The position numbers and the translations under genes were made by a program. DNA of 56,059 nt from contig JAGPCO010000038.1 of the NCBI GenBank assembly GCA_018058095.1, positions 1 to 56,059 on the forward strand, given 5' to 3'. Positions 1 to 56,059 of this stretch are shown in pieces. Every line of letters starts with the position of its first letter. The first letter of the stretch is position 1. Source of the stretch: Kofleriaceae bacterium (lineage in GTDB: Bacteria > Myxococcota_A > Polyangia > Haliangiales > Haliangiaceae). Below the pieces are notes generated by a model that worked only from the letters and a program-made list of their open reading frames with translations, was not told the DNA's origin and searched no databases.

Positions 1-234
1 GCCGAACACCGCGACCCCGGCGTGGGCGGCGCGCATCGGCCGCCCGCTGTAGCGGACGTCGGCGCCGAGGAAGTGGGCGGTGAACTGGTACTCGAGCTCG
101 ATCAGCCGGGCCACGTCCTTGCCGGCGAACATGAAGCCGATCATCACGTCGCCCTCGACCTGGGCGTAGAAGTGCGCGATCACCGCGCGCAGCTTCGCCT
201 CGCCGATCCGATCGAACAGCACGGGCCGGGTCAC
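1..234 (-). CDS. Truncated haemoglobin, N-terminal part (cut by window edge)
   Basis: The 78 visible residues start at a GTG overlapping the stop of the upstream oxidoreductase (GTGA) and run off the left edge. They match the truncated globin pattern: a helix with HFYAQVEGD, then GFMFAGKD, then a segment ending YSGRPMRAAH, which resembles the conserved region around the haem in this family. Such proteins bind haem and handle O2, NO or related ligands in the cytoplasm. The subgroup cannot be assigned without the missing C-terminus. The translational overlap suggests co-expression with the molybdenum enzyme. Confidence 0.8.
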   Translation of the reverse strand, partial: MTRPVLFDRIGEAKLRAVIAHFYAQVEGDVMIGFMFAGKDVARLIELEYQFTAHFLGADVRYSGRPMRAAHAGVAVFG

Positions 235-2390
235 GGCGCCGCCTCGACCTCGACCGGGACGCCCGTCAGCGCCGCCACACCCGACACCGGATCGACGCGG
301 CGCTCGTCGGTCAGGTCGTTGACGCTGACCCCGGGCTGGGCCCGGGCCACGGACAGCTCGACGCCGTCGCGGTCGTGGCCCCAGCCGTGCGGGATGCTGA
401 CCACCCCCGGCATCATGTCGGCCGTGACCTCGACCGGCACGGTCAGCGAGCCGGTCCGGCTCCGCACCACCGCCGTGCCGCCATCGACCAGGTGACGGCG
501 GGTCGCGTCGTCGGGGTGGATCAACATGGTGCAGCGCGGCTTGCCCTTCATCAGGCGGGCGCTGTTGTGCAGCCACGAGTTGTTGCTGCGCAGGTCGCGC
601 CGGCCGATCAGGGTCAGCCCGGCCGGGGCGCCGGCGGCGGCCAGCGCGGCCAGGCGCGGCAGGTCGGCCAGGTAGATCGACGGCGCCAGCTGGATGCGGC
701 GGCCGGGGCTGCGCAGGCGATCGGGCAGGCGGCGCTCGAGCGGTCCCAGATCGATCCCGTGCGGGTGCGCCCGCAGCGTGGCCAGCGACAGCGCCGGGTG
801 GTCGTGACCAGGGCGCACCCGGCCGTACGTGCCGGTGCGCAGCCCGAGATCGAGCACGGCCTCGGGGCCGAGCCGCCCGAGCGTCGCCGCGGCGGCGCGC
901 TCGCCGAGCTGCCCGAGCAGGCCGTCTCCGGCCAGGAGGCGTGCGCCCAGGGCCAGGCAGATCTCCCAGTCGGCGCGCTCGTCGCCGCCGCGCGGGAAGA
1001 CCGGCGCCGAGTACTTGGCGACGTTGCGGATCGCGAACGCGTTGAGCGCGAGATCGTAGTGCGACTGGGTCAGGGCCGAGCTGGGCGGCAGGATGACGTC
1101 GGCGTGCCGGGTCGTCTCGTTGAGGTACGGGTCGATCGCCACCATGACGTCGAGCTGGCCGAGCGCGCGCTCGAGCCGGCCCGCGCCCGGCGCCGACAGG
1201 ACCGGGTTGCCGGCCACGGTGAGGAGGGCGCGGACCTGGCCCCGGCCCGGCGTCTCGATCTCCTCGGCCAGCGCGGCCACCGGCAGCTCGCCGCCGAACT
1301 CCGGGTAGCCGCTCACGCGCGAGCGCCAGCGCGCGTAGCCGCCGTCGAACCCGAGGCGGTCGGCCAGGGCCAGCACGTCGATGGCCGGGGTGGTGAACAT
1401 GAGCCCACCGGGCTCGTCGAGGTGGCCGGTCAGGGTGTTGACCAGGTAGACCAGCCAGGCCGCGGCGCCGCCGTGCTCCTGCACGCACACGCCGAGCCGG
1501 CCGTACAGGGCCGCCTGCGGCGTGGTGGCCAGGGTGCGCGCGAGCCGGGCCACCTCGGCCGGGGCGACGCCGGTCGCGGCCGCGGTGACGGCCGGGGCGA
1601 AGCCGGCGGCGGCGGCGCGGACCGCGTCGAGGCCGTCGACGTCGCCGGCCAGGCGGCCGAGCCCGACCAGCTCCTCGGCGAACAGCACGTGCAGGATGGA
1701 CAGCAGCAGCAGGGCGTCGCTGCCCGGGCGGAGGAACAGGTGGCGATCGGCCAGCGCCGCGGTCTCGGTCCGGCGTGGATCGATCACCTCGATGGTTCCG
1801 CCGCGGGCGCGGATGTCGGCCAGGCGGGCCCGCACGTCGGGCGCGGTCATGATGCTGCCGTTCGACACCGCCGGGTTGCCGCCGAGGATGATGAGGTGGT
1901 CGCATCGATCGAGGTCGGGCACCGGCATGAGCAGCTGGTGGCCGAACATCTGCAATGCGGCCAGCATGTGTGGCAGCTGGTCGACCGAGGTCGCGCTGTA
2001 CAGGTTGCGAGTCCCGAGCTTGCGCAGCACCAGCTGGCCGACCGTGAGCAGGCCGAGGTTGTGCACGGTCGGGTTGCCCTGGTACACGCCGAGGGCGTCG
2101 CGGCCGTGGGCGCGGCGAACGTCACGCAGCCGGCGCGCCGCGGTGGTGATGGCCTCGTCCCACGAGGCCGGGCGCAGCGTGCCGCCGGCGTCGCGCACCA
2201 TCGGCGTGCGCAGCCGGTCGGGGTCGTCGTGCAGGTCACCCAGCGCGACCGCCTTGGGGCACAGGTACCCACGCGAGAACGGATCGGCGTCGTCGCCGCG
2301 GATCTTGAGCACCCGACCGGCCTCGACCTCGATGGCCAGGCCGCAGGTCGCCTCACACAGCGGGCAGGTGCGGAAGTGCGTCGTCGCCAT
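231..2390 (-). CDS. Molybdopterin-dependent oxidoreductase (formate dehydrogenase/nitrate reductase superfamily)
   Basis: Catalytic subunit of the bis-MGD family, 719 residues. The N-terminus carries the 4Fe-4S motif Cys9, Cys12, Cys16 and Cys44 (TCPLCEATCG, then GYLCPKA). A molybdopterin-binding core follows, with ILGGNPAVSNGS near residue 200. The C-terminal dinucleotide-binding domain contains RSNNSWLHN and ends in a VEVEAAP tail. The segment SATSVDQLPH lies where related enzymes carry the Mo ligand. No Cys or in-frame TGA is seen there, so the Sec/Cys formate dehydrogenase type is not supported. There is no Tat signal, so it is probably cytoplasmic. The ATG at 2390 was chosen because the iron-sulfur motif begins 8 residues later; the longer reading upstream is low-complexity. 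The substrate is unknown. Confidence 0.88.
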   Translation of the reverse strand: MATTHFRTCPLCEATCGLAIEVEAGRVLKIRGDDADPFSRGYLCPKAVALGDLHDDPDRLRTPMVRDAGGTLRPASWDEAITTAARRLRDVRRAHGRDALGVYQGNPTVHNLGLLTVGQLVLRKLGTRNLYSATSVDQLPHMLAALQMFGHQLLMPVPDLDRCDHLIILGGNPAVSNGSIMTAPDVRARLADIRARGGTIEVIDPRRTETAALADRHLFLRPGSDALLLLSILHVLFAEELVGLGRLAGDVDGLDAVRAAAAGFAPAVTAAATGVAPAEVARLARTLATTPQAALYGRLGVCVQEHGGAAAWLVYLVNTLTGHLDEPGGLMFTTPAIDVLALADRLGFDGGYARWRSRVSGYPEFGGELPVAALAEEIETPGRGQVRALLTVAGNPVLSAPGAGRLERALGQLDVMVAIDPYLNETTRHADVILPPSSALTQSHYDLALNAFAIRNVAKYSAPVFPRGGDERADWEICLALGARLLAGDGLLGQLGERAAAATLGRLGPEAVLDLGLRTGTYGRVRPGHDHPALSLATLRAHPHGIDLGPLERRLPDRLRSPGRRIQLAPSIYLADLPRLAALAAAGAPAGLTLIGRRDLRSNNSWLHNSARLMKGKPRCTMLIHPDDATRRHLVDGGTAVVRSRTGSLTVPVEVTADMMPGVVSIPHGWGHDRDGVELSVARAQPGVSVNDLTDERRVDPVSGVAALTGVPVEVEAAP

Positions 2391-2542
2391 GGCCGGACGC
2401 GTAATGTAGCCCGGAAGCCGCCCGCAAGGCCGCCCGGAGGCCGTCGGCCCGGCGGCGGCCCCGGGTGCGCCGACCCGCGCCGCGCAGACCGGTGGTCGCG
2501 ACTGGCCCCGGCGTGGGTTTGTCGGCGATACTGCCGGCGGCG

Positions 2543-4402
2543 ATGTCATCGGTGATGGATGTCCAGAAGCTGCTCGCCCTGCACCCGTGGCCGGCCGAGC
2601 TGGCGAGCGAGCGTCGCCTCGACTTCCTGTGGACGTTCGAGCTCCCGGTCAGCCCCGACGTGCTGTGGCCGGTCATGTCCGACACCTCGCGCATGAACCG
2701 AGCGCTCGGCCTGTCGCCGATGACGTTTCGCGAGGAGGGCGGGCGCCGCCTCGGCGCGTCGCGCAACGGCGGCGTGGCGCACGAATGGGTCGAGGTGCCG
2801 TGGGACTGGGTCGCCGGGCAATGGCTCACCAGCACCCGGCTGTACTCGCGCGGTTTCCTCAAGGCGATGTTCGCCGTCCACCACCTCGAGCCGGTCGAGC
2901 GCGGGACCCGGCTGTACCTGTACTTCGGCGCGATCCCAGCCGGCGTGTTCGGGAGCAGCGCGCTCCGCCTCGGCTTCCCCAGCATCGAGAAGGCGTACCG
3001 CAAGCTGCTGCCGGCGCTGGCGCACCAGCTCGGTCAGCCGGCCCCGGAGCTGCTCCAGCTCCGGCCACCACCGCTGACGAGCGAGGCCGAGGCCCGGGTC
3101 GCGGCCATCCGCGCCCGGCTGATCGAGGCCGGCCTCGACGTCGGCTGCCTCGACGCCCTGCTCGATCACGTCCGCACCGGCGACGACCAGGACCTGGGCC
3201 GCATCCAGCTGCGGGCGTGCGCGCGGGCCTGGAGCAAGCCCGAGCGCGACCTCTTGCGGGTGGCGCTACACGCGACCCGGGCCGGCCTGCTCGAGCTGTC
3301 GTGGGACGTGGTGTGCCCGCACTGCCGGGGCGTGCGCGAGGAAGACGCCCGCATCGCCGAGCTCAACCCGACCGCCACCTGCGACGTGTGTGACGTGACG
3401 TTCGGCACCGGCGAGCCGGAGTCGGTCGAGGTCACGTTCCGGGTCCACTCGTCGGTGCGCGAGGTGCCGACGCAGATGTTCTGCTCGGCCGAGCCGGCCA
3501 AGAAGGACCACATCCGGGTCCAGCACATGGTCGGGCCGGGGGCCCGGGCCGAGGTCACGCCGCGCCTGGCGCCGGGCCGGTACCGGGCGCGGACCAACCT
3601 CGGCATGGCGTGCCGGTACCTGACCATCGCCGCCGATGGCGCCCCGGCGTGGGCGTGGTCGCCCGACGCCACCGCCGGCGACGAGCTGACGCTGGCGCCG
3701 AGCGCGGTGATCACGCTGGTAGGACCGGCCACCGGCCCCGCCATGTTCGTGATCGAGCGCTGCTCGTGGCGAGACGACGCGCTGCGGCCGGGCGACCTGC
3801 TCAGCTCGCAGGACTTCCGCGACCTGTTCTCCGACGACTACCTGACCGCGGGCGTGCAGCTGTCGGTCGGCCAGCAGACCATCCTGTTCACCGACATGGT
3901 CGGCTCGACCCGGTTCTACGCCGAGCGTGGCGACCCCGGCGCGTTCGCCGAGGTCAAGCGGCACTTCGACGAGGTCTTCGCGATCATCGCCGCCCATCGC
4001 GGCGCGGTGGTCAAGACCATCGGCGACGCCTGCATGGCGACCTTCGTCGACCCGCTCGACGCGGTGCGCGCCTCGCACGCCATCCACGACGCCTACCCGC
4101 CGAGCCGGACCGACTCCCCGGTGCGCCTGCGCATCTCGCTCAACACCGGGCCGTGTATCGCGGTGCGGCTCAACAGCACGCTCGACTACTTCGGCGGCAC
4201 CGTCAACGTGTCGGCCAAGCTGCAGGCGCTGGCCGAGGAGTGGCAGGTGGCGATGAGCGAGGCGACCTACCACAGCCCCGGCGTGGCCGAGTACCTGCAG
4301 GCCCACGGCGCCCGGCTGAGCGAGCTGGCCTACACCTCGAAGGCGCTGCCGGCGCCGATCGCGGTGTGGCAGTGGACCGTGTACGCGGCCCCGACCACCT
4401 GA
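2543..4402 (+). CDS. Class III adenylate/guanylate cyclase with SRPBCC and DUF5939 regions
   Basis: A 619-residue cytoplasmic protein. Residues about 25-170 look like an SRPBCC (START-like) ligand-binding fold, with FELPVSPDVLWPVMSD at its start. The middle resembles DUF5939 and contains two CxxC pairs (CPHCRG and CDVCDV) that could bind zinc. The C-terminal cyclase domain starts near residue 440 with the metal-binding segment LFTDMVGST and continues with KTIGDACMATF, which supplies the second metal aspartate. Class III cyclases make cAMP or cGMP; the substrate was not assigned. The architecture suggests a small lipophilic ligand may control the cyclase, which is inference. The start at 2543 (ATG) gives MSSVMDVQ; an ATG at 2555 is also possible. 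It is divergent from the molybdenum enzyme gene across 152 bp. Confidence 0.85.
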   Translation: MSSVMDVQKLLALHPWPAELASERRLDFLWTFELPVSPDVLWPVMSDTSRMNRALGLSPMTFREEGGRRLGASRNGGVAHEWVEVPWDWVAGQWLTSTRLYSRGFLKAMFAVHHLEPVERGTRLYLYFGAIPAGVFGSSALRLGFPSIEKAYRKLLPALAHQLGQPAPELLQLRPPPLTSEAEARVAAIRARLIEAGLDVGCLDALLDHVRTGDDQDLGRIQLRACARAWSKPERDLLRVALHATRAGLLELSWDVVCPHCRGVREEDARIAELNPTATCDVCDVTFGTGEPESVEVTFRVHSSVREVPTQMFCSAEPAKKDHIRVQHMVGPGARAEVTPRLAPGRYRARTNLGMACRYLTIAADGAPAWAWSPDATAGDELTLAPSAVITLVGPATGPAMFVIERCSWRDDALRPGDLLSSQDFRDLFSDDYLTAGVQLSVGQQTILFTDMVGSTRFYAERGDPGAFAEVKRHFDEVFAIIAAHRGAVVKTIGDACMATFVDPLDAVRASHAIHDAYPPSRTDSPVRLRISLNTGPCIAVRLNSTLDYFGGTVNVSAKLQALAEEWQVAMSEATYHSPGVAEYLQAHGARLSELAYTSKALPAPIAVWQWTVYAAPTT

Positions 4403-4418
4403 CCACGCCTGCCTCGGA

Positions 4419-5714
4419 TCACCCTCGGGTCAGGACGATCTGGTGATCGCCCAGCGTGCGCTCGGCGAACGCGGCCTCGCTGAAGGCCAGGTACATCCGC
4501 CAGGTCCGGATGAACGGCTCGTCGAAGCCGAGCGCGCGCACCTCGTCGCGGCGGGCCTCGAACACCTCGCGCCAGGCTCGCAGGGTCGGGGCGTAGTCGG
4601 GGCCGATGTCCTCGGCGCCGTGCCAGCGCAGGCCGGCGCTGGCGGAGGCGGCCCGCAGCGCCGCCAGCGAGGGGATGAGCGACCCCGGGAAGATGTAGGT
4701 CTGCATCCAGTCGACCTGGCGGCGGTAGGCGTCGAATCGATCGTCGGGCATGGTGATCGCCTGCAGGGCCATGCGGCCACCCGGACGCAACGCGCGGGCG
4801 CACACCTCGAAGTAGGTCGGCAGGAACTCGTAGCCGACCGCCTCGATCATCTCGATCGACACCAGCTTGTCGAACCGGCCGGCCGCGCCGAGATCGCGGT
4901 AGTCACGCAGCAGGACCGTGACCCGATCGCTCAGGCCGGCCGCGGCGATCCGGGCCTGGGCCCGCTCGTGCTGCTGGCGCGAGATCGTGACGGTCGTGAC
5001 CCGGCAGCCCCGGGTGCGGGCGGCGTGGATCGCCATGCCGCCCCAGCCGCTGCCGATCTCGAGCAGGTGATCGCGCGGGCCGAGGTCGAGCCGCGCGCAC
5101 AGGCGCTCGAGCTTGGCGGCCTGGCCTCGCGTCAGCGCGTCGGCGCTGACCGCCTCGTGCTGGCCGGCGCCGTCGCGTGGCCACAACGCGCACGAGTACA
5201 TCATCGTCGGCGCGTCGAGGAAGAGGTCGTAGAACGAGTTGCCGAGGTCGTAGTGGGCGTGGATGTTGCGGGCCGCGCCGGTCCGGGAGTTGGCGGCGCG
5301 GCGGTGCCGCCACAGCGCGGGCAGGCTGGCCAGGCGGGTCAGGCGCGACTCGACGCCGCGGGCCGCGGTCGCGCGCAGGAACGCGCGCACCACCGCGACC
5401 AGGTCCGGGGTGTCCCAGTCGCCGGCCACGTACGCCTCGCCGGCGCCGAGCTCGCCGCGCATGAGCACGCGCAGGAAGGTGCGATCGTCGCGCACGATGA
5501 CCCGCGGCACGGCGTCGACGTCCCCGCCGCGGTCCGGTCCGTGACCGCCGAGGTGGTGGACCGTCCCGTCGGGCAGCTCGAGGGCGAGGCGGGCCTCGGC
5601 CCGGGCCCAGCCGGCGTGCAGCGCGGCCAGGCCGAGGTGGCGGGCCGCGCTGGCGATCGGGCCGATCGGCCGGGGCATCGGCCAGATGAGCGGGTGGGCC
5701 AGCGGCGAGGACAT
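4419..5714 (-). CDS. Cyclopropane-fatty-acyl-phospholipid synthase family methyltransferase
   Basis: SAM-dependent methyltransferase of the CFA synthase family, acting on unsaturated chains of membrane phospholipids. The SAM site is LLEIGSGWGGMAIHAA. The segments MMYSCALW, VSIEMIEAVGYEF and QTYIFPGSLIP are typical of the family. The ATG at 5714 gives 431 residues, close to family length. In-frame starts at 5768 (ATG) and 5810 (GTG) would add 18 or 32 weakly conserved residues. It is last in a minus-strand cluster with DUF1365 and an FAD oxidoreductase, a grouping also known from the RpoE/ChrR singlet-oxygen regulon of Rhodobacter, where related genes modify fatty acids. A role making cyclopropane or other methylated or oxidised acyl chains is inferred from that. 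Confidence 0.85.
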   Translation of the reverse strand: MSSPLAHPLIWPMPRPIGPIASAARHLGLAALHAGWARAEARLALELPDGTVHHLGGHGPDRGGDVDAVPRVIVRDDRTFLRVLMRGELGAGEAYVAGDWDTPDLVAVVRAFLRATAARGVESRLTRLASLPALWRHRRAANSRTGAARNIHAHYDLGNSFYDLFLDAPTMMYSCALWPRDGAGQHEAVSADALTRGQAAKLERLCARLDLGPRDHLLEIGSGWGGMAIHAARTRGCRVTTVTISRQQHERAQARIAAAGLSDRVTVLLRDYRDLGAAGRFDKLVSIEMIEAVGYEFLPTYFEVCARALRPGGRMALQAITMPDDRFDAYRRQVDWMQTYIFPGSLIPSLAALRAASASAGLRWHGAEDIGPDYAPTLRAWREVFEARRDEVRALGFDEPFIRTWRMYLAFSEAAFAERTLGDHQIVLTRG

Positions 5715-5858
5715 CGTCGAGGGCACGCTAGCACGCAGGTCGAACACCGCCTCGTCCGGTCGCGCCATCTGCGCGGCGCGCGCGCGCCGAGGATCTGTCG
5801 ACACGGCCACACCTGGGTACGGATGACCGGACTGAACGGATCGTGGCGCAGCGCGTCG

Positions 5859-6686
5859 TCAACGGGCGTCGCGCCGGCGCGCCGGCGCCGGTGGCACCGC
5901 CGGCGCGGGGCGATGATCGGGGCCCGGCCGCCGGTACGGCACCCGGGCCAGGTGCATGCGGAGGGCCTCGTAGTAGATGAGCGCCACCACCTGGGCCGAC
6001 ATGAGCGGGAAGCGCACCGCCAGCCGCACCAGGTTGGCGTCGGTCAGCGCGACCCGGGTCCCGCGCAGGTGGGCCAGGAGGACCCGCGCGCGATCTTGTA
6101 TTACGTCCATGCGCACGTCGAGGCTGGCGCCATCGAGCGGCGCGTCGAAGCGGAACCGGTAGAGCGCCGGGCCGTGCAGGAACGGGGACACGAAGAACGT
6201 GCGCTCGACCCGGAACGTCGTGAACGGATCACCCGGCCCGGCCGATGGCTGGCGGTTGCCATCGTGCAGCAGGTAGGGGTGGTTGCCGCCGTAGGTGTTG
6301 TTGACCTCGGCGATGGCGGTGGTCACGGCCCCGGAGGCGTCGTAGTCGAGGAAGAAGCTGACCGGGTTGAACACGTAGCCGGCGGTGCGCAGGTTGGTGA
6401 CGAGCCGGACCTGGTGCGGGGTCGGCAGCCCCGCCGTCGCCAGCGCGGCGCGGTGGGCGGCGGCGACGCCGACCTCGGCGGCGCCGCGGTAGTCGCGATC
6501 GCGCAGCGAGAACAAGCCCGGTCGGTTGTAGGCGAACCCGCGCAGCCGGGCCGCCAGCACCGGCAGCTCGTCGGGGTCGAGGCAGGCCATGAACACCGGG
6601 TAGCGAAACCGTCGCACCGCGTGGCCGTCGCGGCGGGCGTGCATGAGGTGGCCCCGGTACAGGGCCGAGCGGATGACGGCGGCCAC
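5859..6686 (-). CDS. DUF1365 family protein (COG3496)
   Basis: A 275-residue protein beginning with a GTG just after the stop of the upstream FAD oxidoreductase. Family signatures are the N-terminal LYRGHLMHAR, RFRYPVFMACLD, then NRPGLFSLRDRDY, GYVFNPVSFFLDY and NTYGGNHPYLLH. DUF1365 proteins have no firmly assigned reaction, but they are repeatedly found beside COG2907 amine-oxidase-like flavoproteins and CFA synthases, as here. The C-terminus is rich in Pro, Ala and Arg. The immediate spacing (2 bp) to the FAD gene indicates one transcript. A part in acyl-chain modification is inferred from neighbours. Confidence 0.85.
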   Translation of the reverse strand: MAAVIRSALYRGHLMHARRDGHAVRRFRYPVFMACLDPDELPVLAARLRGFAYNRPGLFSLRDRDYRGAAEVGVAAAHRAALATAGLPTPHQVRLVTNLRTAGYVFNPVSFFLDYDASGAVTTAIAEVNNTYGGNHPYLLHDGNRQPSAGPGDPFTTFRVERTFFVSPFLHGPALYRFRFDAPLDGASLDVRMDVIQDRARVLLAHLRGTRVALTDANLVRLAVRFPLMSAQVVALIYYEALRMHLARVPYRRPGPDHRPAPAVPPAPARRRDAR

Positions 6687-6688
6687 CG

Positions 6689-8002
6689 TCAGGCCCGCCC
6701 CAGCGCCACCCCACCGTCGACCGGCACGTGGTCGGCCGCGGCGTCGGCGACCAGCCGGGCGGCGGCGACCAGGCCCGACCGCATGCCGTCCTCGTGGAAG
6801 CCGAAGCCGAGGTGGGCGCCGGCGTGATAGGTCCGGTGTTGCCCCTGCAGCTGGGCGATCTGGCCCTGCGCCCACAACGCCGCCCGATCGAACTGCGGAT
6901 GGGTGAACACCGCCTCGTGCAGGACGTCGGCCGGCGCGATCGGCCGGCGTGGGCCCAGCGTGACCAGCAGCGGCTCGTCCTCGGGGAGGCCCATCAACCG
7001 GTTCATCCAGTAGGTCACCGCGACCCGGCCGCGGTCGGGGTCGGCCACGTAGTTCCACGACGCCCGCGCCGCGGCCCGGCGCGGCAGCCAGCTGGTGTCG
7101 CGGTGCAGCACGGTGTGGTTGCTGCTGTAGCCGAACGCGCCGAGCACGGCCCGCTCGGCCATCGACGGGGCGTCGAGCAACGCGAGCGCGGTGTCGGCGT
7201 GGGTGGCGAGGATGACCCGCTGGTAGCGACGGGCGCCGAGGTGGCTGTGCACGGTCACGCCGCGGTCATCGCGCTGGATCACCCGAACTGGCGTGTCAGT
7301 GAGGAGCTGCGCGCGCAGGCGCGGCACCAGGGCGTCGACGTAGCGCCGGCTGCCGCCGACGACGGTGTGCCAGCGCAGCGGCCGGACCGGGCGCAACATG
7401 CCGTGCTGGTCGAGGAAGCGGAAGTAGCTCTCGGCCGGGAACTCGAGGCACCGGTCCGGCCCGAGCGACCACAGCGCCGCCGCCAGCGGGATCACGAACT
7501 GCTCGCGCACGTCGGCCGGCACGCCGGCGGCCCGCAGGTAGTCGCCCAGGCTGGCGTCGCGCAGCGCCGGCCCACCCAGGTCGCGCCCGGCCCGCACCAG
7601 CAGGCGCAGGACCTCGGCCAGGAAGCGCCAGTGTCGGGGTGATGCGAGCAGGCGCCGATCGGCGAACAGCGCGCCGAGCGAGGCGCTGCCCCACTCGAGA
7701 TCGAGCGCCGGCAGGGTGACCGAGAACGACATCGTGGTCGGGCGGGAGGCCACCCCGAGCTCGCGCAGCAGGCGCCCGAAGTGGGGGTAGTTCTCCCGGT
7801 TCCACACGATGAAGCCCATGTCGACCGCGATGGGCCCACGCCGGCCGGGCACGTCGACCGTGTAGACGTGGCCGCCGAGCGTGGGTGCGGCCTCGTACAG
7901 GTCGACCTCGGCGTGGGGGCCAAGCGCGTGCGCCGCGGCCAGGCCGCTGACGCCGCCACCGATGATGGCGACGGCCACGCCGCGGGTGCCAGGGCCGACC
8001 AT
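6689..8002 (-). CDS. FAD-dependent amine-oxidase-like oxidoreductase (COG2907 type)
   Basis: A 437-residue flavoprotein. The dinucleotide-binding motif AIIGGGVSGLAAAHAL lies near the N-terminus, followed by the acidic strand end DLYEAAPTLGGH. The segments VDMGFIVWNRENYPHFGRLL, PLRWHTVVGGSRRYVDAL and HLGFGFHEDGMRSG fit the NAD(P)/FAD-binding COG2907 group rather than true monoamine oxidases. The ATG at 8002 sits 12 residues before the FAD motif; a longer reading upstream is low-complexity. It is directly followed by DUF1365 and then the CFA-synthase-like gene. It may oxidise or desaturate a phospholipid acyl chain, inferred from context. Confidence 0.85.
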   Translation of the reverse strand: MVGPGTRGVAVAIIGGGVSGLAAAHALGPHAEVDLYEAAPTLGGHVYTVDVPGRRGPIAVDMGFIVWNRENYPHFGRLLRELGVASRPTTMSFSVTLPALDLEWGSASLGALFADRRLLASPRHWRFLAEVLRLLVRAGRDLGGPALRDASLGDYLRAAGVPADVREQFVIPLAAALWSLGPDRCLEFPAESYFRFLDQHGMLRPVRPLRWHTVVGGSRRYVDALVPRLRAQLLTDTPVRVIQRDDRGVTVHSHLGARRYQRVILATHADTALALLDAPSMAERAVLGAFGYSSNHTVLHRDTSWLPRRAAARASWNYVADPDRGRVAVTYWMNRLMGLPEDEPLLVTLGPRRPIAPADVLHEAVFTHPQFDRAALWAQGQIAQLQGQHRTYHAGAHLGFGFHEDGMRSGLVAAARLVADAAADHVPVDGGVALGRA

Positions 8003-8072
8003 GCCTTCGCCGTGTAGCACGGCGGCGGCGCCGCCGCACCACGGCGACGGGGCGCGGCCGGCCTGGTCGCCG

Positions 8073-8474
8073 TCAGCGCCGGAGCGCCGCCGCGACCGGG
8101 CCACGCGCGGCGATGTACAGGAACAGCAGCGCGTAGACGGCGGCCAGCTCGCCGTGGTTCACCGCCGGGAGCAGGGCGGCGCCGCCGGCGAACTTCCAGT
8201 GGTACTGCACGTAGGCCACGGCCATCGTCCCGCTGGCGAGGAACGCCGCGGTCCGGGTCATGAGCCCGACGGCGATGGCCAGGCCCGCCACCAGCTCGAT
8301 CACCCCGCCGATCCACAGCTGGCTGCCGACGTCGGGCTGCGGATGAGCCGCCCACACGCCCAGCACCTTCTGCGCGCCGTGGACCGCGAACATCAGGCCG
8401 CTGGCGATCCGCAGCGCGACGTAGCTGGGGGTGGCGAGGCGAGACAGGGCGCGGGCGAGCACGGCTTCGGGCAT
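8073..8474 (-). CDS. DoxX family membrane protein
   Basis: A 133-residue protein with four likely membrane helices. The DoxX pattern is visible: LRIASGLMFAVHGAQKVLG, a loop, GGVIELVAGLAIAVGLMTR, then a third helix ending AYVQYHW and a last helix with ALLFLYIAARG. DoxX proteins are inner-membrane proteins linked to redox or quinone-related functions, often unassigned. It lies 70 bp upstream of the FAD oxidoreductase on the same strand and probably leads the four-gene cluster. The ATG at 8474 was taken as start. Confidence 0.85.
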   Translation of the reverse strand: MPEAVLARALSRLATPSYVALRIASGLMFAVHGAQKVLGVWAAHPQPDVGSQLWIGGVIELVAGLAIAVGLMTRTAAFLASGTMAVAYVQYHWKFAGGAALLPAVNHGELAAVYALLFLYIAARGPVAAALRR

Positions 8475-8601
8475 GAGGCGCAGTAGAGCACCACCCGCGG
8501 ACTGCGCACGCCCGCGACGCGCCGAAGTCAGCGCGCGCCGTGCCCGAAAGTGACGCGGCCGGGCCGGCGGCCTCCTTCCACATCCTGTTACGGTCGGGCC
8601 G

Positions 8602-9306
8602 ATGTCGTCCCGGTCGCGCCCGCCGATCTCCGATCCGGCCGAGCCGCTCGACCTCGGCGGGCAGCCTGCGCTGGCGACGGTGCCGGCCGGCGCGCGCGCT
8701 CTCCTCCTGTGCGCGCACGGCGCCGGGGCCGGCATGCGCCACCACTTCTTCGTCGAGCTCGCCACCGCCCTGGCCGAGCGCGACGTGGCCACCGTGCGCT
8801 GGGACCTGCCGTACATGGCGGCCGGGCGCAAGCGGCCCGACCCGCCCGCGATCTGCCACCGCGCCGTCGTCAGCGTGGCGGCGGCGGCGGCGGCGCGCTG
8901 GCCGACCCTGGCGCGGTTCGCCGGCGGCAAGTCGTTTGGTGGGCGCATGACCTCGCAGGCCGCCGCGCTCGGTCACGACCTCGGCGTGCGCGGCCTGGTG
9001 TTCCTCGGCTTCCCGCTCCACCCCGCACCGTCGCCGGGACAGGTCGCGACCGATCCGGCCCGGGCCGACCACCTGGCGCGGATCGCGTTGCCGATGCTGC
9101 TGGTGCAAGGCAGCCGCGACGCGCTGGCCGACCCGCGCCTGATGGTCCCGGTGGTGGCCGGGTTGGGGGCCCGCGCCACCTTCGTCGAGATCGCCGCCGC
9201 CGATCACGGCTTCGAGGTGCTGGTGCGTTCGGGCCGGACCGGGGCCGAGGTCATGGCCGAGGTGGCCACCACCGTCGCCGCCTGGATGCTCGCGCGCGCC
9301 GGGTGA
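8602..9306 (+). CDS. KANL3/Tex30-type alpha/beta hydrolase
   Basis: A 234-residue cytoplasmic alpha/beta-hydrolase-fold protein. After LLLCAHGAGAGM (oxyanion-hole segment), the nucleophile elbow is GGKSFGGRM, the form typical of the KANL3/Tex30 (COG3571) group, with Ser as nucleophile. The predicted acid is Asp in VQGSRDALAD and the base is His in AADHGFEVL. The complete triad suggests an active enzyme; the substrate is unknown. It is divergent from doxX across 127 bp. Confidence 0.82.
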   Translation: MSSRSRPPISDPAEPLDLGGQPALATVPAGARALLLCAHGAGAGMRHHFFVELATALAERDVATVRWDLPYMAAGRKRPDPPAICHRAVVSVAAAAAARWPTLARFAGGKSFGGRMTSQAAALGHDLGVRGLVFLGFPLHPAPSPGQVATDPARADHLARIALPMLLVQGSRDALADPRLMVPVVAGLGARATFVEIAAADHGFEVLVRSGRTGAEVMAEVATTVAAWMLARAG

Positions 9307-9358
9307 GCGGCCGGCGCCGGTGCACGCGCCTTGACAGGCGATCGCGCGGCGGCGAAAG

Positions 9359-10192
9359 ATGCACGCGGTGTGGACCAGCTACTCGGCTCGCGCCGCGGCC
9401 CAGCTGATCGGGCTGCCGGAGTCGTCCGTGCGCAGCCTGATCCGCGACGGCATCGTCGGCGCGGTCGGCGAGGTCCCGGCCCGGCTGTCGTTCCGCGACC
9501 TCGCCACCCTGCGCGTGGTCAAGACGGTGTTCGAGGCCGGGGTGCCGGCGCGCCGGGCCCGGCGCGAGCTGGCGCAGCTGGTACGCGGCCTGGGCGGGCG
9601 CGCCCTGTCCGAGGTCGCACTCGAGGTACGGGCCGGCCGGGTCTGGGTCCGTGGTCAGGGGCCGATCGTCGGTCAGCTCGAGCTCGCGCTCGAGCCGGTG
9701 GTGTCGGCGCCGACCCCGGCGGGTGAGCTGCACGAGCTGCCCAGCCGGGTCGAGCCGCCCCCACCGCTGGTGGTGGCCGCGCCGCTCACCGCCGACGAGT
9801 GGGCCGCGCGCGCGCTCGCGCTCGAGGACAGCGACACCGCGGCGGCCATCGACGCCTACCGGCGCAGCCTGCGCCTGCGCCCCGACTCGACCGAGGCGTG
9901 GATCAACCTCGGTCGGCTCCACGCCGAGCACGACGACCCGACCGCCGCGCGCGACTGCTTCCGCGCCGCGCTCGACCTCGATCCGGCCGACGCCACCGCC
10001 ATCTACAACCTCGGCGTGGTGTCGCAGGACGCCGGGCGCGAGGCCGAGGCGGTCGAGCTGTACCGGCGCGCGCTCGAGCTCGATCCGACCCTGGCCGAGG
10101 CGCACTACAACCTGGCCACGATCTTCGACCAGACCGGTGACTCGCGCGCCGCCATCCGCCACATCAACGAGTACCGGAAGCTGACCCGGTGA
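9359..10192 (+). CDS. MerR-like HTH protein fused to TPR repeats
   Basis: A 277-residue protein. The first about 70 residues look like a MerR-type winged helix (YSARAAAQLIGLPESSVRSLIRDG, then LSFRDLATLRVVKTV). A linker rich in Pro and Val follows. At least three tetratricopeptide repeats span about residues 150-270, for example AWINLGRLHAEHDD, AIYNLGVVSQDAG and AHYNLATIFDQTGD. This combination suggests DNA binding plus protein contacts, and the usual MerR effector domain is missing. The ATG at 9359 is used; a GTG at 9368 is possible. The stop overlaps the start of the next gene (GTGA), so the two are translationally coupled. Confidence 0.8.
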   Translation: MHAVWTSYSARAAAQLIGLPESSVRSLIRDGIVGAVGEVPARLSFRDLATLRVVKTVFEAGVPARRARRELAQLVRGLGGRALSEVALEVRAGRVWVRGQGPIVGQLELALEPVVSAPTPAGELHELPSRVEPPPPLVVAAPLTADEWAARALALEDSDTAAAIDAYRRSLRLRPDSTEAWINLGRLHAEHDDPTAARDCFRAALDLDPADATAIYNLGVVSQDAGREAEAVELYRRALELDPTLAEAHYNLATIFDQTGDSRAAIRHINEYRKLTR

Positions 10193-10641
10193 GGCGCGCG
10201 GCCGCGATCGCCGCCGTCTCCCTCGCCGCCGTCGCTGCGGCGTGCAACCCGTCGCCACCACGCGGCGGCGAGCGTGGCCCCTGCTTCGGCAACCGCAGCT
10301 GTGACCCGGGGCTGGTCTGCCTGTCGGACCTGTGCGTCCGGCCCGAGCCCGATGTGACGGGCCCGACCGCGTCGTCCCCGGCCCCGGGCGGCCGCACACC
10401 GGCTGGCCTGAGCCCGGCCGGCCTGCCGACGCCGTGCCGCGACTACCTCGATCTGCTCGACGCCTACGCCACCTGCAAGGTGTTCGAGCCGTCGCTGCGC
10501 GCCGACCTCGCCGCCGCGTTCGCGCGTATGCGCGCCAGCTGGGCCAACCTCGGCGGCATCACCTGGCCGCAGGCCTCGATCGACGCCTGCGCCGACGGGG
10601 TTCGCGCCATCCGCACCGCGCGGGTCCAGCTCGGCTGCTAG
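10189..10641 (+). CDS. Small Cys-rich lipoprotein of unknown function
   Basis: A 150-residue protein starting at a GTG that overlaps the stop of the MerR-TPR gene. It has a signal peptide with lipobox-like AVAAAC at about residues 15-20, so it is probably a lipoprotein. The segment CFGNRSCDPGLVCLSDLC is a four-Cys mini-module of the kind common in myxobacterial surface lipoproteins. A Pro/Ala/Gly linker precedes a C-terminal part with three further cysteines (TPCRDY, TCKVFEPS, DACADG) and a final Cys. The family was not recognised. The TAG stop lies inside the CTAGCAGG palindrome at 10635-10671. Confidence 0.7.
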   Translation: MRRAAAIAAVSLAAVAAACNPSPPRGGERGPCFGNRSCDPGLVCLSDLCVRPEPDVTGPTASSPAPGGRTPAGLSPAGLPTPCRDYLDLLDAYATCKVFEPSLRADLAAAFARMRASWANLGGITWPQASIDACADGVRAIRTARVQLGC

Positions 10642-10671
10642 CAGGCTGCTTCTTCAGCAGCCTGCTAGCAG
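10635..10671. repeat. REP-like palindrome A, also a likely terminator
   Basis: A near-perfect hairpin with arms 10635-10650 and 10656-10671 and a 5-nt loop. Both ends carry CTAGCAGG facing inwards, the same head as the elements at 35824, 37827, 55573 and 55629. The TAG at 10639-10641 is the stop codon of the lipoprotein gene. It sits between two convergent genes and could terminate transcription from both sides. Confidence 0.75.
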
Positions 10672-10680
10672 GGGCCCTGC

Positions 10681-11517
10681 TCAGAACGAGCCGGTCAGGG
10701 CCAGGCCACGCCCGCTCGGCACCACCGCCAGGTCGTGCTGGCGCAGCGTGTCGCACGCCAGCACGGGTGGCAGGAGGTACCCGAACGCGGCGCCGACGGC
10801 GGCGCCGACCAGCACGTCGCTGGTGTAGTGCGCGTCGGCGCCCACGCGCAGGTACGCGGTGGCGCTGGCCAGGACCAGGCCGCTGGCCCAGATCGCCGGC
10901 GCGGCCCGGTACCCGCGCAGGCTGGCGACGCGCCCCGACGCCACCGCCAGCGAGAACGCGAGCGAGGTGTGTCCGGAGAAGAAGGACATGTTGTCCTCGC
11001 CGTCGCCCGGCGGCCGGGTCCCGTAGTGGATGCGCGGCCGCTGCCGGCCGACGCTGTACTTGACCGCGTGGTGGAACAAGGACGCGGCGATGGCCGACTC
11101 GAGCACCGCCGCCGAGTCGTCGAACCAGCGGCGCCAGCCGCGATCCTTGGCGGCCCAGGCCAGCGCCCCGACCGCGACCAGCGGCGCCCCGACGTAGCCG
11201 GTCGCGTTGGACAGCTGGTGGGCCAGGTCGGTGTCGTCCCACACCAGCGCGTTGCGCATGCCGTCGTCGAAGCTCCCGGGTTCACACCACCGGCACTGCT
11301 CGGGGACCAGCACGTCCTCCAGCCCGAACTGGATGCCGAGGTACAGCGCGCCGGCCCCGGCCATGGCGCCGAGGTGGGCCAGGCGACGGCGATCGGACCG
11401 CGCCGCCTGCTCCTGCGCGACCGGATCGATCCCGGCCGGGGCCTCGTCGGCGTGGGCCGGTGGCGAGGTCGTCACGAACACGCCGATTACGGTGGCGGCC
11501 AGGGCGATGCGGCGCAT
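10681..11517 (-). CDS. PAP2 superfamily phosphatase, exported
   Basis: A 278-residue protein with a signal peptide (cleavage probably after AHA near residue 23) and several hydrophobic helices. All three acid-phosphatase motifs are present: KYSVGRQRPR (KX6RP), SFFSGHTS with the SGH core, and RVGADAHYTSDV with the nucleophilic His. The enzyme should hydrolyse a lipid or isoprenoid phosphate at the outer face of the inner membrane; the substrate is unknown. Transcribed toward the lipoprotein gene, with palindrome A between them. Confidence 0.85.
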   Translation of the reverse strand: MRRIALAATVIGVFVTTSPPAHADEAPAGIDPVAQEQAARSDRRRLAHLGAMAGAGALYLGIQFGLEDVLVPEQCRWCEPGSFDDGMRNALVWDDTDLAHQLSNATGYVGAPLVAVGALAWAAKDRGWRRWFDDSAAVLESAIAASLFHHAVKYSVGRQRPRIHYGTRPPGDGEDNMSFFSGHTSLAFSLAVASGRVASLRGYRAAPAIWASGLVLASATAYLRVGADAHYTSDVLVGAAVGAAFGYLLPPVLACDTLRQHDLAVVPSGRGLALTGSF

Positions 11518-11611
11518 GCCCCAGGCTCGCCGCCGCCATCGCCGCGGTCAAGCCGGGTGCCAGGCGTTTCCGGTCGCTGCCCGTTGCCGGGCCACCGACC
11601 GCGCTGTTCGA

Positions 11612-12604
11612 TCAGTGCCGGTCCGGGCCGACGTCGATCCGCGGACGCCGGCCACCGCCACCACGGATGAGGTCGGCGCCGGGGGTGAGATCGACGTGGA
11701 AGTGGTTGCGGTGGTCGGCGTTGTAGTTCGGCGTGAGCACGATGTTCCACACGCCGGCGGCCTTGAGCGCGCAGATCGTCTCGTGCAGGAACGTGTCGGC
11801 GCCGGGCTCGGTGGCGGCACCGGTGCAGGTGTCGTCGGCTGGATCGATGACCCAGTCGGTCAGGACCGAGGCGTAGCCGGCCTCGTGGGTCAGGCCGGCG
11901 ATGTCGATGGCCATCGCGTAGGCGTGCTGGGAGATGCCGTTGGGACAGTTGGGCGGCGTCCCGCCGCCGATGCAGCGGTAGTTGTAGACCCCGATGTCGG
12001 CCACCTCGGTCACGCCGCGCCGGCGCAGGACCGGCGCCGCCCGGGCCAGCGACAGGATGAGCTGGCAGTCGCCGAACAGGCGGGTGCGCGGGCTGGTGTT
12101 CTCGACGTAGCGGTAGTCGATGCCACCGATCGGCGGCGTCGCGTTGATCGGATCGTCGACGCCGGGGTTGGCGCCGGCCAGGGCCCAGGTGACGCCGTAC
12201 AGGTCGAGCCACTCGTGGCAGCTGGTGACCTCGGGCTCGAGCACCGCGAGCGTGGTGGTGGCCACCGCCGCCTCGGCCCCGGCCTGGTCGAACGCGGTCG
12301 CGGTCAGGGTGACCGCGCCGGCCTGGTCGAGCTCGAGCACGGCGGCGCCGGTGGCGTCGACCGGCACCGGCGCGCGTGTGCCCGCCACCAGCTCGACCCG
12401 GGCCGGACTGCCGCCGATCGTGAGCTGGACCGGGACCGACGCGATCAGGTCACCCACGGCGCTGAGGTCGTCACGGACCACGCTGGCGCCTGTGGTCGGC
12501 TCGGCGAAGGTCAGGGTGATGGCGTCCGGCCCGGTCGGGTCCGGATCGACGTCCTCACCCGCACACGCGAGCACCAGGCACGGCAGGAGCCAGCGGAGCC
12601 TCAT
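11612..12604 (-). CDS. Extensin-like domain lipoprotein (M15-type metal site)
   Basis: A 330-residue exported protein; lipobox CLVLACAG gives a Cys near residue 14. Residues about 25-125 look like an Ig-like or cadherin-like domain. The C-terminal half matches the extensin-like family, related to D-Ala-D-Ala carboxypeptidase Zn sites: CPNGISQHAYAMAIDIAGL holds the first His and Asp, and HRNHFHVDLTPG holds the last His pair. A role in peptidoglycan cleavage or binding in the envelope is likely from family knowledge. It is 94 bp upstream of the PAP2 gene on the same strand. The start is the ATG at 12604. Confidence 0.78.
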   Translation of the reverse strand: MRLRWLLPCLVLACAGEDVDPDPTGPDAITLTFAEPTTGASVVRDDLSAVGDLIASVPVQLTIGGSPARVELVAGTRAPVPVDATGAAVLELDQAGAVTLTATAFDQAGAEAAVATTTLAVLEPEVTSCHEWLDLYGVTWALAGANPGVDDPINATPPIGGIDYRYVENTSPRTRLFGDCQLILSLARAAPVLRRRGVTEVADIGVYNYRCIGGGTPPNCPNGISQHAYAMAIDIAGLTHEAGYASVLTDWVIDPADDTCTGAATEPGADTFLHETICALKAAGVWNIVLTPNYNADHRNHFHVDLTPGADLIRGGGGRRPRIDVGPDRH

Positions 12605-12760
12605 CGTCCGCCTATTGGGCCGGGGAACGTCGGCGCCGTCAAGGCCGCACCCCTTGCCTCCACCCGCCGCAGCGGGTGCGCGAAATCACGCCCGTCGGCC
12701 CCGCTTCCGCGGGGTTGCGACCTCTGTCGGCTGGAACGCACCTTGCTCGCTTCTCCTCAC

Positions 12761-13447
12761 ATGGTCGCCCAGCTCAAGATCCGGACCCGGCGGACCTACG
12801 GTGGGGATGGAGAGGTCGCCAGCAGCGACAGCGTGTACTGCCCACGCCGGGGCAAGTCGGTCGCGACGCCGGTGTGTAACTCGTGCCCGATGGGGGGGCC
12901 GCGCCAGGGTGATGGGATCGAGTGCCGCGACCCTGCCGCGCACGCCCCGGTGCGCCCGGCCAACGCGCCGTGCTCCGCCGACGAGGTGCTGGCGGCCGAC
13001 GTCATGCATCCCGAGCCGATCTGCGTAAGCGCGGACCTGTCCGTCGAGGGCCTGGCCGCGCTGCTGCTGCAGCATGGCATCAGCGGCGTGCCCGTGGTCG
13101 ATGGCCACGGGCGCCCGGTCGGCATGGTCAGCAAGTCGGACCTGGTCCGGTTCCAGGTCGAGCGCGCCGACGGAGGCAGCTACGAGCTGGTGCAGACCGG
13201 CGAGGGCCCGGCCCGGATCCTCGAGCTGGCCAGCGCCACCGTCGGCGAGATCATGATGCCGATCGCCTTCACGCTGTCCGAACACGCCACCGTGGCCCAC
13301 GCCGCGGCGATGATGGCGCTCGAGGACGTCCACCGCGTGCCCATCGTCGCCGTCGACGGCAAGGTGGTGGGGATCGTGACCACCATGGACCTGACCCGCT
13401 GGCTGGCGACCAACGAGGGCTACCTGCACGGCCCCGACGACGCCTGA
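12761..13447 (+). CDS. Two-CBS-domain protein with N-terminal Cys cluster
   Basis: A 228-residue cytoplasmic protein. Residues about 25-60 hold several cysteines (YCPRRGK, CNSCPMGG, ECRDPA), suggesting a small zinc- or iron-binding segment. Two CBS motifs follow: VLAADVMHPEPICVSADLSV to GRPVGMVSKSDLV, and VGEIMMPIAFTLSEHATV to GKVVGIVTTMDLTRW. CBS pairs bind adenine nucleotides and regulate partners; no catalytic domain is attached here. The partner is unknown. The ATG at 12761 was chosen because upstream in-frame sequence is antisense to the extensin-like gene. Confidence 0.82.
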   Translation: MVAQLKIRTRRTYGGDGEVASSDSVYCPRRGKSVATPVCNSCPMGGPRQGDGIECRDPAAHAPVRPANAPCSADEVLAADVMHPEPICVSADLSVEGLAALLLQHGISGVPVVDGHGRPVGMVSKSDLVRFQVERADGGSYELVQTGEGPARILELASATVGEIMMPIAFTLSEHATVAHAAAMMALEDVHRVPIVAVDGKVVGIVTTMDLTRWLATNEGYLHGPDDA

Positions 13448-13498
13448 GCGGCGAACACGACGCACCACCCGCCCGCGCCCTGGTGTACGCTGGTAGGG

Positions 13499-14074
13499 AT
13501 GCGCGCACTGCTCCCTGTCCTGGCGATCCTGTGCGCGCCTGGCTGCGGCCAGTGGCTGTTCGACAGCCAGGGCGACCTCGGGGCCAGCCCCGACGCCGCG
13601 GCCGGGCCCAGCGACGGTCGGTCCGACGCCGGTCCGAGCGTCATGGGCGACGCCGGTGTCGACGGCGCCGCCAGCCGGTGCGTCGGCTACGCCCCGCTCG
13701 GGGCGCTGCCCGGCCTGTACCTGCCGGTGGCGACCGCGGCGACCTGGGCCGAGGCCGTCGCCGCCTGTGCCGCCGACGGCGCCCACCTGTTCATCCCCGA
13801 CGACGATCCCGAGCTGGTCACGGTGACCCAGCTGGCCTTCCCGACCACCCTGTGGCAGGCGCTCGACTGGCAGTGGGTCGGCATCAGCGACCAGGCGATC
13901 GAAGGGGTGTGGCGGCGCGTCGACGGCGAGCCGGCCACGTTCCTGCCCTGGGACGTGGGCCAGCCCGACGACTTCGCGATGGCCGAGGACTGCGTGCAGG
14001 CCGCACCCACGGCCGGCCTCAACGATCTCGGCTGCGACCAGGCGCTGGCCTACGTGTGTGAGTGCGGGCCGTGA
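13499..14074 (+). CDS. C-type-lectin-like lipoprotein
   Basis: A 191-residue exported protein; AILCAPGCGQW gives a likely lipobox Cys at about residue 16. An Asp/Ala/Gly-rich linker reaches residue 60. Residues about 60-190 resemble a C-type lectin fold: YLPVATAATWAEAVAAC, then VGISDQAIEGVWRRVDGEPATFLPWDVGQPDD and a final LGCDQALAYVCEC. The WxxGxP-like and WND-like positions are only partly kept, so sugar or calcium binding is uncertain. Its stop directly abuts the stop of the convergent VWA gene with no spacer. Confidence 0.72.
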   Translation: MRALLPVLAILCAPGCGQWLFDSQGDLGASPDAAAGPSDGRSDAGPSVMGDAGVDGAASRCVGYAPLGALPGLYLPVATAATWAEAVAACAADGAHLFIPDDDPELVTVTQLAFPTTLWQALDWQWVGISDQAIEGVWRRVDGEPATFLPWDVGQPDDFAMAEDCVQAAPTAGLNDLGCDQALAYVCECGP

Positions 14075-15787
14075 TCACTGCGCGAGGGTGACCTTGGTGC
14101 CGCCGCGCAGGGTGATGGCGCGGTCGATCAGCCCGACCAGCTCGCGACGGTCGGCGTCGTCGCCGGCGGCGGCGGCGGCCAGCTCGCGCAGGGCCGGCAG
14201 GGTCCAGGTCCGGGCGTCGGCGCCGCCGCGCAGGACGTCGGCGAAGCCGGCCACCGCGAAGGCGAAGCGGAGGTCGGGGCTGGCGGCGGCGAAGCTGGGC
14301 GCGACCGCGCCCGCGTCGAGGGTGAACGCGTGTTCGCTGGCCTGCTCGCCGCGCGGCGCCTTGTGCCGGACCCGGACCGTGGCCAGCGCGCCGGCGCGGG
14401 CGCTGCGCCCGGCCGCCGTCAGCTCGACCTCGTACACCGCGGTGACCTGGTGGCCCGCGCCGATCTCGCCGGCGTCGACCTTGTCGTCGCGGAAGGCGTC
14501 GTCGGCCAGGTCGCGGTTCTCGTAGCCGATGAGGCGATAGCGCGCGACCCGGCTCGGGTCGAAGTCGACCTGCAGCTTGACGTCCTTGGCCACCACCTCG
14601 AGGTTCGAGCCGAGCTGCTCCTGGAACACCCGCTTGGCCTGCGACAGCCCGTCGATGTAGAAGTTGTTGCCGTTGCCTCGGTTGGCGAGCTGCTCCATGC
14701 GCTCGTCCTTGTAGTTGCCCATGCCGAAGCCCATGGTCGACAGGGTCACGCCTTCCTTCACCTTGCCGGCGATGGTGGTCAGGATCTCGTCCTGCCCGGT
14801 CGGGCCGACGTTGGCGTCGCCGTCGGACAGGATGATGACGCGGCTCTCGCTGCCCGGGCGCAGCCCGCGCGCCGCCTGCTGGTAGGCCAGCTCGATGCCC
14901 GAGGCCATGGCGGTCGAGCCGCCGGCGGTCAGGTCCTCGATCGCCGCCAGGATGCGGCCCTTGTCGGCCAGCGTGGTCGGCTCGAGCACGACCCGGGTCG
15001 AGCCGGCGTAGGTGACCAGGCTGACCTGATCGCCGTCGTTCAGGCTGTCGACCAGGAGCCGGAGCGAGCGCTTGGCCAGGTCGAGGCGATCCGGGCCCTG
15101 CATCGATCCGGACACGTCGACCAGGAACACCAGGTTGACCGGCTTGCGCTCGGTCTTGCTCTTGGCCCGGGTCGCGACGCCGACCCGCACGACGTGGCGG
15201 TCCTTGCCCATCGGTGACGGCGCGGCGTCGACGGTGAGCGAGAACGGGCGATCGTCGCGGTCGGGCGCCGGGTAGGCATACTTGAAGTAGTTGACCATCT
15301 CCTCGACCCGGACCGCGGCCGCCGGCGGCAGCGCCCCTTCGGTCAACATGCGCCGGCTGATGGTGTAGGCCGCGGTGTCGACGTCGACCGCGAACGTCGA
15401 CAGCGCGTCGCGGCTGGTGTCGACCCAGGCGTTCTGCCCGTAGTCGCGGAAGCCGTCGCCGCCCTCGGGCCGATCGAGGTCACCCGCGAGCTGGCCGGGG
15501 CGAGCGCGCCCCATCGACCCGCTGGCGCCGACCGCCAGGGCCGCCTTCTCATCCTTGCGGTGCGGCCGCGGGCTGCTCGTCACCGGCGCGGTCGGGTCGG
15601 GCTGGGCCCGGTTCGCCGCGGTGCCCGAACCCGCGAGCTGGCCGCCGGCCGGGTCGCCGGTCGGCTCCGGCGCCACCGCCCCGGTCGGGCCGCGGGTGTT
15701 GGCCGCGGGGGCCGACTTGTCCTGGCAGGCCAGGGGCAGGGTGGTCAGGGTCAGGGCGAACAGCAGCTTGGCGAGGGTGACGCGCAT
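14075..15787 (-). CDS. YfbK-type von Willebrand factor A lipoprotein
   Basis: A 570-residue exported protein with lipobox TLPLACQ near residue 21. The order matches the YfbK family: a VWF N-terminal region (NAWVDTSRDALSTFAVDVDTA), a VWA domain with an intact metal-binding motif LVDVSGSM, then the DUF3520-like tail (DDKVDAGEIGAGHQVTAVYE). VWA domains mediate metal-dependent protein contacts; this group is periplasmic or surface-bound with unknown ligand. The ATG at 15787 gives the signal peptide directly. It lies 188 bp downstream of pstB on the same strand, so it may or may not belong to the phosphate transcript. Confidence 0.85.
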   Translation of the reverse strand: MRVTLAKLLFALTLTTLPLACQDKSAPAANTRGPTGAVAPEPTGDPAGGQLAGSGTAANRAQPDPTAPVTSSPRPHRKDEKAALAVGASGSMGRARPGQLAGDLDRPEGGDGFRDYGQNAWVDTSRDALSTFAVDVDTAAYTISRRMLTEGALPPAAAVRVEEMVNYFKYAYPAPDRDDRPFSLTVDAAPSPMGKDRHVVRVGVATRAKSKTERKPVNLVFLVDVSGSMQGPDRLDLAKRSLRLLVDSLNDGDQVSLVTYAGSTRVVLEPTTLADKGRILAAIEDLTAGGSTAMASGIELAYQQAARGLRPGSESRVIILSDGDANVGPTGQDEILTTIAGKVKEGVTLSTMGFGMGNYKDERMEQLANRGNGNNFYIDGLSQAKRVFQEQLGSNLEVVAKDVKLQVDFDPSRVARYRLIGYENRDLADDAFRDDKVDAGEIGAGHQVTAVYEVELTAAGRSARAGALATVRVRHKAPRGEQASEHAFTLDAGAVAPSFAAASPDLRFAFAVAGFADVLRGGADARTWTLPALRELAAAAAGDDADRRELVGLIDRAITLRGGTKVTLAQ

Positions 15788-15975
15788 GGAACCTCCGGGT
15801 GTGGCGGTGGCAACGCGCACCCCCCGGCCGGTGGCCTACCCAGGATCGTCGACAATCGTCGCGGCCGGGTGTCGTGCCCCGATGACAACCGCCGGCCAGC
15901 GTGGCGCTGGCCCGGTCCGGACCCAAGGCGTCGGCCCGGGCCGGTGTCGCGTCCCTCGTCGCGCCTCCTCGCGCC

Positions 15976-16758
15976 TCAGCCGAACTTGCCGGTGATGTAG
16001 TCCTCGGTCCGGCGATCCGTCGGCGCGGTGAACAGCTGGGCCGAGGGGGCGTACTCGATGAGCTCGCCGGTCAGGAAGAACGCCGTCCGGTCCGACACCC
16101 GGGTCGCCTGCTGCAGGTTGTGGGTGACGATCACGATGGTGTAGTCGCGCCGCAGGTCGTGCAGCAGGTCCTCGATACGCGCGGTGGCGATCGGATCGAG
16201 CGCGGAGCACGGCTCGTCCATCAGCACGACCTCGGGCTCGACCGCCAGGGTGCGGGCGATACACAGGCGCTGCTGCTGACCACCCGACAGGCTGGTGCCC
16301 GGCTTGTCGAGCTTGTCCTTGACCTCGTCCCACAGCGCGGCCTGGCGCAGCGCGCGCTCGACCACCTCGGCCTGGCCCGAGCGACCGCTCGGGGTGCGCT
16401 GGGTCAGGGTCAGGCCGGCCAGCACGTTGTCGCGGATCGACATCGACGGGAACGGGTTGGGCTTCTGGAACACCATGCCGATGCGGCGGCGGACCAGGAC
16501 CGGATCGACCCCCTTGCCGTACACGTCGACGCCGTCGAGCGTGACCTGCCCGGTCGAGCGCGCGCCGGGCACCAGCTCGTGCATCCGGTTGAGGCAACGG
16601 ATGAAGGTCGACTTGCCGCACCCCGATGGGCCGATGATGGCGGTGACCTGGCAGGCCGGGATCTCGAGATCGATGCCGCGCAGGACGTGGTGCTTGCCGA
16701 ACCAGGCCTCGACCTTGCGGGCGCTGATCTTGGTCGGGAGGGTGGGGGGCTCGCGCAC
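15976..16758 (-). CDS. pstB: Phosphate ABC transporter ATP-binding protein PstB
   Basis: 260 residues, the usual length. Walker [10 protein letters not shown] lies near residues 43-51, the signature LSGGQQQR near 157, Walker [14 protein letters not shown] and the switch His in IVTHNLQQ follow. The segments [12 protein letters not shown] and FQKPNPFP are characteristic of PstB rather than other ABC ATPases. It powers high-affinity phosphate import through PstC and PstA. It is 7 bp downstream of pstA and is the last clear gene of the pst set; no phoU follows. Confidence 0.95.
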
Positions 16759-16765
16759 GTGGACC

Positions 16766-17647
16766 TCAGGCCCGCTGCTGGTAGCGGTTGCGTAGGTAGA
16801 TGGCGATGGAGTTGAGCACGAGCAGGGCGGCGACGAGGACGACGATGCCGGCGGCGGCGTTGACGAGGAAGGCCTTCTGCGGGCGCGACGCCCAGTCGTA
16901 GACCTGGATGGGCAGGGCCGAGTACGGCGCGTCGATCCCGTCGGGCGCGAAGCGGATGAAGGCGACGGCGCCGACCAGCACCAGCGGCGCGGTCTCGCCG
17001 ATGGCGCGCGAGATGGCGAGGATGGCGCCGGTGAAGATGCCGGGCAGCGACATCGGCAGGATGACGTGCCAGATCATGCGCCAGCGGGTCGCGCCCAGGC
17101 CGAGCGCGGCCTCGCGCAGCGAGTCACGCACGGTGCGCAGCGCCTCGCGGCTGGCCATGATGATGACGGGCAGGACCAGGATGGCCAGGGTCAGGGCGCC
17201 GGCCAGGATCGACTCGCCCAGGCCGATGAAGCGGACGAACACGCCGAGGCCGAGCATGCCGTAGATGATGGACGGCACGCCGGCCAGGTTGGCGATGGCC
17301 ACCTCGATCACCCCGGCCATGCGGCTGGTCCGGCCGTACTCCTCGAGGTAGATGGCGGCGCCGACGCCGAGCGGCATGGCCACGGCGGCGGTCAGGGAGA
17401 TGAGCCAGAGGCTGCCCATCAGCGCCGGGTAGATGCCGGCCTCGCCGGCGCGCCGCGAGGGCAGCCCCGACAGGAAGGTGCCGGACAGGCGCGGCCAGGC
17501 GTCGATCAGCGTGTCGACCAGCAGCCAGCCGAGCGCGGCCAGCGGGATGATGACCGCCAGCCGGGCCACCCACACGAACACCGCCTCGGCGACCAGGCCG
17601 CGGCGCTTGCCATCGAGCGGGAGGTGGGGGCTCTGCAGCGTGTTCAT
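16766..17647 (-). CDS. pstA: Phosphate ABC transporter permease PstA
   Basis: 293 residues with six predicted membrane helices. The permease EAA-type loop is [21 protein letters not shown]. The segments [25 protein letters not shown] and [15 protein letters not shown] are typical of PstA. It pairs with PstC in the inner membrane. One base separates it from the pstC stop. Confidence 0.95.
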
Positions 17648-17648
17648 G

Positions 17649-18617
17649 TCAGACCCGGGCCCGGGCGCGCAGGCCGCGCGACAGGCGGTAGGAGATGAGG
17701 TTGATCACCAGGGTGATGACGAACAGCAAGAGGCCGACCGCGAAGATGCTCTTGAACACGATCGAGCCGGTCTCGACGTCGCCCTTGGCCATGCGGACGA
17801 TGAAGCCGGTCATGGTCTCGGTCTGGTCGCGCGGGTCGACCGTCAGCTTGTTGGCCTGGCCGGCGGCGATGGCGACGATCATCGTCTCGCCGACCGCGCG
17901 CGAGATGGCCAGGGTGATGGCGGCGGCGATGCCGGACCACGCCGACGGGACGATGACCCGGGCGATGGCCGACAGCTTGCCGGCGCCCAGGCCCGACGCC
18001 GCCTCGCGCAGGCTGTCGGGCACCGCGTAGATGGCGTCCTCCGACAGCGACGAGATCATCGGGATGATCATGATGCCCATGACCAGCCCGGCCGACAGGG
18101 CGTTGAAGGTGCCCAGGCCTGGCAGCAGGCTCTGCAGCAGCGGCGTGACCACGGTCAGCGCGAAGAAGCCGTAGACGATGGTCGGGATGCCGGCCAGCAG
18201 CTCGAGCGCCGGCTTGAGCATGCGGCGGGTCCGCGGCGCGGCGTACTCGGACAGGTAGATCGCCGCCATCAGCCCGAACGGCACCGCGACCGAGATGGCG
18301 ATGGCCGAGGTCAAGAGGGTCCCGACCACCAGCGGCCACACGCCGAAGTGGCGGGCGTCGGCGAAGCTCGGGGTCCAGGTCGTGTCGCCGAGGAAGTCGG
18401 TCAGCGACACCACGGCGAAGAAGTCGACCGCCTCCCACGACAGCACGATCATGATGCCGACGGTGACGAGGATGGAGAACACCCCACACGCGGTCAGGCC
18501 GAGCTCGATCGCGTGTTCACCCAGCGTGGCCGAGCGGGCGCGATGCCACGCCGAGGCGGCCGCGGCCGGCTCGGCCGCGGCGGGCGCGATGGGCGTGTCG
18601 GCCGTGGCCATGGCCAT
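17649..18617 (-). CDS. pstC: Phosphate ABC transporter permease PstC
   Basis: 322 residues. After an Ala/Pro-rich start the membrane helices begin near residue 33. Typical PstC segments are [28 protein letters not shown], the loop [21 protein letters not shown], and [17 protein letters not shown]. It forms the inner-membrane channel with PstA. The ATG at 18617 is 3 bp after the pstS stop; an ATG at 18611 is also possible. Confidence 0.95.
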
Positions 18618-18620
18618 ACT

Positions 18621-19703
18621 CTACTTGGCCTCGTCCGCCAGCAGCTTCTCGATGGTCACGCCGATCTGCGAGCCCTTGCCAGCGAAGACCGAGCCGGGCT
18701 TCTTGGCGGCCAGCCGGGCCTTGGCCAGGTCGTACGCCTTGGCCGGGAGCGCGATGTAGCCGACCTCGGCCGACAGCGCGGCGGCGTGGTCGAGGTAGAA
18801 CTGGGCGAAGTTCGCCACGCTGGCGCGCTCGAGCGCCTTGGTGCTGACGTACACGAAGAGCGGGCGGGCCAGCGGCTGGTAGGTGCCGTCGGCCACGGTG
18901 ACCTCGCTCGGGGCGATGGGGCCCGCGCCGTTGTCGGCCACGCCGTCGTCGATCGGCACCAGCTTGAGCTTGTCGGCGTTCTCCTTGTAGTAGGCGTAGC
19001 CGAAGAAGCCGAGCGCGCCGCCCTCGCCGGCCACGCCGGTGACCAGGATGTTGTCATCCTCGTTGGAGGTGTAGTCGCCGCGGCTGGAGTGCTCCTTGCC
19101 GACGATGGCCTGGGTGAAGTAGTCGTACGTGCCGGAGTCGGTGCCGGCGCCGAACAGGGTCAGCTTCTTGTCGGGGAAGCCGGGCCGCACCTGCGACCAG
19201 TTGTTGATCTTCGAGTCGGGCTCCCACATCGCCTTGAGCTCGGCCACGGTCAGGTGGTCGACCCAGGTCGCCTCCTTGTTGACCACCACGGCCAGGCCGT
19301 CGTAGGCGACCGGCAGCTCGACGTAGCTGAGGCCGGCCTTGGTGCAGGCCTCCTCCTCGCTCGGCTTGATCGGGCGCGACGCGCCGGCGACGTCGAGCTC
19401 GCCCCGGCAGAACTTCTGCAGGCCGCCGCCGGTGCCGGACATGGCGACCGTGGCCGCACCCTTGCCGGCCTTGTCGAAGTCCTCGGCCACCGCCTGGGAG
19501 ATGAGGAACACGGTCGACGACCCGTCGATCTTGACGGTGCCGCCGCCGGTCGCCGGCGCGGCGCTGCCCGGGGTGGCGCCCGAGCCCTCGACCACGGCGG
19601 CGGATCCACCGCCGGCCTGGTCCTTCTTCTTGGAGCAGCCGAGGCCGCTCGAGCTGGTGACGACGAGGAGGAGTCCGAGCAGCTGGCGGTTGGTGAGCTT
19701 CAC
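18621..19703 (-). CDS. pstS: Phosphate-binding lipoprotein PstS
   Basis: 360 residues starting at GTG 19703. The signal peptide ends in lipobox SGLGCSKKK, followed by a Gly/Ser/Ala linker. Phosphate-site segments are visible: [23 protein letters not shown] and [12 protein letters not shown]. It delivers periplasmic phosphate to PstCA. An 88-bp gap separates it from phoR and contains a Pho-box-like repeat at 19726-19743, so pstSCAB probably has its own PhoB-dependent promoter. Confidence 0.93.
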
Positions 19704-19725
19704 GTCGCCACCGTAGTGGGCCTTT

Positions 19726-19743
19726 GTGACGGCAATGTCACAG
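19726..19743 (-). promoter_or_regulatory. Candidate Pho box upstream of pstS
   Basis: Read on the minus strand it is CTGTGAC, 4 nt, CCGTCAC: two half sites at 11-bp spacing, as in known PhoB sites (CTGTCAT repeats). The second half site is identical to those upstream of phoB and the porin. It ends 23 bp before the pstS start codon. Confidence 0.6.
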
Positions 19744-19791
19744 AGGTGAGACGTGTCTGCGGCCGGCGGCCGGGCCGAGAATCCCTTCGGA

Positions 19792-21144
19792 TCACACCTG
19801 GTTGGCGGCGGGGATCGGAGGCGACAGGGGCAGGGTGACGACGAAGGTGGTGCCCGCGGGCTCGCGCGCCGCCACCTCGACCACCCCGCCCATGCTCTCG
19901 CCCAGGTGCTTGACGATGGCCAGGCCGAGCCCGGTCCCGCCCAGGTCGCGCGAGCGGCCGGCGTCGACGCGGTAGAAGCGCTCGAAGATCCGCTCGCGGT
20001 GGCGCGGCGCGATGCCCGGGCCGTCATCGGACACCTCGAGCCGGACCCCGCCGGGGCCGGGCCCCGACCGGACCCAGACGTTGCCGCCTCGCGGCGTGTA
20101 CTTGACGGCGTTGTCGACCAGGTTGACGACGATCTGATCGAGCGCACGGGCGTCGCCCAGGGCCGACAGTGCCGGGTCGAGCTCGCGGTGGATGGTGATG
20201 CCCTTGTCGACCGCGCGCGGCAGCACGGTCTCGATCGCCGCCTCGGCCACCTGGGCCACCGGGATCGGGCTGGCGTCGAGGCGGTACTGGCCGGCGTCGA
20301 GGCGTGACAGGTCGAGCAGGTCGGTCAGGATCCGCGCCAGCCGCTCGGCGTTGCGGTGCAGGCCGTCGACCAGGGTCGTGCGCATGCTCTGGTCCAGCCC
20401 GGCCGCGCCCTGCAGGGTCTCGGCGTTGGCGCGGATGATGCTGACCGGCGTGCGCAGCTCGTGCGAGACGTTGGCGACGAAGTCGCGCCGCACCGTCTCG
20501 AGCCGGCGCAACACGGTCACGTCGTCGAGCAGCAGGATGAGCCGGTCGCCGTGCCGGACCGCGCGCAGCGCGACCCGGGCGCCCGACGGCAAGGCCAGCT
20601 CGCGCGGCTCGCGGCTCGGGGCCCGCACCAGGTCGATGACGCCGGGCACACGGACCACGTCGAGGATGGGCAGGCCGATCGGCGCCGCCGCCAGCCCGAG
20701 CAGGCTGCGCGCGGCGTCGTTGACGATGACCACCTGGTGGGCGGCGTCGATGGCGATCACGCCGACCGCGGTCTCGGCCAGCAGCACGGCCAGCATGTCG
20801 CGCTCGTCGGACACCGCGCTCCGGCTGCGCCGCACGTCGGCGGCCAGGAAGTCGAGCCAGGCGCCGAGCTCGTCGTCGCCGTCGGGGCTGCCGCCAGGGC
20901 GGCTGGCCACCTCGGTCGCGCCGCCGCGGACGATGGCGCGGGCGCGCTCGGCGAACCGCCCGGCCGCCCGCCCGACCAGGGCCAGGGTGGTCGCGGTCGC
21001 CGCCACCGCCACCGCGGCGGCGATGACGACGACGCCGAGCGCGTTGCCGAGCGAGCCGAGGCCGATGGCCGCGCCGAGCCCGGCGGCGACCAGCGCCAGG
21101 CCGAAGCTGGTGGCGAGCAGGGGGGTGCGCAGGCCGCGAAGCAC
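19792..21144 (-). CDS. phoR: Phosphate-sensing histidine kinase PhoR
   Basis: 450 residues. Two membrane helices lie within residues 10-60. A HAMP-like stretch and a PAS domain ([20 protein letters not shown]) follow. The dimerisation motif [16 protein letters not shown] carries the phosphorylated His. The ATPase domain has [22 protein letters not shown] and [14 protein letters not shown]. It sits between phoB (upstream) and pstS (downstream), as expected for the kinase that activates PhoB when phosphate is low. The 140-bp gap to phoB holds a duplicated hairpin at 21157-21278. Confidence 0.92.
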
Positions 21145-21156
21145 GCCCCGACCTTA

Positions 21157-21278
21157 GGGCCCGCGACGGGGCAACTCAATCGTTCTCGCGGTCCGATCGA
21201 CGTGCCCCGTCGCGGGGCCTCGGGCCCGCGACGGGGCAACTCAATCGTTCTCGCGGTCCGATCGACGTGCCCCGTCGC
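21157..21278. repeat. Tandem duplicated 57-bp hairpin between phoB and phoR
   Basis: Two identical 57-bp copies (21157-21213 and 21222-21278), period 65 bp. Each copy is itself an inverted repeat: GCGACGGGGCA at the left and TGCCCCGTCGC at the right, around about 34 nt containing AACTCAATCGTTCTCG. Each copy can form a strong hairpin in the phoB-phoR transcript. It could attenuate transcription or stabilise phoB mRNA; this is inference. Confidence 0.85.
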
Positions 21279-21284
21279 CGGCCC

Positions 21285-21992
21285 TTACCCCGCCGCGATC
21301 TCGTCCGGTTGATCGCGGAAGCGGTAGCCGACGCCGCGCAGGGTCTCGATGTAGGCGCCGGCCTCGCCCAGCTTCTCGCGCAGGCGCTTGACGTGGGTGT
21401 CGACCGTGCGGGTGGTGACGTCGGCCTCGATGCCCCACACCTCCGACAGCAACGCCTCGCGGGTCTGGACCCGCCCGCGCCGGGTCAGGAACGCGGTGAG
21501 GAGCCGGAACTCGAGGGCGGTCAGGGTGATCTCCTCGTCGTCGAGCCAGGCCCGGTGCGCCTCGCGGTCGACCCGCAGGCGTCCGAACCGGAGCAGCTCG
21601 GGATCGGCCTCGGCGCGTTGCGACCGCCGCAGCAGGGCCCGCACCCGCAGCATCAGCTCGCGCACCGAGAACGGCTTGACGATGTAGTCGTCGGCGCCGA
21701 CCTCGAACCCGACCACGCGATCGATCTCGGCCCCCTTGGCGGTGCACATCACGATCGGCACCTCGCGCGTGCGCTCCTGCTCGCGCAGGCGGCGGCACAC
21801 CTCGGTGCCCGACAGGTCGGGCAGCATCAGGTCGAGGATGATGGCGTCAGGCACCGGCTCGGCCAGCGCCTGGTCGAGCCCGCCCTGGCCGGTGTGGGCG
21901 ACCCGGACCTGGTAGCCCTCGCCACGCAGGTTGAACTCGATCGTCGTGGCCAGGTCGACCTCGTCTTCGATGACCAGGACCAATCCAGGCAT
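21285..21992 (-). CDS. phoB: Phosphate response regulator PhoB
   Basis: 235 residues, normal OmpR/PhoB length. The receiver has acidic residues in VIEDE, phospho-acceptor Asp54 in IILDLMLPD, a conserved Thr in MCTAKG and Lys in IVKPFSVREL. The C-terminal winged helix contains LTALEFRLLTAFLTRRGRV, the recognition region TRTVDTHVKRLREKLG and GVGYRF. It binds Pho boxes; three candidates are present here, one of them in its own upstream region, suggesting autoregulation. Confidence 0.93.
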   Translation of the reverse strand: MPGLVLVIEDEVDLATTIEFNLRGEGYQVRVAHTGQGGLDQALAEPVPDAIILDLMLPDLSGTEVCRRLREQERTREVPIVMCTAKGAEIDRVVGFEVGADDYIVKPFSVRELMLRVRALLRRSQRAEADPELLRFGRLRVDREAHRAWLDDEEITLTALEFRLLTAFLTRRGRVQTREALLSEVWGIEADVTTRTVDTHVKRLREKLGEAGAYIETLRGVGYRFRDQPDEIAAG

Positions 21993-22015
21993 GTGACAGG
22001 CGTAGCACGGGCTCG

Positions 22016-22044
22016 GTGACGGCGGCGTGACGGCCTCGTGAACG
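22016..22044 (-). promoter_or_regulatory. Candidate triple Pho box upstream of phoB
   Basis: On the minus strand there are three half sites, CGTTCAC, CCGTCAC and CCGTCAC, each starting 11 bp after the previous one. This is the spacing used by PhoB dimers. The last half site ends 23 bp upstream of the phoB start codon at 21992. Confidence 0.6.
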
Positions 22045-22051
22045 TTCGAGC

Positions 22052-22094
22052 CGGGCGCGCCGCGATCGGGCGCGCCGCGATCGGGCGCGCCGCG
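22052..22094. repeat. 15-bp tandem repeat, about 2.9 copies
   Basis: Unit CGGGCGCGCCGCGAT at 22052, 22067 and 22082 (last copy truncated), lying between the porin stop and the phoB Pho box. A related stretch occurs near 53149. No function is evident; the self-complementary GGGCGCGCC core could fold. Confidence 0.8.
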
Positions 22095-22101
22095 TGACCG
22101 A

Positions 22102-23403
22102 TCAGAACGCGATCTGGCCCTGGACCTGGAGGCGGAGATCGTCGGACAGCTTGGCCTCGCCGTTCTTGCGCGCGCCGACGTCGACCTGGATCTTGCCGTC
22201 GTGGCCGCGGCTGGAGTACAGGCTGTAGCCGCCGAGGATCTCGTGGACGGGGTCGGCGTCGTTGTCGCCGATGCCGGCCACCACCGCGTAGCGCAGGCCG
22301 ACGCCGTGCTTGCCGCCGGTGACGTAGTTGGCCTGCAGGTGGGCGCCGAACAGTGAGGCGGCCTGGTCCGACGCGAAGCCGGTCCCGGTCGACGCGAAGT
22401 ACACCGCGCCGGTGGTGGCGAAGCCCTGCGACTTGACGACGAAGTCGAGCTCGGCCTTGTGGCTGGCCGCGCTGTTGCGATCGCCGTCGAACTCGAGCGC
22501 GATCGACGAGGCGATGCCGACGCGGGTCGCGCCACCCTCGAGATCGGCCTCGCTGTAGCCCTTGAGCTTGCCGTGGTTGATGCCGACGCGGCCGACCAGG
22601 ACCGGCTTCCAGGTCGCGACCGCGTTGCTGAGGGTGCCCGACACCTCACCCTCGCCGGTCATCGGGTCGACCGTGACGTCGCCGCTGACGGCGGGGCGGT
22701 CGGTGCCGCCGTTGAACAGGCCGACCGTCCACTCGATCGGCACCGACTTCTCGTAGTCGTTGCGGAGGGCGATGCCGATGTCGCGGCCGGCGCCGAACGC
22801 GCGGTCGGTGATGCCTCGCTCGACCAGCTCGAGCTTGCCGCTCGAGGTGATCTGCTGGCGCGAGAACGGCCGCTTGTACTGCCCGGCCCGCAGCCACACC
22901 GCCGGCGCCAGCTTGAGGTCGATCATGAAGTCCTTGAGGTGGACCAGGCCGCGGCCGAACTCGGTCTGGGTCTTGAACGTCAGCTTGTCGCTGCCGAGCT
23001 GACCCTCGGCGCCGAGGCGGGCCCGGTGGATCTCGAACGCGCCGCTGTTGACCCGAGAGGCACCCGGGGTCGAGGTCCCGCCGAAGTAGGCCTGGACCCG
23101 CCCGGTCAGGCGCAGCTGGTAGGCCTCGTCCTCGGACGCGAGGACGAAGCCGCCGAACTTCTTGGCCTCGGGCGCGGCCGGGGCCGGCTCGCCATCGCTG
23201 ACGTCCGAGCGCGGCGGCGGCGGCGCGGGTGCGGCGGTGGTTACGGCGGGCTCCTCGGCGGGCATGGCGGCGGCCTCGCCGCCGTCGTCGGGATCGGCCG
23301 GCGGGGCTGGCTGGGCCTGGGCCGGGCGGAGGTCGGCCGCGAGGGTGGCGGCGGCCAGGGACAGACACGAGATGGTCGCGACGATGTGGCGGCGGTGGTT
23401 CAT
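22102..23403 (-). CDS. Phosphate-selective porin (OprO/OprP type)
   Basis: 433 residues with a signal peptide ending near AQA. A Pro/Ala-rich linker of about 70 residues precedes the barrel. Barrel features are YQLRLTGRVQAYFGG, FEIHRARLGAEGQLG, FDPS-free alternating strands and the segment WLRAGQYKRPFSRQQITSSGKLELVERG, which is characteristic of Porin_O_P proteins. It ends with Phe after QVQGQIAF, the usual outer-membrane assembly signal. It probably forms an outer-membrane pore for phosphate or polyphosphate, feeding PstS. It is the first gene of the phosphate cluster and has its own Pho-box-like repeat upstream. The ATG at 23403 follows GAGAG. Confidence 0.85.
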   Translation of the reverse strand: MNHRRHIVATISCLSLAAATLAADLRPAQAQPAPPADPDDGGEAAAMPAEEPAVTTAAPAPPPPRSDVSDGEPAPAAPEAKKFGGFVLASEDEAYQLRLTGRVQAYFGGTSTPGASRVNSGAFEIHRARLGAEGQLGSDKLTFKTQTEFGRGLVHLKDFMIDLKLAPAVWLRAGQYKRPFSRQQITSSGKLELVERGITDRAFGAGRDIGIALRNDYEKSVPIEWTVGLFNGGTDRPAVSGDVTVDPMTGEGEVSGTLSNAVATWKPVLVGRVGINHGKLKGYSEADLEGGATRVGIASSIALEFDGDRNSAASHKAELDFVVKSQGFATTGAVYFASTGTGFASDQAASLFGAHLQANYVTGGKHGVGLRYAVVAGIGDNDADPVHEILGGYSLYSSRGHDGKIQVDVGARKNGEAKLSDDLRLQVQGQIAF

Positions 23404-23428
23404 GGCGATGGCACTCTCACGCGGGTAG

Positions 23429-23446
23429 GTGACGGGCGTGCGACAG
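23429..23446 (-). promoter_or_regulatory. Candidate Pho box upstream of the porin
   Basis: Minus-strand reading CTGTCGC, 4 nt, CCGTCAC, giving 11-bp spacing. It shares the CCGTCAC half site with the pstS and phoB regions and ends 25 bp before the porin start. Confidence 0.6.
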
Positions 23447-23519
23447 CACGGATACGACCCTACGACAATTCGCGAATCGGCTTTGCGGTGGCACGCCGGG
23501 ATCGCGTACAACGCCGCGG

Positions 23520-23828
23520 GTGAGCGCCCCCCAGACCATCTTGACCGGCAAGCAGCGCCGGCACCTGCGCGCCCTTGGCCACGCGCTGCGCCCGGTGGCG
23601 CAGGTCGGCAAGGACGGGCTCAGCGAGGCCCTGGTCGCCGCGGTCGAGCAGGCGCTGCTCGATCACGAGCTGATCAAGGTCAAGCTGCTCGACACCTGCG
23701 CGCTCGACCGCCACGAGGCGGCCGACGCCCTGGCCGCTGGCACCGGCGGCGCGGTGGCCCAGGTGCTCGGCCTCACCATCCTGCTGTACCGGGCCCACCC
23801 CGAGCGCCCGACGATCACCCTGCCGTAG
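23520..23828 (+). CDS. yhbY: YhbY family CRM-domain RNA-binding protein
   Basis: 102 residues starting at GTG, covering a complete CRM domain: LTGKQRRHLRALGHALRPVAQVGKDGLSEALVAAVEQAL, then HELIKVKLLDT and VVAQVLG-like LTILLYR. The loop GKDGLS corresponds to the GxxG RNA-contact loop. YhbY proteins associate with pre-50S ribosomal particles. It is divergent from the porin across 116 bp. Confidence 0.88.
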   Translation: MSAPQTILTGKQRRHLRALGHALRPVAQVGKDGLSEALVAAVEQALLDHELIKVKLLDTCALDRHEAADALAAGTGGAVAQVLGLTILLYRAHPERPTITLP

Positions 23829-23996
23829 CGCGCACCTCACGCCCCATCGTGGGCTGCGACCATCGCGCTGCGGGCGGCTCGGCGCGTACGTCTGAGAGGT
23901 CCACGACCACGACGACGACCACGTCGATGTCAACGCCGAATTAGGGACACCCCCTGGGCCCCTACCCCCGCCGTACTCGATTCCCGAAAAAGGCGA

Positions 23997-24026
23997 CGCC
24001 CGCGAAGGAGGGGGACTCCGCGGGCG
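23997..24026. terminator. Possible terminator hairpin between convergent genes
   Basis: Inverted repeat CGCCCGCG (23997-24004) and CGCGGGCG (24019-24026) with a 14-nt loop, between the convergent yhbY and metalloprotease-like genes. No T-run follows, so factor-independent termination is uncertain. The rest of the 231-bp gap has short CGACCACGA-type repetition and no gene. Confidence 0.35.
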
Positions 24027-24059
24027 CCGCGCGTGCGGCGTGGTCGTGTCGGTCGTGGA

Positions 24060-25346
24060 TCAGCGGCGGCGGCGGATCAGCCCGATCAGCGCGAGGCCGA
24101 GCAGGCCGACCCCGGCCGGGTGGCCGCTGCTGCTGCAGCCGCCGGTGATGGTCTGCGGATCGCTCGAACCACCACCACCACCGGTGGGTGGGTCGATCGG
24201 ATCGGCCCCGGCCTGAACCTGGACGTTGATGGTGGTCGTGCTCTCCCCGGCCGCGTCGAAGGCGACGACCTGGACCTCGTGGTCGCCGTCGACCAGGCTG
24301 TCGGGCGCGTCGAACTGGTACGGCGCCGAGGTGTCGGTCGCGACCAGCGCGCCGTCGACGAACAGCTCGACCCGCACCACCGCGGTGTCGTCGTCGGCGT
24401 CGGCGTAGACGGTGAAGCCGGGCGGCACCACGTCGTCGTTGCCGGGCGAGGTGATGGCGATCGTCGGAGGCAGGTCGGTGCCGCCGCCGCCTCCGCCCGG
24501 CGCCAGGCCGAGCCGAGCGCCGAGCAGCCCGACCGAGTCCTGGTTGGCCCGGCAGGCCGGGAAGCCCTGGTTGACCAGGCCACACTGGCGCGGGGTGTCC
24601 TCGCCGCACTGCACGGCGCCGCTCTTGAAGCTGCGGTTGCCGTTGTAGGTGAGGTACGTCATCGGGTCCGACGCGTTGAGCACGTGGTCGAGGCCGACCG
24701 AGTGGGCGATCTCCTGGGCGGCGATCTCGCAGATCTCGCGGTAGTCGTTGCCGAGGTACTGCACGGCCGAGGTCGTGAAGGTGAAGACGATCGAGTCCTC
24801 GATGATGTTGCAGTCGGTGGTGAACGGCGACACCCCGAGCACGCCCTGCGGCGCGTCCGGGATGACGTCCTGCGCGGTGCCGCCGAACACCGCCTCGAGG
24901 TGGCGCACGCCGGCGGCCGGGGCCTGGTCCGACACGGTGACCGCGAACGGCGCGAACAGCTCCTGCACGCAGCCGACCACCTGCTGCCAGCCGGTGGCGC
25001 TGACATTCCAGGCCGGCACGCTGCTGGTCCCGTTGACCAGGGTCGAGCGGTTGTTGCCGGAGTTGTTGTTGCCCGGGGTGAGCGTGACGCCGTTCTTGTT
25101 GAGGTAGATGTAGCGGCTGGCCATCAGCGCGGTCGGCTGGCCATCGGGCGGGGCGACCGTGGTGCCCGGGTCGACCACCAGGGCCTGGCGCGCGGTGAGG
25201 TAGCCGCGTGGGTTCACGGTGATGTCGAGGCCGGCGACGGCCGGCGCCTGCTCCGGCCGCGGCGACGTCACCCGCGTCTCCGCCTGCGCCAGCGAGGGGA
25301 CGACGAGCGCGGTGGTGAGCGAGAGCTTGGTCAGCAACGTCGGCAT
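24060..25346 (-). CDS. Secreted metalloprotease-like protein with MYXO-CTERM tail
   Basis: 428 residues. A signal peptide ends near LAQA (residue 22). The protease-like domain has IAAQEIAHSVGLDHVLNASD followed by PMTY: this fits the metzincin motif HExxHxxGxxH except that the first ligand His is Gln211; Glu212, His215, Gly218 and His221 remain. An Ig-like domain follows (PPTIAITSPGNDDVVPPGF onward). The C-terminus has a Gly/Ser linker, GCSSSGHPAG, a short membrane helix and RRRR, the MYXO-CTERM sorting pattern, so the protein is probably anchored at the cell surface. The ATG at 25346 is used because GAGG lies just before it; GTG at 25352 is the alternative. Confidence 0.8.
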   Translation of the reverse strand: MPTLLTKLSLTTALVVPSLAQAETRVTSPRPEQAPAVAGLDITVNPRGYLTARQALVVDPGTTVAPPDGQPTALMASRYIYLNKNGVTLTPGNNNSGNNRSTLVNGTSSVPAWNVSATGWQQVVGCVQELFAPFAVTVSDQAPAAGVRHLEAVFGGTAQDVIPDAPQGVLGVSPFTTDCNIIEDSIVFTFTTSAVQYLGNDYREICEIAAQEIAHSVGLDHVLNASDPMTYLTYNGNRSFKSGAVQCGEDTPRQCGLVNQGFPACRANQDSVGLLGARLGLAPGGGGGGTDLPPTIAITSPGNDDVVPPGFTVYADADDDTAVVRVELFVDGALVATDTSAPYQFDAPDSLVDGDHEVQVVAFDAAGESTTTINVQVQAGADPIDPPTGGGGGSSDPQTITGGCSSSGHPAGVGLLGLALIGLIRRRR

Positions 25347-25691
25347 GTGCACCTCGTCGTGGGGAACCCGGTGAGCTTTAATCCACGGCCTGTGCCAACC
25401 CTGAACCCACCGAGATCCCCCGCAGATCGCCTACTTGGGTCCAGGGTGTCGCCTCCGGTCGGCAATCGGGTGGAGGGCGGGGGTGGGGGTGCGAGGCGGC
25501 TGGCCCCATGGCCAGACCAGTGGCCGCGCGCGCAGCTGTGGCTGGTTCCCCCCAAGCATCCTCCCGGTTCGACCGCTCGGGCCGGACATCAAGGCCCGGG
25601 TTCGATCGCCAGCCGGGGCGCCAAGATCGACGACCACGTTTGCCCTGGCCGTGGTTGCCACGGCCTTGGTTTCGTCCATAGTTGCGCGGCC
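25347..25691. other. 345-bp divergent intergenic region
   Basis: It separates the metalloprotease-like gene (-) from the efflux operon (+). No convincing gene is present; open frames here are antisense or low-complexity. Near the right end TTGCCA (25655-25660), 16 nt and CATAGT (25677-25682) resemble a sigma-70 promoter, but the predicted start of transcription would fall about 3 nt before the tolC-like ATG, implying a leaderless message or a different start. Confidence 0.5.
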
Positions 25692-27053
25692 ATGGTCCGC
25701 TCCCTGCCCCTCGTCGGCAGCATCATCTCGGTGCTGGCCGGCCCGACCGTGGTGCTGGCGCAGGGGGGCGCGGCCGAGGATCCGCTGCTGGCGCCGCCAC
25801 CACCGGCGCCGCGGCTGGTGTCGTCGTGGTCGGAGGTGCGCGGGTTGCTCGCCCACGCCACCAGCACCCGCCGGGTCATCGCTCGCCGGGACCGGGCCCG
25901 GGCCGAGCAAGGGCTGGCGCGGGCCGGGTTGCACCCGCGGGCGAGCGCGACCGCCGGGTTGACCGGCGATCTGCTCCACCCCGATCGTGCGCCCGGGGTG
26001 GCCCCGGTCAGCGACGTCGAACCGACCGCCCCGCTGCTGACCGTCGCCCTCGGCGCGAGCTGGCCGCTGCTCGACGGCGCGGCGCGGCGCCGTCGCGCCG
26101 CCGCCGACGCCAGCGCGCGCGGCGCCGACCTCGACGTGGTCGACACCGAGCGCGCGCTGGTCGCCGGCGCGGCCCGGGCGCTGCTGGCGGTGCGGGCGGC
26201 GATCCGGGCCAGCGACCTGCACCGGCTCGGGCTGCGCCAGGCGCAGGAGCGGGCCGCGCTGGTGGCGCGGACCTTCCAGCTCGGCGCGGCGACCGAGCTC
26301 GACGTGGTCCGGACCGCGCAGGACGTGGCGCTGGCGCGCAGCGCGGTGATCGCCGGCGACGAGGTGCTGCGCGCGGCGCGCGAGGACCTGGGCCTGGTCC
26401 TGGCCATCGGCGGCGAGGTCGGCCTCGCCGGCACGCTGGCCGGTCCTGAGCACGAGGCCGGGGCCGACCTGCTGGCGCAGATCACCGATCACTGCCGGCC
26501 GCTGGCGGCCGGCGAGCTGCGCGCCGACCGCGCGCGCGCGCGCGCCGAGGTCGCCGCGGCCCAGGCCGAACACGCCGCGGCCCGGGCCCAGGCGTGGCCG
26601 ACGCTCGAGCTGGCCAGCGGGGTGTCGGCCTACAGCGCTCGCCCGGCCCCGGGCCACGTCCCGGCCTGGACCCTGGGCCTGGTGGTGCGGGTGCCGCTGT
26701 GGGAAGGCGGCGCGCGCGCCGCGGCGATCGAGCTGCGTGCGGCCGGCGTGGCCGAGGCCGAGGCGGCACGCGACGAGCTCGATCGCGTCGCCAGCGTGGA
26801 CGCGCAGCGGGCCCGGCGGGGCGACGCCGTCGCGCGCGCCCTGGTCGCCTCCGCGCGTGACGCGCGCGGGTACGCGCAGCGTGTCGACGGCATGATCCGG
26901 CGCGCGTTCGAGATCGGGCGGGCCACCAGCCTCGAGCTGGTGCAGAGCGCCAGCGCCTTGCGGCAGGCCGAGCTGGCCCTGGCCGGGCGCGAGGTCGACC
27001 AGGAGGCGGCGGCGATCGAGGCCCGCCTGGCGGAGGCCCGATGCGCCCCGTGA
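25692..27053 (+). CDS. TolC-family outer-membrane efflux protein
   Basis: 453 residues with a signal peptide (cleavage near VLAQG). Long Ala/Arg/Leu-rich helices fit two outer-membrane-efflux repeats: VDTERALVAGAARALLAVRAAI with FQLGAATELDVVRTAQDVA in the first half, and LVVRVPLWEGGARAAAI with FEIGRATSLELVQSASALRQAE in the second. It forms the outer-membrane channel of the RND pump encoded next. Its stop overlaps the adaptor gene by 13 bp. Confidence 0.88.
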   Translation: MVRSLPLVGSIISVLAGPTVVLAQGGAAEDPLLAPPPPAPRLVSSWSEVRGLLAHATSTRRVIARRDRARAEQGLARAGLHPRASATAGLTGDLLHPDRAPGVAPVSDVEPTAPLLTVALGASWPLLDGAARRRRAAADASARGADLDVVDTERALVAGAARALLAVRAAIRASDLHRLGLRQAQERAALVARTFQLGAATELDVVRTAQDVALARSAVIAGDEVLRAAREDLGLVLAIGGEVGLAGTLAGPEHEAGADLLAQITDHCRPLAAGELRADRARARAEVAAAQAEHAAARAQAWPTLELASGVSAYSARPAPGHVPAWTLGLVVRVPLWEGGARAAAIELRAAGVAEAEAARDELDRVASVDAQRARRGDAVARALVASARDARGYAQRVDGMIRRAFEIGRATSLELVQSASALRQAELALAGREVDQEAAAIEARLAEARCAP

Positions 27054-28300
27054 CGCCGCCGCGCCGGACTCGGTTCGCCCTCGTCGCCGCGCTGCTGGCC
27101 GCCGCGGCGGGCGCGGCCGGCTGCGGCGACGGCGGCGCCGCGGCGCCCGCGGCCCGGCCGGCGCCACCCCGGCCGATCCAGGCGCTGACCATGGCGCCGA
27201 CCCAGGCCCGGGTCACCGGCGACTACCTCGGGACGCTGCTGTCGCGCGCCAGCGTGCTGGTGTTGCCGCAGGTGTCGGGCTACGTCCGCAAGGTCCACGT
27301 CCGCCCGGGGCAGGTCGTCGCCGCCGGTGCGCCGCTGGTCGACATCGACGCGCGCGAGGAGGGGGCGGCCCTGGCCTCGGCCGCGGCCCAGGCCGACTCG
27401 GCCGGCGCCAGCCTGGCCCTGGCCGAGCAGTCGCGGGCCCGGGTCGAGGCCCTGTTCCGCGAAGGGCTGGCCACCGCGCAGGAGCTCGACCAGCGCCGGG
27501 CCGACGTCGCGGCCGCGCAGGCCGCGGTGCGGGCGGCGGGCGCCCAGGTCGCGCAGCGGCGCGTCGCCGTCGGCAACAACGTCGTGCGCGCGCCGGTGCC
27601 GGGGGTGATCGGCGAGGTCGCGACCCGGCTGGGCGACTTCGTCACCGCCTCGACCCGCCTCACCACCATCGCCGGCGAGGACGGCCTCGAGCTCACGGTC
27701 GGGATCCCGGCGGCGCGCGCGCGTGGGCTCGCGCTCGGCGCCCCGGTCGAGGTGCTGACCGATGACGACCGGCTCCTCCACCGCGGCACGGCGTTCTTCA
27801 TCGGCGCCGAGGCCGAGCCCCGGACCCAGCTGGTGGCGGTCAAGACCATGGTCCCGGCCGGCCTCGGGCTGCGGCCGGGCGAGATGGTGCGGGTCCGCGT
27901 CACCTACGCGGTCGAGCAGGCGCTGCAGGTCCCGGCGCTGGCGGTGGTCCGGCAGGGCGGGGCGGCCTTCCTGTTCGTCGTCGGCGAGCGGGCCGGGGCG
28001 CTGGTGGTCGAGCGGCGGCCGGTCCAGCTCGGCGCGCTCGGGCCCGACGGGTTCGTCGTCGCCGCCGGGCTCCACGCCGGCGAGCGGGTCGCGGTGTCCT
28101 CGATCCAGCAGCTGCGCGACGGCGCGGCGGTGGTGATCGAGCCTGCCCCCGGCGCGGGCTCCGGCTCCGGCTCCGGCGCGGGCTCCGGCTCCGGCGCGGG
28201 CGCCGGCTCCGGCGCGGGCGCCGGCTCCGGCGTGGGCTCCGGCTCCGGCGTGGGCTCCGGCGCGGGCGCCGGCTCCGGCGCGGGCTCCGGAGCGAAGTAG
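27041..28300 (+). CDS. RND efflux periplasmic adaptor lipoprotein
   Basis: 419 residues. The signal peptide ends in lipobox GAAGCGDG (Cys near residue 28). The barrel-sandwich hybrid shows as [22 protein letters not shown] and [22 protein letters not shown] around a coiled-coil hairpin with [19 protein letters not shown]. Beta-barrel and membrane-proximal parts follow. The last about 50 residues are only Gly, Ser, Ala and Val after EPAPGAG, an unusual tail for an adaptor, encoded by tandem DNA repeats. It links the pump to the TolC-like channel. Confidence 0.88.
28148..28294. repeat. GGCTCCGGCGCGGGC-type tandem repeat coding a Gly/Ser/Ala tail
   Basis: Imperfect units of GGCTCC, GGCGCG, GGCGTG and GGCGCC alternate over about 150 bp at the 3' end of the adaptor gene. 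The tract is likely to vary in length between strains by slippage. Confidence 0.8.
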
Positions 28301-28307
28301 GCGGCCG

Positions 28308-31300
28308 ATGTTCGCCCGCTTCTTCCTCGACCGGCCGGTGCTGGCCGCGGTCTGCTCGATCCTGATCACCCTGGCCGGTGCGCTCGCCATCCCCGCGCTG
28401 CCCATCTCCCAGTACCCCGACCTGGCGCCGTCCCAGGTCACGGTCACCGCCAGCTACCTCGGCGCCAGCGCCGAGATCGTCGAGACCGCGGTGACCATCC
28501 CCCTCGAGCAGGAGCTCAACGGCGTCGAGGGCATGAAGTACATCTCCTCGACCAGCTCCGGTGACGGCGTCAGCACCATCACGGTCACCTTCGAGCCCAG
28601 CCGCGATCTGGAGATCGCCGCGGTCGACGTCCAGAACCGGGTCGCGCGCGCCGCCGCGCGCTTGCCGGCGCAGGTCAACCAGGCCGGCATCGTGGTCGGC
28701 AAGGCGTCCAACCAGCTGCTGTGCAGCTTCGGCCTGTTCAGCGACGACGACCGCTACGATCCGGCCTTCCTGTCCAACTACGCCGACGTCTACCTCAAGG
28801 ACGCGCTCAAGCGGATCCCGGGCGTGGGTGAGGTCCGGATCTTCGGCGAGCGCAAGTTCGCCATGCGGGTGTGGCTCGATCCGACCAAGCTGGCCCGCCG
28901 CAAGCTGACCGGGCAGGACGTGCTGCGCGCGCTGCAGGAGCAGAACCTGCAGGTCGCGGCCGGGCAGGTCGGGCAGCCGCCATCGCCGCCCGATCAGCCG
29001 TACCAGCTCGCGGTGCGCGCCCAGGGCCGCCTGATCGAGGAGGGCGAGTTCGCCGACATCGTCATCCAGCGCGGTGACGCCGGCGAGCTGGTCCGGATCG
29101 GTGACGTCGGCCGGGTCGAGCTCGGCGCCGAGAACTACGGCACGGCGATGCTGTTCAACGGCCGGCGCGGCGTCGGCCTCGGCATCTTCCAGCTGCCGAC
29201 CGCCAACGCCCTCGAGGTGCGGGACGCGGTGGTGGCCGAGCTGGCCCGGCGTTCGCGCGGGTTTCCGCCGGGCATGCGCTACGCCTCCGGCACCGACACC
29301 ACGCTGGCGGTGCGGGCCTCGGTCGACGAGGTGACGACGACGCTGCTCGAGGCGATCGGCCTGGTCATCCTGGTCATCTTCGTGTTCCTGCACGGCTGGC
29401 GCAGCGTGCTGATCACCGCGATCACCCTGCCGGTGTCGCTGGTCGGCACGTTCGCGTTCGTGCAGCTGCTCGGCTTCTCGATCAACACGCTCACCCTGTT
29501 CGGGCTGACCCTCGCCACCGGCCTGGTGGTCGACGACGCCATCGTCGTGGTCGAGAACATCGAGCGCCTCCTCCACGAGCGCGGGTTGTCCCCGCGCCAG
29601 GCCGCGGCGGCGGCGATGCGCGAGGTGTCGGGCGCGGTGGTCGCGACCTCGATCGTGCTGATCGCGGTGTTCGTCCCGGTCGCGTTCTTCCCCGGCACGA
29701 CCGGCGCCATCTACCGCCAGTTCGCGCTCACCATCGCCGCCTCGGTCGCGATCTCCACGTTCTGCGCGCTGACCCTGACGCCGGCGTTCAGCGCGCTCCT
29801 GTTGCGCGGCAGCACCGGGCCGAAGTGGGCCGGCTTCCGCGCCGTCGATCGCGCGCTCGATGCCACCCGGGCCGGCTACCGCCGCCTGCTGCGCCGGCTG
29901 CTGCACCACCGCGTGGTGCTGCTGGCGGCGTTCGTGGCCTGCCTGGTCGGGACCGGCCTCTTGTACCGGACCGTGCCGACCGGCTTCATCCCCGACGAGG
30001 ATCAGGGCTACCTGATCATCGCGGTGCAGGGCCCGGACGGGATGCCCTTCGTCGACAACCAGCGGGTCGTGCGCGAGGTGCAGGCCATCCTCGAGCAGCA
30101 GCCGGAGGTCAAGGCCAAGTTCATGGTGTCGGGCGTGTCGCCGAGCGGGACCGGCGCCAACTTCGCGCAGATCTTCGTGCCCCTGGTGCCCTGGTCGCAG
30201 CGGTCGGGCCCGGGCCAGTCGGTCGCCGCCATGGTCGAGCGGCTGCGCGGGCCGCTGTCCCGCATCGGCCGGGCCCGGGTCACGCCGTTCCAGCCGCCTA
30301 CCATCCGCGGCGTCGGCGCGGTCGGCGGCTTCCAGCTCATCGTCGAGGACCTCGCGGTCGGGCGCTCGCTCGACGAGCTGGCCGCGGCCACCAGCGCGCT
30401 GGTCGCGGCCGCCGGCAAGGAGCCACGCCTGCGCGGCGTGTTCTCGTCGTTCACCGCCAACACCCCGATCATCTCGGCCGAGGTCGACCGCGCCAAGGCC
30501 AAGGCGCTCGGGCTCGGCGTCGATCAGGTGTACGGCACCATGCAGCTGTTCATGGGCAGCCAGTACGTCAGCGACTTCAACTACGCCAACCGGACCTACC
30601 GCGTGTACCTGCAGGCCGACGCCCCGTTTCGCGATCAGGCCAGCGACATCGGCGGCTACTACGCGCGGACCGACGCCGGCGACATGCTGCCGCTCGAGTC
30701 GGTGGTGCAGGCCCGGCCGGCCACCTCGGCCCAGCTCATCCGCCGCTACAACCTGTTCCGGGCGGCCGAGGTCAACGGCGCCGGCGCGCCCGGGGTCTCG
30801 ACCGGGCAGGCGCTGGCGCTGATGCAGGGCCTGGCCGGGCGCACCCTGCCGCCGGACATCACCACCGAGTGGACCGGGCTCAGCCGCGAGCAGCAGGAGT
30901 CGGGGCAGCAGACGATCGTGATCTTCGTCCTCGGCCTGGTCTTCGTCTTCCTGGTCCTGGCCGCTCAGTACGAGAGCTTCTTGTTGCCGCTGGTGATCAT
31001 CCTGGCGGTGCCGCTCGCCATCCTCGGCGGGCTCGGGTTGCAGGCCAGCCGCGGCCTGGTCAACGACGTGTTCTGTCAGATCGGGCTGGTCATGCTGATC
31101 GGCCTGGCCAGCAAGAACGCCATCCTCATCGTCGAGTTCGCCGAGCAGCTGCGGCGGCGCGGCCAGGCCCCGCTCGACGCGGTCATCGAGGCGGCCGGGC
31201 AGCGGCTCCGGCCCATCCTGATGACCTCGATCGCCTTCCTGCTCGGGGTGGTGCCGCTGCTGGTGGCGTCCGGCGCCGGCGCCGCGGCCCGGGTCTCGCT

Positions 31301-31427
31301 CGGCACCACGGTCTTCGGCGGCATGCTGGTGTCGACGGTGGTGAACCTCGTCTTCATCCCCGCCATCTACGTCCTGATCCGGCGAGGCCCGGCCACGGTC
31401 CCGGCCACCGCCGACGAGCCGGGCTGA
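28308..31427 (+). CDS. RND multidrug efflux transporter, HAE1 (AcrB-like) family
   Basis: 1039 residues, the normal AcrB length, starting [14 protein letters not shown]. Features include [32 protein letters not shown], and the proton-relay helix [22 protein letters not shown] with its Asp pair. [14 protein letters not shown] opens the second half, and [21 protein letters not shown] carries the relay Lys. It should export hydrophobic or amphiphilic compounds by proton antiport. It lies 7 bp after the adaptor, completing a three-gene operon. No regulator gene is adjacent. Confidence 0.93.
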
Positions 31428-31439
31428 GCGGCGCCGCTC
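31426..31439. terminator. Palindrome at the end of the RND operon
   Basis: GAGCGGCGCCGCTC is a perfect 14-bp palindrome overlapping the RND stop codon, in the 30-bp gap between convergent genes. A hairpin could form but no T-run follows. Confidence 0.35.
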
Positions 31440-31457
31440 GCCGCCGCTCGCGGCCGT

Positions 31458-31934
31458 TCAGAGCTGATCGGCCTCGAGCTGAGCCAGGCGGCCGCGCTGA
31501 CGGTCGAGCGCGGCCCGCAGCTGCCGCTGCGACATCTCCTCGCGCAGCCGGGCCGCGCGGTCGCGCCCGGCCCGGCCGACCGCGGCCAGGGCGACGATGC
31601 GGGCCAGGCTGGTCATCACCTGGGTCGCGGCCTCGACCACCGCCATCTGCTCGTCGACGTCGCGCAGCGAGCGCTCGAGCGCCGGCAACAGGCGGTCGAA
31701 CACCTGGTCGGCGTCGCCGAGGATCACGTCCTCGCGGTCGCCCCAGGCCAGCCGGCGCGCGACCGCGTCGTGCAGGCCGAGGTCGACGTCGGGCATCGAC
31801 ATCGACTCGCTCACCGCCAGCGCCCGCAGCAGGGTGTCGAACACCTCGGCGCCGGGCGGGTCGCGATCGCCGTGTTCGACCGTGTCGAGCACCTCGTCGC
31901 GCAGCACCGCGATCCGTTCGGCCAGTGGTGTCAC
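31458..31934 (-). CDS. Helical protein of unknown function, coupled to PP2C
   Basis: 158 residues starting at GTG that overlaps the phosphatase stop (GTGA). The sequence is charged and predicted largely helical, ending in a likely coiled coil (RLREEMSQRQLRAALDRQ and onward). No signal peptide, membrane helix or known motif was recognised. The overlap suggests it works with or is balanced against the phosphatase. Confidence 0.65.
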   Translation of the reverse strand: MTPLAERIAVLRDEVLDTVEHGDRDPPGAEVFDTLLRALAVSESMSMPDVDLGLHDAVARRLAWGDREDVILGDADQVFDRLLPALERSLRDVDEQMAVVEAATQVMTSLARIVALAAVGRAGRDRAARLREEMSQRQLRAALDRQRGRLAQLEADQL

Positions 31935-33793
31935 GAGCCCCCCTCGATCGTGGTGTTGGCCAGGTCCCATGGCGAGTCGCCCAGGCCGTCGCCGAGCGGG
32001 TCGTCCACGCTGGGCGACGGTCCGTCGAGCCCGGTCGCGCTGCGCAGCTCCAGCTCGGCCAGGCGTCGCTCGACCCGCAGCGCCTCGCGCCGCAGCTCCG
32101 CGGTCTTGGTCTGCTCGCGCCGCAGCCGGTCGGCCGCCGGCTCGGCCGCCTCGACCACCAGCGCCGCCACCGTGCCGGCCAGGCGCTGGTGCGCGGCGCC
32201 GACCCGGCGCAGCACCCCGGCCTTGACCGCTGGCGCCGCGGCCAGGCGATGGACCCCGGTCACCACCAGCAGGCGGGCCCGCTCGAGCGCGTCGAACAGC
32301 GGCGCCACGCCGGCCTCGTCGATGGTGCGCACGCCGTACAGGTCGCGCGCGCCCAGCTCGGCCACGGCCTCGCCGCCGGCCTCGGTGGCGATGGCCTCGA
32401 TGGTGGACAGGACGTGCTCGACCAGGGGCAGGCCACCGGCTCCGCTGCGGGCCGAGCGGACCGCGCCGCGGACCGCCGCCTGCAGCTCGGCGCTCAGGCC
32501 GCCATCGTCGGTGCGGGCGCGCCGGCCCATGAACGGGATGGTCGGCTGGTCGAGGAAGCGGGCCGACTCGTCGCTGCCGGCCGCGTCGCCGTGGGCCGGG
32601 TGCGCCGCGTGCAGCGCGACCAGCTCGGCGTCGAGCGCGCGCAGCTGCTCGTCGAGCACGCTGCCGATGGCCAGCTCGGCCACGACGAGGGCGCGGGTCA
32701 GCGCGGTGTCGAGCAGGTCGAGCAGCGCCGGGTCCTCGGTCCGCAGCTCGTCCATCACCACCCGGGCCGCCGCCACCAGGTGATCGATCAGGGCGCGGAG
32801 CGGCCCCCACTCGCCGCCGCGGCCGAGCCATCCGACCGCGAGGTTGTGGGCGTAGGTCCACACGTTGACGCCGGTCGACTTCTCGAGGTCGTGGAAGATG
32901 GCCTGGGCCAGGCTGCCGGCGATGAGCTCGACCCGCTCGCCCGGCGGCAACGACGCGGCGATGGGAGAGGCTCCGACCCCGCGCTCCTTGGCCGCGGCCA
33001 GGAAGCGGGCCCGCCGCTGCCACCACGCGGTCGCGCCCCGGGTCCGCACCACCTGGGTCGTGGTCGGGGCCGGGGCGGTCGCCTCGAGGACGATGGTCGA
33101 CACGTTGTCGCCACCGCCGCCGCGCAGGGCCAGCTCGACCAGGTCGCGCGCGACCTGGTCGGGTGGGTCACCCGAGCCGAGCAGGTACTGCACCGCCTCG
33201 ACCGTGGCGAAGCCGTACAAACCGTCGGAGCACAGCAGCAGCCGATCGCCGCCGCGCAGCTCGACCTCCGCGAAGTCGATCTTGGCCTCGGGGCGGGCGC
33301 CCAGGTTGCGCGACAGCACGTTCTTGTAGGCGTGGCGCTCGCCATCCTCGGCGGTGATCACCCCACGCTCGACCAGCTCGGCGATGATCGTGTGGTCCCG
33401 GGTCATCTGCATCAAGCGGCCGTCGCGCAGCAGGTAGGCCCGGCTGTCGCCGACGTGGCCGATGATGACCTTGCCGTCCTCGACCAGGCAGGCGACGACG
33501 GTGGTGCCCATGCCCTGGCGCTCGCGGTTGGCGCTGGCCAGGGCGTGGACGTGGCCACACGCGGCCTGGATGGCCTGCTCGAGCAGGGCCCGGCCGCCCA
33601 GGCCGGCCGGAGGCTCCTGCACCACCTCGATCAGGCGGTCGCGCGCGGCCTGGGCCGCCACGTCGCCGCCGGCCACCCCGCCCATCCCGTCGAACACCGC
33701 GTACAGGCCGCGGCGTGGATCGACCACGATGGTGTCCTCGTTCTTGGCCCGGACCAGGCCCACGTTGGTCTCGCCGGCGGCGCGGACCTTCAC
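31931..33793 (-). CDS. PP2C-type Ser/Thr phosphatase with long helical C-terminal extension
   Basis: 620 residues. Residues about 1-245 are a complete PP2C domain: TNVGLVRAKNEDTIVV, YAVFDGMGGVAGGD, GHVGDSRAYLLRDG, TRDHT, LLLCSDGLYGF and GGGGDNVSTIVL, giving the metal Asp residues. The remaining about 370 residues are Ala/Leu/Glu-rich and helical, with no known domain and an Arg/Glu coiled-coil stretch near residue 550. It starts at GTG overlapping the upstream stop. Myxobacteria have many Ser/Thr kinases that such an enzyme could oppose; no kinase is in the window. Confidence 0.88.
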   Translation of the reverse strand: MKVRAAGETNVGLVRAKNEDTIVVDPRRGLYAVFDGMGGVAGGDVAAQAARDRLIEVVQEPPAGLGGRALLEQAIQAACGHVHALASANRERQGMGTTVVACLVEDGKVIIGHVGDSRAYLLRDGRLMQMTRDHTIIAELVERGVITAEDGERHAYKNVLSRNLGARPEAKIDFAEVELRGGDRLLLCSDGLYGFATVEAVQYLLGSGDPPDQVARDLVELALRGGGGDNVSTIVLEATAPAPTTTQVVRTRGATAWWQRRARFLAAAKERGVGASPIAASLPPGERVELIAGSLAQAIFHDLEKSTGVNVWTYAHNLAVGWLGRGGEWGPLRALIDHLVAAARVVMDELRTEDPALLDLLDTALTRALVVAELAIGSVLDEQLRALDAELVALHAAHPAHGDAAGSDESARFLDQPTIPFMGRRARTDDGGLSAELQAAVRGAVRSARSGAGGLPLVEHVLSTIEAIATEAGGEAVAELGARDLYGVRTIDEAGVAPLFDALERARLLVVTGVHRLAAAPAVKAGVLRRVGAAHQRLAGTVAALVVEAAEPAADRLRREQTKTAELRREALRVERRLAELELRSATGLDGPSPSVDDPLGDGLGDSPWDLANTTIEGGS

Positions 33794-34245
33794 GGCGCAC
33801 CATCCTCGAGCACACGCTTGTGGGCGCGGCGGCGCCCGAGCTCCTCGGCGATCACGTTGTTGGCCAGGCGGGCCGTCGCCGCGGTCGCATGGGTCAGGGC
33901 CCGGACCAGGTCCCCCGCGCCCGGTCGCCCGGCCAGCTCCTCGCTGACGATCTGGGCCGACACGTCGCCGATGGCGACCAGCGTGCCGAGCGCGGCGCCG
34001 GCGCCCTGGGCCTCGGCCGCACGCATGGCCAGGTAGGTGTGGATGAAGTCGCGCTGGGTCGCCTCGTCGCGGGTCAGCAGGAACGAGACGAGGCGGTCGA
34101 GCAGCGACGACAGCTGCGCCGCCGCGGTCTGGTCGTCGCAGCGGGCCAGGACCGGGTCGAGCGACCCGCGCAGCTCGACCAGCCTGGCGATGATGCGCGG
34201 TCGCACGCCCTCGAACAGCTGGACGTTGGGCGATGGGCCCGACAC
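33790..34245 (-). CDS. Helical protein of unknown function, first gene of the PP2C operon
   Basis: 151 residues from GTG 34245. It looks all-helical, with segments VRPRIIARLVELRGSLDPVL, LLDRLVSFLLTRDEATQRDF and ATAATARLANNVIAEELGRR. No known family was recognised. Its stop overlaps the start of the phosphatase (GTGA), so the three genes 34245 to 31458 form a tight translationally coupled set. Confidence 0.65.
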   Translation of the reverse strand: MSGPSPNVQLFEGVRPRIIARLVELRGSLDPVLARCDDQTAAAQLSSLLDRLVSFLLTRDEATQRDFIHTYLAMRAAEAQGAGAALGTLVAIGDVSAQIVSEELAGRPGAGDLVRALTHATAATARLANNVIAEELGRRRAHKRVLEDGAP

Positions 34246-34370
34246 CGTGACGATGCTACACCCCCGCCTCGACCGGTGGGGCCTGGTGGTCAGCGATCTG
34301 GCCGCCGGCTCGGCGCAGCGACTCCGGCGCGTGCGGCCGCCCATGGCCGAGGCCCTGGTAGACTGCGGCG

Positions 34371-35675
34371 ATGTCGTCGCCCTACGCCGCGCGCCGCGCC
34401 GCGCTGATGGAGCAGATCGGGCCGGGTGGGGTCGCGCTGGTGTCGTCGCTGCCGGAGCGGGTCCGCAACGGCGATGCCCACCACCTGTTCCGGCAGCACT
34501 CCGACGTGCTGTACCTGACCGGCTTCGCCGAGCCGGACTGCACCGTCGTGCTGCGGCCGGGCGCCGACAGCGAGCGGTTCGTGATGTTCGTCCGCCCGCG
34601 CGATCCGGAGATGGAGGTGTGGGACGGGCGACGGGCCGGCGTCGACGGTGCTCGCACCACCCACGGCGCCGACGCCGCCTACCCGATCGCCGAGCTGGGC
34701 CAGCGCCTGCCCGACCTGTTGGCCAACTGCGACGAGCTGCACTACGCGCTCGGCGTCGACCCGGCCATGGACACCCGCGTGGCTGGCATCCTGGCCCGCC
34801 TGCGCCGGACCGAGAAGAAGGGCAAGCGACCACCACGCGCGGTGGTCGATCCGCGTCACTCCGTGCACGAGCTGCGGCTGCACAAGGGCCCGGAGGAGAT
34901 CGCCGCGCTGCGCCGCGCCGGCGAGATCTCGGCCGCCGCCCACGTCGAGGCAATGCGGGCCGGCGCGCCTGGCACCTTCGAGTACCAGCTCGAGGCCATC
35001 CTCGGCTTCCAGTTCCGCAAGCACGGCGGCGTCGGGCCGGGCTACAGCTCCATCGTCGGCGCCGGCGTCAACGCGACCATCCTGCACTACGTCGAGAACA
35101 GCCGGGCCATCGCCGCGGGCGAGCTGGTCCTGGTCGACGCCGGCTGCGAGTACGACCACTACACCGCCGACATCACGCGGACCTGGCCGGCCTCGGGCCA
35201 GTTCAGCCCGGCCCAGCGCGAGGTGTACGACCTGGTGCTGGACGTACAGGAGTCGGCCATCGCCCTGGCGGTGCCGGGCGCGACGCTCGACCAGCTGCAC
35301 GACCACTGCGTCCGTCGCCTGACCGAGGGCATGATCCGCCTCGGCCTCTTGACCGGGACCGTCGACGATCGGCTGGCCGACGGCAGCTACAAGCGCTTCT
35401 ACATGCACGGCACGTCGCACTGGCTGGGCATGGACGTCCACGACGTCGGCGCCTACACCCGTGGTGGCAAGGCCCGCCCGCTCGTGCCGGGCATGGTGCT
35501 GACCGTCGAGCCAGGCCTTTACGTCGCGGCCGACGCCGACGGCGTGCCCGAGCGGCTGCGTGGCATCGGCGTGCGCATCGAGGACGACGTGCTGGTCACC
35601 ACCGGGGCGCCCGACGTGCTCACCCGCGACTGCCCCAAGGCCGTGGCCGAGCTCGAGCGCCTGTGCACGCGCTGA
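34371..35675 (+). CDS. pepP: Xaa-Pro aminopeptidase (aminopeptidase P)
   Basis: 434 residues, matching bacterial aminopeptidase P. The N-terminal domain contains FRQHSDVLYLTGFAEPDC. The catalytic pita-bread fold has the two metal Asp residues in VLVDAGCEYDHYTADITRTWP, the His in HGTSHWLGMDVHD, and the Glu residues in TVEPGLYV and RIEDDVLVT. It removes N-terminal residues preceding proline, using two metal ions in the cytoplasm. It is divergent from the PP2C operon across 125 bp. Confidence 0.92.
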   Translation: MSSPYAARRAALMEQIGPGGVALVSSLPERVRNGDAHHLFRQHSDVLYLTGFAEPDCTVVLRPGADSERFVMFVRPRDPEMEVWDGRRAGVDGARTTHGADAAYPIAELGQRLPDLLANCDELHYALGVDPAMDTRVAGILARLRRTEKKGKRPPRAVVDPRHSVHELRLHKGPEEIAALRRAGEISAAAHVEAMRAGAPGTFEYQLEAILGFQFRKHGGVGPGYSSIVGAGVNATILHYVENSRAIAAGELVLVDAGCEYDHYTADITRTWPASGQFSPAQREVYDLVLDVQESAIALAVPGATLDQLHDHCVRRLTEGMIRLGLLTGTVDDRLADGSYKRFYMHGTSHWLGMDVHDVGAYTRGGKARPLVPGMVLTVEPGLYVAADADGVPERLRGIGVRIEDDVLVTTGAPDVLTRDCPKAVAELERLCTR

Positions 35676-35790
35676 GCGCACCCGACGAGGCGCCAGGCCG
35701 TCGCCGCCTCCGTCCCGGCGCACGCGCTCGCGTTCCTCGAGCGGCTCGTCGCCATGCGGGCTCGTCTGGCCGGAGCTTGACCGCCCGGAC

Positions 35791-35868
35791 GGGCACGGGC
35801 ACGGGCACGGGCACGGGCACGGGGCAGGTCGCTGCAAACGCGGCTGCGCCGCGTTTGTCAGCGTCCTG

Positions 35869-35874
<6 letters not shown>
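35791..35874. repeat. Intergenic module B: GGGCAC hexamer tract plus REP-like hairpin
   Basis: About five GGGCAC hexamers are followed by a long hairpin at 35824-35869: outer arms GCAGGTCGCT and AGCGTCCTGC, inner arms CAAACGCGGC and GCCGCGTTTG, loop TGC. It closes with CTAG at 35869-35872, and the TAG on the minus strand is the stop codon of the PilZ gene. The module recurs almost identically at 37788-37877. It may terminate both pepP and the PilZ gene. Confidence 0.85.
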
Positions 35875-36546
<672 letters not shown>

Positions 36547-36663
36547 CGCAGGTGATCATGCCAGAAGCGGCGATCGCCGTGTCGACTGGCCGACCTGGCC
36601 AGCCAGGTTGAACTCGATTTTCGCCGGTTGACCCGGGGCCCAGGCTGGGCCAGGTTGGCCCCG

Positions 36664-37188
36664 ATGTCTCCCACGGTCGTCGCCGCGGTCACCGCGATGC
36701 TGGTCAGCCTGCCCACGGCAGGCTGGGCCGATCCGGCCGGGCCGAGCGCGCCGGCGCCGACGGCGCCGTCGACGGCGCCCGACTACTTCGGCCGCGCCCG
36801 CAACCAGATCGTCGTCCAGGCCCCGGCCCAGCGCAGCCCGGCCCAGCGCTGGCTGCTGCGCGGCCTGGTCGGAGGTGGCGTCGTCCTGGCCGGGGTCGGG
36901 GCGTACTTCAACCTCGACTCGCGCGCCGCCGCCGCCGACGTCTCGGCCGACACGCCGACCAACCTGCCGTGGGGGCCGAGCCAGGTCGAGCTGGTCGACC
37001 GCGCCGAGCGGTCGGGCCACCTCGCCATCGCCGGCTACGCCACCGGCGCGGCCGCGCTGGTCGCGGCGGCGGTGATCGCGTGGCGGACCGACCCGGGCCC
37101 CGGCCGGGCGGTCGTCGTCGGTGCGGTGCGGCCGCGCGCGGACCTCGTGCCGGGTGGCGCCACCGTCGGGGTGACATGCGGGTTCTAG
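36664..37188 (+). CDS. Exported membrane protein of unknown function
   Basis: 174 residues. A signal peptide ends near GWADP. A Pro/Ala/Ser stretch follows, then two hydrophobic helices (GLVGGGVVLAGVGAYF and LAIAGYATGAAALVAAAVIAW). No family was recognised. Its 3' end overlaps the next gene by 13 bp, so the pair is co-translated. The PilZ gene lies divergently 117 bp away. Confidence 0.65.
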   Translation: MSPTVVAAVTAMLVSLPTAGWADPAGPSAPAPTAPSTAPDYFGRARNQIVVQAPAQRSPAQRWLLRGLVGGGVVLAGVGAYFNLDSRAAAADVSADTPTNLPWGPSQVELVDRAERSGHLAIAGYATGAAALVAAAVIAWRTDPGPGRAVVVGAVRPRADLVPGGATVGVTCGF

Positions 37189-37751
37189 CCGTGGTGGCCA
37201 CGGCCTGGCTCGGCCTGGCGGGCTCGGCCTGCACGCCCGAGATCCTGCCGGGCGCGTACCTGTGCGGCCCGGAGCGGGCCTGCCCCGACGACCTGGTGTG
37301 CGATGCGGTCAGCGAGGCGTGTGTCGCGCCCGAGGACGCTCGGCCGTTCGTGTGCCCGACCGCGCCGCTCGACCTCGAGCCCAACGACAGCACCGACCAG
37401 GCCGGGCCGGTCCCGCTCGACGGCTGCGCCGGGGCCCCGATCGAGGTGGTCGGATGTATCGCGGCCGGGCCCGACGTCGACGTGTACCGTGTCGACGCGC
37501 CGGCCGGGTGCGCCGCACCTCGCCTGACCGCCGCGGTGCGCGCCGCCATCGCCTTCGCGCCGGTGCGCCTGACCGTGATCGGCGACGACGCCACCACGGC
37601 CACCGCGATGCCGTGTGCGGCCGGCCTGTGCGCTGACCTGAGCGTGCCGCCTGGTGGCGGCGGCTTCGTCGAGGTGCGCCTGGCCGGCAGCGAGACCTGC
37701 GATGGCGCGTGCGCGCACAATCGCTACCAGCTCGACCTCAGCGTGCGGTAG
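37176..37751 (+). CDS. Cys-rich lipoprotein of unknown function
   Basis: 191 residues starting at the ATG at 37176 inside the previous gene. Lipobox GLAGSACTP gives Cys at about residue 19. A Cys mini-module CGPERACPDDLVCDAVSEAC follows, similar to that of the lipoprotein at 10189. The remainder (ETEPNDS-like LDLEPNDSTDQAG, then beta strands and paired cysteines) resembles pre-peptidase C-terminal-type domains of secreted proteins, a weak resemblance. Function unknown. Confidence 0.68.
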   Translation: MRVLAVVATAWLGLAGSACTPEILPGAYLCGPERACPDDLVCDAVSEACVAPEDARPFVCPTAPLDLEPNDSTDQAGPVPLDGCAGAPIEVVGCIAAGPDVDVYRVDAPAGCAAPRLTAAVRAAIAFAPVRLTVIGDDATTATAMPCAAGLCADLSVPPGGGGFVEVRLAGSETCDGACAHNRYQLDLSVR

Positions 37752-37787
37752 TCGCAGGGCTGCGCCATCGCCATCGCCCGAGCGATC

Positions 37788-37871
37788 GGGCACGGGCACG
37801 GGCACGGGCACGGGCATGGGCACGGGGCAGGTCGCTGCAAACGCGGCTGCGCCGCGTTTGTCAGCGTCCTG

Positions 37872-37877
<6 letters not shown>
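37788..37877. repeat. Intergenic module C: second copy of hexamer tract plus REP-like hairpin
   Basis: Same module as at 35791-35874 with one extra hexamer and one GGGCAT variant. The hairpin spans 37827-37872 with identical arms. The CTAG at 37872-37875 supplies, on the minus strand, the TAG stop of kamA. The copies are about 2 kb apart and share about 85 bp. Confidence 0.85.
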
Positions 37878-39287
<1,410 letters not shown>

Positions 39288-39311
39288 GGGCGGACTCCTG
39301 AACCTGTCCAG

Positions 39312-39339
39312 ATACTAGGGATTTCAGAGGGGTTGGCAA
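39312..39339 (-). promoter_or_regulatory. Probable sigma-70 promoter for kamA
   Basis: On the minus strand TTGCCA (39339-39334), a 16-nt spacer and TAGTAT (39317-39312). Transcription would start near 39305, leaving a short leader with AGGAG before the kamA ATG at 39287. Confidence 0.5.
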
Positions 39340-39386
39340 GGGTGGCGGCGCCCCCCCCTGCAGGGAAGATCCACGGGGGCCCCGGC

Positions 39387-39412
39387 CTCAGGTGTCGACC
39401 TGAGCCGACACC
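39387..39412. promoter_or_regulatory. Overlapping alternative palindromes upstream of the repeat protein
   Basis: CTCAGGT and ACCTGAG (39387-39404) can pair, or GGTGTCG (39391-39397) with CGACACC (39406-39412). The two hairpins exclude each other. The site lies between kamA and the 39491 gene and could be an operator or a leader switch; function unknown. Confidence 0.35.
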
Positions 39413-39490
39413 GCCCCCCACGCAGATCCAGGCAGTTGGCCCGAGGCTGGGGGCGACGTGGGCGGCACGAACCTCGCAGCAACGAACGCC

Positions 39491-41233
39491 ATGGCCAAGG
39501 AATCCGGCACCACGCTCAGCACCGACGACCTCGCCACCGTCTCCGGCGGAGGCGCGCTGGTCGAGCGGACCGACGGCGACCTGAGCGTGCAACTCGGGTT
39601 CGGTGAGGTGACCGGCACGACCGCGTCGGGTGGCCTGTTCCAGGGCACCTGGAGCCCGGCTGGCAACTCGCTGTTCACCAACAACCAGGTCCAGCTCAAC
39701 ATCCTGACGGGCGAGGGTGAGCTGGGCATGTCCGTCGACAAGGGCGGCTACATCGCCGGCGAGGGCAGCCTGCTCGGCGTCGAGGCCCAGACCACCCTGG
39801 GCGGCTGGCTGCCGGTCGGCGCCAGCCTCGAGCTGGGCACGGCCTCGGCCCAGGCCTCGATGGGCGAGGGTCTCGAGAGCAAGGTCACCGCGCTCGAGGC
39901 CGACGTCACGGTCGGCAGCATCTCGGGTGACCCCGACGCCGGCGTGGCGCCCAACGCCCTGGCGGTCGGGCTCGGCCTCAACCTGGCCCAGGCCAGCATG
40001 GAGAACGGCCAGCCGACCAGCCGGCTCGACGGCGACGCCCAGCTGACCGACGTCGACGGCGACGGCTGGGCCGACCTGCAGGCGTCGGTGACCGTGCCGC
40101 TGGGGAACCTGGCCTCGGTCGACATCAGCGTCGGCCTCAACACCGGCACCACCATCGACAACACCATCGCCGCCGGGCAGTGGGTCGGCGACCAGGCGGT
40201 CGGCGCGTACGACGCCGCCGTGGCGGGCGCCGCCGCGCTGGGCGACTCGATCGCCAGCGGCTGGGACGCGATGACCGCGGCCGACCCGGCCGACACCGGC
40301 GCGCCCAGCGCCATGGATGGCCTCAACCCGATGGGCGACTTCACCGGGTTCGACACCTCCGGGGTCGACGCCACCTCGAGCGACGTGTCGGCGACCCAGG
40401 ACGTGAGCGGCCTGCAGGACGACATGCAGGCCGACCAGCAGCTCAGCAGCGGCCTTGGCGGCCTGGGTGAGCTCGACGAGGCGGCGGCGAGCGTGCCGCA
40501 GGACAGCGGCTGGAGCGAACTGGCCGACTCTGACTTCGGCGACTCGTTCGACGGCAGCGCCGACGCCGGGGTCGACGCCGGGGCCGACGTTGGGGCCAGC
40601 GCCGACGCCGGGGCCAGCGCCGACGCGGGTGGCTGGGGCGACCTGGCCGACTCCGACTTCGGTAGCTCGTTCGACGCCGGCGCCGATGCAGGGGCCAGCA
40701 GCAGCGCCGACGCGGGTGGCTGGGGCGACCTGGCCGACTCCGACTTCGGCAGCTCGTTCGACAGCAGCAGCAGCAGCAGTGACAGCGGGACCGACAGCAG
40801 CTGGGGCGGCGCCGACGACAGCGGGGCCGACAGCAGCTGGGGCGGCGGCGGCGACAGCGGGACCGACAGCAGCTGGGGCGGCGCCGACGACAGCGGGGCC
40901 GACAGCAGCTGGGGCGGCGGCGGCGACAGCGGGACCGACAGCAGCTGGGGCGGCGGCGGCGACAGCGGGACCGACAGCAGCTGGGGCGGCGCCGACAGCA
41001 GCAGCAGCAGCGACAGCGGGACCGACAGCAGCTGGGGCGGCGCCGACAGCAGCAGCAGCAGCGACAGCGGGACCGACAGCAGCTGGGGCGGCAGCGACAC
41101 CAGCAGCAGCAGCAGCGACAGCGGGACCGACAGCAGCTGGGGCGGCAGCGACACCAGCAGCGACAGCAGCAGCGACACCAGCAACGATGGCGCGACCGGC
41201 CTCGGCAGCGACTCGTTCGGCGGGCCGCGCTGA
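39491..41233 (+). CDS. Large acidic Ser/Gly/Asp repeat protein with double-glycine-type leader
   Basis: 580 residues from the ATG at 39491; a GTG at 39458 would add 11. The N-terminus, with LSTDDLATVSGG at residues 9-20, looks like the leader of peptides exported by C39-peptidase ABC transporters, cleaved after Gly-Gly. Residues about 25-250 are beta-rich with Gly turns and one Asp loop (DVDGDGWADL) that could bind calcium. Three copies of a unit with LADSDFG then SFD follow. The last about 150 residues hold nine SSWGG units in Asp/Ser/Gly linkers. There is no membrane helix and almost no Lys or Arg in the repeats. It may be a secreted matrix or adhesive protein; this is inference. No transporter is in the window. 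Confidence 0.7.
   Translation: MAKESGTTLSTDDLATVSGGGALVERTDGDLSVQLGFGEVTGTTASGGLFQGTWSPAGNSLFTNNQVQLNILTGEGELGMSVDKGGYIAGEGSLLGVEAQTTLGGWLPVGASLELGTASAQASMGEGLESKVTALEADVTVGSISGDPDAGVAPNALAVGLGLNLAQASMENGQPTSRLDGDAQLTDVDGDGWADLQASVTVPLGNLASVDISVGLNTGTTIDNTIAAGQWVGDQAVGAYDAAVAGAAALGDSIASGWDAMTAADPADTGAPSAMDGLNPMGDFTGFDTSGVDATSSDVSATQDVSGLQDDMQADQQLSSGLGGLGELDEAAASVPQDSGWSELADSDFGDSFDGSADAGVDAGADVGASADAGASADAGGWGDLADSDFGSSFDAGADAGASSSADAGGWGDLADSDFGSSFDSSSSSSDSGTDSSWGGADDSGADSSWGGGGDSGTDSSWGGADDSGADSSWGGGGDSGTDSSWGGGGDSGTDSSWGGADSSSSSDSGTDSSWGGADSSSSSDSGTDSSWGGSDTSSSSSDSGTDSSWGGSDTSSDSSSDTSNDGATGLGSDSFGGPR
40770..41190. repeat. Coding tandem repeats (SSWGG units)
   Basis: Repeated GACAGCAGCTGGGGCGGC cores occur nine times, separated by GACAGCGGG-type or AGCAGC runs. 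Units of 36 bp alternate first, then longer units with serine runs. The region is prone to slippage and to assembly error. Confidence 0.85.
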
Positions 41234-41334
41234 GCGGGGCCGGCACGCCGGTGGGCCGGGCAGGGGCGCGGCCAGGGCCGGGCCGGCCGCACGGAGCTGC
41301 GGCGCCAGGCCGGGGGCTGTGTTAGCACCTCGGG

Positions 41335-42276
41335 ATGCGCTTCCCCTTCGCGATCGCCGTGCTGGCCGCCCTCGGCTGCGCCGCCAGCCCCAGGCGGGAC
41401 GAGTCGTTGACCCGTCGGGTCGACAACCTCGAGGCCGACGTCCGCAGCATCCGCCAGCTGCTCGAGCAGCAGAGCCAGACCCAGCAGCAGGTGCTCGACC
41501 AGCTGACCCGCAACGTCGAGGCCACCACGTCGTCCTTGCGCGAGTTGACCAGCGAGCTGGAGCAGGTCGAGCAGGTCGCGGTCGGGCGCGAGGCCGGCCC
41601 GCCGGTCGCGCCGGTCGCGCCGCCGCCGGTGGTCCCGACCCGGGCCGGCCAGCACGATCCACTCACGGTCTATGCGGTGCCGATCCACGACAGCCCGGCG
41701 CTGGGGCCGCCCCACGCCAAGGTCACGGTGGTGATGGCGATGGAGTTCGCGTGTCCGTACTGCCGGCGCGCGTTCTCCACCATGGACGACCTGCGCCAGC
41801 GCTACGGCCGCGACGTGCGGATCGTCTACAAGAACCTGATCGTGCACCCGCAACACGCGACCGTGCCGGCGGTGGCCGCCTGTGCGGCGCACCGGCAGAA
41901 GAAGTGGCGGGCCTACGCCGACCTGCTGTGGACCAAGGCCTTCGACGTGCGCGACTTCTCCCAGGCCAACATGCTGAACCTCGCCCACGAGGCCGGCCTG
42001 AACGAGCGCCGCTTCGACGTCGATCTGCACGCGACGGGGCCGCGCAGCTGTGAGGCCGAGGTGCAGCGCGATCGCGACCTGTACGCTGCGCTCCGGGTCC
42101 AGGCCACGCCGACCTTCTTCATCAACGGCCGCCACCTGGCCGGGGCCCAGCCGATCGAGGCGTTCGCCGCGGTGGTCGACGAGGAGCTGAAGAAGGCCAA
42201 CGCCGCCATCAGCCGCGGCGTCCGCCTGCGTGACTACTACGACCAGATCGTGCGCGCCGGCGCGCCGGCGCCGTAG
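41335..42276 (+). CDS. DsbA-family thioredoxin-fold lipoprotein
   Basis: 313 residues. Lipobox LAALGCAAS gives Cys at about residue 15. Residues 20-75 form a coiled coil (RRVDNLEADVRSIRQLLEQQ and onward). The DsbA/DSBA-like thioredoxin domain begins near residue 125 with the active site FACPYCRRAF (CPYC) and includes the cis-Pro region VQATPTFFING. It probably oxidises or isomerises disulfides in the periplasm, which fits the Cys-rich lipoproteins encoded next to it. The coiled coil may make it oligomeric. Confidence 0.85.
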   Translation: MRFPFAIAVLAALGCAASPRRDESLTRRVDNLEADVRSIRQLLEQQSQTQQQVLDQLTRNVEATTSSLRELTSELEQVEQVAVGREAGPPVAPVAPPPVVPTRAGQHDPLTVYAVPIHDSPALGPPHAKVTVVMAMEFACPYCRRAFSTMDDLRQRYGRDVRIVYKNLIVHPQHATVPAVAACAAHRQKKWRAYADLLWTKAFDVRDFSQANMLNLAHEAGLNERRFDVDLHATGPRSCEAEVQRDRDLYAALRVQATPTFFINGRHLAGAQPIEAFAAVVDEELKKANAAISRGVRLRDYYDQIVRAGAPAP

Positions 42277-42301
42277 TCGACTGCGTCGCCGCGCACGTGG
42301 C

Positions 42302-43789
42302 TCAGTCGATGCCCTCGCTGATACACGAGGCGATGTCGAAGATCATGAAGGCCAGCACCTTCTCCTGCGGCGACAGCTGATCGCGCGGCGAGGTGCACCC
42401 ACCCGACGGGAACGACAGGTTGCCACCCGAGTCGTCGCCCGACGACACGTGGATGTCCGAGAACACGACGCGGCCGCAGCGCTGGGCCGGGGCGGCCTCG
42501 AGCGGCGTGGTGTACGACAGGTACTGCACCGACGGCGAGCCGTTGGCGGTCTGGTCCTTGTAGATCCAGCGGTCGGCCAGGCTCTCGTCGACGCCGGTCA
42601 CGGTGTGCTGGGCCGCGTCGATGTCGATCTTGCCCAGGGTGTTCGAGGCGCCGACGTTGAGCAGCCACTGCGCCAGGTCGCCACCACGGGCGAAGGTCTG
42701 GTTGATGTCGGCCTCGATGCTGTTGAGGTCGGGCTGGTCGTTGAAGGTCATCACCCCGTCCCACGGCGCCGCGTTGTCGAGGATCCAGTAGTTGTGCCAG
42801 TGCGACGCGAACACCCGGCCGCCGAGGTCGGCGTAGGCCTTCATCGCCGCCAGCGCGGCCGGGCCCTTGGTGCCCGGGTTCTGCGCGCCCTCGCACGACA
42901 GGAAGGCCACGTCGTAGGCCGACAGCGTGGCGGTGTCGCTCCACAGGGTCTGGGCGTCGGCGAAGGCGCCGCCGGCGTCGAAGTCGGGCGTGCCGCCCGA
43001 GCCGGCGTACAGGTGGACCCGGCCGGTGCCGCCGGCGGTGGTGAACTCGGCGTCGTCGAGGCCGACCTTGCGCAGCAGGCACTCGAGCGCGTCGGCGCCG
43101 CCGGTGGTGAGGGCCATCTGCGGGATGTCGCCCTCGCTCTGGTTGCGCGGAAGGCGGGTCGAGCCGGCGTCGAGCGGCGTGTCGACGCACTGGGCCACCG
43201 TCGGGATGGTGACCTGGCGCCGCCACTTGCCGACCTGCAGCACCAGCGGCACGTTGCTGGTGGCCGGCACGTTGGTCAGCGTGAACCGGCCGTCGGTGCC
43301 GGTCGTGGTCTGCACCAGCGGCGCGCCCGACAGCGGCGTGTTGCAGCGATCGCAGCTGGCGCCGGTCGGCAGCGGCCCGACCGCGGCGTTGGGGACGTAG
43401 ACGTTGACGTTGTACAGCGGCAGCGTGCCGTTGGGCGCGTAGACGATGCCCGACAGCGACGTGGTGCCGCCGTTGCTGCAGCTGACCTGCATACACTCGA
43501 GCCCGACGCACTGGTCCTCGGGGATGCAGCGGCCGTCGGGCGAGCAGCGCTCACTGTCGGCGCACTCCGAGCCGCCCTGGGTACAGAACGCCTGGCACGT
43601 GCCGTCCGGGCTGCAGTGAAAGCCGCTCGGGCAGGTCGCCGGGACGCCCGACGGGTCACACGCGATCATGCACTCCGGCGGTGGCGTGGCCGACGCACAC
43701 AGGTCGACGCCGCCGGAGCCGCCACCACAGGCGGCCAGCGCGGCGCCTCCGCTGATGACCAGGGCCAGGACCAGGCGGGGGTGGTTCAT
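42302..43789 (-). CDS. Cys-rich lipoprotein with carboxypeptidase-regulatory-like domain
   Basis: 495 residues. Lipobox ALAACGGG gives Cys near residue 21. Residues 30-100 hold a Cys-rich module (PPPECMIACDPSG, CPSGFHCSPDGTC, ECADSERCSPDGRC) shared with the neighbouring gene. A carboxypeptidase-regulatory-like beta domain follows (SLSGIVYAPNGTLPLYNVNVYVP to TDGRFTLTNVPA). The C-terminal about 280 residues contain VAFLSCEGAQN and GGRVFASHWHNYW, suggestive of a glutamine-amidotransferase-like or ThuA-like fold. Surface-exposed; function unknown. Confidence 0.78.
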   Translation of the reverse strand: MNHPRLVLALVISGGAALAACGGGSGGVDLCASATPPPECMIACDPSGVPATCPSGFHCSPDGTCQAFCTQGGSECADSERCSPDGRCIPEDQCVGLECMQVSCSNGGTTSLSGIVYAPNGTLPLYNVNVYVPNAAVGPLPTGASCDRCNTPLSGAPLVQTTTGTDGRFTLTNVPATSNVPLVLQVGKWRRQVTIPTVAQCVDTPLDAGSTRLPRNQSEGDIPQMALTTGGADALECLLRKVGLDDAEFTTAGGTGRVHLYAGSGGTPDFDAGGAFADAQTLWSDTATLSAYDVAFLSCEGAQNPGTKGPAALAAMKAYADLGGRVFASHWHNYWILDNAAPWDGVMTFNDQPDLNSIEADINQTFARGGDLAQWLLNVGASNTLGKIDIDAAQHTVTGVDESLADRWIYKDQTANGSPSVQYLSYTTPLEAAPAQRCGRVVFSDIHVSSGDDSGGNLSFPSGGCTSPRDQLSPQEKVLAFMIFDIASCISEGID

Positions 43790-43848
43790 GGGCTCGATTG
43801 TAGGCAGGGCCGGGGCGCCGGCGCCAGCTTCGATCCGCACCGGGCCCC

Positions 43849-45087
43849 TCAATCCACCACCGCTCCGCACGGGAACGAGGCGCTGACGGTCGGGTTGGTC
43901 GCGCCCTGCAGGGTGGTGCAGGCGGCGCCGATGAGGCGGATGCTGTTGGAGTCGACCAGCTCCCACTCCGAGCCGAAGGTCAGGGCGGTGCCATTGAGCG
44001 TGACCGTCCCGCTCGCGGCCTGGGCCGGGTTGACGTTGCCGTCGAGGTCCAGGTCACACGACAGGACCCCGCCGATGATGGCGTCGAACGCCGCCGTCAG
44101 CGACGCCGGGTTGTCGCCCAGGTAGAACGGCGCGGTGCCGGTGGCCGGGTCCTGGCCGGCGCCGGCGTTGGCCATCTGCTGCAGGTGGGCGTTGCCGACG
44201 TCGTTGCCGACGCTCAGCACGAACAGGCGGATGCCGGCCGTGAACGCGCGCTGGGCGGCGGCGACGGTGGCGGCGTTGGCCGCGGCCTGCTCGCTGGCGT
44301 TGCGCGGGTCGGCGTTCTGGCAGGTGTCGGGCAGGCCGTCGGTGGCCAGCACGATGATCGGCGGCGAGCCGGCCATCGGCGGGCTGGCGGCGAAGTCGGC
44401 GATGACCGCGTCGATCGACGGGCCGGTCGGGGTGTCCTCGATCGGGTTGCCGGCCAGGGCGCCGGTGATCGCCGCCAGGTTGTTCAGCGCGCGCGGGGTG
44501 GCGGTCAACGCCGGGCACGGCGTCAGGCCCTCCTGGATGCCGTCGCCGTTGTTGTCGGCCGACACGCCGGAGTAGGTGGTCGCGCCGAACACCACCTCGT
44601 CGGCCAGGTCGGTCACCACGCCGCCTGGCCCGACCAGGGCGGTGCGCACCGCCTGCCAGCGGTTGGTGCCGCCGAACGGGTCGGTCATCGAGCCGCTCTG
44701 GTCGATCAGCAGCTGCACCGTCGGGATGGTGCGGGTGGCGGTGAACTGCACGTCGGGGCAGTTGGCGTCGGGCCCGAGCGCGGCGTCGCCGTCGCCCGGC
44801 ACGCAGCGGCCGTCGCTGGTGCACACCTCGCCGTTGCCACACTCGCCGCCGGTCGCCGTGCACACCGCGTCGCACAGGCCGTCGGGGCTGCAGTGGAAGC
44901 CGGCCGGGCACGTGTTGCCGCCGGTGCCCGACGGGTCACACGCCTGGGCACACTCGGGCGGTGGCGAGGGTTGGTCACAGGGTCCCGCGGTCACCCGCGG
45001 GCTGCAGGCGCCGACCAGGGCGGCGGCCAGGGCGGCAGCCAGGGCGGCAGACCGGACCCAGAGGAGGCGGTTCGAGCATCGGCGCAT
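43849..45087 (-). CDS. VWA-domain Cys-rich lipoprotein
   Basis: 412 residues. Lipobox LVGACSP gives Cys near residue 28. It shares the N-terminal Cys module with the gene downstream (PPPECAQACDPSG, CPAGFHCSPDGLC). The VWA domain starts with TVQLLIDQSGSMTD, an intact DxSxS metal site, and includes VLATDGLPDTC. The repeated module and the 59-bp spacing suggest a pair of paralogous N-termini with different effector domains. The ATG at 45087 follows GGGGAG. Confidence 0.82.
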   Translation of the reverse strand: MRRCSNRLLWVRSAALAAALAAALVGACSPRVTAGPCDQPSPPPECAQACDPSGTGGNTCPAGFHCSPDGLCDAVCTATGGECGNGEVCTSDGRCVPGDGDAALGPDANCPDVQFTATRTIPTVQLLIDQSGSMTDPFGGTNRWQAVRTALVGPGGVVTDLADEVVFGATTYSGVSADNNGDGIQEGLTPCPALTATPRALNNLAAITGALAGNPIEDTPTGPSIDAVIADFAASPPMAGSPPIIVLATDGLPDTCQNADPRNASEQAAANAATVAAAQRAFTAGIRLFVLSVGNDVGNAHLQQMANAGAGQDPATGTAPFYLGDNPASLTAAFDAIIGGVLSCDLDLDGNVNPAQAASGTVTLNGTALTFGSEWELVDSNSIRLIGAACTTLQGATNPTVSASFPCGAVVD

Positions 45088-45374
45088 GGGCTCCCCGGGA
45101 GCAAAGCCTGGGCCGGCGGTGGGGGCGCTGGGCGAGCCGGCCTCAGCGGTGGGCCAAGGTGGGACCCGGCCGGCGCCCGCCGGCGCCGGGCCGGCGAAGT
45201 CCACCGAAAGACTCACCGGCCAGGCCGCCGACCTGGCCCACTCGCCGGCGGAGTGGCCCGCGCACCTGCCAACCGCGGTGGCGGGGGCACGACCGCGCAG
45301 CCCGGGTCGGTTGTCCCCAGGGAGTCGCCGGCGTCGACCGCGGGTCGCACCTCGGGTTGGTCGCCTGGGGCGAC

Positions 45375-48300
45375 CTACTCGATGGTGACCCGGTCGCCGC
45401 CGGAGCGGCCGAAGGTCTCCGGCATGTACATCTCCTCGGCCTTGGCCGGCGGCACCACGAACCGGCCCGGGGTGGTGGCGCGGGTCACGTAGGTGTACTC
45501 GTGGACGCCCTCCCACAGCAGCGAGGCGAACGCCTCGACCCGCTCGTCGCGCAGGTTCTGGTGCTCGTACCAGGTGCCGAGCCACCACCAGTAGGCGCCA
45601 GCGCTGGCCTGGGCCTGCTTGTCCTGCGGGATGCTGCCGGTCACCGCCAGCGCCGGATTCATCACCTCGAGCCCGGCCGGCAGCGGGTCGACCAGCGCGA
45701 CGTGGTAGCGCCGGTTCTCCGCCACCATGGTCAGGCGCACGCGGACCCGGGCCCCGGCCTTGATCTTCCAGCTGCCGTCGGCCTGGCGCACCACGTCGCC
45801 CTTGTCGTCGACGGCCTCGTACCGGCGCTCGACCACGAAGCCGTAGTCGGCGGCCGGGACCTTGAGGTCGGCCGGGGCGTAGGTCATGCCGACCCGGTAG
45901 TACAGCCGGCCCTTGCCGTCCTTCTGCAGGACCAGATCTCCTCGGCCCGGCGTCTTGCCGCGGCCGAGCTGGTCGGCGATCCACGCCATCGGCACGTCGA
46001 GCTGGAAGCGGTCGGTCTGGCGGCCGCGGAAGGTGTGCTCGCCGGCGTAGCCATCGCCGAGCCAGACCCGGGCGACGAAGTCGGGCGTGACCTTCTCGTA
46101 GGTCTGGAAGTAGCGATCGAGCGCGAGCAGGATGAGCGCGTTGTCCTGGGTGTTGAGCCAGCGCCCCGCCTTCTTGTGGGCGAGCAGGCCGGTCACCAGC
46201 TTGGGGATCAGATCGTGCTGCTCGGCCTCCTGGATGAGCGACTCGAGGATGACGCCGTCGGCGCGACGGTCGGACGCCAGCAGCAGGTGGCCGCCGTCGC
46301 GGTAGCTGGTGGTGAAGTTGGCGGCGCCGGCGGTCTCGCTGACCCGGTTGTTCAGGTGCGCCAGCAGGTCGCGTCGCTCGCCGGCGGCGGCGGCCTGGCC
46401 GGCCAGGGTGCCGAGCAGCCAGCCGTCGGCCTCGATCGGCAGCTTGCTGGCGCCGCCGGCGCTGGCCAGCAGGCGCTGCGCCTTGGCCACGTCGACGTCG
46501 CCGGCCAGCTTGCGCACGTACAGCGCGTAGCTGGAGATGACCCGGCGGACCTCCTCGCCGTAGTAGCCCGGGTAGTGCCGCTCGATGTCGCGCAGGTAGG
46601 CCAGCGCGCGCGTGAGCATGTCCTTGTCGACCTGGTAGCCCTTGGCCTTGGCCCGGACCAGCGCGCCGGTCACGTGAACGCTCAGGTACGGCCAGGTCTC
46701 GCGCCCGCGCTCCCAGATCGGGAAGCCGCCGTCGGGGTTCTGCATGTTCTCGAGGCGTTCGAGGTCCTCGGCGACCCGGGCCTCGAGCGCGGCCGGGCTG
46801 GGCATGTCGGCCACCGCGAACGCGCTGAGCACGTCGCGCAGGGCGGCGATGGCCAGCACCCGCGACGCGCGCTGCTCGGAGCACTCGAAGCGGTAGCTGA
46901 CCAGGTACAGCATGGCGTCGGTCAGCGCCTGCAGGTTGGTCGACGCGGTGGTGATCTCGAGGCCGCCGAACTGCTTGACCACGCCGAGCCCGGCCCCGGC
47001 GCCGCCGCCGGCCGAGCCGGGCAGGGCGATGGGCTGGCGCACCGCGCCGGCGTCGATCACGCCGTAGGTGGCGAACGCCTCGGTGGTGGCCGGGGTCCAC
47101 ACCGGCAGCGCCAGCTCGGCCGCGTCGCTGGCGCCGCCGGTGGTGGCGGCGCCGACGATCTGGAACCGGGCGGTGCCGGCCAGCTCGGCCGCGGCCGGGA
47201 ACTGGACCTCGACCCGATCGTTGGCCGGCACCGTCAGCTCGCGCCCGGCCCCGTCGGTGATGGCCGCGTTGCTGGCGCGCACGCCGACCCGCACGGTCAT
47301 GGGCGCGTCGGTCTGGTTCTGCACCACGACCGGCAAGCGGAAGGTGTCGCCGAAGTTGAGGAAGCGCGGCGGCGACGGCCGCACCATCAGCGGCAGGCGC
47401 GCGGTGATCGTGCTCTCGCCCTTGCCGAACTGCTTGGCGCCGGCCGCGGCCAGCGCGACCACCCGGTACCGGGTCAGGTTGTCGGGCATCTTGACGCTGA
47501 GCGTCGCCTTGCCGCTGGCGTCGGTGATCATGGCGTCGGCGAACGCCGCCAGCGGATCGAAGTTGGTGCGGACGGCGATCGGGCCCTGGGCTGGCGCGCT
47601 GCCGGTGACCGGGCTGTTCTTCGTCGTGGTGACGTCGGTCGGGGCGGCCGCCGCCGGCGACGGAGGCGGCATCGCCCCGCCGTCGGCCATCGGCATCATC
47701 TCGGCCCGGGCCCGCCCGGGCGCCCCGCCGCCGGCGCCGGTGGCGTCGGCCAGCTGGTCGGCGGCCGGCTGGGCCAGCTTGACGAAGCTGCGCAGGTAGT
47801 GGTCCGACGTGCCGGCGTCGCGCTGCGGGTAGAAGCTGCCGACCGGGTTGGCGAACTGGAAGCCGGTCAGCGACAGCACCGCCTCGTCGACGACCATCAG
47901 CGCGACCTCGGCGCCGGCGACCGGCTGGCCGCGGGCGTCGCGCACGCGCACCGCGAAGCCGGCCTGGTCACCCGGGCCGACCTTCTTCGCCGCCGGGGTG
48001 ACCTCGACGGCCAGGGTCCGGCTGCGCGGCGGCACGTCGAGGTTGATCGAGCCGACCGCGTAGGCCGGCCGCTTGGGCAGGCGCGGGTCGGGCTTGCCTT
48101 GATCGTCGACGCGGGCGGCCTGCCCGACCAGGTCGACCTGGACCACCAGGTTGGGCACGTGGGCCTCGGCGATCGGCACCCGGATGGCCAGGGTCGGGCC
48201 GCTCAGGCTGACCCGCTGGGTCTCGAGGATGCCGGACCGGCGCCAGCTCACCACGCCCTCGGCCGGCGCGAACGGGGCCTGGATGAGCAACTCGGCCACG

Positions 48301-51300
48301 TCGCCGGGCTGGTACTCCTTCTTGTCGGGGATCAGGTTGACCTTCTCCTGCGCCAGGTCGCGCATCGGCGGGGTGTCGCCGCCGCTGACCCACACCGTGA
48401 GCTTGCTCTGGTTGGCCCGCCCGGCCCGGTCGAGGATGGTGGCGGTGATCTGGTAGGTGCCGCCCTCCTTCGTGGCGAACTGGCACGCCAGCGGGTCCTT
48501 GCCGGCGACCAGGGTGCAGGTCTGCGGGTCGAGCTCCTTCTCGACGTAGCTGCCGCGCTGGTAGGTCCAGTCGAGCCGGACCGCGCGCACCTCGATCGGC
48601 GCGCCCGGCGCCGGCGCGCCGTCGAGGTCGACGCCGATGACCGACAGGTCGATCGGCGTGCCCTGATCGACGTACGGCCGGGCCACCTTGAGGCCGACGT
48701 AGGCCTCGGCCGGGTGCACCAGCAAGGTCGAGCTGGCGGCCCAGGCCTGGCGGTTGACGTCGGTCACCACCGCCTGCGCCGACACCGACATCGGCACCGC
48801 CGGGCGGGCCGACAGGAAGTCGAGGTGCAGCACGTGGTCGCCGATGGCGTCGGTCTTGCCGGCGTGGGTGAACGTGCGGGCGCCGGCCCCGGTCGGCCCG
48901 GGCATCCACCAGCGCTGGTAGTCCCACCACGGACGCCACTCGCCGAACACGTAGTCGTCGCGGCCCGGCGGCGTGAACGTCGTCTCGGTGCTGGTCACCT
49001 CCCACGCCACCGGCGCGCCCGGCAGCGGCCCGCCGGCGAAGTAGCGGGCCGATGCGGTCACGTCGGCGCCGGCGCCGACCAGGTGCGGGCCGGGTGAGGC
49101 CTTGGCCGTGACCTCGTACTCGGGCCGGCGGAACTCCTGGATCTGGAAGCCGTGGTAGTGGCTGTCGCCGCCGGTGGTGAGCACGACGGTGGCGTGGCCG
49201 AGGTTGGGCGTGGTCGGCAGGGTGAAGCTGGTGGTGAATCCACCGAGCGCGCTGACCTTGGCCTCCCCGTCGAGGATCTTGTTACCGATGGGGTCGTTGA
49301 CGACGTAGCGCACGCGGGTCACCCCACCCGGGACGAAGCCGACGTCGCCGCCCTTGCCGAAGTCGATGCTGCGCAGCCAGCCCTTGAGGTGGACCTGTTC
49401 GCCCGGCCGGTACATCTGCCGGTCGTCGGTGACGTGCCAGGCCAGGCTGGTGGCCCGGCCACGCTTGATCCAGGTCGCGCTGTCGTTCCACCAGCCGCCG
49501 CTGTCGCTGAGGAAGGCGACGTCGTCGCCGCGCCGGGCCAGCAGCCGGCCCATGCCCTTCTTGCCGGTGCTGGACAGGGCGATGGTGGCCAGGCCGCGGT
49601 CGCTGGTGCGGGCCTTGCTGCCCCACGGCGCCAGCTCGAGGTCGACGCCGGCCAGGGCCTTGCCGGTGCCGAGGTCGGACGCGAACGCGACCAGCACGTC
49701 ACCGTCGACGGAGGCGTCGACCGCGAGCCGGGTGCTCTGGACCCAGCTGTAGAAGCGCGGCGGATCGTAGGCCTCCTTCCACGGCGTCGGCTCGACCACC
49801 GCCACCACGTGGCCGAGGCCGCCCTTGCCGAGCGCGGGCGTCAGGTCGATCGCGGTCTCGGTCAGCTCGTCGCGCTTGCCGGCGACCCTGACGTTGTGAT
49901 CGAACACCAGGGTGCCGGGCAGGGTGGGTGGGTTCTTGCGATCCCATTGCCGCTGCATGGCCGCCCCGAACCGGTCCCAGTCGGCCGGCGTGACCTTGTA
50001 CAGCCTGACCTTGAGGCCGATGTGGCCGACCGAGAAGTAGTCGAGCGTCGGCCGCTTGGCGCCGGGGTCGACCACCACCAGCCCCTGCGGGCCAAACAGG
50101 TTGGGCTGGGCCGGGCCGACCTTCCAGGTCACCGTCTCGTCGCGCCCGAGCGTCTGCCCGAACTCGTCGATCACCGCGCGGTTGACGGTGACCTTGTAGG
50201 TGCGGTTGGCCACGGTCGCGCCCTGCAGCGACACGTAGTTGCCGTTGTGGATCACCTTGAGCCCGGGCAGGTCGGGGCTGACCGTGAACAGCGCGCTGTC
50301 GAAGCGGTCGATCTCGAGCGGGTTGTTGAACTCGATGGCGTAGGGCGCGCCGGGCGGGCACTCGTCACTCCAGCCGCAGCGCGCCTCGTCGATGCGCAGC
50401 GGCGCGTAGGTCCGGAACGAGGAGCTCTGCCGGTCGCGGGTGCGGCCGGGGCCCTCGGCCGACGGCGTGCCGGGGCCGACCGTGACCTCGACGTCGGCGT
50501 CGGCGGGCAGCAGCCGCTCGGTGCGGAACGCCAGCCAGCGGCCGTCCTGACCGGCGGCCCGGGCCGCCTCGGCCAGGCTCTTGACCGTCGGGTGCTTGTC
50601 GAGCTCGTCGGCGTCGAGCAGGCGGAGCGACTCGGCCTGGCCGTTGGCCTTGACGGTGATCGTCGCCAGCACCGCCAGCGCGTCGATCTTCTGATCGAAC
50701 AGCACGAACATCGGCACGTCACGCCGCTGCGGGCCCGAGGTCGGCCACGACGCGGCGACCCGGGGCGGCGGGGTCTCGAACGTGAAACGGACCGCGGCTG
50801 GCAGGGTGTTGCCGAGCGCGCTCCGGGTCCCGGCCGGGATCTCGACCTGGTAGGTCGTGGCCTGCGGGAAGCGGACGTCCGGATCGAACAGCACGGTGCG
50901 GGTGCCGATCCAGCGCCAGCGACCCTTCGGCGTCGGCGTCAGCGTGACCGGCACGGTGGCCGCCGCGTCGTCTTGCGAGGTCACCGCGATCATCGGCTGC
51001 GAGAACGTGACCGACAGCTGCGGCGCCAGCGGCACCGCGCCTTCTGGCTGGTAGCGCAGCACCGCGAGCGGGGCCTTGGCGTCGGCCGCGCTCGGCGCCG
51101 ACGGGCTGGGGCCGAGCGACGGCGGCGGCGGGAAGGCGCCGGTGAGGGTCTTGCCGGTGCGCGGCGGCGGCAGCGAGCGCGGGCGCAGCGCGAAGTCCTG
51201 GCGGTCGTCGGGGTTGGTCTTGACCGCGGGCGCGCGCGCCAGCAGCGCGGCGGCGTCGGCGTCGGTCAGGCGGCTGGCCGGGGCCAGGCGGGCCCGGTCG

Positions 51301-51518
51301 TACGCGGCGGCGCCCTGGCGCCCATCGGACAGGCGCAGGTCGAGCCCGAGCGGGAGGTCGGTCAGCTGCTGCAGGGCCTGGTCGCCGGGGCTGCCGCCAC
51401 CGACCGGGCCGGTCGGGGTGCGGCGGCCGCCACACGAGGTGGCGACGAAGGCGGTCAGGGTCAACCAGGCCAGCACACGCTGGCCCGCGGGACGGACACG
51501 ACGGGAAGTACGGGTCAC
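45375..51518 (-). CDS. Alpha-2-macroglobulin family lipoprotein
   Basis: 2047 residues from GTG 51518, preceded by GGAGAT. Lipobox FVATSCGG gives Cys near residue 29. Many macroglobulin-like beta domains follow, with the segments LAVLRYQPEGAVPLAPQLSVTFSQPM, AGVDLELAPWG, RPEYEVTA and FKLAQPAA-type. The bait-adjacent region ITDASGKATLSVKMPDNLTRYRV is typical. The thioester motif CSEQ starts at Cys1546, so covalent trapping of proteases should be possible. The alpha-helical thioester domain has NPDGGFPIWERG. Bacterial A2M proteins protect the periplasm from foreign proteases. Usual partner pbpC is not adjacent. The protein is longer than the about 1650-residue E. coli YfhM. Confidence 0.9.
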   Translation of the reverse strand: MTRTSRRVRPAGQRVLAWLTLTAFVATSCGGRRTPTGPVGGGSPGDQALQQLTDLPLGLDLRLSDGRQGAAAYDRARLAPASRLTDADAAALLARAPAVKTNPDDRQDFALRPRSLPPPRTGKTLTGAFPPPPSLGPSPSAPSAADAKAPLAVLRYQPEGAVPLAPQLSVTFSQPMIAVTSQDDAAATVPVTLTPTPKGRWRWIGTRTVLFDPDVRFPQATTYQVEIPAGTRSALGNTLPAAVRFTFETPPPRVAASWPTSGPQRRDVPMFVLFDQKIDALAVLATITVKANGQAESLRLLDADELDKHPTVKSLAEAARAAGQDGRWLAFRTERLLPADADVEVTVGPGTPSAEGPGRTRDRQSSSFRTYAPLRIDEARCGWSDECPPGAPYAIEFNNPLEIDRFDSALFTVSPDLPGLKVIHNGNYVSLQGATVANRTYKVTVNRAVIDEFGQTLGRDETVTWKVGPAQPNLFGPQGLVVVDPGAKRPTLDYFSVGHIGLKVRLYKVTPADWDRFGAAMQRQWDRKNPPTLPGTLVFDHNVRVAGKRDELTETAIDLTPALGKGGLGHVVAVVEPTPWKEAYDPPRFYSWVQSTRLAVDASVDGDVLVAFASDLGTGKALAGVDLELAPWGSKARTSDRGLATIALSSTGKKGMGRLLARRGDDVAFLSDSGGWWNDSATWIKRGRATSLAWHVTDDRQMYRPGEQVHLKGWLRSIDFGKGGDVGFVPGGVTRVRYVVNDPIGNKILDGEAKVSALGGFTTSFTLPTTPNLGHATVVLTTGGDSHYHGFQIQEFRRPEYEVTAKASPGPHLVGAGADVTASARYFAGGPLPGAPVAWEVTSTETTFTPPGRDDYVFGEWRPWWDYQRWWMPGPTGAGARTFTHAGKTDAIGDHVLHLDFLSARPAVPMSVSAQAVVTDVNRQAWAASSTLLVHPAEAYVGLKVARPYVDQGTPIDLSVIGVDLDGAPAPGAPIEVRAVRLDWTYQRGSYVEKELDPQTCTLVAGKDPLACQFATKEGGTYQITATILDRAGRANQSKLTVWVSGGDTPPMRDLAQEKVNLIPDKKEYQPGDVAELLIQAPFAPAEGVVSWRRSGILETQRVSLSGPTLAIRVPIAEAHVPNLVVQVDLVGQAARVDDQGKPDPRLPKRPAYAVGSINLDVPPRSRTLAVEVTPAAKKVGPGDQAGFAVRVRDARGQPVAGAEVALMVVDEAVLSLTGFQFANPVGSFYPQRDAGTSDHYLRSFVKLAQPAADQLADATGAGGGAPGRARAEMMPMADGGAMPPPSPAAAAPTDVTTTKNSPVTGSAPAQGPIAVRTNFDPLAAFADAMITDASGKATLSVKMPDNLTRYRVVALAAAGAKQFGKGESTITARLPLMVRPSPPRFLNFGDTFRLPVVVQNQTDAPMTVRVGVRASNAAITDGAGRELTVPANDRVEVQFPAAAELAGTARFQIVGAATTGGASDAAELALPVWTPATTEAFATYGVIDAGAVRQPIALPGSAGGGAGAGLGVVKQFGGLEITTASTNLQALTDAMLYLVSYRFECSEQRASRVLAIAALRDVLSAFAVADMPSPAALEARVAEDLERLENMQNPDGGFPIWERGRETWPYLSVHVTGALVRAKAKGYQVDKDMLTRALAYLRDIERHYPGYYGEEVRRVISSYALYVRKLAGDVDVAKAQRLLASAGGASKLPIEADGWLLGTLAGQAAAAGERRDLLAHLNNRVSETAGAANFTTSYRDGGHLLLASDRRADGVILESLIQEAEQHDLIPKLVTGLLAHKKAGRWLNTQDNALILLALDRYFQTYEKVTPDFVARVWLGDGYAGEHTFRGRQTDRFQLDVPMAWIADQLGRGKTPGRGDLVLQKDGKGRLYYRVGMTYAPADLKVPAADYGFVVERRYEAVDDKGDVVRQADGSWKIKAGARVRVRLTMVAENRRYHVALVDPLPAGLEVMNPALAVTGSIPQDKQAQASAGAYWWWLGTWYEHQNLRDERVEAFASLLWEGVHEYTYVTRATTPGRFVVPPAKAEEMYMPETFGRSGGDRVTIE

Positions 51519-51857
51519 GGGGATCTCCAACGCACCAGATCGGCGCAGGTTGCGAACCGCGCGCCGGGCCGGGCCAGGACGTGCGGGCGGCCACAGCGTT
51601 CCAGCAACCAGGCCGCTCGGGAACGGCAAGCAGCAGGTTTCGACGGGCGGCGCGGCCGGGGCGTGGTCACCGGCCCGGCCTGGCCAGGGCGGCGGCCAGG
51701 GCGCGGCAGCCCCACCCATGAATCGCCAGGGCTGGCGAGCCCGGCACAGCCCGGCCCAACCGACGCGCACTTCCCGCAGCGCGCCGCCGAGGCGCCAGCT
51801 GGCACTCCGCGTGCTCGAGGAGGGGACAGCCACCAACCCCCCACGCGGAGAACCTCG
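51519..51857. other. 339-bp divergent intergenic region
   Basis: It separates alpha-2-macroglobulin (-) from the lipoprotein at 51858 (+). No gene was found; open frames are low-complexity. Near the right end lies a possible sigma-54 promoter (51800-51815). Confidence 0.5.
51800..51815 (+). promoter_or_regulatory. Possible sigma-54 (-24/-12) promoter
   Basis: TGGCAC, 5 nt, GTGCT. The GG and GC pairs are 10 nt apart as required, with one departure from the TTGC core. Transcription would start near 51826, 32 bp before the lipoprotein ATG. Chance matches are possible in GC-rich DNA. Confidence 0.3.
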
Positions 51858-52622
51858 ATGCGCGCCACCACCGTCACCGCCTCGCTCCTCACCTCGCTCC
51901 TCACCCTCGGCCTGGGCGCCTGCGCCAGCGACGACACCAGCGACGAGCTGGCCGGCGAGACGGCCGGCGAAGACGGCGACGGCAAGGCCGACAGCCTCGA
52001 CGAGTCGGGCTACCACGTCGCGCGCCGGGTGGTGGCGCGGTGTCTGGAGCCTGAGTGCCGCGGCATCGAGCTGACCCGGCTCAACCGCACCACCACCCCG
52101 TGCCTGGACGGGGCGAGCCCGGCCGCCTGCCTGGTGCCAGATCCGGCGCTCGACTGGTCCGGCAGCGGCCTGTCGAAGGAGCAGATCGACCAGCTGATCG
52201 GCGGCATGCCGTATGGCCCGAGCAGCCCCGACGCGGCGTCCGAGGCCCCGATCCTCATCCGCGGCAAGATCGACGAGGGCCGCTTCCTGGTGACCGAGGC
52301 CTGGCTCGGCGCCGACCGGGCCGCACCGGTGACCGGCATCGCCGTGCGGGTGCGCGGCGTACGCGCCGCCTGTGGCTCGGGTTCGTGCCCGCGCCACCTC
52401 AGCGAGGCCAAGCTCAACTCGACCCGCACCGCCACCCTGGGCGGGCTCGACTTCACCGGTGACGGCCTCGACGGCGACAGCGCGAACTTCCTCGAGGAGC
52501 TCATCTTCGAGAGCGGCGGCCCCGGGGTGATCATCACCGGGACCCGGACCGAGCTGGCCGACGGCAGCAAGTCGCGCTCGATCGACAACTACTGGCTCAA
52601 GGTCTTCGGCGACAACGAGTGA
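51858..52622 (+). CDS. Lipoprotein of unknown function
   Basis: 254 residues; GGAG precedes the ATG. Lipobox GLGACASD gives Cys near residue 22, followed by an acidic stretch rich in Asp, Glu and Gly. The body has two disulfide-prone pairs (RCLEPECRG and ACGSGSC) and mixed alpha/beta content, ending SIDNYWLKVFGDNE. It resembles unassigned myxobacterial secreted domains, but no family can be named with confidence. Confidence 0.72.
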   Translation: MRATTVTASLLTSLLTLGLGACASDDTSDELAGETAGEDGDGKADSLDESGYHVARRVVARCLEPECRGIELTRLNRTTTPCLDGASPAACLVPDPALDWSGSGLSKEQIDQLIGGMPYGPSSPDAASEAPILIRGKIDEGRFLVTEAWLGADRAAPVTGIAVRVRGVRAACGSGSCPRHLSEAKLNSTRTATLGGLDFTGDGLDGDSANFLEELIFESGGPGVIITGTRTELADGSKSRSIDNYWLKVFGDNE

Positions 52623-52679
52623 GCCACGTCGGTCGCACCCGGTCTCGACAGCCGGGCGCGGCCGGGCCAAGCTACCCGG

Positions 52680-53141
52680 ATGCGGCTCCTGGCGGTCGGT
52701 GACCGCGCTCCCGACTTCACCCTGCCGGCGCACGACGGCTCGTCGGTACACCTGGCCGACCTGGCCGGCGGCTACGTGCTGCTGTGGTTCTACCCCGAGG
52801 CCGACACCCCGGGTTGAACCCTCGAGGGCAGCGGGCTCCGTGATCGAGCCCCCGAGTTCGCGACCCGCCGGTGCCAGGTCTTCGGCGTCAGCTACGACCC
52901 GGTGGCTGACAATCGCGCCTTCGCCGCCAAGTACGGCTTCGGCTTCCGCCTGCTCAGCGACGAGGCGCACGCGATGGGCGTGGCGTACGGCGCCAGCCCG
53001 GACCTGGGCGAGCGCTGGCCCGAGCGGATCTCGTACCTCATCGGCCCCGAGGGCCGGATCGCCCGGGTCTACCCCACCGTCGACGTGCGCGCCCACGCGG
53101 CGCAGGTGCTGGCCGATCTCGACGCGCTGATCGCCGGCTGA
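52680..53141 (+). CDS. Selenocysteine-containing peroxiredoxin (PrxQ/BCP-like), TGA at residue 46
   Basis: Reading through an in-frame TGA at 52815-52817 gives a 153-residue peroxiredoxin. Before the TGA: VGDRAPDFTLPAHDGSSVHLADL and LLWFYPEADTPG. After it: TLEGSGLRDRAPEF, VFGVSYDPVADNRAFAAKYGF, FRLLSDE and RISYLIGPEGRIARVYPTVD. The TGA occupies the peroxidatic Cys position of the TPGCT motif, and the frame is intact on both sides. Selenocysteine at this place is known in other bacterial peroxiredoxins and raises peroxide reactivity. The usual resolving Cys five residues on is Gly/Ser here; another Cys occurs in RRCQVF. A SECIS-like hairpin follows the TGA. Alternative: a point-mutated pseudogene, less likely given the exact position. 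The start is the ATG at 52680. Confidence 0.82.
52821..52856 (+). promoter_or_regulatory. SECIS-like hairpin for selenocysteine insertion
   Basis: Upper stem GGGCTC (52833-52838) with GAGCCC (52846-52851) around the 7-nt loop CGTGATC, which has G in its second place. Lower stem CTCG (52821-52824) with CGAG (52853-52856). The loop begins 21 nt after the TGA, within the range I recall for bacterial SECIS elements (about 16-37 nt). SelB would bind it. Confidence 0.6.
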
Positions 53142-53175
53142 GCGCGCCGCGATCGGGCGCAACGATGGACCTCGC

Positions 53176-53191
53176 GGCGGGCCCACCCGCC
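53176..53191 (+). terminator. Weak hairpin after the peroxiredoxin gene
   Basis: GGCGGG and CCCGCC with a 4-nt loop, 34 bp after the peroxiredoxin stop and 27 bp before the next ATG. No T-run is present. Confidence 0.25.
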
Positions 53192-53217
53192 CCGGCGCGG
53201 CCGTGTATGTTCCGGGC

Positions 53218-54330
53218 ATGGACTTCGCTCTCGACGACGAGCAGGCCTTGATCGTGCAGACCGTGCGCCGGTTCGCCGAGCGCGAGCTGCGGGCCGCGGC
53301 GGGTGACGCCGATCGCGCCGGCGCCGCGCCCGCGGCCCTGGCCGGCAAGGCCGGGGAGCTCGGGCTGTTCCTCGACGCCGTGCCGGCCGCCTCCGACGGG
53401 CTGCTCGACGGTAGCTACTCGCACCTGACGCGGGCCCTGCGCGGCTACGAGCTCGGGCGCGGGTGCGCCGCGCTGGCGGCCCGGCTCGAGGCCAACGTCG
53501 AGCCGGCCCTGGCGGCGGGGCGGTGGGCCAGCGCCGAGACCCGGGCCGCCCTGTTCGCCGACCTGGCCGGCGGCGCGCTCGCCACCACCGCGCGCGACAG
53601 CCGCGGCGTGCTCGCGGTCGACGACCTCGGCGCGGCCGGGGTGAGGGTGCACGGCCGGCTCGGCCCGGTCGTGCTGGCGGCCGAGGCCACCACCGTGTTG
53701 CTGCTGGCCGAACACGCCGCCACCCCCATCGTCGCCCTGGTGCCGGCGGCCGCACTCGGCCGGACCGCGATCACCCCGTCGGGCTGGCGCGCCGCCGGCT
53801 GGGCCAGCGTCGAGTTCGACCAGGTCACGCTGGCGCCGGCCCAGCTGCTGGCGCGCGGCGAGGGCGCCCGCGCCGTCGCCGCCGAGATCCTGGCCTGGGC
53901 CCGGGTCAGCCTGGCCGCGCGCGCCGCCGGCGTGGCCGCCGCGGCGATCGAGGCCGCGCGCGCCTACGCCGAGACCCGGGTCCAGTTCGGCCAGCCGATC
54001 GGCCGGTTCGAGTCGCTGATCCGGCTCGGCGACGACGGCGAGACGCTGGCCCGCACCGCCCGCCTGGTCGCGCTGCACGCGGCGTGGATGCTCGACCGCC
54101 TCGGCCGCGCCGGCGGTGGCGACCCGGCCGAGGTGTTCGACGCCGCCAGCCGGGCCCGGGTCGTCGCCAGTGACGCCGTGACCCGCGCCAGCATCGACGC
54201 CGTGCAGATCTTCGGCGGCTACGGCTTCGTCAACGACTACCCGGTCGAGAAGGCGATGCGCGACGCCCGCGCGTTCGAGGCGATCCTCGGCGACGAGCGC
54301 CTCGATCGCGTGCTGGCCGGCCGTCGCTAG
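53218..54330 (+). CDS. Acyl-CoA dehydrogenase family protein
   Basis: 370 residues from the ATG at 53218. It begins MDFALDDEQALIVQTVRRFAEREL, the usual start of the family. The middle domain is diverged and Ala/Val-rich. The C-terminal helical domain has RVQFGQPIGRFESLI and VQIFGGYGFVNDYPVEKAMRDARAFEAILGDE, with the FGGYG flavin segment and a Glu near the catalytic base position. It probably oxidises an acyl-CoA with FAD; the substrate is unknown. It lies 37 bp upstream of a second member. Confidence 0.85.
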   Translation: MDFALDDEQALIVQTVRRFAERELRAAAGDADRAGAAPAALAGKAGELGLFLDAVPAASDGLLDGSYSHLTRALRGYELGRGCAALAARLEANVEPALAAGRWASAETRAALFADLAGGALATTARDSRGVLAVDDLGAAGVRVHGRLGPVVLAAEATTVLLLAEHAATPIVALVPAAALGRTAITPSGWRAAGWASVEFDQVTLAPAQLLARGEGARAVAAEILAWARVSLAARAAGVAAAAIEAARAYAETRVQFGQPIGRFESLIRLGDDGETLARTARLVALHAAWMLDRLGRAGGGDPAEVFDAASRARVVASDAVTRASIDAVQIFGGYGFVNDYPVEKAMRDARAFEAILGDERLDRVLAGRR

Positions 54331-54367
54331 CGTCCCCCCGCTCGTCACCCGCTCCTGCGAGGAACCC

Positions 54368-55576
54368 ATGGACCTCTTCCACGACAACCCGATGCTGCAG
54401 GCGGTGCGCCAGATGCTGGGCGCGTTCGCCACCAAGTCGATCCGGCCCATCGCCGGCGTGCACGACCGCGACGAGTCGATGCCGTGGGACCTGATGAAGC
54501 AGGCCCAGGCGTTCGGCCTGAGCCAGACCGCGGTGCTCGACGGCCGCAAGAAGCTGACCGGCCAGGACGACGACCCCGATCCGAAGAAGCCGAAGTCGCA
54601 GGGCCGCATGTCGGTGGTCGGCGCCGAGGAGCTGGCCTACGGCTGCGCCGGCATCTGCCTGGCCCTGGGCGGTTCGGGCCTGGCGGCGTCGCCGGTGGCG
54701 CGCATGGGCACCGAGGAGCAGAAGGCCGAGTTCCGCCGGCTCCTGGCCGGCGTCGACGAGCACGGCCACGTCAAGGTGGCGGCGATGGCGCTGTCGGAGC
54801 CGTCGACCGGATCCGACATCTCCGGCCTGGCCACCAGCGCGCGCAAGGACGGCGACCACTACGTGCTCAACGGCAGCAAGCAGTGGATCACCAACGGCCA
54901 GTCGGCCGCGGCCTACGTGGTGTGGGCGCAGACCGATCCGGCCGCCGGTCGCGCCGGCGTGCGCGGCTTCATCGTCGGCCGCGGCACGCCCGGCCTGGTG
55001 CCCGGGCGCAAGGAGGTCAAGCTCGGCATCCGCGCCTCGGAGACCGCCCAGGTCCACTTCGAGGACTGCCGGGTGCACGAGGCGATGATGCTCGGTGGTG
55101 GCGGCAGCCGCGAGGGCCTGGCCGACACCAAGAAGATGCTCGACTCGACCCGGCCGGTGGTCGGCGCCCAGGCGGTCGGCATCGCCCGCGCCGCGCTCGA
55201 GCACCTGCTGACGCGCATCAAGGGCAGCGAGCTGCGCGGCACGCCGATGGCCAGCCACCAGCACCTGATGTTCGAGGTCGCCGACATGGAGATGGAGGTC
55301 ACCGCCGCCCGCCTGCTGGTCTACAAGGCGGCCTGGATGGCCGACCACCACCAGGACAACGTGACCGAGGCGTCGATGGCCAAGGCCTACGCCGCCGGGG
55401 TCGCGCAGCGGGTCACGACCCGGGCCATGGCCCTGCTCGGTGAGGAGGCGCTCGAGCCGGGCCACCCCGTCGAGAAGTGGTACCGCGACGCCAAGATCTA
55501 CGACATCTTCGAGGGCACCGGCCAGATCCAGCGTCGCATCATCGCCCGGGCCCTGACCGGCGTGAACCCGACCTAG
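54368..55576 (+). CDS. Acyl-CoA dehydrogenase
   Basis: 402 residues; GAGGA precedes the ATG. Flavin and substrate motifs are clear: AMALSEPSTGSDISGLATSA, YVLNGSKQWITNG, KLGIRASETAQVHFEDC, then the catalytic Glu in KIYDIFEGTGQIQR. It oxidises an acyl-CoA to the 2,3-enoyl-CoA and passes electrons to ETF. With the preceding gene it may form a two-subunit enzyme or act in sequence. The TAG stop at 55574-55576 lies inside REP-like palindrome D. Confidence 0.92.
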   Translation: MDLFHDNPMLQAVRQMLGAFATKSIRPIAGVHDRDESMPWDLMKQAQAFGLSQTAVLDGRKKLTGQDDDPDPKKPKSQGRMSVVGAEELAYGCAGICLALGGSGLAASPVARMGTEEQKAEFRRLLAGVDEHGHVKVAAMALSEPSTGSDISGLATSARKDGDHYVLNGSKQWITNGQSAAAYVVWAQTDPAAGRAGVRGFIVGRGTPGLVPGRKEVKLGIRASETAQVHFEDCRVHEAMMLGGGGSREGLADTKKMLDSTRPVVGAQAVGIARAALEHLLTRIKGSELRGTPMASHQHLMFEVADMEMEVTAARLLVYKAAWMADHHQDNVTEASMAKAYAAGVAQRVTTRAMALLGEEALEPGHPVEKWYRDAKIYDIFEGTGQIQRRIIARALTGVNPT

Positions 55577-55603
55577 CAGGATGCTGAAGTAGCATCCTGC
55601 TAG
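55573..55603. repeat. REP-like palindrome D next to the RAYT gene
   Basis: Perfect 13-bp arms CTAGCAGGATGCT (55573-55585) and AGCATCCTGCTAG (55591-55603) with loop GAAGT. The geometry is the same as palindrome A: 13-bp core arms, 5-nt loop, CTAG at both ends. Its TAG is the stop of the acyl-CoA dehydrogenase gene. Confidence 0.85.
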
Positions 55604-55628
55604 TCATATGCCGCCGGCACGGGTCTTT

Positions 55629-55642
55629 CAGCAGCCTGCTAG
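55629..55642. repeat. REP-like half element E, downstream of the RAYT gene
   Basis: CAGCAGCCTGCTAG equals the right arm of palindrome A; no left partner is present. It lies 29 bp after the RAYT stop codon. RAYT genes are commonly bordered by the REP elements they recognise. Confidence 0.75.
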
Positions 55643-55670
55643 CTAAGCAGCTCGTCGAGGCGGGGCACCG

Positions 55671-56059
55671 TCATCGCGCGCGTGGAGGCCGTGGAGGCCG
55701 TCGGTCCAGCAACTCGGCCGGGTCGATCGGCCCGCCGGCGCGGAGCCAGCCCTCGCGGGCGAGCCAGGTCTTCGGAGCGCTCAACGGGGAGCCCGCGGGA
55801 GGCGGCGACCCGTCGATGACCCAGACACCCGACTTCGTCGGGTGCCATCGTCCCGACGACCACCGGTCGGGCTCGAAGAAGCGCAGGCGCTGGCGTAGCT
55901 GGCCTCGATTCGCCTGCCAATCCCGGATGGAGTGACTCACGTGGTTGAACAGGACGTAGCGCAGGGTGTTGCGCATCTGCGTCGGTGAGGTGACCGGGCG
56001 GGCGTGGTAGCGGTCGGCGAAGACCCGGCCACGGCGGCCGAAGGCCTTGTTCCAGCCGC
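55671..56059 (-). CDS. REP-associated tyrosine transposase (RAYT), C-terminal part
   Basis: 128 residues are visible; the gene runs off the right edge, so the HUH motif lies outside the window. The region GRRGRVFADRYHARPV followed by QMRNTLRYVLFNHVSH, and the C-terminal SGRWHPTKSGVW and APKTWLAREGWLR, are the hallmark of the RAYT branch of IS200/Y1 transposases. RAYTs are single-copy, domesticated-looking enzymes that bind and cut REP palindromes. The matching repeats at 55573 and 55629 lie directly downstream. An alternative frame ending at 55639 is a shadow. The stop is TGA at 55671-55673. Confidence 0.85.
   Translation of the reverse strand, partial: GWNKAFGRRGRVFADRYHARPVTSPTQMRNTLRYVLFNHVSHSIRDWQANRGQLRQRLRFFEPDRWSSGRWHPTKSGVWVIDGSPPPAGSPLSAPKTWLAREGWLRAGGPIDPAELLDRRPPRPPRAR

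Follow-up and report, generated by a model that had tools for sequence, protein, structure and literature searches.

A large acidic repeat protein with a double-glycine leader as a probable cargo of C39-peptidase exporters in a Kofleriaceae bacterium

The gene at positions 39491-41233 encodes an acidic, repetitive protein that starts with a double-glycine (GG) leader of the kind read by C39 peptidase domains. It was found in a window (the whole stretch of DNA that was analyzed) of 56,059 nucleotides from contig JAGPCO010000038.1 of a Kofleriaceae bacterium. As the best explanation we regard it as probable that the gene encodes a structural-type protein, which is switched on via sigma54, has its GG leader cut by a C39 exporter and likely plays a role in a matrix or coat. 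The initial annotation had suggested a possible new class of large GG-leader exported matrix protein; the export part of this claim is well supported by the leader, the exporters and a shared promoter-like element, whereas the matrix part is only plausible.

Results

Gene, start codon and product

The forward-strand frame of the gene shows a third-position GC of 0.93-0.99 along its whole length, hence it is regarded as the coding one throughout, including the repeat tail, which is open in other frames too. The 580-aa precursor contains 95 Asp and Glu residues, 6 Lys and Arg residues and no Cys, and for the predicted mature part of 560 residues a mass of 53.5 kDa was computed (pI 4.05). An in-frame GTG at 39458 would extend the leader to 31 aa. 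The ATG at 39491 is the better start, because the promoter-like element at 39463-39478 lies inside the GTG extension. The following features were assigned, all on the forward strand:

39463..39478, forward strand: sigma54-like -24/-12 element CGGCACG-AACC-TCGCA, starting at -28 from the ATG (sequence match)
39491..41233, forward strand: complete gene of the large GG-leader protein, 580 aa (translation, third-position GC)
39491..39550, forward strand: double-glycine leader MAKESGTTLSTDDLATVSGG with predicted C39 cleavage after residue 20 (leader models, consensus from PMC6959990)
39551..40180, forward strand: N-terminal Gly-rich, probably beta-rich domain, residues 21-230 (weak similarity to the domain of the paralogue C129)
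40181..40507, forward strand: Ala/Asp-rich linker, residues 231-339 (translation)
40508..40769, forward strand: three degenerate GWxxLADSDFGxSFD repeats with Ala/Asp-rich spacers between them (translation; TRF arrays in 40559-40626)
40770..41161, forward strand: acidic Ser/Gly/Asp/Trp tail with nine DSG-x-DSSWGG units (TRF arrays of 36 and 51 bp)

The SSWGG motif occurs nine times between residues 436 and 552 with a spacing of 12-18 residues, corresponding to TRF arrays at 40762-41161, and the acidic, repetitive protein of about 580 residues that had been annotated initially was thus borne out. Strands in the N-terminal domain, which is probably beta-rich, appear only in a low-confidence AlphaFold model of this domain alone (pLDDT 38), and an alignment of three sequences as input gave a pLDDT of 32. 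Searches against Pfam and NCBIfam, including the NHLP/Nif11 precursor families, returned no match up to E = 1, a PDB profile search yielded nothing significant, and neither a toxin or enzyme domain (domain searches) nor RTX nonapeptides of the form GGxGxDxUx were found in the protein. A hydrophobic Sec/Tat-type signal is absent, the best 15-residue mean hydropathy within the N-terminal 75 residues being 0.63.

The neighboring genes code for a lysine-2,3-aminomutase-like protein (KamA) and a DsbA-like protein, and no exporter gene adjoins. A partnership of KamA with a GG peptide was considered and rejected, since KamA is kept at 83-86% in 11 genomes of the same genus, in which the available upstream stretch carries no GG-leader gene. 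Hence, the gene at 39491-41233 looks like a species-specific arrival.

The genome (7.57 Mb in 227 contigs, 97% complete, 2% contamination) is probably a MAG. The contigs in question differ little in GC content (0.72-0.77), which makes mixing of contigs unlikely but possible, and repeats may be mis-assembled. Other features in the window are an array of an 18-bp GC-rich repeat at 28149-28290 (6.5 copies, 92% matches), the same hexanucleotide (ACGGGC/CGGGCA) in six to seven copies at two sites separated by 2 kb (35789-35823 and 37787-37826), and two neighboring reverse-strand genes at 42302-43966 and 43849-47100. Their products have a Cys-rich N-terminal segment in common (CDPSG...TCPxGFHCSPDGxC...CTxxGxECxxxExCxxDGRCxP), which in one of them is followed by a VWA-like stretch.

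The double-glycine leader

C39 peptidase domains read the leaders of substrates of peptidase-containing ABC transporters (PCATs) by the consensus L(-12)xxxE(-8)L(-7)xxxxGG (PMC6959990). The first 20 residues, MAKESGTTLSTDDLATVSGG, display L-12, D-8, L-7, V-4, G-2 and G-1, i.e. the PCAT-substrate pattern of L-12, an acidic residue at -8, L-7, V/I/M-4 and GG. To score it, a matrix and an HMM were used that had been trained only on leaders from other genomes, mostly of short peptides encoded beside related exporters. With 26.5 bits, MAKESGTTLSTDDLATVSGG obtained the best matrix score of 310,475 ORF windows in the genome, a value not reached by any of 50,000 shuffled versions of the N-terminus. 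The HMM, built from relatives only and run over all six frames of the genome, also ranked it first (E = 0.0017). The resemblance is beyond chance, and the bacteriocin-type GG leader that had been noticed initially in these residues is real. A leader pattern at the DNA level gave 20 matches versus 5 in the reversed control; most of these were dropped after reading the frames, being internal or antisense.

C39 exporters encoded in the genome

The initial annotation had suggested looking for C39-peptidase ABC transporters elsewhere in the genome, where five C39 matches were found. Two of them belong to complete exporters with C39, transmembrane and ATPase domains, in the loci C27 and C92 (L009:8073-10508 and L010:1279-4734), and both keep the catalytic Cys (motif DCG), His and Asp. 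Their C39 domains align end to end with the LahT double-glycine protease (6MPZ) at E of about 1e-24. In both loci an HlyD-type protein adjoins the exporter and a regulator combining FHA, Sigma54_activat and HTH_8 (Fis-type HTH) domains is encoded; a TolC-type protein is present in the C92 locus. The C27 locus also contains two large GG-leader genes, with 181 and 371 residues following GG in their products. In a further C39-ABC protein, C152 (L011:7981-11559), the catalytic Cys is replaced (GAEAAACL versus SDCGAACL), and it looks like the non-cutting type with a degenerate C39-like domain.

A family of large GG-leader proteins

A search for other ORFs with this leader, likewise proposed at the outset, uncovered at least six further large repetitive ones in the same genome, so that the family comprises at least seven members including the 580-aa protein. 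Apart from the pair in the C27 locus, the cargos measure 226, 491, about at least 497 and at least 604 residues after GG. The members encoded outside the C27 locus are:

C129: 512 aa, with a GDYAGGGDSGGG tail
C146 (L180:7004-8967): at least 604 residues after GG, cut by the contig end, with a GFGDIGGGDG tail
C171 (L039:8159-9739): about at least 497 residues after GG, with a run of N in the repeat region
C117: 260 aa, Asp-rich

C129 and C146 have homologous N-terminal domains, whose pairwise similarity was reached by 0 of 500 shuffles. Similarity between the 580-aa protein and the C129 domain is weak (1 of 500 shuffles reached the score), and an EGSLL motif is common to all three proteins in the alignment. 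Paralogues within the genome keep the GG leader. No orthologue of the 580-aa protein was found in the genomes searched, which included a GTDB-wide scan, and the N-terminal domains of the large proteins were not found in the at least 55 related genomes searched; two apparent matches were taken as spurious, with FG-GAP-like coding on the other strand in G001 and a stop in G023.

The genome also harbors smaller GG-leader genes, namely two nearly identical ones in tandem at C85 (L183:567-1229; RRSPLPLSTTRLGQVAGGNSEWQWYWTGSTWAYGDP...) and two very short ones at C223 (L040:7701-8030) with 11 and 13 aa after GG.

A sigma54-like element upstream of the leader genes

The -24/-12 consensus of sigma54 (RpoN) promoters is close to TGGCACG-N4-TTGCW. 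The sequence CGGCACGAACCTCGCA at -28 of the 580-aa protein gene is a near match and hence a candidate promoter. The consensus was chosen with the activators of the exporter loci and this upstream region in view, and the other genes served as the test. Among the leader genes of this genome the element reads roughly [CT]GGCACG-N4-nnGC[AT]. Its start lies at precisely -28 in five of the eight leader genes (the 580-aa protein gene, C129, C171, C223 and C146, the last with the form GGGCAC), at -34 and -44 upstream of the two C27 genes and at -39 in C117. The string [CTG]GGCAC at -28 was thus present in 5/8 leader genes versus 17/3087 control ATGs, and YGGCACG between -50 and -20 in 7/8 versus 61/3087, with most of the eight leader genes included among the controls. 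The exact promoter pattern is not enriched genome-wide (119 occurrences versus 226 in the reversed control), hence only its position beside GG-leader genes counts.

Short-peptide genes of relatives are preceded by TGGCACG-N4-nTGCT-like elements as well, mostly at -37 to -97. A promoter score of at least 19 was obtained for 21 of 80 such genes, a set that leaves the two C27 genes of this genome out of 82 rows, versus 3.3% of control gene starts. From the elements we infer that they act as promoters of the leader genes. From the position at -28 a transcript start at about -2 is expected, and thereby a leaderless mRNA. A Shine-Dalgarno sequence is present in the two leader genes with the longest spacing and absent in the five with the -28 element, and transcripts starting almost at the ATG would fit this absence.

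Short-peptide systems in related genomes

When 34 other genomes of the order and the surroundings of related exporters were analyzed, 80 of 82 distinct GG-leader ORFs had 11-97 residues after GG, the two exceptions looking unrelated, and no large GG-leader cargo was found in these 34 genomes. In two relatives a leader-like site is followed by 215 and 232 residues; as a membrane segment adjoins the site, they were set aside as unrelated. Large stop-to-stop frames with leaders were discarded, the actual cargos having only 41-93 residues. The small peptides of the order (MSKPxxFxxIDPxxLxxVxGG type) follow the same leader logic as the large proteins described here; the leader of C27a, MTKPAPPRFPTIAGLELDRVIGG, closely resembles theirs (MSKPAPARFAAIDPAALAAVAGG), and the exporters are 56-60% identical in the closest relatives. 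The difference lies in cargo size, 11-97 aa in the relatives versus 181 to more than 604 aa here. In the simplest history, the ancestral system would have served short peptides, and the large cargos would have been added in this lineage. A second leader type, KLSLxRETLxPLxxxELxxVxGG, occurs in the genus. It belongs to tandem short precursors of the relatives G002 and G009 (L046, L083, L084), a kind also found in some RiPP clusters.

Discussion

Taken together, the data can be combined into the following scheme. An FHA-type sigma54 activator would turn on the scattered genes via their -24/-12 promoters, and the common leader would dock on the C39 domain of a PCAT encoded in locus C27 or C92. 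After a cut behind GG20 the unfolded cargo would be threaded out via HlyD and a channel of the TolC type. The cargos of this lineage would have grown to between about 180 and more than 600 residues and would typically combine a Gly-rich, probably beta-rich domain with an acidic low-complexity repeat tail. For the 580-aa protein we infer cleavage by C39 after GG20 and export; since its gene is not located beside an exporter, protein and exporter are paired by leader and promoter only. A role in a matrix or surface coat is speculative and is suggested for the 580-aa protein by its acidic character, the Gly/Ser/Asp repeats, the periodic Trp, the lack of Cys and the restriction to this species. 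Against the preferred explanation stand the distance of the gene from an exporter, the mature mass of 53.5 kDa, given the limit of about 10 kDa reported for active C39 PCATs, the leaderless mRNA that the -28 element would need, the lack of an orthologue among the genomes searched and the low confidence of the structure models.

Other readings of the gene have to be weighed. Bacteriocins classically have GG leaders and C39 exporters, and cargos that vary between species would fit conflict molecules, hence the same C39 route might deliver a large antibacterial or predation effector instead of a matrix protein. We judge this unlikely, given that the domain searches found no toxin or enzyme domain, the C-terminal part is a low-complexity repeat and no immunity gene is evident beside 39491-41233. 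The regular repeats of 12-18 residues, rich in Ser, Thr and Asp, could also belong to a giant RiPP-like precursor, whose DSG-x-DSSWGG units would subsequently be processed to many small peptides, perhaps ester- or amide-linked. The GG-leader products of relatives are normally short peptides, and one of them matches a putative ATP-grasp target RiPP family, although below threshold (18.5 bits versus a cut-off of 32). Such a multi-core precursor appears improbable, because a modification enzyme of that kind was not seen beside the gene, the protein is free of Cys, its internal GG sites are devoid of the L-12/L-7 leader pattern, and the repeats differ among the paralogues.

The two remaining readings deny the leader its function. 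Large cargos with a C-terminal signal are typical of CLD-type exporters (PMC8277102), and the C152 ABC protein with its replaced catalytic Cys could serve an ordinary type 1 (RTX/CLD) cargo in which the GG is incidental. This route is quite improbable, considering the missing RTX nonapeptides, an N-terminal leader that is the best of the genome and common to otherwise different large proteins, and the two large GG-leader proteins encoded within an active-C39 exporter locus. That the segment is a chance resemblance in a cytoplasmic protein is hardly credible: the motif is short and a single protein could match it, but the shuffling test and the independent HMM argue against such a coincidence, and at least six other large proteins have such leaders together with a common upstream element. 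Hence, export of a structural-type protein through a C39 exporter remains the preferred reading.

Several known systems resemble the one proposed. The substrates of PCATs, also named AMS, such as in the pairs CtA-PCAT1, LahA-LahT and colicin V-CvaB, have the same leader pattern of L-12, an acidic residue at -8, L-7, V-4 and GG; the exporter C39 domain found here matches LahT, and the colicin V leader (MRTLTLNELDSVSGG, PMC10231218) has the same VSGG end as that of the 580-aa protein. Unlike those cargos of about 10 kDa at most, the 580-aa protein is large, repetitive and encoded away from the exporter. For active C39 PCATs an upper substrate limit of about 10 kDa has been reported, and the signals of large type 1 cargos are C-terminal and stay uncleaved (PMC8277102). 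With its mature mass the predicted cargo breaks the small-peptide rule of such leaders, as had been pointed out in the initial annotation. Judged by sequence, the protein would be a variant of the PCAT substrates, which agrees with them in leader and exporter and departs from them in size and in its distance from the exporter gene. Cyanobacterial GG-leader precursors span 28-164 aa (PMC3140520). In Synechococcus elongatus the extracellular GG-leader proteins EbfG1-4 depend on the C39 exporter PteB and are connected to the matrix, and EbfG1-3 are prone to amyloid formation (PMC4997328, PMC9981879). Their precursors of 9-10 kDa (PMC4997328) differ in size from the 580-aa protein, to which they are likened by GG leader and exporter. 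The best NCBIfam match of the C27 exporter is NHLM_micro_ABC1 from the NHLM/NHLP clusters (TIGR03796), at a score below the curated cut-off (607 versus 853 bits); it likewise has an HlyD partner. No published GG-leader cargo of this size was found in a search that lay mostly outside the subscription literature.

In a wider sense, the sigma54-controlled GG-leader/PCAT system of this lineage may have moved from small peptides to diversified low-complexity proteins of 20-60 kDa, which would be exported via C39 and form a species-specific matrix or coat; we give this broader view an even chance. Large GG-leader proteins of this kind would escape searches aimed at short RiPP-type precursors. If the explanation is true, the size rule of about 10 kDa is not a limit of the C39 machine, and cleavable N-terminal leaders can send proteins of 50-60 kDa straight out of a Gram-negative cell, which would bear on secretion engineering. 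Moreover, a candidate surface or matrix proteome would become predictable from the combination of leader and promoter.
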